NCBI GenBank assembly: GCA_937936705.1
Contig: CALHCP010000078.1
Coordinates: forward strand, 1 to 35,104
DNA length: 35,104 bases
Direction of reading: 5' to 3'
Source: an uncultured cyanobacterium
Lineage (GTDB): Bacteria > Cyanobacteriota > Cyanobacteriia > Gloeomargaritales > Gloeomargaritaceae
The notes under the pieces were generated by a model. That model had not been told where the DNA came from. It worked only from the letters and a program-made list of their open reading frames with translations, and made no database searches. Position 1 is the first letter of the stretch, and each line of letters opens with the position of its first letter. A program made the translations under genes and the position numbers. Of this stretch, positions 1-35,104 are shown piece by piece.

Positions 1-142
1 GTACCGTATACTAAAAGAAGAGACCAATCTAAGTTTGTCGCAGTATAAAGCAATTTTTAGCCAGGTAAATTTTTGCAATGTTCGCCTCTGTTTAAGTGTT
101 AACACGGAACCAGGGTACGTAGAAAGATGGCGCCAATATAAC

Positions 143-167
143 ACCGCCCAAAGGGGTGGTTAATTTT
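143..167 (+). terminator. Possible rho-independent terminator of a gene left of the window
   Basis: A 7-bp stem (ACCGCCC at 143-149 pairing with GGGTGGT at 154-160, one G-U pair) has a 4-base AAAG loop and is followed by a T-rich stretch (TAATTTT). It could end a rightward gene lying before the window. I found no coding region in 1-508. The T-run is interrupted, so the call is tentative. Confidence 0.4.
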
Positions 168-363
168 CTGGAGATTTGCGGGCTAAACCCAGGAATTTCC
201 GAAGCTTGATGCTGATTTAATGATGTGATTCTATTACATGTCTAGGGTTATTACTTGATATTAAGCAATTAAATATATTTTTACATTTGGTGCTAAAATT
301 ATAGATTGGTTTGCCCTAGAAATGGCATGAGCACGGGCTAGCGGGGCATTGATAATAGGATTA

Positions 364-508
364 ACGGAACCCTTTTGTGACTTGGGAGTCAGGCTAGAGA
401 AATTCCGTGGGATCACGGTGGGGGAACCGGCAGATTGTTGCCTAGGATGAAACTACTCAAGCGATGGACGCTTCAATCTTTCTTTAACCCGGTCATAAGA
501 GGTAATTT
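364..508 (+). promoter_or_regulatory. Structured 5' leader of the first DUF4388 gene; possible riboswitch-like RNA
   Basis: Several short helices sit in a row just before the start codon. ACGGAA (364-369) pairs with TTCCGT (403-408) and encloses a GACT/AGTC hairpin (379-390). GGCA/TGCC (429-442) lies between GGGGGAACC (420-428) and TAGGATGAAAC (443-453). AAGCG/CGCTT (459-473) follows, then AACCCGGTCA (486-495). The order GGGGGAACC, hairpin, GG-TGAA, AACCC loosely recalls the c-di-AMP (ydaO) riboswitch, but the usual 3' conserved block is not seen. The remaining DNA (168-363) is AT-rich; no confident promoter was chosen. Confidence 0.35.
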
Positions 509-1297
509 ATGCAAATTCAGGGGCATTTAGCCGAGTTTTCTCTGGCCGAACTCTATTCACTTTTGCGGCAGGGAAAACAAACCGGTGTACTCGCATTAGC
601 CAACTATCAAATTGGGTTTTGGGAAGGTCAAATTGTGGGGGCATCCCTGCCGGAATGGGATTGGCGGCGAGCCGTTGTGACCCAGGGGTGGCTCCGACCA
701 GAAACCCTGGAACGCTTGAGCCATCTCTATCAGCGTCAAGAGATGAAACAACCCTTTGGCCGCTGGTTAGTGGAGCAGGGATTACTCCAACGCTCTCAAA
801 TCCGGTGGTTGTTCAGTCAGCAGGTATTGCGGCCGGTCTGTCGCTTGTTTGCCTTACCCGATGCTCCCTTTCAGTTGCGACCCCAAACCCAGTTGTCCCA
901 TTTGCTCCTGACGGGATTGCGGGCGGAGCCATTGGAAGTGATTTTGGCCGGTCTGCGGTTGTTGAAGGATTGGCAACATTTGCTGGATAAATTGCCTGAC
1001 CCCGACTCGGGATTAAAAAGTTGTGGCGGGCAGCCGGGCTATCACCTCAATCGCTGGGAATGGCGGCTGTGGGAGTACAGCAACGGCCAAATGAGTCTGG
1101 GGGAAATTGCCGAGAAATGGCAGGTTCCTGTCTTGGAAGTCCAAAAATTGGCCTTCCGTTTGTTGACGGTCGGTTTGGTGGTCGAACTTCCTTACATTCA
1201 CCTACAAAGAAAGCCGGAATTATCCGCTTCTCAAACTCCCGTCACGGAAGGTTTTTTGGATCAGCTATTAGGGTTTTTACAAGGAAGCTTGCCCTGA
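509..1297 (+). CDS. DUF4388 (PatA-N-type) domain protein, first paralogue
   Basis: A 262-residue soluble protein. Residues about 2-95 look like the DUF4388 domain found at the N-terminus of PatA-type regulators: it opens with a QGHLAEFSLAEL-type helix, then TGVLAL and a GQIVGA strand. Residues about 170-250 form a second conserved block with a winged-helix look (W-R-LWEY, then SLGEIAEKW and a LAFRLLTVGLV helix). The ATG at 509 follows AAGAGG (497-502). A closely similar paralogue lies at 2073-2855, and a GTPase gene lies between them, so the pair probably works with that GTPase. No enzymatic motif is visible. DUF4388 proteins are generally linked to signalling, often motility or cell pattern; the exact role here is inference. 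Confidence 0.8.
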   Translation: MQIQGHLAEFSLAELYSLLRQGKQTGVLALANYQIGFWEGQIVGASLPEWDWRRAVVTQGWLRPETLERLSHLYQRQEMKQPFGRWLVEQGLLQRSQIRWLFSQQVLRPVCRLFALPDAPFQLRPQTQLSHLLLTGLRAEPLEVILAGLRLLKDWQHLLDKLPDPDSGLKSCGGQPGYHLNRWEWRLWEYSNGQMSLGEIAEKWQVPVLEVQKLAFRLLTVGLVVELPYIHLQRKPELSASQTPVTEGFLDQLLGFLQGSLP

Positions 1298-1342
1298 TAT
1301 TAACTTTTGCGAAGCAATACTACCAAATCCTTCCATCCCTAT

Positions 1343-1362
1343 CCTTAAAGTCGGCTTTAAGG
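1343..1362 (+). terminator. Perfect 8-bp hairpin after the first DUF4388 gene
   Basis: CCTTAAAG (1343-1350) and CTTTAAGG (1355-1362) form a perfect stem with a TCGG tetraloop, 45 bases after the stop of the first DUF4388 gene. Only scattered T residues follow, so it may be a weak terminator or an attenuating or protective hairpin before the GTPase gene. Confidence 0.4.
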
Positions 1363-1515
1363 TACATGATTATTTGATTTTGTTGATGGATTTTCCTCAG
1401 AATCGGCATCTATCATGATGAATATACCATCGAAAAGGAGTAGGGAATTGCTAGGTATTCTTCACCATAAAAACGTTTTCTGCCGATATTTTGCTTGGCA
1501 AGGAGGACACCATTA

Positions 1516-2067
1516 ATGGCGATCATGCGAATTGTGGTCACGGGACCGGTGGGGTCAGGAAAGAGTACGTTTGTGCGTACGGTGAGTGAAATCCAGACCG
1601 TTGATACTGACCGACAGGCGACGGACGAAACGGCTCTATTGAAAGCAACCACAACGGTAGCCATGGATTTCGGGCGGGTTACCTTTGGCAACAAAATGAG
1701 TCTGCATGTGTACGGCACACCGGGGCAGGAGCGTTTTGATTTCATGTGGGAGATTCTGATCGAACATGCCCACGCCTACATTTTGTTGGTGCCGGGTCAC
1801 CAACCCGGCGCGTTTCGGACGGCGCGGCGGATTTTAACGTTTATGGAGCAACGGGTTCGCCTGCCCTACTTGGTGGGGGTGACCCATTTGGACGTTCCCC
1901 AGGCTTGGCCGTTGCCTTATGTGGGGATGGCGGTGGGGGTTCATCCCGATTTATTGCTGGCGGTCAATGCGACCCAAAAGCCTTCTGTGGTGTCGGCGTT
2001 AGTCCAGTTGATCCAGCGGTGTCATACCCGGCGAACTCAATCCCAATTATCTGCTCAGGAGGTGTAA
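1516..2067 (+). CDS. Small Ras-like GTPase of the CvnD/MglA type
   Basis: A 183-residue GTPase. The P-loop is GPVGSGKS at residues 10-17. The switch I block TTTVAMDFGR is at 45-54, the G3-like motif GTPGQERF at 67-74, and THLD at 123-126 takes the place of the canonical NKxD. TTVAxDFGR and FGTPGQ/YGTPGQ are typical of the GTPase (CvnD) of actinobacterial conservons and its bacterial relatives. I start at ATG 1516 because AGGAGG (1501-1506) sits 9 bases before it; the frame is open from a TTG at 1495. The stop overlaps the Shine-Dalgarno sequence of the next DUF4388 gene (5 bases apart), so the two are co-translated. The roadblock protein at 3053 is the expected type of partner. Confidence 0.85.
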   Translation: MAIMRIVVTGPVGSGKSTFVRTVSEIQTVDTDRQATDETALLKATTTVAMDFGRVTFGNKMSLHVYGTPGQERFDFMWEILIEHAHAYILLVPGHQPGAFRTARRILTFMEQRVRLPYLVGVTHLDVPQAWPLPYVGMAVGVHPDLLLAVNATQKPSVVSALVQLIQRCHTRRTQSQLSAQEV

Positions 2068-2072
2068 CAACA

Positions 2073-2855
2073 ATGCAGGGACGCTTATCAGAAATCCCTT
2101 TGGCCGAGGTACTGAAACTGTTAGGACAAGGGCAGGCGACGGGAGTGTTGGAATTGCAACCGATGCGTTACCAGTTGTGGTGGCAGGCGGGCAAGATGGT
2201 AGGGGCATTAGCGCCGGGCTTTAGCTTGCATCAATTGATGATGTCACAAGGGGGGGTGTCCGCATCGGTGTTACAAGTAGCGATGCGCGCCTATGTGGTG
2301 GCGGGCAGTAAGTCCCCGTTTGGGGTGTGGTTGGTGGAGCGTTATGGATGGCAGTGGCGGGAATTGCAGTGGCTATTCCACCAACAGGTGGTGCGTCCGG
2401 TCTGCCGGTTGTTGGGGGCGGCAGAGGCCCGGTTTGAGTTCCGTCCCCGGCAAGCGTTGCCTCTAGCCCACCTGACGGGTTTATCGGCGGAACCCCTGGA
2501 GGTACTCTTGGCGGGACTGCGGGCATTGCGAGACTGGCGGGTGTTGTTCGACCAGTTGCCGGAGCCGGCCTCAGCGCTGGTGAGTCGGTACCAAGGCCGC
2601 CCCCCTTACCGCCTGAATCATCAGGAATGGCATTTGTGGGAGTACGCTGACGGTGAAACGAGTTTGGCCAGCATTGCCCAAGCGTGGCAGGTGGAGGTGT
2701 TGACCGTCCAGCAGGTGGCTTTCCGGTTGATGAGCGTGGGTTTGGTGGCGGAACTGCCCCTTTTGGCAACGGCAAAGCAGCTAGGCGCGGCTTCCGCTTC
2801 CGAATTAACGGGGGATTTTTTGGAGTCACTGGCGCAATCTTTACAACAACTTTAA
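2073..2855 (+). CDS. DUF4388 (PatA-N-type) domain protein, second paralogue
   Basis: A 260-residue paralogue of the protein at 509-1297 with the same two-part layout. The N-terminal DUF4388 domain starts QGRLSEIPLAEVLKLL and has TGVLEL and GKMVGA. The C-terminal block contains LNHQEWHLWEYADG and a VAFRLMSVGLVAELP helix. The ATG at 2073 has AGGAGG (2058-2063) in front of it, and that site lies within the last codons of the GTPase gene. The reading frame stays open far upstream through the GTPase gene, but the internal ATG is clearly the start by homology with the first paralogue. A strong terminator follows at 2877-2927. Confidence 0.82.
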   Translation: MQGRLSEIPLAEVLKLLGQGQATGVLELQPMRYQLWWQAGKMVGALAPGFSLHQLMMSQGGVSASVLQVAMRAYVVAGSKSPFGVWLVERYGWQWRELQWLFHQQVVRPVCRLLGAAEARFEFRPRQALPLAHLTGLSAEPLEVLLAGLRALRDWRVLFDQLPEPASALVSRYQGRPPYRLNHQEWHLWEYADGETSLASIAQAWQVEVLTVQQVAFRLMSVGLVAELPLLATAKQLGAASASELTGDFLESLAQSLQQL

Positions 2856-2876
2856 GGCAAGGATCACTTTGTTTTT

Positions 2877-2927
2877 TACCCCGATGATTCCCAGGATAAA
2901 AAATGGGAATCAGTGGGGTATTTTTTT
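2877..2927 (+). terminator. Strong rho-independent terminator
   Basis: TACCCC (2877-2882) and GATTCCC (2886-2892) pair with GGGAATC (2905-2911) and GGGGTA (2915-2920), separated by a 3x3 internal loop, and seven T residues follow (2921-2927). It separates the DUF4388-GTPase-DUF4388 transcript from the roadblock gene, which therefore probably has its own promoter in the AT-rich stretch 2928-3050. TATTAT near 2972 could be its -10, but I see no convincing -35. Confidence 0.85.
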
Positions 2928-3052
2928 GTAAAAATCTGCCATTTAATATCCAGAAAAAATCGAGATAAAGATATTATAAAACAATAGGCTTTACCCCGCT
3001 TTAATTAGCCATAATAAAGATGTTGGCGAGATTGATTTTGGAGACAGAAATT

Positions 3053-3454
3053 ATGTCTATTAATGTGGCGAAATTGACAGGGGCATTACAACAGTTTGTG
3101 GGTTCCGTTGCCAATGTGCAGGCAGCGGCGGTCGTCTCTCCGGATGGGTTGGCCTTGGCTTCTTGTCTGATGCCGGGGATGGATGAAGAGCGGGTGTCGG
3201 CGATGGCGGCGGCGTTGCTCTCTTTGAGTGAACGGATTGGCCGGGAACTGAATCGGGGTGCCATCGAGCGGGTTTGGGTGGAAGGCAGCCTAGGCTACGG
3301 CATTATTACCAATTGCACCGATGATGCGGTGTTGTTGGTGTTGGCGGATCGGCAGGCGAAGATGGGGGTGATTAACCTCGAAGTCAAAAATGTGGTGAGT
3401 TGTCTGCAAGAGTTTCTCACCAGTAGTGGCAATACCCTGGCGATGTCTTCCTAA
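3053..3454 (+). CDS. Roadblock/LC7 domain protein (MglB/CvnB-like)
   Basis: A 133-residue single-domain roadblock/LC7 protein. The body AAAVVSPDGLALASCLMPGMDEERVSAM is the usual first strand pair and helix, and VWVEGSLGYGIITNCTDDAVLLVLAD forms the later strands. Roadblock proteins such as MglB and CvnB act as homodimeric partners or GTPase-activating proteins for MglA/CvnD-type GTPases, and such a GTPase lies 1 kb upstream. I prefer ATG 3053 over ATG 3020 because GGAGAC (3040-3045) lies 7 bases before it and the resulting length fits the family. It is followed after 67 bases by the hemerythrin gene in the same direction. Confidence 0.85.
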   Translation: MSINVAKLTGALQQFVGSVANVQAAAVVSPDGLALASCLMPGMDEERVSAMAAALLSLSERIGRELNRGAIERVWVEGSLGYGIITNCTDDAVLLVLADRQAKMGVINLEVKNVVSCLQEFLTSSGNTLAMSS

Positions 3455-3521
3455 AGGCATGTTCCGGGACTCGATTCAGCAAGTTAATGATTCATCGCAG
3501 TATCGCTAGGAGAAGCAATTC

Positions 3522-3950
3522 ATGACCACCACCACGCTCGTTCGTTATGTATGGGATGACCGCATCAAAGTGGGTTTGCCTTTGATTGATAACCAACACC
3601 GGGAGTTAATCGAGGCGATCAACGATTTAGCCGAGGCCATTGAAGGCAATCAAGGTTCCACTGCCGTCAAAAAGCTGATTGCCTTTCTCAAGGGCTATGC
3701 GGAGTGGCATTTTGATCAGGAAGAAAATTGTGCCTTTCGTCATCAATGTCCTTTAGCCGAAACCAATCAGAAAGCGCACGTTCGCTTTTTGGAAATGCTC
3801 GCCCAATGGCATCGGGAATATACCGAAAGCGGTGCCAGCGAGGAGCAAGCCCGCAAAATCCATACTGCTTTGGGGGAGTGGTTGGTCGATCACATCTACA
3901 AAATCGATACCAACCTGGCTAAGGAAATTCAGGCTCAGCCATCGGCCTAA
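3522..3950 (+). CDS. Bacteriohemerythrin-like protein with one substituted iron ligand
   Basis: A 142-residue four-helix hemerythrin domain. Recognisable ligands are H26 (IDNQH), H63 and E67 (WHFDQEE), H86 (KAHVRF), and H124 and D129 (DHIYKID). By spacing, the position of the classical fifth histidine (15 residues after the Glu ligand and 4 before H86) is N82, so the diiron site is probably altered; H74 or the nearby CxxxxxC (C70, C76) might compensate. Hemerythrins bind O2 through a diiron centre and often serve in O2 sensing or delivery. AGGAG sits about 9 bases before the ATG. It lies in the same direction as the roadblock gene, so an O2- or redox-linked input to the GTPase module is possible but unproven. 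Confidence 0.85.
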   Translation: MTTTTLVRYVWDDRIKVGLPLIDNQHRELIEAINDLAEAIEGNQGSTAVKKLIAFLKGYAEWHFDQEENCAFRHQCPLAETNQKAHVRFLEMLAQWHREYTESGASEEQARKIHTALGEWLVDHIYKIDTNLAKEIQAQPSA

Positions 3951-4036
3951 TTCCTGTTTGACTCCTGTTTGTGTAGGTGATGCGGTGCAATATCCGGGTC
4001 ACCTACGCATTGATTGGGGAGGCAAAGCCGTTTTGG

Positions 4037-4170
4037 TATAGATAGCCGTATGACCTAATTTGGGGAACCTCTATAAAATTACGAATAAGCGGTCGCAGGG
4101 GCGCCGCCCCCGTCTCTGGTTCTCCATTAACTCGGCATTCCGGCGAGATGATTTTCTGCTGGTTCCCATA
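4037..4170 (-). repeat. MITE-like repeat copy 1 (form B with an abutting form A end)
   Basis: The left side begins like form A (TATAG..., GTATGACCTAAT). It runs directly into a form B element read on the minus strand, with AACCTCTATA, the GC-rich palindromic core GGGGCGCCGCCCC, GTTCTCCATTAACTCGG and CCGGCGAGAT. The same blocks recur at 12960-13080 and 17152-17270, also between genes. The junction looks like one element inserted into or recombined with another. Confidence 0.65.
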
Positions 4171-4265
4171 AATAAAAAGAGGTGCTCTTTGGGAATCGAG
4201 GTTCTAAAGAGCGAAAAACGCGGGCTGCACCCCGGCGAGCGCTCATGCTGAATCAATAGAGTTTG
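4171..4265 (+). repeat. Degenerate MITE-like fragment (copy 2)
   Basis: It carries GAGGTGCTC (compare the form B end GGGCACCTC), then GCGGGCTGCACCCCGGCGA, matching the shared core, and ATAGAG near the end, matching the other form B terminus. It is more diverged than the other copies, and its limits are approximate. Confidence 0.45.
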
Positions 4266-4335
4266 CCATTAGAGTTGGGTCAGATGTCCCGCATCTGTGC
4301 TAACTTTGCGGGAACACTGCTATCAAGAAACAAAG

Positions 4336-4798
4336 ATGATGACCAAGTTGGCCAATCATTTATCTGCCATCGTTTACTCTCGTTTACTCTTTATTCTCGG
4401 CTTGCTTCATAGTTACTGACATTAAACCTCTACAGGCATTCACAACTGGCGACGGCTTCATCATGCCCAGTCGCAACATTGTCTGTTTTAGCTATGGACA
4501 ATCGCCCCAGCAATTTTTGCGTTGTGAAATTCGCAGCGGACTCAAACCGATGCCACTCAAACCAAGTTCTTGCCAATTTGACTGGGGTGGAGGTTTTTTA
4601 CTGACAAGTGATCGCCAAAAAGCCGAAATTCTCTGTATCAGCGATACGGTCTATTCACCGGATTTCGCAATTATTAATTATGGTAAGACTTGGCGTAAAA
4701 ATGGCTTTAGTTGTAACTCGACCACTAACGGTTTGACCTGCACCAATGGCAAAGGTAATGGCTTTTTTATGAACCGTGAACAGTGGAGAGCGTTTTAA
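4336..4798 (+). pseudogene. Small secreted protein of DUF6636 type, apparently frameshifted
   Basis: The reading frame ending at 4798 encodes the body of a small cysteine-containing protein: SRNIVCFSY, LRCEI, CQFDWGGGF, ILCISDT, INYGKTW, GFSCNS, GLTCTN, NREQW. This pattern matches the secreted DUF6636-like family as I know it. The first ATG in this frame (4463) lies just before the conserved NIVC motif, so it lacks an export signal. A different frame starting at ATG 4336 gives MMTKLANHLSAIVYS plus a hydrophobic stretch (LLFILGLL), a good signal peptide, but ends at TGA 4417. Removing one base between about 4395 and 4440 would join the two. It is therefore probably a frameshifted gene or a sequencing error. 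MITE-like repeats flank it on both sides. Confidence 0.6.
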
Positions 4799-4816
4799 TG
4801 TTTCCATTAATTTTAC

Positions 4817-4916
4817 TATAGCAACATGACTTGATTGATGAACAGATACTCTGGAGAACCAAGGCCGGGGGCTGCGCCCCTGCGACTGCCATTCTAAACT
4901 CATGTAGGATGGCTAT
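4817..4916 (+). mobile_element. MITE-like element, form A (copy 3)
   Basis: About 100 bp between TATAGCAACATGACTTGA on the left and an inverted, diverged end (CATGTAGGATGGCTATCA) on the right. Its middle has GGAGAACCAAGGCCGGGGG and the palindromic core GGGGCTGCGCCCC followed by GCGACTGCCATTCT. It has the same orientation and layout as 12117-12213 and encodes nothing. It starts 18 bases after the frameshifted gene. Confidence 0.7.
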
Positions 4917-4972
4917 CATTCTCCTTCCGCATAAGTCGCAGACCGTGGGCAGTAGGGAAGCCAGCCCTAAGG

Positions 4973-5059
4973 TATCGCAATCTGACCTGATTAGAGAATA
5001 AAGATTCTGGGGAACCCAGTCCTGCGACCGCCGTTCACCCTGCGATTAGGATTGCGATA
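4973..5059 (+). mobile_element. Shortened form A element with changed but still complementary ends (copy 4)
   Basis: Ends are TATCGCAAT (4973-4981) and ATTGCGATA (5051-5059), perfect inverted repeats in which the usual TATAGCA has become TATCGCA at both ends. The inside keeps CTGACCTGATTAGAGAA, GGGGAACCCAG and GCGACCGCC, but the GGGGC-GCCCC palindrome is deleted. TA dinucleotides border it. Confidence 0.65.
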
Positions 5060-5294
5060 ACGCCTACTTATAGCATTGATTAAAAATAAGTTCTACCCAA
5101 TTCATTTTTTTTAGACTAAGTTTCTTTATAGACAAAGCAATGGACAGAAATTTTTATCTGCGAGTTGCTGCTCAGAAGTTCTGATGATTACCCCGTCTTA
5201 GCCTGCGTAGCTTTTCTCAGGTCTAAGCTGGATTATCAGGGGCATTCGTTCTGGTTATACAGGATTTTTTACTTGATTTAGGAGGAAATCAACG
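5060..5294 (+). promoter_or_regulatory. Upstream region and leader of sbtA
   Basis: This AT-rich stretch must carry the sbtA promoter. CTTAG-CCTG (5197-5205) pairs with CAGG-T-CTAAG (5218-5227), a 9-bp stem with one bulged T and a 12-base loop, about 70 bases before the start codon. Possible -10 boxes such as TTATAC occur near 5255, but no matching -35 is convincing. AGGAGG at 5280-5285 is the Shine-Dalgarno sequence for the GTG start of sbtA. Confidence 0.4.
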
Positions 5295-6398
5295 GTGGAT
5301 TTTTTCAGCAATTTTTTCATGGATTTTGTGAAGCAGTTGCAGTCTCCTACCCTCAGTTTTTTAATCGGGGGTATGGCGCTTGCTGCGTTAGGCAGTCAAC
5401 TGGAAATTCCCGAGGCAATTTGTAAAATTATTATCTTTATGCTGCTGGCCAAAATCGGTTTAACCGGTGGCATGGCGATCCGCAATTCCAACCTCACAGA
5501 AATGGTCTTACCGGTGGTGTTTGCGGCACTCTTGGGGATTTTGATTGTGTTCATTGCCCGTTATACGTTAGGCCGGATGCCGCGGGTGAAAACGGTGGAT
5601 GCGATTGCCACCGGGGGGTTGTTTGGAGCGGTGAGTGGCTCGACCATGGCGGCGGCTTTGACCCTGCTGGAAGAACAAAAAATACAATTTGAGGCGTGGG
5701 CGGGTGCCCTCTATCCCTTTATGGATATTCCCGCCCTGGTGACGGCGATTGTGATCGCCAACATTTACCTCAACCGGCAGCAGCTTAAGGAAATGGCCTA
5801 CGCCGAACCCCTGAGCAAAGTCGCCGTGACCGCCGGAGATGATTCCCGTACGCGCCGAGCCTATCCGGGTCGGTCAACACGGGCGGTGCTGCCCCGGGTC
5901 AAGATCTGGCCGATTGTCCAGGAAAGCTTGCAAGGACCGGCTCTTTCGGCCATGTTGCTGGGGCTGGCGCTGGGAGTGTTTGCCCGCCCTGAAAGTGTCT
6001 ATCAAAATTTTTACGACCCCTTGTTTCGGGGTTTGTTGTCCATTTTGATGCTGGTCATGGGGATGGAGGCTTGGTCACGGGTTGGCGAACTGCGGAAGGT
6101 GGCTCAGTGGTACGTGGTGTACAGCGTGGTGGCTCCCTTTGTGCATGGGTTGATTGCCTTTGGGCTGGGGCTGTTTGCCCATTACACGACCGGGTTTAGC
6201 CTGGGTGGGGTGGTGGTGCTGGCGGTGATTGCCGCTTCAAGTTCCGACATTTCCGGGCCGCCGACCCTGCGCGCCGGTATCCCCTCTGCCAATCCCTCGG
6301 CCTACATCGGCGCTTCCACGGCGATCGGAACTCCGGTTGCCATTGGTTTGTGTATCCCGTTTTTCCTGGGTCTTGCCCAGACCTTCGGGGCGAATTAG
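5295..6398 (+). CDS. sbtA: Sodium-dependent bicarbonate transporter SbtA
   Basis: A 367-residue inner-membrane protein that imports HCO3- with Na+ as part of the cyanobacterial CO2-concentrating mechanism. Evidence is the FFSNFFMDFVKQLQSPTLSFLIGGM start, many hydrophobic segments in two related halves, GLFGAVSGSTMAAAL in the first half and AASSSDISGPPTLRAGIPSANPSAYIGASTAIGTP in the second, both family-specific. A hydrophilic loop (about residues 165-205) separates the halves. The start is GTG 5295, 9 bases after AGGAGG (5280-5285). sbtB follows after 32 bases. SbtA is usually induced by low inorganic carbon. Confidence 0.96.
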   Translation: MDFFSNFFMDFVKQLQSPTLSFLIGGMALAALGSQLEIPEAICKIIIFMLLAKIGLTGGMAIRNSNLTEMVLPVVFAALLGILIVFIARYTLGRMPRVKTVDAIATGGLFGAVSGSTMAAALTLLEEQKIQFEAWAGALYPFMDIPALVTAIVIANIYLNRQQLKEMAYAEPLSKVAVTAGDDSRTRRAYPGRSTRAVLPRVKIWPIVQESLQGPALSAMLLGLALGVFARPESVYQNFYDPLFRGLLSILMLVMGMEAWSRVGELRKVAQWYVVYSVVAPFVHGLIAFGLGLFAHYTTGFSLGGVVVLAVIAASSSDISGPPTLRAGIPSANPSAYIGASTAIGTPVAIGLCIPFFLGLAQTFGAN

Positions 6399-6418
6399 TT
6401 TGCTTTCCCATCGATTAG

Positions 6419-6763
<345 letters not shown>

Positions 6764-6821
6764 TTCCCACCCGTCGGCTGCCGGTAGGGTTACCCCTTCT
6801 GCCTGCATCGAGCCTAGGGAG

Positions 6822-6858
6822 CGGGTCGGTTGCCCCATACGGCTCGGCGACCGACCCG
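6822..6858 (+). terminator. GC-rich hairpin after sbtB
   Basis: CGGGTCGGT-T-GCC (6822-6834) pairs with GGC-G-ACCGACCCG (6846-6858), a 13-bp stem with one wobble and an 11-base loop. It lies 58 bases past the sbtB stop. No clear T-run follows, so it may end sbtAB transcripts inefficiently or act as a processing or stability hairpin. The rest of the 305-base gap (6764-7068) must hold the apcA promoter, which I could not place with confidence. Confidence 0.5.
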
Positions 6859-7068
6859 ACCAAACTGAGAAAAACTATTACAAGATGTTAAGTTCTATCC
6901 CTGGATGTGACCGAATTGGCGCAGAATAAATGCCGGAGAAATCAGCGTTTGGTTCTATTTCTCAGGAGATAGGATCAAGGGCAGTTCCCTGATAAGATCA
7001 CTGCTGGGCACTTAGGTTTGCGCCTGGTTGTCCACTTGACAAATTGACATACCCTCTGGAGTAGGTTC

Positions 7069-7554
7069 ATGAGTATTGTCACCAAATCGATTGTGAATGC
7101 TGATGCCGAAGCCCGCTACCTCAGCCCCGGCGAACTCGACCGGATTAAGAGTTTTGTGTCTTCCGGTGAGAAGCGGCTGCGGATTGCACAAATTCTTTCC
7201 GACAACCGGGAACGGATCGTGAAGGAAGCGGGGCAGCAATTGTTCCAAAAACGGCCTGACGTGGTGTCCCCCGGTGGGAACGCCTACGGTGAGGAAATGA
7301 CTGCCACCTGCCTGCGCGACCTGGACTACTACCTGCGGCTGGTGACCTACGGGATCGTTTCCGGCGATGTCACCCCCATCGAGGAAATCGGTCTGGTGGG
7401 GGTCAAGGAAATGTACAACTCCCTGGGCACCCCGATTCCGGCGGTGGCAGAAGGGGTACGGGCGATGAAAAATGCCGCCAGTTCCCTGATGTCCGGTGAA
7501 GATGCCATGGAGGCTGGCTTCTACTTTGATTACATCGTCAGTGCGATGCAGTAG
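7069..7554 (+). CDS. apcA: Allophycocyanin alpha subunit
   Basis: A 161-residue phycobiliprotein of the phycobilisome core. It has the globin-like fold with the chromophore cysteine C81 in [15 protein letters not shown], and the conserved [10 protein letters not shown] end. With ApcB it forms the allophycocyanin trimers that pass excitation energy to chlorophyll at the thylakoid surface. GGAG precedes the ATG by about 12 bases. It is the first gene of apcA-apcB-apcC, with 39 bases to apcB. No apcE, apcD or apcF is present in the window. Confidence 0.98.
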
Positions 7555-7593
7555 TGGTTGACCGTTGTTAAGCTGTTTTAGAGGAACCTGACC

Positions 7594-8079
7594 ATGCAAG
7601 ATGCAATTACGGCTGTGATCAACTCTGCAGATGTGCAGGGGAAATATCTCGATAGCAGTGCCCTGGATCGCCTGAAAAAGTACTTCCAAACCGGCGAACT
7701 GCGGGTGCGGGCGGCGGCGACCATTGCGGCGAATGCAGCCACGATTATCAAAGAAGCGGTGGCTAAATCCCTGCTGTACTCTGACATTACTCGTCCCGGT
7801 GGCAATATGTACACCACCCGGCGGTATGCGGCCTGTATTCGGGATTTGGACTACTACCTGCGCTATGCCACCTATGCCATGTTGGCGGGTGACCCTTCTA
7901 TTCTGGATGAGCGGGTGTTGAACGGGTTGAAAGAAACCTACAACTCTCTGGGGGTGCCGATTGGGGCGACCATCCAAGCTATCCAAGCCATGAAGGAAGT
8001 GACCGCCGGTCTGGTCGGCCCGGATGCCGGGAAGGAAATGGCGGTGTACTTTGATTACATCTGTTCCGGTTTGAGCTAG
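7594..8079 (+). CDS. apcB: Allophycocyanin beta subunit
   Basis: A 161-residue phycobiliprotein. N71 in [25 protein letters not shown] is the asparagine that is methylated in beta subunits, and C81 binds phycocyanobilin. It ends [11 protein letters not shown], as expected. It pairs with ApcA in the phycobilisome core. AGAGGAAC lies about 8 bases before the ATG. Confidence 0.98.
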
Positions 8080-8159
8080 ATGCGGTTGGGGGGGTGGAGC
8101 GGTGGCCTGACCCGTCGCCGGTGTGCCCCCCACGTTTACCCTTTGCTGGAGACTTCACC

Positions 8160-8363
8160 ATGCGGATGTTCAAGATTACGGCTTGTGTGCCGAGCCAAAC
8201 TCGGATTCGCACGCAACGGGAATTACAAAATACCTATTTCACCAAGCTGGTGCCCTACGATAGCTGGTTCAAGGAACAACAGCGCATTCAGAAAATGGGC
8301 GGCACCATCGTCAAGGTGCAATTGGCGACGGGTAAACCCGGCACCAATACCGGACTGAGCTAG
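8160..8363 (+). CDS. apcC: Phycobilisome 7.8-kDa core linker ApcC
   Basis: A 67-residue protein starting MRMFKITACVPSQTRIRTQREL and ending GTIVKVQLATGKPGTNTGLS, the full length and sequence type of the small allophycocyanin core linker. The frame is open further upstream, but ATG 8160 preceded by GGAGA matches the family start. It is the last gene of the apc operon; a terminator follows. Confidence 0.97.
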   Translation: MRMFKITACVPSQTRIRTQRELQNTYFTKLVPYDSWFKEQQRIQKMGGTIVKVQLATGKPGTNTGLS

Positions 8364-8401
8364 GCATTGCTGTAACGCTCATGGCTGCTCGGATGCAGCG
8401 T

Positions 8402-8424
8402 AACCCCTGCGGGGGGTTCTTTTT
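8402..8424 (+). terminator. Terminator of the apcABC operon
   Basis: AACCCC (8402-8407) pairs with GGGGTT (8413-8418) around a TGCGG loop, followed by C and five T residues. It lies 38 bases after apcC. Confidence 0.85.
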
Positions 8425-8439
8425 AGATTCACCGTTTTC

Positions 8440-8515
8440 AGGGAACCTTTATTAACCTTGATTCATGGGGGACAGGCGGTCGCAGGAGCGCAGCCCCCAA
8501 CTTTATTGCCATCGC
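8440..8515 (-). repeat. MITE-like repeat, partial form B (copy 5)
   Basis: It begins AGGGAACCTTTATTAA, the form B terminus, and contains GGCGGTCGCAGGAGCGCAGCCCCC, the shared core read on the minus strand. The distal terminus is missing or diverged. It fills most of the gap between the apc terminator and the amidase gene, and ends just before the amidase start. Confidence 0.6.
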
Positions 8516-8528
8516 CTGGGAGGGATGT

Positions 8529-9413
8529 ATGGGACAGGTCACGGTGGGTTTGATTCAAATGGTGTGCGACCCCGACCCGCAGGTGAATGACCAAAAGGCA
8601 GAGGATTTGATCCGGCAGGCGGCGCACCAAGGGGCACAGATTGTCTGTTTGCCGGAGTTGTTCCGCACTCTCTATTTTTGCCAAACGGAAGATTATGCGG
8701 TGTTTGCCCTGGCTGAACCCATCCCCGGGCAAACCACAGAAGCATTACAAACCCTGGCGACCGAGTTGGATATTGTGATTGTTGCCAGTCTGTTTGAAAA
8801 GCGGGTCGCGGGGATTTATCACAATACGGCGGTGGTGCTGGATGGCCGCCGCGGTTACCTGGGCAAGTACCGCAAAATGCATATCCCCGATGACCCACTG
8901 TATTACGAGAAATTTTACTTTACGCCGGGAGATTTACATTATCAGGTGTTTAGCAGTACCTATGCTCGCCTGGGAACTCTGGTTTGCTGGGATCAATGGT
9001 ATCCTGAAGCGGCACGGTTAACGGCGATGCGGGGGGCGGAATTGCTGGTTTATCCGACGGCGATTGGTTGGCATCCCTGGGAGAAGGCGGAGCGGGGGGC
9101 GGCGCAACAGGATGCCTGGGAGACCATCCAGAGGAGTCATGCGATTGCCAATGGTTGTTTTGTGGTGGCGGTGAATCGGGCGGGTTGGGAACCGACTCCC
9201 GGTGGGACGGGGGGGATTGAGTTTTGGGGGCAAAGTTTTGTCTGTGCCCCGGATGGTCGGGTGTTGGTGCGGGGGGCGGTGGATCGAGAACAGGTGTTGA
9301 CGGTTACGCTAGACCTGACTCAGGTGGAAACCCAGCGCCAGGGGTGGCCGTTTTGGCGTGACCGGCGTATTGACAGTTATCAAGAGCTGACCCGCCGGTT
9401 CATTGACCCCTGA
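8529..9413 (+). CDS. aguB: N-carbamoylputrescine amidase
   Basis: A 294-residue nitrilase-superfamily enzyme that hydrolyses N-carbamoylputrescine to putrescine, CO2 and ammonia in polyamine synthesis. The catalytic triad is visible: E43 (PELF), K116 (KYRKMHIPDDP) and C153 (LVCWDQWYPEAARL). The KMHIPDDPLYYEKFYFTPGD stretch and GGTGGIEFWGQSF are characteristic of AguB among nitrilases. GGGAGGG lies just upstream of ATG 8529. The partner agmatine deiminase (aguA) is not in this window. Confidence 0.93.
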   Translation: MGQVTVGLIQMVCDPDPQVNDQKAEDLIRQAAHQGAQIVCLPELFRTLYFCQTEDYAVFALAEPIPGQTTEALQTLATELDIVIVASLFEKRVAGIYHNTAVVLDGRRGYLGKYRKMHIPDDPLYYEKFYFTPGDLHYQVFSSTYARLGTLVCWDQWYPEAARLTAMRGAELLVYPTAIGWHPWEKAERGAAQQDAWETIQRSHAIANGCFVVAVNRAGWEPTPGGTGGIEFWGQSFVCAPDGRVLVRGAVDREQVLTVTLDLTQVETQRQGWPFWRDRRIDSYQELTRRFIDP

Positions 9414-9505
9414 TCCCGAAGTTGTTCGAGAAAAATCAAGCGAAAGGGCGGTTCGCCGTTTACAATCACAAACGGTATGGCTTTTGCGGCAAGGCTGGGT
9501 GTCTC

Positions 9506-11290
9506 ATGGGAAGTCCGTTTCGACGCACAAAAATTGTAGCCACGGTTGGCCCGGCCTGTAGTACCCCGGAAACCCTGCGAGCCATGATCGAGGCGGGGGT
9601 GAATACGTTTCGTTTGAATTTTTCCCACGGCAGCCACAGCGACCACCAGCGCAATATCCGCCTGATTCGGCAGTTGGCGTTTGAGTTGAACCGGCCGGTG
9701 GGGATTTTGCAGGATTTGCAGGGGCCGAAGATTCGCCTGGGGAAGTTTCCCGAAGGGAGTGTGGTGGTGCCGACGGGAGCGGCTTACATTCTCACCAGTG
9801 AGCCGATTCCCTGTACGACGGAACGGGGGTTTGTCAGTTATGACCGCTTGGCGGAGGAAGTGCCGGTGGGAGCTACGATTCTCCTGGATGATGGCCGGGT
9901 GGAAATGCGGGTCGAGGCGGTGGAGATGGCCACGAAGGCATTGCACTGTCGGGTGACGGTGGGGGGGGTGTTGTCGAATCATAAAGGGGTGAATTTTCCG
10001 GGGGTGTCGCTGTCGGTCAAGGCACTGACGGAAAAGGATAAGGAAGATTTGCTGTTTGGCCTGGAACAGGGGGTGGATTGGGTGGCGTTGAGTTTTGTGC
10101 GGCACCCGGAGGATGTGTTGGAGCTGAAGGAAATTATTGCTCAGCATGGCTATCGGGTGCCGGTGGTGGCGAAGATCGAAAAGCACGAAGCCATTGCCCA
10201 GATGGAAGCGGTCTTGTCGGTGTGCGATGGGGTGATGGTGGCACGGGGGGATTTGGGGGTGGAGATGCCCGCCCAGGAGGTTCCTTTGCTGCAAAAGCGG
10301 TTGATTGCCACGGCCAATCGCCTGGGGATTCCGGTGATTACGGCCACGCAGATGTTGGACAGTATGGCCACTTCGCCCCGCCCGACCCGGGCCGAGGTGT
10401 CGGATGTGGCGAATGCGATTTTGGATGGAACGGATGCGGTGATGTTGTCCAATGAAACGGCAACCGGGCAATATCCGGTGTTGGCGGTACAAACCTTGGA
10501 TAAAATTGCCCGCCACATGGAGCAGGAATGTCTGCAACCGGGGATGCAGGGGGTCTATTCCCGACCGTTTCAGGCGGGGGGGCAAGCGATTGCCAATGCC
10601 ATTAGCAAGGCGGTCAGTGATGTGGCGAGCGAGTTGGGGGCAGGAGCGATTTTGACCCTGACTAAGACCGGAGCTACGGCGCGCAATGTGTCCAAGTTTC
10701 GGCCGCGGACGGCGATTCTGGCGGTTACTCCCCATATTGAAGTGGCGCGCCAGTTACAACTGGTGTGGGGGGTGCGTCCCCTGCTGGTGCTGGAGTTGCC
10801 GACGGCGGGGCAGACCTTTCAGGTGGCGATGTCCATGGCGCAGGAGCGGGGCTGGCTGCAGGAGGGGGATTTGGTGGTGATGACGGCAGGAACCTTGCCG
10901 GGGGTGCCGGGCTCGACCGATTTGATCAAAGTCGGCATGGTGAGTGCGCTGTTGGCACAGGGGGTGGGGGTGGGACAGGGCTTGGTGAGCGGCCGGGCGC
11001 GGGTGCTGCGCGCCGGGGAACGGTTGACGGATTTCCAGAGCGGAGAAATTTTGGTTGCCGAACAGACCCATGTGCACTTGGTGGAAGCCATGCGGCGGGC
11101 GGCGGGAATTATTACCGAAGATGAAAGCCTCACCGGTCATGCTGCCGTGATCGGCCTGCGCCTGGGGGTGCCGGTGATTGTCGGGATCAAAAATGCGACG
11201 CAACTGATCCGGGATGGAGCCATTGTTACGTTGGATGTGCCGCGCGGGTTGGTCTATGCGGGGGCATTGCGGATCGGGGAGATGGGGTAA
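9506..11290 (+). CDS. pyk: Pyruvate kinase with C-terminal PEP-utilising domain
   Basis: A 594-residue enzyme that converts PEP and ADP to pyruvate and ATP. The core shows RRTKIVATVGPAC at the start, RLNFSHGSHSDH, LQDLQGPKIRLG, VARGDLGVEMP, TATQMLDSM, PTRAEVSDVANAILDGTDAVMLS and the allosteric C-domain. After about residue 490 an extra domain (GLVSGRARVLRAGE, then EDESLTGHAAVIGLRLGVPVIVG) resembles the phosphohistidine swivelling domain of PEP-utilising enzymes, as in one of the two cyanobacterial pyruvate kinases. I start at ATG 9506; the frame is open from 9422, but that extension is not family-like. No strong Shine-Dalgarno sequence is seen. A second pyruvate kinase lies at 33200. Confidence 0.95.
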   Translation: MGSPFRRTKIVATVGPACSTPETLRAMIEAGVNTFRLNFSHGSHSDHQRNIRLIRQLAFELNRPVGILQDLQGPKIRLGKFPEGSVVVPTGAAYILTSEPIPCTTERGFVSYDRLAEEVPVGATILLDDGRVEMRVEAVEMATKALHCRVTVGGVLSNHKGVNFPGVSLSVKALTEKDKEDLLFGLEQGVDWVALSFVRHPEDVLELKEIIAQHGYRVPVVAKIEKHEAIAQMEAVLSVCDGVMVARGDLGVEMPAQEVPLLQKRLIATANRLGIPVITATQMLDSMATSPRPTRAEVSDVANAILDGTDAVMLSNETATGQYPVLAVQTLDKIARHMEQECLQPGMQGVYSRPFQAGGQAIANAISKAVSDVASELGAGAILTLTKTGATARNVSKFRPRTAILAVTPHIEVARQLQLVWGVRPLLVLELPTAGQTFQVAMSMAQERGWLQEGDLVVMTAGTLPGVPGSTDLIKVGMVSALLAQGVGVGQGLVSGRARVLRAGERLTDFQSGEILVAEQTHVHLVEAMRRAAGIITEDESLTGHAAVIGLRLGVPVIVGIKNATQLIRDGAIVTLDVPRGLVYAGALRIGEMG

Positions 11291-11369
11291 TGGGGGGGGC
11301 GGCACCGATGGATCACCCACCCCTGCTGCGCTAGCCATTGCCTATCAGGCCGGATGAGCAGAAAAACCC

Positions 11370-11750
11370 TTACGGTCGGGGGGGCAGAGGCGGCGGCGGC
11401 GGCGGTGGCAAGCGGCGATAGGCATCCTGCACCGTTTTGAGGAGCCAATCATTGTCACGGCCCTGGCGGGTGTAGATAAAAATCACGGCCAGGTCTCGGT
11501 CTGCAATGCACCGGACGACAATGCTATCTTCCCCGCGCCAACCGAACACCGTTTGGCGGTCTCGGGACACGTTGGGACGAAACCCTGCTCGGCCCACCCC
11601 CTCTGTTCCGAGAGCCAGACAATCATCTTGAGTGCCCACCCCCGCCGTCCAAGCCGTTGTCACCGTCGCCGCAGAGGCTACCTGAGTGAGGACAATCCCT
11701 AAAATAACGGCACCCAATTGAATCCTTGGCGTCATTTTCAGTGTCAGCAT
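11370..11750 (-). CDS. Small secreted protein with a polyproline tail
   Basis: A 126-residue protein with a probable signal peptide (LGAVILGIVLTQVASA, cleavage about residue 27). Two cysteines (about 43 and 81) may form a disulfide. The mature part holds RQTVFGWRGEDSIVVRCIADRDLAVIFIYTRQG. The C-terminus is nearly all proline, encoded by a run of GGC/GGT triplets on the plus strand (about 11388-11410). AAGGAG sits 6 bases before the start codon. I do not recognise the family. It converges on the pyruvate kinase gene. Confidence 0.75.
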   Translation of the reverse strand: MLTLKMTPRIQLGAVILGIVLTQVASAATVTTAWTAGVGTQDDCLALGTEGVGRAGFRPNVSRDRQTVFGWRGEDSIVVRCIADRDLAVIFIYTRQGRDNDWLLKTVQDAYRRLPPPPPPPLPPRP

Positions 11751-11788
11751 AGAATGCTCCTTATGTCCCTATGGCCTATTCAATAGCC

Positions 11789-11915
11789 TTAAGGGCACCT
11801 CTATTTATTAGGAACCAAGCGGAAATTCTCTGGCCAGAATGTCCAAATTACGGAGAACCAAAGCGGGGGGTGCCCCCTGCGACCGCCCATTCTCAATAAA
11901 TAGAGAGTTCCTTAA
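11789..11915 (+). mobile_element. MITE-like element, form B with both ends (copy 6)
   Basis: 127 bp bounded by TTAAGGGCACCTCTATTTAT and AATAAATAGAGAGTTCCTTA, imperfect inverted repeats of about 20 bases with TTAA at each tip. Inside are GGAACCAAGCGGAAAT, GGAGAACCAAAG, a GGGGGG-TGCCCCC core and GCGACCGCCCATTCTCA. It is the best-delimited form B copy and encodes nothing. The remaining gap to 12116 is AT-rich, with no gene seen. Confidence 0.75.
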
Positions 11916-12116
11916 TTTAATTTTATGACGTTCACCCAGCAGCTCAAAATTAACACCCAAAAACTTGATTCTGCGTAATAAAAATTAAAATCACAGGCAA
12001 GATTGCCCCTACCATAGGCTCACCCCCTAAAAGTTATATCCAAGTACAATATTTGCCTATTTCTATCTGTACATATTGTGATTTGGCGCTGAGTTGGTAA
12101 GTCTTATTTTGACTTA

Positions 12117-12213
12117 TATAGCAGTATGACCTGATTGGAGAACAAAGATTTTGGCAAACCAAGGTCGGGGGCGGTGCCCCGGCGAATGCCATAACTCAGG
12201 TAGGATTGCTGTA
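12117..12213 (+). mobile_element. MITE-like element, form A (copy 7), overlapping the NERD gene end
   Basis: 97 bp. The left end is TATAGCAGTATGACCTGA, and the right end reads TACAGCAATCCTACCTGA on the minus strand, so the tips are inverted repeats. The interior has GGCAAACCAAGGTCGGGGG, GGTGCCCCGGCGA and TGCCATAACTCA. The last 18 bases on the right (12196-12213) are also the last five codons plus stop of the leftward NERD gene. Confidence 0.8.
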
Positions 12214-12924
12214 GTCTAGGGACTTCAAGAGGGACACCAATTTCGCTTTTTCAACTACATACACCTGACGCAATCTGTTAGAGCGTACAGATACCTTAGC
12301 TTGAGAAAACACTAGGATTGGCGTCACAAATTTTAGACCCTTTTGCTTTCTTACCTGTAAAGCTTGCTTCACTGTTTGGTTGATAAAGTCCTTTTCAAAA
12401 GGATAATTGGTTTTTCCCATGCGACGGTAAAGCTGTTCGCCATAAACCACCACCTCACCTTTGTGAGATTTAACGTCAATCACATATGCCTTGCCCTCAG
12501 GTGAGATACACACAATATCAGCGTCACCGAGTCTATTACCTAAACGCATACCATACTCGATAGTCCAGCCTTCGTACTCCAGTTGAGACAATTCCCTCCC
12601 GATATCTTCTTCTCCTTTAGCACCCTGAGCAGCATGGGTAGCCCGTTTCCAGTAATACAACCCATTGGCAACTAGTAATAAGGCCAGAACGAAGAAGAAT
12701 ACAAAGAATACATAATAAAAGATTGGGGAAAAGTGGAGTGAAAACTGTTTTTGCAGCGGAAACGAGGCTTTCCAAGAGTTGAGGAACGGCTCAAACAATC
12801 TGGTCAAGAAAAACGGCAAGCAAACCAACAACGCTGCTGAAGCAAAAGAGTAAATTGCCCGTATTCGCCTTTTGCGTTCTAGTTCACGTATGTTCTGACC
12901 GGGGCGACGATTTCGTTTGGGCAT
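12196..12924 (-). CDS. Membrane-anchored NERD-domain (nuclease-related) protein
   Basis: A 242-residue protein. A basic N-terminus (residues 1-22) is followed by two membrane segments (about 24-44 and 67-90), then a cytoplasmic NERD domain (about 98-220). GAKGEEDIGREL, GDADIVCISPEGKAYVIDVKSHKG and the QLYRR...QTVKQA region carry the PD-(D/E)xK-like residues E, D and D-x-K. NERD proteins are presumed DNA-processing or stress proteins; the substrate is unknown. Codon use is AT-richer than its neighbours, suggesting transfer. Its last residues (YSNPT) and stop codon lie inside a MITE-like end, and another element begins 36 bases before its start. Confidence 0.85.
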   Translation of the reverse strand: MPKRNRRPGQNIRELERKRRIRAIYSFASAALLVCLPFFLTRLFEPFLNSWKASFPLQKQFSLHFSPIFYYVFFVFFFVLALLLVANGLYYWKRATHAAQGAKGEEDIGRELSQLEYEGWTIEYGMRLGNRLGDADIVCISPEGKAYVIDVKSHKGEVVVYGEQLYRRMGKTNYPFEKDFINQTVKQALQVRKQKGLKFVTPILVFSQAKVSVRSNRLRQVYVVEKAKLVSLLKSLDYSNPT

Positions 12925-12959
12925 AAGTCCTTAGTTGCAGCTTTGAAAATTCTATCATT

Positions 12960-13080
12960 AGGGCACCTCTATTATTGGAACCAGGAGAAACTTATCTCGC
13001 GGCATACCGAGTTGATGGAAAACCCAAGTCGGGGGCTGCGCCCCGGCGACGGCCGTTTCCAATTAAATTGGGATTGCTAT
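12960..13080 (+). repeat. MITE-like repeat, form B start and form A-like end (copy 8)
   Basis: It starts AGGGCACCTCTATTATTGGA (form B end), continues with ATCTCGCGGCATACCGAGTT, and has the core GGGGGCTGCGCCCCGGCGAC. It ends GGGATTGCTAT, which resembles the form A terminus. It lies just upstream of the NERD gene and touches the gene remnant at 13067. Confidence 0.65.
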
Positions 13081-13189
13081 TGGCTATGTATTGCTTGGCG
13101 ATGACCTCCAAAAAGCAAAAAGTGGATTGATTTTACCCATTCCCGGTGATATTCATCACGCCGACCCACAATTTGAGAGCTTAAAGTGA
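13067..13189 (+). pseudogene. Possible 3' remnant of a truncated gene
   Basis: An open frame of 40 codons follows a stop at 13064 and ends at TGA 13187-13189. It contains YVLLGDDLQKAKSGLILPIP followed by GDIHHADPQFESLK, protein-like in composition. It has no start codon with a ribosome site and begins inside a MITE-like repeat, as if the repeat removed the 5' part. I do not recognise the family, and chance coding cannot be excluded. Confidence 0.35.
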
Positions 13190-13218
13190 GATTATTCATA
13201 TTTCAGGGGTTTTATATT

Positions 13219-13377
13219 ATGTCTCAATTGCGTGAGCAAATTGTGCAGGTGGTGCGTTTGTCCCTGGCGCTGGCCGCCACTATCGGGACGTTTTGGGGGA
13301 TACAAAGCCTGCATCAAGGTTTTCAAGAACAGGTGAGCAATCCCCATCGCACGCAACCGGCCTATTATCAACGTTGA
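13219..13377 (+). CDS. Tiny single-span membrane protein
   Basis: 52 residues: a polar start (MSQLREQIVQVVR), one hydrophobic helix (LSLALAATIGTFWGIQ) and a polar tail (HQGFQEQVSNPHRTQ). The frame extends upstream, but ATG 13219 with AGGGG about 10 bases before it is the likely start. The stop overlaps the end of the leftward TRAP permease gene by 10 bases. I do not know the family. Coding character is plausible from codon use and the clean amphipathic layout. Confidence 0.5.
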   Translation: MSQLREQIVQVVRLSLALAATIGTFWGIQSLHQGFQEQVSNPHRTQPAYYQR

Positions 13378-13892
13378 GGTTGACGCAGAAATCGCCCCAA
13401 CCGCACCACCTGGACAATTCCTTGCAGGCATAATAGGCCAAAACCGACTAGGGGCAACGTTTTGACCCAGTAGCGGGGCAAACCGCCGGGGTCGGGCGAT
13501 TGCTCGGCGATGCGCCAAGCCGTGATCACCGGTGGCGCCGTAAGCCATATCAGCAGGGCGACAAACGGTAACAAAAATAAGAGAGTTCCCAGCAGGTCAA
13601 TCCAGGCGCGGCGGCGTTCTGACCAGCGATTGTACAGCACATCTACCCGCACATGGCCATTCTGATAAAGGGTATGGGCTGCTCCCAGGAGAAAGATGGC
13701 ACTGAAGAGATACCACTGCAATTCCAAAAAGGCGTTTGATGTGAGATTCCTGCCCAGCCACCGCCCCAAATAACGCCCCAGCACGTTCCAGGTGCCTACC
13801 AGTACCAACAGGGGCACCAGGGCCACCGCCAGCCCACCGGCTCCCTCGGTGAGGCGGTTGCTGACGGTCGCAAGCGTTTGCCAGTAGCGCAT
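13368..13892 (-). CDS. TRAP transporter small permease subunit (DctQ-type)
   Basis: A 174-residue membrane protein with four hydrophobic segments, the usual size and topology of the TRAP small permease: LVALVPLLVLVGTWNVLGRYLG, then LELQWYLFSAIFLLGAAHTL, NGHVRVDVLYNRWSERRRAWIDLLGTLL and a final segment near KTLPLVGFGLLCL. The E-L-Q-W and HVRVD motifs are family hallmarks. I start at the ATG at 13890-13892; the longer open frame would run through the tRNA-Gln gene. Neither the large permease (DctM) nor the binding protein (DctP) is in this window. The substrate cannot be told. Confidence 0.85.
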   Translation of the reverse strand: MRYWQTLATVSNRLTEGAGGLAVALVPLLVLVGTWNVLGRYLGRWLGRNLTSNAFLELQWYLFSAIFLLGAAHTLYQNGHVRVDVLYNRWSERRRAWIDLLGTLLFLLPFVALLIWLTAPPVITAWRIAEQSPDPGGLPRYWVKTLPLVGFGLLCLQGIVQVVRLGRFLRQPQR

Positions 13893-13957
13893 GGCTTTAG
13901 GATAAACCCATTGCCAGGGGCGATTCAAGATTGTTAATATAATTAATGCGTCTGCGA

Positions 13958-14029
13958 TGGGGTGTCGCCAAGTGGTAAGGCAGCTGGTTTTGGTCCAGCC
14001 ATTCCGAGGTTCGAATCCTTGCACCCCAG
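13958..14029 (+). tRNA. trnQ: tRNA-Gln (UUG)
   Basis: 72 bases with a full cloverleaf. The acceptor stem is TGGGGTG/CACCCCA, the anticodon stem GCTGG/CCAGC encloses loop TTTTGGT with anticodon TTG at 13990-13992, and the T-arm contains GGTTCGAATCC. CCA is not encoded. The HAD gene starts one base after the discriminator G. Confidence 0.97.
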
Positions 14030-14030
14030 T

Positions 14031-14819
14031 ATGAACACTGTGAAACAACCTGTTCTGGCACTGGATTTCGACGGGGTCTTGTGCAATGGCCTCAACGAGT
14101 ATTTCACGGTCAGTGCCTCCGTTTACCAAAAGTTATGTCCAGACATCGGCTGTACCGGTAACCTAGAGCCGTTTCGGGAGTGGTTTTACCATCTGCGCCC
14201 GGTGATTACCCACGGGTGGGAGATGCCGTTACTCCTGCATGGTTTAGTGACGGGTGAAGATATTCAAGCAATGGAAACCGCTTGGCCGCAGGTGCAAGCG
14301 CGCTTGTTGGCAGCGACCGGCTGGTCGGCAACCGACTTGGGGCAATGGGTGGATCGGGAGCGGGATGACTGGATTCGGCGAGATGAATCGAGTTGGTTGT
14401 CTCTCCATGAATTTTACGCCGGGGTCATTGACCGGGTGCGGGCATGGTTGGCCAGTCCCTCATTTCAGCCGGTGATCGTGACAACCAAGCAGGAACGCTT
14501 TGTCCAAGCCCTGTTTCAGGCGGTTGGGGTGACCTGGCCGCCGGCATGGCTCTACGGGAAAACCGCAGCTCAGCCCAAAACGGCCATTTTACAGGCACTC
14601 CACCGAGACTACGGCGTGATTGGCTTCGTGGAAGACCGCTGGGAAGCCCTCACCGCCGTACAACAGGTGCCGACCTTACAAACCATTCCGCTATATCTGG
14701 CCACCTGGGGATACACCACCCCCCAGCAGGTGGAATCGGCGACCCAGGCGGGAATTCAACCCCTCACCCTGGCAGAATTGACCGACCCACAGTACCCCTG
14801 GCAGCGGGGCACTGATTAG
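14031..14819 (+). CDS. HAD-superfamily hydrolase
   Basis: A 262-residue HAD-like phosphatase. The nucleophile motif LDFDGVLCNG (D12, D14) is close to the N-terminus. A helical cap (about 20-130) follows, then motif II-like VIVTTKQ and K in YGKTAAQPK, and motif IV-like GFVEDRWEAL. The specific substrate is unknown. The ATG lies one base after the tRNA-Gln gene, so no ribosome-binding site exists outside the tRNA; an in-frame GTG (14040) is equally unserved. Translation from a tRNA-processed, essentially leaderless mRNA is likely. Confidence 0.82.
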   Translation: MNTVKQPVLALDFDGVLCNGLNEYFTVSASVYQKLCPDIGCTGNLEPFREWFYHLRPVITHGWEMPLLLHGLVTGEDIQAMETAWPQVQARLLAATGWSATDLGQWVDRERDDWIRRDESSWLSLHEFYAGVIDRVRAWLASPSFQPVIVTTKQERFVQALFQAVGVTWPPAWLYGKTAAQPKTAILQALHRDYGVIGFVEDRWEALTAVQQVPTLQTIPLYLATWGYTTPQQVESATQAGIQPLTLAELTDPQYPWQRGTD

Positions 14820-14892
14820 CAAAACCTGCAATTATTCGTACAATTTGCTGTTTAAGATAAGAAAATTGTATAGCAATTGTAGAATAAAGGGG

Positions 14893-14922
14893 ATGACAAA
14901 TCCCGAGCCATCCTGGTAGATT
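14893..14922 (+). promoter_or_regulatory. Sigma-70-type promoter of the small RNA
   Basis: ATGACA (14893-14898, 5 of 6 to TTGACA) and TAGATT (14917-14922, 4 of 6 to TATAAT) are 18 bases apart, placing transcription start near 14929, just before the conserved-looking RNA. Confidence 0.6.
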
Positions 14923-14928
14923 GTATTT

Positions 14929-14998
14929 GTGTGAGGAGCGAACCAGTGAGGGAGCCGAGACGAAACACGGCAAGTCGTCGGCTCCCTTTCTGGTTTTT
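14929..14998 (+). ncRNA. Probable small non-coding RNA ending in a long hairpin terminator
   Basis: Promoter, about 70 transcribed bases and terminator form a compact unit between the HAD and nitroreductase genes. The 5' end is GTGTGAGGAGCG. A long hairpin follows: AACCAG (14941-14946) with CTGGTT (14990-14995), GGGAGCCGA (14950-14958) with TCGGCTCCC (14978-14986), GAC with GTC inside, and loop GAAACACGGCAA; T residues follow. No convincing open frame is present. The purine-rich GAAACA loop recalls abundant cyanobacterial Yfr2/Cyano-1-type RNAs, but I cannot confirm family membership. Confidence 0.6.
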
Positions 14999-15110
14999 AA
15001 TCATTTTTCTGCCATACCGACCCCCCCGATTCCGGGGAACTTAGAATGGGGTTGGGGTGACGCAACTAGCGCGGCGGTCGTTGGTGAGACGAACCCGCAG
15101 GGTTTAGCCA

Positions 15111-15210
15111 TATAGCAAGCCTACCTGAGTTAAGAATGGCGGTCGCCGGGGCACCGTCCCCGTCGTTAGTTCGCCAGCCTATGGTTCACAAATCAAGTCA
15201 TATTGCTATA
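15111..15210 (-). mobile_element. MITE-like element, form A in inverted orientation (copy 9)
   Basis: 100 bp with TATAGCAAGCCTACCTGA on the left and, read on the minus strand, TATAGCAATATGACTTGA on the right. The core is GCCGGGGCACCGTCCCCG. Its reverse complement aligns along its whole length with 12117-12213. The tips begin and end with TA. It lies 46 bases before the nitroreductase start. The stretch 14999-15110 shows no gene. Confidence 0.8.
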
Positions 15211-15256
15211 GTGTAATTGGCAAATACATTGACAGAAATAAACCCGGGGTGCGGTA

Positions 15257-15916
15257 ATGGTCTTAGCTGGTGTATCTACCGATTTAGTCAAGCAGCAGTT
15301 AAATTGGCGTTATGCGACGAAAAAGTTTGATCCAGCCCGCAAAATCCCCCCCGCAATTTGGGAAGTTTTAGAAGAAAGTTTACGCTTGGCTCCGTCCTCT
15401 TTTGGGTTGCAGCCCTGGCGATTTATTGTGGTGAATAATCCTGGCATTCGTGCCCAATTGCTGGAACATTCCTGGGGACAAAAACAAGTGGTGGATGCCT
15501 CCCATTTAGTCGTTTTAGCTCTGCAAAAAGAAGTTGGGGTAGGGGATGTTGACCGTTATCTGGCACGCACTGCTGCCGTCCAAGGGATTCCCATGGAGAA
15601 GTTGCAGGGTTTTGGCAATCTGATCAAGGGTTTTTTAACCCAACCCCCCTACCCGTTGAATTTAGAAGAATGGGCGGCACGACAGGTTTATCTGGCGTTA
15701 GGGCAACTGATGACGACAGCCGCTTTTTTAGGCATTGATACTTGTCCGATGGAAGGATTTATTCCGGCGAAATACGATGAAATTTTGGGCTTAACGGGTA
15801 CGCCCTACCGTTCCGTTGTGGTTTGTCCGGTGGGCTATCGGGCTGAAGATGATCCCAACGCCCAACGCCCGAAAGTTCGCTACGAAAAAAGCGATGTATT
15901 TATGTATGTGGATTAG
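15257..15916 (+). CDS. Nitroreductase-family NAD(P)H-dependent flavin oxidoreductase
   Basis: 219 residues with the nitroreductase layout: WRYATKKFDPARK at the start binds FMN phosphate, then LAPSSFGLQPWRFIVV, a central helix region, LALGQLMTTAAFLGIDTCPMEGF and the C-terminal VVCPVGYRAEDDPNAQRPKVRYE. Such enzymes (NfsB, DrgA) reduce nitro compounds or quinones using FMN. The Shine-Dalgarno sequence is weak. The last 17 bases overlap the end of the convergent Alr-type gene. Confidence 0.9.
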   Translation: MVLAGVSTDLVKQQLNWRYATKKFDPARKIPPAIWEVLEESLRLAPSSFGLQPWRFIVVNNPGIRAQLLEHSWGQKQVVDASHLVVLALQKEVGVGDVDRYLARTAAVQGIPMEKLQGFGNLIKGFLTQPPYPLNLEEWAARQVYLALGQLMTTAAFLGIDTCPMEGFIPAKYDEILGLTGTPYRSVVVCPVGYRAEDDPNAQRPKVRYEKSDVFMYVD

Positions 15917-17150
15917 CCGGCAATTCCGGTAATAACTGTTCCAATGCCCACAACCAATGCAGCCACGTCGTGCCCCCCTGACAAAAGACAATGTAGGGCG
16001 GACGTAAGGGCCCATCGGCGGAAAACTCGCTGGTACTGCCGTCAATAAATGTGCCCCCCGCCATCACCAACTGGCTTTCATAACCGGGCATCGGCGCGGG
16101 CACCGGGTCAAGGTAACTGCCGACCGGACTCAGACGTTGTAGTGCTCGACAAAATCGGGTTAAGCGTTCCGGGTCGCCCAGGCGAATGGCTTGAATGGTA
16201 TCCGTGCGGGGGGCAGTTACGGTCGGTTGCACGGCATAGCCGAGCTGTGTAAACGTAGCGGCGAGCAGTAAGCCGGATTTCAAGGCTTCTCCCACCATTT
16301 GGGGAGCGAGAAATAGCCCCTGGAAAAACAGACGATTTAAGCCTAACGTTGCACCGGCTTCCCGGCCAATACCGGGAGCATTGAAGCGATTGGCCGCCAG
16401 TAAAACATATTCTTTTTTGCCCGCAACATAACCCCCACAGGGAGCAATCGTACCACCGGGATTTTTAATCAACGAACCCGCGATTAAATCGGCTCCCACC
16501 ATTGGCGGTTCTTGAGCTTCGGCAAACTCACCATAGCAATTATCCACCACACAAATTACCCGGGAATTGATCTGTTTAATGGTATGAATGATTTTCTTGA
16601 TTTCAGCAATTGTCAAACTCGGCCGCCAGGAATAACCACAGGAACGCTGAATCAAAGCAACTCGCGTTTTGGGATGAATCATCTGGGGTAATTTGACCCA
16701 GTCAATTTCACCGCTAGGAGTTAAATCTAACTGTTGATAGGTAACCCCAAAGTCCTGTAAGGAACCGTTGCCCGCTGCCCGTATGCCCAGCACCGGTTCC
16801 AAGGTATCGTAGGGCGCACCGGCAACCGCTAACAGTTCATCCCCCGGGCGTAAAACACCATACAAAGCACAGGCAATCGCATGCGTACCGGAGAAAAATT
16901 GAGGACGCACCAAAGCCGTCTCCGCGCCCATGACTTGAGCGAATACCTGTTCCAAAACCTCCCGCCCTTGATCCCCATGCCCATAACCCGTAGTTCCCTG
17001 AAAATGATGCACCCCCACGCGCTGGGCATTCATCGCTTGCACAACACGCATCAAATTCTGTTTGACCAGTCCATCCACGCTCTGAAATCGCTCCGTTAAT
17101 TGCGGGACAATTTCCCTCAGTAGGGGATGACTTGTCAGGGGATAATTCAT
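15900..17150 (-). CDS. Methionine gamma-lyase family / aluminium-resistance (Alr)-type PLP protein
   Basis: 416 residues, a fold-type-I PLP enzyme. Key parts are FQGTTGYGHGDQGREVLEQVFA, VRPQFFSGTHAIACALYGVLRPGDELL, GYSWRPSLTIAEI, VVDNCYGEF and the likely Schiff-base lysine in AGSLIKNPGGTIAPCGGYVAG (about residue 230). Relatives are named aluminium resistance protein; the in vivo reaction is unclear. The start codon lies directly next to a MITE-like element whose terminal GAGG, 7 bases before the ATG, is the only visible ribosome-binding site. It may belong to the leftward transcript that begins with the pentapeptide gene. Confidence 0.88.
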   Translation of the reverse strand: MNYPLTSHPLLREIVPQLTERFQSVDGLVKQNLMRVVQAMNAQRVGVHHFQGTTGYGHGDQGREVLEQVFAQVMGAETALVRPQFFSGTHAIACALYGVLRPGDELLAVAGAPYDTLEPVLGIRAAGNGSLQDFGVTYQQLDLTPSGEIDWVKLPQMIHPKTRVALIQRSCGYSWRPSLTIAEIKKIIHTIKQINSRVICVVDNCYGEFAEAQEPPMVGADLIAGSLIKNPGGTIAPCGGYVAGKKEYVLLAANRFNAPGIGREAGATLGLNRLFFQGLFLAPQMVGEALKSGLLLAATFTQLGYAVQPTVTAPRTDTIQAIRLGDPERLTRFCRALQRLSPVGSYLDPVPAPMPGYESQLVMAGGTFIDGSTSEFSADGPLRPPYIVFCQGGTTWLHWLWALEQLLPELPANPHT

Positions 17151-17151
17151 C

Positions 17152-17270
17152 AGGGAACCTCTATAGCAATCCTACCTGAATTGAGCATGGCGGTCGCCGG
17201 GGCGTAGCCCCCGTTTCTCCATCAACTCGGTATGCCGGCGAGATCATTGGCATTTTCGGCTGGCGCCCAT
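17152..17270 (-). repeat. MITE-like repeat, form B (copy 10), at the Alr-type gene start
   Basis: It begins AGGGAACCTCTATAGCAATC one base outside the start codon of the Alr-type gene, then TACCTGAATTGAG, the core GCCGGGGCGTAGCCCCCG, TTTCTCCATCAACTCGG and CCGGCGAGAT, ending near GGCTGGCGCCC. It joins the form B tip to the form A subterminal sequence. Read leftward it supplies AGAGG as a Shine-Dalgarno sequence. Confidence 0.7.
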
Positions 17271-17283
17271 CAAGAATACCGGA

Positions 17284-17772
17284 TCAATCCGCCAGCCATT
17301 GATACAGAACCAGGGCATCAATGTAACCCAAACGGGGATGGCAAAACGCCCGGGGCAAACGTCCTACCGTTTGAAAACCTAACTGTTCCCAAAGCCGAAT
17401 GGCCACCGTATTACTGACCGCTACATAATTAAATTGCATCGCTTTGTAACCCAATTCTATCGCCATTTGGAGGGAATGTTGCGCCATCAATTTGCCCACG
17501 CCTTGACCGCGCGCCGGTGCGGCAACCATATAACCGCAGTTACAAACATGACGACCCGGCCCCCCTTGGTTGGGTTTGAGATAGTAGGTGCCCAAAACCG
17601 TGTTTCCGGCGACAGCTACATAGGTTTTATGGGGCAATTCAAACCAAATGCGATAGGCTGCCGCCGGAGATAAATCCGGGTCATAGCCGTAGGTTTCCCC
17701 GGCCATGATGACTTCCTGAATAATCGGCCAAACTGCTTCCCAATCCGGGTTGTGGGCTTCGCGAATTTGCAT
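17284..17772 (-). CDS. GNAT-family N-acetyltransferase
   Basis: 162 residues. It shows the GNAT acetyl-CoA site: GYMVAAPARGQGVGKLMAQHSLQMA (motif A with the R-G-Q-G-V-G turn), then FNYVAVSNTVAIRLWEQLGFQTVGRLP (motif B). The acceptor substrate is unknown. It starts 9 bases after the stop of the TerB/Mo-nitrogenase-C gene, so the two are probably co-transcribed. The ribosome site is weak, which suggests translational coupling. Confidence 0.9.
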   Translation of the reverse strand: MQIREAHNPDWEAVWPIIQEVIMAGETYGYDPDLSPAAAYRIWFELPHKTYVAVAGNTVLGTYYLKPNQGGPGRHVCNCGYMVAAPARGQGVGKLMAQHSLQMAIELGYKAMQFNYVAVSNTVAIRLWEQLGFQTVGRLPRAFCHPRLGYIDALVLYQWLAD

Positions 17773-17781
17773 GGGTTCGGG

Positions 17782-18411
17782 TTAGCCGGGTACATCTTCC
17801 CCCTGCTCTGCCAAATAGGAAAGCGCCCGAAATCGCAGCCCGACCAATTGCTCATAAAGGGGATTCAGTTTACACATCGGCGGAATATGAACAATTTTGC
17901 GCCCAAACAGAACGATATCCCGTTCAAACGGACATTGCGCCGGAATCATCCGACATAAAAATCGGGCGATTTTCGGGTCATGAATCTGCATTTCGTCTAA
18001 CCATTTCCGCAGCGGGTCAAGCAGGTCATGCCGTTCTTCACCGGCAGGCATACACTGCTCCCCTTCCCGTTTTACTAAAGTGGCTTTTAATCCGGTTAAA
18101 ATCTCGGCAGAACGCCCCAAGGCCTGACAAAACTCTTGCAACAATCGGTCTTCGGCTTCCGAGTAGGTACCGTCCGCAATGGCAACCATAATCGCCGTGC
18201 GGAGAAAATCATCTGCTTTGGCATCGTCCGCGGCAAAAGTTGCCGATAACTCTTGGGGCGTTAGGGGTTGGCAATGCTCAATTTGGCTACTCCCAAGGAA
18301 ATCACTCACCAAGGCTTTTTCTTCCTCGGTATAATGCCCGTCCGCCCAAGCGACGGTCAGTAAGCCCCTCAACCAGAGTTCGCTGGGGACAGGATGGCTA
18401 TGGGTACTCAC
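17782..18411 (-). CDS. TerB-like protein with Mo-dependent nitrogenase C-terminal domain
   Basis: 209 residues in two parts. The N-terminal half (about 10-115) has paired acidic helices of the TerB type: LLTVAWADGHYTEEEKALVSDFL and IMVAIADGTYSEAEDRLLQEFC. The C-terminal part (about 140-200), DPKIARFLCRMIPAQCPFER followed by HIPPMCKLNPLYEQLVGLRFRALSYL, is the domain called Mo-dependent nitrogenase C-terminus, found as a short protein in many cyanobacteria. Conserved cysteines (CPFER, MCKLNP) may bind metal. Despite the domain name, no nitrogenase genes are seen. Probably in an operon with the methyltransferase (48 bases upstream) and the GNAT gene. Confidence 0.85.
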   Translation of the reverse strand: MSTHSHPVPSELWLRGLLTVAWADGHYTEEEKALVSDFLGSSQIEHCQPLTPQELSATFAADDAKADDFLRTAIMVAIADGTYSEAEDRLLQEFCQALGRSAEILTGLKATLVKREGEQCMPAGEERHDLLDPLRKWLDEMQIHDPKIARFLCRMIPAQCPFERDIVLFGRKIVHIPPMCKLNPLYEQLVGLRFRALSYLAEQGEDVPG

Positions 18412-18459
18412 ATTCTCACTCGCAACCGTTAAAAATAACCAATTTAGGCTCGCTCCATC

Positions 18460-19269
18460 CTACAATATCATATCCTGGGTATTCATGGGCAGAACGTCTA
18501 AGGATGTCAAAAGAAATTGCTCATGGCTGGTTTTAATCTGAATTTGACCCTTGCAGGCATAAGGATCAAAAAGGCTCAGTACCTCTGATGCTGGCAGTTG
18601 TTCGAGATGATCACCCAACATGAATCGCAGGAGTTTCCGGCGATTGATGGCTGTATCCGGGAAATTCACTTCATAGTTAATTTTGCGCCGTTGATAACCG
18701 GGATGATATTCATCTAAGCATGCCGTTAAATCTTCGGCTAAATAGTAGGGAATCGGTTGCCCCAGTCGGTCAAAACATTTCTGCCAAAATTGGCTGATGA
18801 CATTCTCTCGGCCTGCCATGGCAATCAGTAACATTCCTTGGGGATGAACCACTTTGAGAAGTTGCTTGACGGTGTGTTGTAAATCAGGAACGTAGTATAA
18901 AACGTGGTTGCTCAAAATTAAGTGAAACTGGCTGGCCGTTTCTGCCGGTAGATGGGCATAGTCGGTAATCGTGGCTGCGGTGTAGGCCGATAAGATATGC
19001 ACGGCATTTTGGCGATAGACTGCATCCGGTTCCACCAGGGTAATTGCTAATTCTTGAGGGGGAAGATGCAGCAGAGATAAAAATCGGGACGTAAACACAC
19101 CCGTACCACAACCAAAATCCAGGAATTTCAGAGGCTTTTCTGGTATGGGGAAGTGGCTCAGCACTTGCCGGTAGGATTGCAAATCCTGCTCAAATTCAGT
19201 GGTATGAGCGGCAAAGAATTGATAATCTTCGCGAATGTCGGCAAAGTTTTTTTTACTGGCTGCCGTCAT
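18460..19269 (-). CDS. Class I SAM-dependent methyltransferase
   Basis: 269 residues. The SAM-binding motif I is LKFLDFGCGTGVFTSRFL (about 47-64). Acidic motif II LVEPD and the post-motif LILSNHVLYYVPDLQHTVKQLLKVVHPQGMLLIAM follow the Rossmann order. The C-terminal part (about 190-269) is variable and may bind the substrate, which I cannot name. Its ATG overlaps the stop of the pentapeptide gene by 4 bases (ATGA), indicating translational coupling. Confidence 0.88.
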   Translation of the reverse strand: MTAASKKNFADIREDYQFFAAHTTEFEQDLQSYRQVLSHFPIPEKPLKFLDFGCGTGVFTSRFLSLLHLPPQELAITLVEPDAVYRQNAVHILSAYTAATITDYAHLPAETASQFHLILSNHVLYYVPDLQHTVKQLLKVVHPQGMLLIAMAGRENVISQFWQKCFDRLGQPIPYYLAEDLTACLDEYHPGYQRRKINYEVNFPDTAINRRKLLRFMLGDHLEQLPASEVLSLFDPYACKGQIQIKTSHEQFLLTSLDVLPMNTQDMIL

Positions 19270-20045
19270 GGTTTGGCTCCCGAAAAGTCAACGGTTTCCA
19301 GATGTTTGGCCTGGCTAAAATCGGTATTTTTACGGACGGTGCCACTCAGGTTGACCTGCTCTAAATCGGCTCCCTGAAAATTGGCGTGCGTTAAATCAGA
19401 CCCGGTGAGATTACTGCCTTGCAGTCGCGCCGCTTGCAGTTGCGCCCCGGTTAGATTGGCTAATTTCATTTGCACGCCGTTGAGAATTGCCCCTTCTAAA
19501 TGGGCGGCGGTTAGATTGGCTTGGTCTAAAATCGCGCCGCTGAGATCGGCTCCCCTGAGATTGGCATGAGTGAGGTTAGCACCGGTTAAATCTGCCCCCC
19601 GTAAATTCACGCCTTGCAGATTAAAGCCACTCAAGTTTTTACCCCGTAAATCGGCACCGTTGAGGGCGCATTGTTCGCATTTTTTTTGCCGGAAAAGGGT
19701 TTCTAACTGTTGCTGAGCAGTGGCTACCGGAGCGGGACGAGAAAAGGTGCGCCAGCCGCCCCAACTTAGGGTGATGAGGGTTAGCGCGAGAGCAACGATG
19801 CGCCCACGCGGACGGGTGATCCAGCCATAAAGTTGCCGCCGGGGAGACGGGGTGGGGGACTGATGGAGTTCGTGCAGGGCTTGGTGGATAAATTCGGGGG
19901 GGATGGCGGCAGCTTGCCCGGCTTCGAGGAGTTCGGTGAGGGAATAACTATTCAAGTGGCCTTGGGATTGTAAATGGAGGCGAGCCGCCCGGGTGAAAAC
20001 CGCCTCGGCCAGATGTTCGGGAATGCGATGTTGGGCGGGTTCCAT
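19266..20045 (-). CDS. Membrane-anchored pentapeptide-repeat protein
   Basis: 259 residues. An N-terminal cytoplasmic region (about 1-75, helical) and one membrane segment (about 82-98, IVALALTLITLSWGGW) precede a CEQC pair (about 120) and a long pentapeptide-repeat helix (about 123-255) of A(D/N)LxG units such as GADLRG, GVNLRGADLTGANL and GSDLTHANFQGADL. Pentapeptide proteins form a right-handed quadrilateral beta-helix; the role is unknown. It is the first gene of a leftward set that includes the methyltransferase. The 211-base gap to ndhF holds divergent promoters that I could not place. Confidence 0.88.
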   Translation of the reverse strand: MEPAQHRIPEHLAEAVFTRAARLHLQSQGHLNSYSLTELLEAGQAAAIPPEFIHQALHELHQSPTPSPRRQLYGWITRPRGRIVALALTLITLSWGGWRTFSRPAPVATAQQQLETLFRQKKCEQCALNGADLRGKNLSGFNLQGVNLRGADLTGANLTHANLRGADLSGAILDQANLTAAHLEGAILNGVQMKLANLTGAQLQAARLQGSNLTGSDLTHANFQGADLEQVNLSGTVRKNTDFSQAKHLETVDFSGAKP

Positions 20046-20256
20046 AGGGTTGCACGGGGGAGGGTTTTTGTCAATTTTAGCCGGCTGACCGGGGATTGAT
20101 AAGAAAACCTGACAGGATGGATTGCCAATTCTGAGGAGTTGCCCCTTCCCTTGAGCGGGGTGGGGTCGTTATGGTGAGTAGCAGGGTGGCTGTGGTACTA
20201 CCCTGATTTTGCCTGTGCTTTTCGTTGATCCCCTTCATGTCTATCTGAGGTCGCTG

Positions 20257-22101
20257 ATGTTGTCTTGGTTTTTGGCATCGGTGTGGTTGGTGCCCCTTTA
20301 TCCGTTGGTCGGGACGGTGGTGGCGGCTTTATGGTTTCCGGGTATCATCCGCCGGACGGGGCCGCGACCGGCGGGGTACTTCAATACGTTGATGACGTTG
20401 TTGAGTCTGCTGCACGTCGCTGCGGCCGGGTGGGCGATCGGGGGACAGGAAGGATTGACTTGGACGGTGCCGTGGTTGCAGGTGGCGGGGCTGGATTTGA
20501 CGCTGCCGATCGTGGTTTCCCCGGAAGCGTTGACGGCGATGGGGGTAATTTTCGGGGTGAATTTGCTGGCGCAGGTCTATGCCTTTGGCTATCTGGAAAT
20601 GGATTGGGGTTGGGCCAGGTTTTTCTCGCTGCTGGCCTTTTTTGAGGCGGGGATGAGCGCTTTGGTTTTGTGTGATTCCCTGTTTTTTAGCTACATGATC
20701 CTAGAGTTGCTGACCCTGGGGACGTATCTGTTGGTGGGATTTTGGCTGAACCAACCGTTGGTGGTGACGGGGGCACGGGATGCGTTTTTGACTAAACGGG
20801 TGGGGGATTTGCTGCTGCTGATGGGGGTTTTGGCTCTGTGGCCGCTGGCGAAAACCTGGAATTTTACGGAGTTGGCTCTCTGGGCGCAGGCGCCGGCGAC
20901 GGTGGATTACGCCCGGCTGCATCCGGGATTGATGTTTGGGGTGGGATTGGCTTTGTTGGCGGGGCCGTTGGGGAAATGTGCCCAGTTTCCCTTTCACCTA
21001 TGGCTGGATGAGGCGATGGAAGGCCCCTTACCGGCCACGATTTTGCGGAATGCAGTGGTAGTGGCAACGGGGGCGTGGGTGCTGGTGAAGTTGGCGCCGG
21101 TTTTTGCCCTGTCGCCTGGGGTGATGTATTTGATGGTCTTCATGGGGGCGGTGACGGCGTTGGGGTCGGCGGCCATTGCTATTGCTCAGATTGATGTGAA
21201 ACGCACTTTGTCTTACCCGGTGAGCGCGGTGATGGGGTTGGTTTTTGTGGCGGTGGGGACGGGGCATCCCGCAACGGCACTGCTGCTGTTGTTGACCCAC
21301 GGGCTGGCGGCGGGGTTGCCGGTGATGGCGGTCGGCAATGTGATTTGGAACAGTGTGACCCAGAATGTCACCCAGTTGGGGGGCCTGTGGACGCGGCGGC
21401 CGGTGACGGGGCTGAGTTTCCTGGTGGGGATGGCGGGAATTGTGGCTGTGCCGCCTTTGGGGGGATTCTGGGCGTTATGCCAATTGCTGGATGATTTGGG
21501 GCTAGAATCGCCGCTTTTGGTGGGGACGGTGTTGGTGGTGAACGGCTTGCTGACGTTTAATTTTATGCGGGTCTTTTGCTTGATTTTTGGCAATCGCCCC
21601 CGGGAGATGAGCGAGCGTTCGCCGGAGCTGCATTGGCCGTTTATCCTGCCGATGACGGTGCTGGCGGGGGTGGTGCTGCATGTGCCGCAGATGCTGGCGG
21701 TGGCGGGGCGGTTACCGCAGGGGCAAACGGATGGGGGGATTTTATTAACTGTTAGTACATTGTCCGGGATGACCTTGGCATCGGTTATCTATCTGAATCC
21801 TGGGATGGCCAAACCGGTTACGCTTCCCTGGAAGCAGTTACAAGATTTATTGGCTTATGATTTGTACACACCTCGTATTTACAAGCTAACCGTTGTGAGT
21901 TTGGTGGATATGCTGTCTCGGCTCACGGATTTATTGGATCGCTATTTGGTGGATGGGGTGGTGAATGGGGTGGGGGTCATGACTATTTTTAGCGGGGAAA
22001 CCCTGAAGTATAGTACGTCCGGGAAGTTCCAGTGGTATCTGTTCACTATCCTGCTCGGTCTGGGCTTGGTGGTGGGGTTGATGATGATTACATTGTCTTA
22101 A
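20257..22101 (+). CDS. ndhF: NDH-1 subunit NdhF of the CO2-uptake type (NdhF3/F4)
   Basis: 614 residues, a polytopic proton-pumping subunit of the thylakoid NDH-1MS complex. It has the antiporter-like core LGKCAQFPFHLWLDEAMEGPLPATILRN, IAIAQIDVKRTLSYP and LLLLTHGLAAGLPVM, and the N-terminal PGIIRRTGPRPAGYFNTLMT stretch that marks the CO2-uptake forms rather than NdhF1. I choose ATG 20257, with GAGG 6 bases before it; the frame is open from a TTG at 20209. ndhD and the CO2 hydration gene follow, defining the operon. Without a cupS gene next to it, the NdhF4 (constitutive) form seems somewhat likelier than NdhF3. Confidence 0.92.
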   Translation: MLSWFLASVWLVPLYPLVGTVVAALWFPGIIRRTGPRPAGYFNTLMTLLSLLHVAAAGWAIGGQEGLTWTVPWLQVAGLDLTLPIVVSPEALTAMGVIFGVNLLAQVYAFGYLEMDWGWARFFSLLAFFEAGMSALVLCDSLFFSYMILELLTLGTYLLVGFWLNQPLVVTGARDAFLTKRVGDLLLLMGVLALWPLAKTWNFTELALWAQAPATVDYARLHPGLMFGVGLALLAGPLGKCAQFPFHLWLDEAMEGPLPATILRNAVVVATGAWVLVKLAPVFALSPGVMYLMVFMGAVTALGSAAIAIAQIDVKRTLSYPVSAVMGLVFVAVGTGHPATALLLLLTHGLAAGLPVMAVGNVIWNSVTQNVTQLGGLWTRRPVTGLSFLVGMAGIVAVPPLGGFWALCQLLDDLGLESPLLVGTVLVVNGLLTFNFMRVFCLIFGNRPREMSERSPELHWPFILPMTVLAGVVLHVPQMLAVAGRLPQGQTDGGILLTVSTLSGMTLASVIYLNPGMAKPVTLPWKQLQDLLAYDLYTPRIYKLTVVSLVDMLSRLTDLLDRYLVDGVVNGVGVMTIFSGETLKYSTSGKFQWYLFTILLGLGLVVGLMMITLS

Positions 22102-22116
22102 AACGGGGGTGGCAGG

Positions 22117-23640
22117 ATGTTGAGTGTCTTGATTGCGGGGCCGATGCTGGCGGCTTTAGCGGTATTGTTGGTGCGGGAGCCGCGGCAGGTAAGGGCATTG
22201 GCGTTGCTGTTGAGTGCCTTAATGTTGGCGTGGGTGGGGGTGATTCTCGGCCGTTTTGATGTGGCGCAAGCGGGGATGCAGATGTCAGAATTTTGGCCTT
22301 GGTTGCCGAATTTGGGGTTGAATTATCGCCTGGGGTGTGATGGTTTATCGGTATCCCTATTGGCCTTAAATGCGTTGATGACGTGGGTGGTGATTTATAG
22401 TACACCGATAGACGTGGAACGACCCCGTTTATATTACAGTCTGATTTTACTGGTCAGCGGTGGCTTGGCGGGGGCATTTACTGCTCAAAATATATTATTA
22501 TTCGTTTTATTCTATGAATTGGAGTTGATCCCCGTTTATTTTTTAATCGGGATTTGGGGGGGAGCGCGGCGGGAGTATGCGGCTCTTAAATTTCTCATTT
22601 ATACGGCCATTTCGGGGTTGCTCATTTTGGTGGGATGTTTGGCGTTGGGATGGCTGAGCGGCAGTCCTAATTTTGATTACCCGACGGTACAGGCAACGGT
22701 GAATCGGTTGGGGGTCGGGTTCCAGGTCACTTTATTGCTGGTGTGGTTGTTGGGGTTTGGCATTAAAACGCCTTTGGTGCCGTTGCACACTTGGTTGCCG
22801 GATGCTTATGTGGAGGCGGCACCGCCGGTGGCGATTCTGTTGGGGGGGATTTTGGCCAAGTTGGGCACCTATGGGCTGGTGCGGTTCGGTTTGCAGTTAT
22901 TTCCACTGGCATGGGCGCAGTTGTCCCCGGCTTTGGCACTCTGGGGGACGGTGGGGGTGCTGTTTGGGGCGTTGGCGGCGATTGCCCAGAAGGACATTAA
23001 ACGGATGGTGGCCTACAGTTCCATTGGGCACATGGGCTACGTGATGCTGGGCTGTGCGGTGGGCACGCCCTTGGCGCTGGTGGGGGCGATTGCCCAGATG
23101 GTCAGTCACGGGATTATTTTGGCGATTTTGTTCCATTTGGTGGGGGTTATTGAGCGCAAGGTGGGCACCCGGGAGTTGGATGTGTTAAACGGCTTGATGA
23201 ATCCGCTGCGGGGCTTGCCGACAATTAGCTCGCTGTTGGTGCTGGGGGGCATGGCCAGCGCCGGGATTCCGGGAATGGCGGGGTTTGTGGCGGAATTTTT
23301 GGTCTTTCAGGGGAGTTATCCAATTTTCCCGGTGCTAACCTTGCTGTGTGTCTTGGGGACGGGTTTGACGGCGGTGTATTTTGTGATTTTGCTCAACCGC
23401 ACCTGTTTTGGCAAATTGGATAGCCGGACGGCCTACTATCCGCGGGTGTTTTTTGCTGAAAAAGCCCCGGCGTTGGTGTTAGCCGGACTGATTGTGTTCC
23501 TGGGCCTGCAACCGATGTGGTTGGTCAAATGGAGTGAGACGACGGCACAGGCTTTAGCCGTAACCGAATTAGCCCAAGCGCCCTGGACTCAAGGTCATTT
23601 TGCCGGTTTGCCATCAGTTCATTCACCTTTGCAACCTTAG
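22117..23640 (+). CDS. ndhD: NDH-1 subunit NdhD of the CO2-uptake type (NdhD3/D4)
   Basis: 507 residues, a membrane proton-pumping subunit. Hallmarks are GCDGLSVSLLALNALMTWVV, FYELELIPVYFLIGIWGG, GFGIKTPLVPLHTWLPDAYV followed by EAAPPVAILLGGILAKLGTYG, and AIAQKDIKRMVAYSSIGHMG. Conserved Glu in LFYELELIP and Lys in KTPLVPLH belong to the proton channel. It starts 15 bases after ndhF; the ribosome site is poor (GGTGGCAGG), consistent with coupling. Its stop overlaps the Shine-Dalgarno sequence of the hydration gene. Confidence 0.93.
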   Translation: MLSVLIAGPMLAALAVLLVREPRQVRALALLLSALMLAWVGVILGRFDVAQAGMQMSEFWPWLPNLGLNYRLGCDGLSVSLLALNALMTWVVIYSTPIDVERPRLYYSLILLVSGGLAGAFTAQNILLFVLFYELELIPVYFLIGIWGGARREYAALKFLIYTAISGLLILVGCLALGWLSGSPNFDYPTVQATVNRLGVGFQVTLLLVWLLGFGIKTPLVPLHTWLPDAYVEAAPPVAILLGGILAKLGTYGLVRFGLQLFPLAWAQLSPALALWGTVGVLFGALAAIAQKDIKRMVAYSSIGHMGYVMLGCAVGTPLALVGAIAQMVSHGIILAILFHLVGVIERKVGTRELDVLNGLMNPLRGLPTISSLLVLGGMASAGIPGMAGFVAEFLVFQGSYPIFPVLTLLCVLGTGLTAVYFVILLNRTCFGKLDSRTAYYPRVFFAEKAPALVLAGLIVFLGLQPMWLVKWSETTAQALAVTELAQAPWTQGHFAGLPSVHSPLQP

Positions 23641-23650
23641 GAGGACAAGG

Positions 23651-24961
23651 ATGACGGCTACTTTGGAACCGCGGGCAACATTGCCCCCCTCTCGGCACGA
23701 ATTTGCGGCGGTGGTGCATCGGCTGGAGGCGGGCGGGGCGATGTTGCCCGATACGCCGGAAAATCTGATGCAGATTGTCGGGATTTGGTATGCCTATGCG
23801 GTGCCGATGGATTTTTATTGGCGGGATTTGCTCTACATCGGCGAGCAGGTCTTTTTGCACCCGCTGCCGTTTTTCAAATACTTCATTTCTCAGGAGTATT
23901 TAGAGCGGCACAATCACTACGCGGGCGATGATGCGGATTGGCGCATTTGGCGGGGGGAAGCCACGGCGCATCCGGCGTTATTAAAATTCATGCGCCAGGG
24001 GGAAACTCGGCCTCTGCCCCGTTTACTGCACCATCTTTGGCATGACCGGATCAATATGGAATTTGCCGAAGCCTGTATGCGGGCGATGCTTTGGCATCGG
24101 GGGATGGGCGGTCAATTTGACCCCTACTTAGATAGCGAAGAATATAAGCACAACGCCGACCGGGCAATTCGTGCCTACTTTCAAGGCAATCCCCTGATGT
24201 TAGGACTCTACCGCCTGTTTCCCGATCTATTTTTGGAGCAATGTCGGCAGGCCTCCTATTATGCAAATTTAGGCTTGTTTTGGGAAGTGATGGCGCCGGT
24301 ATTTTTTGAAATTCACGACCGCTATTTAGAAGGCACGATTGCCACCGTTAAAGATGCGGTCAATTTTTTGGTGAACGGCATTTTTGCGATTGCCGGTCGT
24401 CCAATTTACCATCACGTGTACATCCGGGGAGAATGTTACGAAGTCATTCCCAAAAGTAGGGGATTCATGTGGCTGTATGAGGCAGCGCTGCCCTACGTGG
24501 AAGCGGTGTTTTATCGCACGTCTCCCTTCCGGGGCACCAAGTCCTACAATGCTCAAGCTCAGATGGTGCCGGATCAACAAAAGGATTTTCACTACGGGGT
24601 GCTATACGCCGATAAATTCCCGGTAGGCACCGCCGGGATCCCCCCCACCCTTTTGGCTCAGGATATGTTGCATTTTCTCCCGGATTATTTGGTGGATTAT
24701 TACCGCCAACACTGCCGGGGTGAGGACGATATGTTAAACCAATTGGCAGTCAGTTTCCAACGCTCGATGTATTGTGTCACTTCCGCAGTATTTCAGGCGT
24801 TGCGGGCGGCGTTGTTGTATCCCTTGGATGACCCGAATCCCAGACATTTAATGGCTAATCGCCGCTTTTTTGAAGCCCAACTCGACCGCTTTTGCCGCCG
24901 GGAATACGGGATGCGGGATGCGGCTCGGTTGCGTGATATTCAAAGCCCGGATTATCGCTAA
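23651..24961 (+). CDS. CO2 hydration protein of NDH-1MS (ChpX/CupB or ChpY/CupA)
   Basis: 436 residues, soluble, bound to the NdhD/NdhF arm, and thought to convert CO2 to bicarbonate inside the cell in a light-driven manner. Family features are EAGGAMLPDTPENLMQIVG, LPFFKYF, LLHHLWHDRINMEFAEACMR, GNPLMLGLYRLFPDLF, YVEAVFYRTSPFRGTKSYNAQ and AGIPPTLLAQDMLHFLPDYL. Conserved His/Asp/Glu residues may hold zinc. ATG 23651 lies 6 bases after AGGAGG (23639-23644). I cannot firmly separate CupA from CupB; the lack of an adjacent fasciclin-like cupS favours CupB. The stop overlaps that of the convergent ABC gene (CTAA shared). Confidence 0.92.
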   Translation: MTATLEPRATLPPSRHEFAAVVHRLEAGGAMLPDTPENLMQIVGIWYAYAVPMDFYWRDLLYIGEQVFLHPLPFFKYFISQEYLERHNHYAGDDADWRIWRGEATAHPALLKFMRQGETRPLPRLLHHLWHDRINMEFAEACMRAMLWHRGMGGQFDPYLDSEEYKHNADRAIRAYFQGNPLMLGLYRLFPDLFLEQCRQASYYANLGLFWEVMAPVFFEIHDRYLEGTIATVKDAVNFLVNGIFAIAGRPIYHHVYIRGECYEVIPKSRGFMWLYEAALPYVEAVFYRTSPFRGTKSYNAQAQMVPDQQKDFHYGVLYADKFPVGTAGIPPTLLAQDMLHFLPDYLVDYYRQHCRGEDDMLNQLAVSFQRSMYCVTSAVFQALRAALLYPLDDPNPRHLMANRRFFEAQLDRFCRREYGMRDAARLRDIQSPDYR

Positions 24962-26703
24962 GTGAATTGTTGTTCAAGCTGGTACGTTTGCCACAATTCC
25001 TGATATAAACCGGGTTGCTGTACCAGTTCTAGGTGCGTGCCGCTTTGCACGACCCGCCCCTGCGATAGCACCAACACCCGATCCGCTAAAGCCGCCACTC
25101 CCAGTTGATGGGTGACGAGGATAACGGTGTTGTCTAAGGCAGCGAGCGATTGGATGATCCCCTGCGCGGTCTGGCTGTCCACGCTGGCCAGGGCATCATC
25201 CAACAGCAAAATGGGAGCCTGGACTAACAACCCCCGCGCCAAGGCGGTGCGCTGCCGTTGCCCGCCGGAGAGGGTGATCCCCCGTTCACCCACCAGGGTT
25301 TCGTACTGCTGGGGAAAGGTGAGAATTTCTCCGTGAATCTGGGCTTGGACGGCCGCACCTTCCACCCGACCCATATCGGCTTCCGGGTCACCGTAACGGA
25401 TGTTATCGGCTAAGGTTGTACTGAATAAAAAACTCTCTTGCGGCACATAGGCCAGCGCCCGCCGCAGGTCGGCCAAGGCAATTTGGGTAATATCCTGACC
25501 GTCGAGGAATACCTGCCCCGCCGCAATCGGCAACAGGCGGCACAGGGCTTGCATCAGGGTACTTTTGCCCGCCCCCACCGGCCCCACCACCACCAGGGTT
25601 TCCCCCGGTTGCACCGTAAAACTGACATCCCGTAAAGCCGGTTGGGATTGCCCCGGATAGGTGTAGGACAAATGCTGCACGGTCAATTGGCCGCGCACCT
25701 GGGGCAGCGAGACGGCGTTGGGGGAATCTTGAATCAGGGGCACTTCCTGGAGGAGGGACTCCACCCGAGCGATACTCACCTGTCCCCGTTGCAGCGCCGT
25801 AATGGTAAACCCCAACAAAGCCGTCGGGAAAACCAGCCGTTCCACGTAGAGCAGCAAAGCCACAAAGCCGCCCAGGGTGAGGGTTTGGGCTTCCATCGCC
25901 TGACTGCCCAGCCAGAGCAGCACCAACAGACTCACGCTGGCAATGCCCCCAAACAAAGGAAACAGCAAACTGCGGGTGCGGGCCAGCGCCAGATTGTCCT
26001 GACGTAATTCCTGATTGAGCTGCGCAAAACCCTGTTGTTCTACGGCTTCTTGAGCATAGATTTTGATCAATGCCATGCCGCTCATATCCTCTTGAATGAG
26101 GTCGCTGAGTTCGGCTAACCGCTCCTGCACCCGCGCCTGTTGTAAGCGCAGGGTATCCCCAAAAGCGTACACCATGAGAAACAGGAAGGGATACACGGCC
26201 AAGGCGGCTAAAGTCAGGGAAACACTAATACTCAGCATCACCGGTAGGGTTAACCCGTAGGCCAACACCGTATTGACCAAACTGAGAACCGAAAACCCCA
26301 CCAAACGCCGGACATTATCCACATCACTGGTGGCGCGGCTGATCAATTCCCCCGGCGGATGTTGGCTGAAATAATGTTGGTCTAAGCGCAGAAAATGCTC
26401 GAATAACTTTTGTTTCAAATCAAATTCCACCTGGCGACCGACCCCAAATAAAACCAGGCGCGACACCATGCGAATCGCCCACATCAAGGAAGCCAAACCG
26501 ATGATCGCCAAGCCGTAGCGCCAAAGGGCTCCCCCTTCCAAAGCGGTTTCCAGTTGGTTGATGGCGCGGCGGAGCAGCAGAGGAATCCCGACGCCCAAAA
26601 AATTAACGATCACTAAGGCCGTAATGCCGACCAGTTCCTGCCGCCAGTAGGGCTGCACGTAGCGAAGTAAATGCTGAATCCCCCCTCGATGCGGCTTAAT
26701 CAT
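24958..26703 (-). CDS. ABC transporter, half-size exporter with fused membrane and ATPase domains
   Basis: 581 residues. Six membrane helices (about 15-300; ISRATSDVDNVRRLVG is the typical coupling region) are followed by an ATPase domain with Walker A VGPVGAGKST, Q-loop YVPQESFLFS, signature LSGGQRQRTALARGLL, Walker B PILLLDDALASVD and H-loop VILVTHQLG. This is the MdlB/MsbA-like type, active as a homo- or heterodimer that exports lipids, peptides or drugs; the substrate is unknown. It is divergent from the DUF561 gene, with a 60-base shared upstream region holding the palindrome AACCCCAGGGGTT (26718-26730). Confidence 0.93.
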   Translation of the reverse strand: MIKPHRGGIQHLLRYVQPYWRQELVGITALVIVNFLGVGIPLLLRRAINQLETALEGGALWRYGLAIIGLASLMWAIRMVSRLVLFGVGRQVEFDLKQKLFEHFLRLDQHYFSQHPPGELISRATSDVDNVRRLVGFSVLSLVNTVLAYGLTLPVMLSISVSLTLAALAVYPFLFLMVYAFGDTLRLQQARVQERLAELSDLIQEDMSGMALIKIYAQEAVEQQGFAQLNQELRQDNLALARTRSLLFPLFGGIASVSLLVLLWLGSQAMEAQTLTLGGFVALLLYVERLVFPTALLGFTITALQRGQVSIARVESLLQEVPLIQDSPNAVSLPQVRGQLTVQHLSYTYPGQSQPALRDVSFTVQPGETLVVVGPVGAGKSTLMQALCRLLPIAAGQVFLDGQDITQIALADLRRALAYVPQESFLFSTTLADNIRYGDPEADMGRVEGAAVQAQIHGEILTFPQQYETLVGERGITLSGGQRQRTALARGLLVQAPILLLDDALASVDSQTAQGIIQSLAALDNTVILVTHQLGVAALADRVLVLSQGRVVQSGTHLELVQQPGLYQELWQTYQLEQQFT

Positions 26704-26717
26704 ACTGTCAGTGTAAC

Positions 26718-26730
26718 AACCCCAGGGGTT
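26718..26730. promoter_or_regulatory. Perfect palindrome between divergent genes
   Basis: AACCCC-A-GGGGTT lies in the 59-base space between the ABC exporter and DUF561 genes. It could be an operator for both, or an incidental hairpin. No promoter boxes can be assigned. Confidence 0.3.
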
Positions 26731-26762
26731 AAGATGAATGGGGTGGTTTCGTGTGGTTGATT

Positions 26763-27500
26763 ATGGCACTTTCTTCCCAATGGCGCTCGGTCTTTGCCCA
26801 GCAACGGGCGGTGAAAATTATCAGTGGCATTACCCAGTTTGACCCCCAGGTGGTGGGGCGGGTGGTACGGGCCGCCGACCGGGGCGGTGCCACCTACGTG
26901 GACATCGCCAGTGACCCGGCTTTGGTGGCTCTGGCACGGCAACTGACCGATTTGCCCATCTGTGTTTCGACGATTGTGCCGGAGCAATTGCCTGCCTGCG
27001 TGGCGGCAGGGGCAGACATGGTGGAATTGGGCAATTTTGACCCGTTCTATGCCCAAGGGCAGGTGTTTACCGCCGCGCGGGTGAAGGCCTTGACCGTACA
27101 AATCCGGGCGCTGTTGCCGGAGATTCCCCTGGCGGTGACGGTGCCCCATACCCTGCCCCTGGATGCCCAAACGGCATTGGCGCAGGAATTGGTGGCTTTG
27201 GGAGCCGATGTCCTGCAAACCGAAGGGAGTGGCATGGCGCAACCCCAACACCCGGGGGTGCTGGGACTGATCGAGAAAGCCGCGCCTGCCTTGGCGGCAA
27301 CCTACACCCTGGCGCGGGCGGTGGAGGTGCCGGTGCTGTGCGCCTCCGGCTTGTCCGTGGTCACCGTCCCGATGGCGCGGGCGGTGGGGGCGGCGGGTGT
27401 CGGCATTGGGCGGGCGGTCAACCGCTTGGAGGATGAACTGGCCATGACGGCAGCCGTGCGGGCATTGGTCGAGGCGCTGGTGCCGACGGCGGTAGTATGA
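26763..27500 (+). CDS. ycf23: DUF561 / Ycf23 family protein
   Basis: 245 residues from ATG 26763. Start VFAQQRAVKIISGITQFDPQ and AADRGGATYVDIASDPALV match the DUF561 (Ycf23) family of cyanobacteria and red-lineage plastids. The later VPHTLPLDAQTALAQEL, GADVLQTEGSG and VPVLCASGLSVVTVPMARAVGAAGVGIG have the periodicity of a TIM barrel with a phosphate-binding end. The biochemical function is not established. A GTG at 26751 could add four residues. Its stop overlaps the start of the DegT gene by 4 bases (ATGA). Confidence 0.9.
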   Translation: MALSSQWRSVFAQQRAVKIISGITQFDPQVVGRVVRAADRGGATYVDIASDPALVALARQLTDLPICVSTIVPEQLPACVAAGADMVELGNFDPFYAQGQVFTAARVKALTVQIRALLPEIPLAVTVPHTLPLDAQTALAQELVALGADVLQTEGSGMAQPQHPGVLGLIEKAAPALAATYTLARAVEVPVLCASGLSVVTVPMARAVGAAGVGIGRAVNRLEDELAMTAAVRALVEALVPTAVV

Positions 27501-28624
27501 TGCCCGTGGCAACGGCCATTCCTCAGTTTGACCTGACTCGCCAGTACCAGCATTATCGGGAGGTTTTTCTGCCGATTACCCAAGCGGTGCTGGCAGGAGG
27601 GGCGTACATCGGTGGGGAAACGGTTGCCCGGTTTGAACAGGCGTTTGCGGAGTACGTGGGGGTTCCCTATTGCATCAGTTGCAATTCCGGAACCGATGCC
27701 CTCTACTTGGCACTGCGGGCATTGAATATCGGCAGCGGGGATGAAGTAATCACGGCCGCCTTTTCCTTTATTGCCACGGCGGAAGCGATCAGCTTAACCG
27801 GCGCAACCCCCGTCTTTGTGGATGTCCGACCGGATACCTTTAACCTTGACCTGGAGCAGGTGGCCCACCGGCTGGGCAAAAACACCAAAGCCATCATGCC
27901 GGTGCATCTCTTCGGTCGCCCGGTGGAGATGACGGCGCTGAACCAATTGGCGCAGGCGCATGGGGTGGCAGTGGTGGAAGATTGCGCCCAGGCGACGGGG
28001 AGCCGCTGGCAGAACCGCCCGGTGGGTCAGTGGGGCACCCTCGGCTGTTTCAGCTTTTATCCCACCAAAAACCTGGGGGCGATGGGGGACGGCGGCGCCA
28101 TTACCACCCACGACCCCCACCTGGCGCAACGGCTGCGAGAAATCAAAAATCACGGCCAACGGGAGCGCTACCACTCGGTCACGGTCGGGGTGAACAGCCG
28201 TTTGGATGCCCTGCAAGCCGCCTTGTTAACCGCCAAATTAGCCTATCTGGAACAATGGCTGACCCAACGACGGGTTTTGGCGGAGCGTTATCGGCAATTA
28301 TTGGCCGATCTGCCGGGGTTGACCTTGCCCCAGGATTGCCCCGGCCATAGTTGGAACCAATTTACCGTTATCATACAAAGCCATCACATCAACCGGGACG
28401 ACCTGCGTGCCAAGCTGCAGCAGGCGGGGATTGGCACGGCGATTTACTACCCTGTCCCTTTGCCCCTGCAGCCGGTGTATGAGTTTTTGCAGTACGATAA
28501 ACAGCATATTCCCCATGCGGTGGCTCTTAGTCAGCGGGTTTTATCCTTGCCGCTGTTCCCGGAATTGACTGAAGCCGAGCAGGAACAGGTGGCGGCGGCG
28601 GTGCGGCGGGTTTGGCGGGGGTGA
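27497..28624 (+). CDS. DegT/DnrJ/EryC1/StrS aminotransferase
   Basis: 375 residues, a PLP sugar-aminotransferase fold. FVDVRPDTFNLD, VPVHLFGRPVEM-like MPVHLFG, VVEDCAQATGSRW and the PLP-lysine motif CFSFYPTKNLGAMGDGGAIT (about residue 190) are diagnostic; GVNSRLDALQAALL and IGTAIYYPVPLPLQPVY complete the pattern. Such enzymes make amino sugars for polysaccharides or glycans; the sugar is unknown, and no other sugar genes are adjacent. Tandem ATGs at 27497 and 27500 overlap the DUF561 stop. Confidence 0.92.
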   Translation: MMPVATAIPQFDLTRQYQHYREVFLPITQAVLAGGAYIGGETVARFEQAFAEYVGVPYCISCNSGTDALYLALRALNIGSGDEVITAAFSFIATAEAISLTGATPVFVDVRPDTFNLDLEQVAHRLGKNTKAIMPVHLFGRPVEMTALNQLAQAHGVAVVEDCAQATGSRWQNRPVGQWGTLGCFSFYPTKNLGAMGDGGAITTHDPHLAQRLREIKNHGQRERYHSVTVGVNSRLDALQAALLTAKLAYLEQWLTQRRVLAERYRQLLADLPGLTLPQDCPGHSWNQFTVIIQSHHINRDDLRAKLQQAGIGTAIYYPVPLPLQPVYEFLQYDKQHIPHAVALSQRVLSLPLFPELTEAEQEQVAAAVRRVWRG

Positions 28625-28626
28625 GG

Positions 28627-30072
28627 ATGAAGGTCAGTGTCCCCCCCTGGCGGCGGCTGGGCTTGCCGGTTTTAACGGTGCTGGTGGCTCTGCTGGTGGC
28701 TGTTTCGCTGCTGTCGAGTTGGCAGCAGCCGCAATCCCAGAATCTTTTGCAACTGCGGGCGGTGGAGGTGCAATTGCAGGCGAGTGTCTGGCAGGGCAAT
28801 CCCGAACTGACGCAATTATGGACGCAGCAAACCCTTGTCCAAGCGGAGCAGGCGTATCGGCGGCAACAGCGGCTGGCTCAACGCTCCCTTGACCCCACCG
28901 ATGCGGAGCAGTTGGCACAGTTGATGGGTTTGGCCTTGCGCCTGGGGCTGATTCAGGTGGCGCGGGGGGACATTGCGGCGGCGCAGGCGACTTGGCAGGA
29001 GGTGAGCCAACAACTGCCGCCGGGAGAATTGCCCCAAACCGCCCAGGTGTTGCAGGGGTTGTGGTCGGAACCGGCTCTGATTTACCCCGATGCGGAATTG
29101 CTTTTGGCCGACCATCTATCCGGCTGGTTCGAGCAGGTGGCCTTACTGCGGTTGTATGAACTGCAACAACGCCAAGCAGAGCAGGCGGCCTTGTTGGCGG
29201 AGCAACAAAAACTGGCTCAGGATGCTGTGAATCGGTTGGCGGTGCTGGTGGGTTTGCCGGTGCTGGGGGGGACGGCGGGGACGCTGTTACTCCTGGGGTT
29301 GGGGGGGCAATGGCTGCTGCGGGGGCGGCAGTCGCTCTTGGGACGGGCAGAACCACCGGTCTGGTCGGTGCCCTGGGGCTGGGAGGTGATTCTGCAGGTT
29401 ATGGGGCTGTGGTTTTTGGCCTTTTTCGGTCTGGGTCAGGTGGTTTTGCCGGTATTGGTGCGGTGGTGCGGTTTGCTGGCCTGGGTGCGTACCCCGTTGG
29501 GGCAGGCGGTTTATGTCTTGACCAGTTACAGTAGTTTGATAGCGGCGGGGGTGGCGATTTTGGTTTTGAGTTTGCGGTCGTATCAACCCCTGGGCAGCCC
29601 TTGGTTCCATTTCCGGGTGCGGGGGCGAACCTTGGGCTGGGCCATCGGGGGGTATCTGGTGGCGCAGCCGTTGGTGTTTTTGGCTTCGCTGGTGAATCAA
29701 TCGTTATTACAGGGGCGGGGGGGTGGCAATCCCTTATTGCCCATCCTGGCGCAGACCCAAGACCCTTGGGTGGTGGCCATTTTTGCTTTTGTTATCGTCA
29801 TCTTGGCTCCCTTATTTGAAGAGACGATTTTCCGGGGATTTTTATTGCCCTCCTTGACCCGGACGCTGCCTTTGGGGGTCGCCATTGTCCTCAGCGGGGT
29901 GGTCTTTGCTCTGGCGCATTTGAGTGTGGCGGATGTGTTGCCCTTGACGGTGCTGGGCATTCTTTTAGGTTTTGTTTATACTCGGGAGCGGGGGCTTTGG
30001 ACACCGATCCTGCTGCACGGTCTTTGGAATGGGGGTTCTTTGGTGGCGTTGCTGGTGCTTGGCCATGGCTGA
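28627..30072 (+). CDS. CPBP-family (CAAX-like) intramembrane metalloprotease
   Basis: 481 residues. The first hydrophobic helix (about 12-28) is followed by a long helical, Gln/Ala/Leu-rich region (about 40-190), then a multi-span membrane part. The active-site motifs are near the end: EETIFRG (about 397-403), FALAHLS, and HGLWNGG. These give the E-E-x3-R, F-x3-H and H-x3-N signature. Shorter CPBP proteins lack the long N-terminal region. It follows the DegT gene by 2 bases (a GTG at 28621 is also possible) and overlaps the VTT gene by 8 bases. Confidence 0.9.
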   Translation: MKVSVPPWRRLGLPVLTVLVALLVAVSLLSSWQQPQSQNLLQLRAVEVQLQASVWQGNPELTQLWTQQTLVQAEQAYRRQQRLAQRSLDPTDAEQLAQLMGLALRLGLIQVARGDIAAAQATWQEVSQQLPPGELPQTAQVLQGLWSEPALIYPDAELLLADHLSGWFEQVALLRLYELQQRQAEQAALLAEQQKLAQDAVNRLAVLVGLPVLGGTAGTLLLLGLGGQWLLRGRQSLLGRAEPPVWSVPWGWEVILQVMGLWFLAFFGLGQVVLPVLVRWCGLLAWVRTPLGQAVYVLTSYSSLIAAGVAILVLSLRSYQPLGSPWFHFRVRGRTLGWAIGGYLVAQPLVFLASLVNQSLLQGRGGGNPLLPILAQTQDPWVVAIFAFVIVILAPLFEETIFRGFLLPSLTRTLPLGVAIVLSGVVFALAHLSVADVLPLTVLGILLGFVYTRERGLWTPILLHGLWNGGSLVALLVLGHG

Positions 30073-30649
30073 TTCCCAACGGATGACCCTGACCCGCCGG
30101 GTTTTGGGGGCGGCGGTGATGGTGGTGGGATTTTATGCCTTGGCGGTGCTGGCTCTGCGCTGGGTGGGAATTGCCCCGGCGCGGGAATGGCTGGCCCAGT
30201 GGGGTATGTTTTCCTGGCTGGTTTTTATCGCCCTGGCGGCGGTGAGTTTGATTTTAGCCCCTTTGAGCGGCAGTTCTTTGTACGTTGTGGGCGGTACTTT
30301 GTTCGGTCAAAATCTGGCTTTTCTCTTGAGTGTGATTGCCACGCTGATCGGCTGTAGTGTGAATTTCTGGCTGGCTCGCTGGTGGGGGCGACGCTTGGTG
30401 TTGCGTTTGGTGGGGGCGGCGCAGGTGGCAACCCTCGACCGGTGGTTTATGGATTTGCAGAGCCATCACAGCATTTTTTATATGTTTTTGGTGATGCATT
30501 TATCGCAGGATATTGTCAGTTACGCCCTGGGATTGACCCGCATTGATTACCGGGATTTTCTGATCGCTTTGAGTTTGAGCGCCCTGACGATTGTGGGATT
30601 TTATATCTATTTGGGCAGTGGAGTGTTGAACTGGTTAGTGGACGGTTAA
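30065..30649 (+). CDS. VTT-domain (TVP38/TMEM64, DedA-like) membrane protein
   Basis: 194 residues with about five hydrophobic segments. LILAPLSGSSLYVVGGTLFG followed by IGCSVNFWLARWWGRRLVLRLVG is the conserved half-helical VTT motif; MHLSQDIVSYALGLTRIDYRDFLIAL is the second family block. Related proteins move or scramble lipids. ATG 30065 lies inside the end of the protease gene. The stop TAA shares the bases TTAA with the stop of the convergent fur gene. Confidence 0.88.
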   Translation: MADSQRMTLTRRVLGAAVMVVGFYALAVLALRWVGIAPAREWLAQWGMFSWLVFIALAAVSLILAPLSGSSLYVVGGTLFGQNLAFLLSVIATLIGCSVNFWLARWWGRRLVLRLVGAAQVATLDRWFMDLQSHHSIFYMFLVMHLSQDIVSYALGLTRIDYRDFLIALSLSALTIVGFYIYLGSGVLNWLVDG

Positions 30650-31170
30650 TTCTCGGTAATGACGCCGGTGACGGTGCCGTTCAACGCCCGCGGGCAGACC
30701 CAATGACTCGGCAGCAAAGAGGGCCAGCCCCGGCGCAGGGCTTCGGGACACACAGCATGGATGGTCAACTGACAATCGAGCAAATGTAATCCCTCTTTTT
30801 CGGCTTGTTTAACGCCGGTTTTGAGAATGGCGGGATTGGTAAACTCAATGGTGCGGTTGCATTGCACACACACTAAATGATGGTGGTGATGGGGATAGGG
30901 CTGGTTGAGTTCGTAATGCTTGTGCCCCTCGGCCAGTTCCAATTCCCGCAGTAGCCCCATGCGCGCCATCAGTTTCAAACTGCGATAGATGGTGGACAGA
31001 CTGATATTCTCGCCCCGCTGCGCCAAAGCATGATACAAATCCTCGGCACTCAAGTGATTTCCTTGGGGTAAATTCTGGAAAAATTTGAGAATTTTCTCCC
31101 GCTGGGGCGTCAAACGACAACCAATCTGATGTAACTCCGAACGTAGGTCGGCAGCATCGTAGAGTACCAT
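30646..31170 (-). CDS. fur: Fur-family metal-dependent transcriptional regulator
   Basis: 174 residues. The winged helix (GCRLTPQREKILKFFQNL, HLSAEDLYHAL, ISLSTIYRSLKLMARMGLLREL) is followed by the metal-binding dimer domain with PYPHHHHHLVCVQCNRTIEF. One CxxC (CVQC) is present; the usual second CxxC near the C-terminus is replaced by CPEALRRGW, followed by a longer tail with one more cysteine (HWVCP). It could be Fur or a PerR-like form; HHHHHLVC resembles cyanobacterial FurA. A Fur-box-like site lies in its upstream region. Confidence 0.9.
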   Translation of the reverse strand: MVLYDAADLRSELHQIGCRLTPQREKILKFFQNLPQGNHLSAEDLYHALAQRGENISLSTIYRSLKLMARMGLLRELELAEGHKHYELNQPYPHHHHHLVCVQCNRTIEFTNPAILKTGVKQAEKEGLHLLDCQLTIHAVCPEALRRGWPSLLPSHWVCPRALNGTVTGVITEN

Positions 31171-31272
31171 AGGAACCCCTAATTTAGCTCAACTTAAATC
31201 TTCTAGACTTTCTGCTGGTTGACCCTTGTTTATTACCTTACTAAAAAAAATATAAATTGGCAACAAATTGAT

Positions 31273-31293
31273 TTTATTGAGAATCATTATAAT
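31273..31293 (+). promoter_or_regulatory. Fur-box-like operator overlapping a TATAAT -10 box
   Basis: 31273-31291 matches the 19-base Fur consensus at 14 positions by my count, with the right half AATCATTATA nearly perfect. It overlaps TATAAT (31288-31293), a perfect -10 for rightward transcription toward ccmK-argH. It lies about 100 bases from the leftward fur start as well, so it could serve autoregulation, ccmK control or both. No good -35 is seen for the rightward promoter. Confidence 0.5.
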
Positions 31294-31361
31294 TTAGGGG
31301 GGGGTTTGCGTGGGTGGCGGTTCCCGGGCGATAATGCCATCAGTCAGGTCGGTGGAAGGGT

Positions 31362-31691
31362 ATGTCAGTTGCGTTAGGGATGGTGGAAGTTTTGGGTACC
31401 CCCCCCACGTTGGCGGTAGCCGATGTCATGGTGAAGGCGGGGCGGGTGACGCTGGTGTACTGCGAGCGGGTGAGTGGTGCCTATATGACCGTGATTGTGC
31501 GGGGGGATGTATCCGAGGTGAAGATGGCGGTCGAGGCGGGGGTGGAGGCGGCCAAGAAGGTGATGCCCTACAACCAGCCCAAGGAGAAAACCTTGCTCCT
31601 GTCGTACCACATCATTCCCCGTCCCCATCCCAATTTGGAGCGGGTGTTGCCGATTGCCTATCGCGCGGCGGTGGAACGGTTCCGGGTATGA
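31362..31691 (+). CDS. CcmK-type carboxysome shell (BMC domain) protein with a loop insertion
   Basis: 109 residues, one BMC domain forming shell hexamers. [55 protein letters not shown] and [15 protein letters not shown] are standard CcmK blocks. The pore region reads CERVSGAYM instead of the YEKIGSGRV of CcmK1/K2, and [15 protein letters not shown] is about seven residues longer than the usual loop (NGGEVLST). It is therefore a minor CcmK paralogue (K3/K4 or K5/K6-like), away from the main ccm operon. GGAAGG precedes the ATG. Its TGA overlaps the ATG of argH. Confidence 0.85.
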
Positions 31692-33097
31692 GCCAGCCTT
31701 GGAGTCAGCGGTTTGATTCGCCGTTACATCCGGTGATTGAGGCGTTCAACGCCAGTATCGGCTTTGATCTCCAGCTCTTGCCGGTGGATGTGCAGGGTTC
31801 CCAAGCCCATGCCCGCATGTTGGCACGCCAGGGAATCATCACGGCGGCGGAGGGGGAGCAGTTGGTGCAGGGGCTTGAGCAAATCCGGCAGGAGTACGCC
31901 GAGGGCCGATTTCCGGCGCAGGGTGAGGATGTGCATCTGGCGGTGGAGCGGCGGTTGACGGAATTGGTGGGGGAGGTGGGCAAAAAGCTGCACACGGCGC
32001 GTTCGCGTAATGACCAGGTGGCGACGGATTTGCGGTTGTATTTGCGAGAAGCCATCGATGGGTTAGGCGGGCAAATTCAACAATTGCAGCAAGTGTTGTG
32101 TCGGGTGGCCGCCGACCATGTGGAGACCCTGATTCCCGGTTATACCCATTTACAGCGGGCGCAGCCGGTGAGTTTGGCGCATCATATTTTGGCCTATTTT
32201 GAGATGTTGCAACGGGATAGAATCCGGTTAAGGGAAATTCGGCAACGGGTGAATGTTTGCCCGTTGGGAGCAGGGGCGTTGGCGGGGACGACCTTTCCCA
32301 TTGACCGGGAATATACGGCGGCATTATTGGGATTTGCCGGGGTGTGTGCCAATAGTTTGGATGCGGTGAGTGACCGGGATTTTGTGGTGGAATTTTTGAC
32401 GGCGGCGAGTTTGATTTTGGTGCATTTGAGCCGCATGGCGGAGGAGTTGATCCTCTGGTCATCTCAGGAATTTGGGTTTATCCAATGGCAGGATAGTTGT
32501 GCCACCGGTTCGAGTATGATGCCGCAGAAAAAAAATCCCGATGTGCCGGAATTGGTGCGGGGGAAAACGGGGCGGGTGTTCGGGCATTTACAGGCGATGC
32601 TGGTGATTTTGAAGGGTTTACCGCTGGCGTATAACAAAGATTTACAAGAAGATAAAGAGGCGGTTTTTGATACGGTGCAGACGGTCAGGGATTGTCTGGC
32701 GGCAATGACGGTGGTGTGGCAGGAAGGCATCCGGTTTCAAACGGCGCGCTTGGCGCAGGCGGTGGGGGAAGATTGGAGCAATGCTACCGATGTGGCGGAT
32801 TATTTGGTGACGAAGGGAGTACCGTTTCGGTCGGCCTACCAAATTACGGGACAAATCGTGAAATTTTGTGTGCATGCGGGGCGGTTGTTCAGCGATTTAA
32901 CCTTGGCGGAATGGCGGCAATTTCACCCGGATTTTGGGGAGGATATTTATCAGGCGATCAGCCCGCAACAGGTGGTGGCTCGGCGCAATAGTCTGGGGGG
33001 AACGGGTTTGGAACGGGTGCGGGCGGCTTTGGCGCAGGCGCAGGCGTTGTGTGCCGACCAACCCAATGGCGCAACGCCGGGGATGGGCAGCGGGTGA
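31688..33097 (+). CDS. argH: Argininosuccinate lyase
   Basis: 469 residues. It splits argininosuccinate to arginine and fumarate, the last step of arginine synthesis. [55 protein letters not shown] and the signature [20 protein letters not shown] (about 274-293; serine of the mobile loop) are all present. ATG 31688 overlaps the ccmK stop (ATGA), so the two are coupled; the frame is open further upstream, but that part is a shadow of ccmK. Confidence 0.96.
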
Positions 33098-33169
33098 AAA
33101 TCTTTAGCTTTTCTTTGGGCTATCCCCCTGACCGAAATCAAAAAGCTGTGTTAACTTGGCGGTGGGCTG

Positions 33170-33194
33170 CCCGCTTAGAAAAGTTTTTCTCGGG
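33170..33194 (+). promoter_or_regulatory. Hairpin just before the second pyruvate kinase start
   Basis: CCCG (33170-33173) and AGAAAA (33177-33182) pair with TTTTCT (33185-33190) and CGGG (33191-33194), with CTT bulged on one side. The start codon follows five bases later, and no Shine-Dalgarno sequence is visible. It may influence translation. Confidence 0.4.
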
Positions 33195-33199
33195 TGTTT

Positions 33200-34624
33200 A
33201 TGAAACCGCTCATCCATCACACCAAGATCGTGGCCACCATTGGCCCGGCCAGTAGTTCCCCAGAAATGATGCGCCAAATGTTACGGGCGGGGATGAATGT
33301 GGCGCGCTTGAATTTTTCCCACGGTAAGTACGAAGACCACGCCCGCTGTATTGCCAATTTGCGGGCGGTAGCGGAGGAATTGGATTTGCCCCTGATGTTG
33401 TTGCAGGATTTGCAAGGCCCGAAAATCCGGGTAGGGACGTTGCCAGCGGCGGGGATAACCCTCACGGCGGGCGGGAGTTTGACCCTGGTGCCCCTGGGGC
33501 AAGAAAACGGTCAACCGGACACCGTGGGCATTGATTATCCCTACGTGGCCGAGGAAGCCACTCCCGGTACGCCCGTGCTGTTGGATGATGGTTTGTTGGA
33601 ATTGCGGGTTGAGCAGGTGCAGGGCAATCAAGTCCAATGTACGGTCATCAAGGGCGGTCAACTGAAAAGTAATAAAGGGGTGAATTTCCCCACCTTGAAT
33701 CTGCGGCTGCCGGCGATGACCGAGAAGGACCAACGGGATTTGGAATTTGGCCTGAGCCAGGGGGTGGATTTAATTTCCCTCAGTTTTGTGCGGCGACCGG
33801 AGGATGTGCAGCAACTCAAACAAATGCTGGCGGAACGGGGTGCCGACCTGCCGGTGTTGGCCAAAATTGAAAAACCCCAGGCGGTGGACAATTTGGAGGC
33901 GATTATTGCCGAATGTGATGCGGTGATGGTTGCCCGCGGGGATTTAGGGGTGGAAATGAGTCCCGAAAAAGTGCCCCTGATCCAGAAACGGATTATTCAT
34001 CTGTGCAACCAGCGGGGCATTCCGGTGATTACTGCGACCCAGATGCTCGATAGCATGATCCACAATCCCCGTCCCACCCGGGCGGAAGCCAGCGATGTTG
34101 CCAATGCGATTATGGACGGCACCGATGCGGTCATGTTGTCCGGGGAGTCGGCGGTGGGGCAATACCCAGTGGAAGCCATCCAAATGCTGGCGCGGATTGC
34201 TACCGAGGTGGAACCGGCGGTCAAATTTACCAATTATCCGGCCAATCACAGCGATGATGCGGATGCGGTGGCCGAGGCGCTTCATGCGATTGACGATACA
34301 TTAAAATTACAATGTATTGTGGTCTTTACCAACTCAGGCTATACGGCGAGGTTGGTAGCGGCGGAGCGGCCTCGCACGCCGATTGTTGCCTATACTCCCC
34401 ATAAACATATTTACAATCGCTTAAGTTTGTACTGGGGGGTGCGGCCGGTGATCACGCGCTGGTTTACCGATAATGTCATGGATGTATTGCGGGAGATGGA
34501 AGCGGATTTACTGCGACGCCAGTATGTGACGGCTGGGGACAAGGTTTTGGTAATGACGGGGATTCCCTTTGGGCAAGCGAAAACCACGAATTTCCTGAAA
34601 ATTCACACGATTGGCGAGGGCTAG
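33200..34624 (+). CDS. pyk: Pyruvate kinase (short form)
   Basis: 474 residues. The same glycolytic reaction as the enzyme at 9506, without the C-terminal PEP-utilising domain. HHTKIVATIGPASSSPEMM, ARLNFSHGKYEDH, LQDLQGPKIRVGT, KIEKPQAVDNLEAII, VARGDLGVEMSPEKVP, TATQMLDSM, PTRAEASDVANAIMDGTDAV and the C-domain are complete. ATG 33200 gives the family start; a GTG at 33194 would add two residues. It follows argH by 102 bases. Confidence 0.96.
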   Translation: MKPLIHHTKIVATIGPASSSPEMMRQMLRAGMNVARLNFSHGKYEDHARCIANLRAVAEELDLPLMLLQDLQGPKIRVGTLPAAGITLTAGGSLTLVPLGQENGQPDTVGIDYPYVAEEATPGTPVLLDDGLLELRVEQVQGNQVQCTVIKGGQLKSNKGVNFPTLNLRLPAMTEKDQRDLEFGLSQGVDLISLSFVRRPEDVQQLKQMLAERGADLPVLAKIEKPQAVDNLEAIIAECDAVMVARGDLGVEMSPEKVPLIQKRIIHLCNQRGIPVITATQMLDSMIHNPRPTRAEASDVANAIMDGTDAVMLSGESAVGQYPVEAIQMLARIATEVEPAVKFTNYPANHSDDADAVAEALHAIDDTLKLQCIVVFTNSGYTARLVAAERPRTPIVAYTPHKHIYNRLSLYWGVRPVITRWFTDNVMDVLREMEADLLRRQYVTAGDKVLVMTGIPFGQAKTTNFLKIHTIGEG

Positions 34625-34699
34625 GGTTGACCGCCGGTTTTTGGGGGGCTGGCGGTGATTTTTTTCAAGCAGGAACGCGTGATCGGGAAACGACCCGGC

Positions 34700-34882
34700 G
34701 TGGGAGAGGGCTGAATCCGCTCCCCGTCGAGGTTTGCGGCTATTTTGGGGCGGGGGAGGTGCTTGATCGGCTCCCCGTCGGGGTTGAGAGCTATTTTCCA
34801 GAGTTTTGTAAATATATTGTCTTACAGGTGAGGGAGGTGCATGAAAAAGCGCTTGACAGCCCCCTCCCTGTCGGGGTTTAAT
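34700..34882 (+). repeat. Three imperfect direct repeats in the CRISPR leader region
   Basis: Three units of about 47-56 bases start near 34700, 34750 and 34827. Each has a purine-rich GGGAG(A/G) segment, a spacer with CTGAAT/CTTGAT/CTTGAC, then CTCCCCGTCG-GGGTT or a close variant; units 1 and 2 also end GCTATTTT. GGGGAG can pair with CTCCCC in each. They lie between the pyruvate kinase and the CRISPR array. No gene is seen in 34625-34890. Confidence 0.55.
34853..34882 (+). promoter_or_regulatory. Probable CRISPR array promoter
   Basis: TTGACA (34853-34858, perfect -35) is 18 bases from TTTAAT (34877-34882, a good -10). Transcription would start about 34889, immediately before the first repeat at 34891. 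It lies within the third leader repeat. Confidence 0.65.
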
Positions 34883-34890
34883 AAAGAGCA

Positions 34891-35104
34891 CTGCCCATCA
34901 CCTGGGCAGCCCAATAAATTGGAAACGCGATTGCCCGTGATTGATGCGCCGGACTCCCGCCCTGCCCATCACCTGGGCAGCCCAATAAATTGGAAACGGC
35001 GAAGGAGGAGGCGAAACGCTTACAGGAGATTGCCCTGCCCATCACCTGGGCAGCCCAATAAATTGGAAACAGCCTCTTAATCCCCTGCCCAATATCTCTG
35101 CCCC
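34891..35104 (+). CRISPR. CRISPR array, leader end (three repeats visible, runs off the window)
   Basis: Three identical 36-base repeats lie at 34891-34926, 34962-34997 and 35035-35070. Spacers are 35 bases (34927-34961), 37 bases (34998-35034) and an incomplete one from 35071. Each repeat contains CTGCCCA/TGGGCAG (7-bp inverted repeat, TCACC loop) and CCAATAAATTGG (second palindrome), ending TTGGAAAC. The GAAAC-type 3' end and the upstream promoter both indicate rightward transcription, with TTGGAAAC as the likely 5' tag of the crRNAs. No cas genes occur in the window, so the type cannot be set. Confidence 0.97.

Follow-up and report, generated by a model that had tools for sequence, protein, structure and literature searches.

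Gene content of the locus

The window, that is the whole stretch of 35,104 nucleotides analyzed here, derives from a Gloeomargarita-type contig (C78) of a 2.05 Mb genome that is 83% complete. Between positions 509 and 3950 it contains genes for a PATAN/DUF4388 protein, an MglA-like GTPase, a second PATAN protein, a roadblock protein (MglB) and a hemerythrin (Table 1). An initial annotation had delineated this five-gene locus correctly; all five genes lie on the plus strand and each family assignment is clear in Pfam and NCBIfam. DUF4388 corresponds to the PATAN domain. The two window copies, scoring 72.5 and 69.7 bits with PF14332 against a curated cut-off of 25, are members of this family and finish in a winged-helix-like region. 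Among named relatives, Gloeomargarita sp. SKYG116 was the nearest one found; its GTPase is 78% identical to that of the window, which is the sole copy found in the window's own genome. Downstream of the cluster, a DUF6636 protein is encoded at window positions 4463–4798 (Pfam).

Table 1 Features of the GTPase locus and the evidence for each
Feature	Position	Strand	Evidence
PATAN1: DUF4388/PATAN, winged-helix-like C-terminus, no REC domain	509..1297	+	PF14332 E 4.2e-20
MglA-like small GTPase	1516..2067	+	ATP_bind_1 7e-14, Roc 4e-6, Ras 9e-5; motifs; tree
PATAN2: second PATAN protein	2073..2855	+	PF14332 E 2.9e-19; 47% identical to PATAN1
Probable intrinsic terminator: hairpin then U run, between PATAN2 and MglB	2877..2920	+	-25.5 kcal/mol, z -4.5 versus shuffled sequences
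MglB/roadblock (Robl_LC7), putative GAP	3053..3454	+	PF03259 E 4.7e-17; DG pair
Bacteriohemerythrin variant, CPxAExNxxAH	3522..3950	+	PF01814 E 3e-14; NF033749 above cut-off; model

PATAN1 was modeled by AlphaFold with a pLDDT of 92, and three loci of related hot-spring Gloeomargarita encode an orthologue of it. Its paralogue PATAN2 starts 5 bp past the GTPase stop codon and sits on a long branch next to the PATAN1 clade. The relatives L001, L111, and L112 have no counterpart at the same position, PATAN2 matching only their upstream PATAN, and the gap between GTPase and MglB measures about 200 bp in L001 and L111 and is similarly short in L112. By these comparisons PATAN2 is found only in the window genome; the layout with two DUF4388 proteins described initially was likewise found in no other genome. 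The hairpin 3' of PATAN2 is strong, and MglB and hemerythrin are therefore probably expressed here from a transcript separate from that of MglA and PATAN2.

Classification of the GTPase

The GTPase displays the motifs GPVGSGKST (G1), TTT (G2), GTPGQ (G3), and THLD (G4), including the TTTVAMDFGR and GTPGQERF stretches quoted in the initial annotation. In a published survey of MglA proteins (PMC4316618), GTPGQ in G3 together with Thr in the G2 position defines Groups 2–5. The window protein reads YGTPGQERF in G3, with G67–Q71 invariant in our GTPase alignment (A2), and TTTVAMDFG in G2, where Thr replaces the intrinsic Arg finger and Thr46–Thr47 are likewise invariant. The Asp-Gly pair of the MglB proteins of these groups is found in the window MglB (SPDGLAL) and is more than 90% conserved (n = 116 sequences). 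These motifs place the window GTPase in MglA Groups 2–5 and not with the conservon protein CvnD. It is probably a member of Group 5, which the same survey reports from cyanobacteria; this label is set by motif and taxonomy only, because the GTPase tree holds no published reference sequences.

In the tree, the window GTPase clusters with those of other hot-spring Gloeomargarita and two Chlorobi sequences (support 95/89), within the cyanobacterial radiation. The nesting of Chlorobi GTPases among cyanobacteria suggests transfer between phyla. The same core plus hemerythrin occurs in two Chlorobi loci (L014 and L015, Thermochlorobacter and kin).

The locus had also been likened to actinobacterial conservons (CvnA–D), with the DUF4388 proteins taking the place of the histidine kinase and DUF742 parts. 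A conservon-like relay would share with the window the G2 and G3 motifs and the clustering of GTPase and roadblock partner with a putative input protein. However, the G4 motif is THLD and not the NxFD of conservons, the GTPase is placed among cyanobacterial sequences, and a histidine kinase and DUF742, present in conservons, are absent from the five genes (the upstream view comprises 508 bp to the contig end). We consider such a relay highly improbable. The GTPase motifs fit MglA Groups 2–5 generally, and the suggested replacement finds no support either, PATAN being an already noted neighbor of MglA and MglB. Conservon (Group 2) membership was rejected on the G4 motif and gene content, with no CvnA or CvnC among the five genes.

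Conservation of the MglA-MglB-PATAN core

Conservation was analyzed in 79 loci with a relative of the GTPase, 40 of which extend 5 kb or more to either side. Within 5 kb of the GTPase, these 40 well-flanked loci contain MglB in 39 cases, PATAN in 33, and both in 33. The grouping seen in the window is not a chance arrangement, since both partners accompany the GTPase in 33/40 loci, and the possibility that the cluster is absent from other genomes can be discarded. The MglA-MglB-PATAN core is found across phyla with shuffled gene order. The proposed pairing of GTPase and roadblock protein is supported, with MglB as a putative GAP-like regulator. A contig labeled Tatlockia (L013) has a cyanobacterial-type cluster and is possibly mis-binned.

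PATAN has been linked to MglA and MglB in published work; what is new is the sensor-like genes beside the core. In the Group 5 survey (Wuichet & Sogaard-Andersen 2014, PMC4316618), the features shared with the window are GTPGQ in G3, Thr for the Group 1 Arg in G2, an MglB neighbor with the DG pair, cyanobacterial hosts, and PATAN as an occasional neighbor. Neighborhoods are called variable there, and the passages covered mention no globin, hemerythrin, or V4R-like partner.

A sensor globin accompanies the core

The conserved ORF just 5' of MglB in five hemerythrin-bearing loci is a Protoglobin-family sensor globin, and a profile built from it identified globins in many further loci. The GTPase is carried, at E 1e-20 or better, by 36 of 386 cyanobacterial genomes; protoglobin is present in 31 of these 36 and in 7 of the 350 others (Fisher p = 8e-34, counts ignoring phylogeny). 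Genus-level globin/GTPase counts are 20/4/5/113 (p = 4e-16). In 30 of the 31 genomes having both, the two genes lie less than 3 kb apart. The five carriers that lack the globin contain in their clusters either a hemerythrin (G000) or a V4R-like protein (G091, G296, G338, and G382). Chloroflexota, Rhodocyclaceae, and Thermus, together with a Gracilibacteria MAG, also carry the globin next to this core. In Thermus caliditerrae (L019), two globin-like genes flank MglB in the GTPase cluster.

The proximal heme His of the PF11563 sensor globins is retained in 47/47 cluster globins, all from relatives of the window locus. The nearest solved structures are Tlr1989, the globin 2w31, a globin-coupled histidine kinase, and HemAT; one cluster globin matches Tlr1989 of Thermosynechococcus itself, whose structure is solved (PDB 8h17). 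Genome-wide searches for protoglobin found none in G386–G388 (hot-spring Gloeomargarita, 96–99% complete), in SKYG116 or in two Chlorobi, all with hemerythrin in the cluster, nor in the 83% complete window genome. Globin and hemerythrin occur together in L006, L125, L126, L127, and L129, and Thermosynechococcus has both. In the part of the open-access literature that was covered, no paper connected sensor globins with MglA-MglB-PATAN clusters, which is weak evidence of novelty, and nothing relevant emerged on Tlr1989, on DUF4388 combined with roadblock, or on protoglobin combined with a GTPase.

Besides globin and hemerythrin, a protein of ~155 residues recurs beside the MglA-MglB core (e.g., L130:8685-9176(-), L142:9208-9699, and L003:6945-7412). 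It displays two Gly-x3-Gly doublets, invariant in the alignment, and is probably V4R/Bet3-like, a weak identification: comparison with V4R yields an hhalign E-value of 0.0024 but a probability of 12%, PF02830 scores about 12 bits at three of these genes, and searches of Pfam and PDB gave no match to V4R. Bet3, a subunit of TRAPP, has been proposed to descend from V4R (PMC2253512).

Sorted by these neighbors, loci contain globin only (17), V4R-like protein only (13), hemerythrin only (9), globin and V4R-like protein (7), globin and hemerythrin (5), or none of the three (3, two of which are truncated or empty where the contig ends). At least one sensor-like gene lies within 5 kb in 47/48 cyanobacterial or Chlorobi loci, a count that is descriptive and carries no test because the classes were noticed while viewing the same loci. 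Stronger support comes from the globin tally in 386 genomes, though it takes no account of phylogeny. The locus is a real, conserved GTPase module whose sensor-like neighbor varies between lineages. A possible O2 or redox input, raised initially for the hemerythrin, gains more support than could have been known from the window, as a heme sensor globin is present in the clusters of most cyanobacterial relatives.

The cluster hemerythrin is a variant

The window hemerythrin keeps H26, H63, E67, H86, H124, and D129, whereas the seventh iron-ligand position is occupied by Asn82, as in every sequence of the hemerythrin alignment (A3), leaving it short of the seven ligands of an O2-binding hemerythrin. 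Its model (pLDDT 92.5) is closest to the chemoreceptor domain DcrH-Hr; all 16 cluster hemerythrins have Asn where DcrH-Hr has His, with an invariant Cys-Pro a few residues before. This invariant substitution at one iron ligand makes O2 binding by the hemerythrin uncertain. The same Asn and Cys-Pro are present in 12 further cyanobacterial hemerythrins (L147 and L152–L162), whose 1.5 kb flanks gave no PATAN, GTPase, or MglB match. Both the missing canonical ligand and these hemerythrins away from the core count against the sensor reading. Ligand variation is known in cyanobacterial hemerythrins generally (PMC4919030).

Read the other way, MglA, MglB, and PATAN could form a motility switch without gas sensing, next to which globin and hemerythrin would be co-localized scavengers of O2 or NO and not inputs. 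Globins and hemerythrins are often protective, and the altered iron ligand and the Asn-type hemerythrins found apart from the core fit such a role. The globin, however, belongs to a sensor class, its tight linkage to the GTPase core recurs in different phyla and gene orders, and a fusion of globin and roadblock domains is known (PMC4476040). We regard co-localized scavengers as rather unlikely, and gene context suggests coupling of the sensors to the GTPase. In the fusion protein, HGbRL of Methylacidiphilum, globin is likewise coupled to Roadblock/LC7 and a relay of the ligand signal was proposed, but HGbRL is a single fused protein of one genus, with a different globin class and an operon reported to contain a methyltransferase, not a GTPase (PMC4476040).

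PATAN proteins and a possible pilus output

In Synechocystis, PATAN regulators bind PilB1, as reported for PATAN-REC proteins (PMC9090330, PMC12288463), and the window's own genome encodes three PATAN-REC proteins as well as pilB, pilT, and pilC. This binding and the presence of these pil genes make the type IV pilus motor the most likely PATAN target. The phototaxis regulators PixE and PixG of Synechocystis, whose known partner is PilB1, have the PATAN domain in common with the window proteins, but carry REC where the latter have the winged-helix-like C-terminus; this difference from the PilB1-binding proteins counts against a role as pilus effectors. Pilus control is our favored but unproven output, and polarity or motility, as proposed in the initial annotation, would be the process affected. 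A c-di-GMP motif resembling MshEN in the helical insertion of PATAN found no support, as the NCBIfam match (E 0.01) is below cut-off, PDB profiles resemble MshE/PilF only at E 0.5–0.9, and MshE is not among the best 50 PATAN fold matches.

Alternatively, the winged-helix-like end could bind DNA, such that the GTPase state sets gene expression. HTH_47 matches both window PATANs (E 0.0004–0.001, below the curated cut-off), and winged-helix and LuxR-type structures are among the weak fold matches. Winged helices are also common in protein–protein roles, none of the fold matches is significant (best E 0.16), which speaks against a DNA-binding role, and the cyanobacterial PATAN proteins studied so far act on the pilus motor. 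Control of gene expression has been proposed for Group 3 MglA systems (PMC4316618). A transcriptional output appears quite unlikely to us, and pilus control remains the favored one.

A proposed GTPase switch with exchangeable sensors

We propose, with about an even chance of being right, that the cluster encodes a GTPase switch that a gas or redox sensor gates and that works through PATAN proteins, with type IV pili as the probable target. It would be a stand-alone signaling switch with the MglA-type GTPase as on/off element, regulated by the roadblock protein as a GAP-like partner, judging from its family. PATAN may serve as effector or adaptor that passes the GTPase state on, with the type IV pilus motor as the likeliest recipient. 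The input would come from the neighboring ligand-binding protein, namely the heme sensor globin in most relatives, the V4R-like protein in others, and the variant hemerythrin in hot-spring Gloeomargarita and Thermochlorobacter, whose ligand state (O2, NO, or redox) would, via MglB or PATAN, alter which nucleotide state the GTPase adopts. Gene content, conservation, the globin linkage, and the ligand substitution are observed here; physical coupling, the direction of the signal, the identity of the ligand, and the pilus output are inferred. The probably separate transcript of MglB and hemerythrin in the window counts against this reading. With somewhat less than even confidence, we extend this to a family of Ras-like GTPases with interchangeable gas, redox, or small-molecule sensors, in which hot-spring Gloeomargarita and Thermochlorobacter swap the heme globin for a non-heme iron protein.

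The polarity switch of Myxococcus and Thermus likewise combines a small GTPase and a roadblock partner in a motility context, but has the Group 1 catalytic motif (TVPGQ, Arg finger) and Frz/RomR as known inputs, not gas-binding proteins. To our knowledge, little is known outside Myxococcus about what feeds into bacterial Ras-like GTPases, and their repeated association with families of O2-binding proteins opens this question to direct testing in Thermosynechococcus. If true, the proposed switch would tie O2 or NO sensing to surface motility with no two-component phosphorelay in between. Thermosynechococcus is motile, and gene-disruption mutants have been published (PMC9090330).
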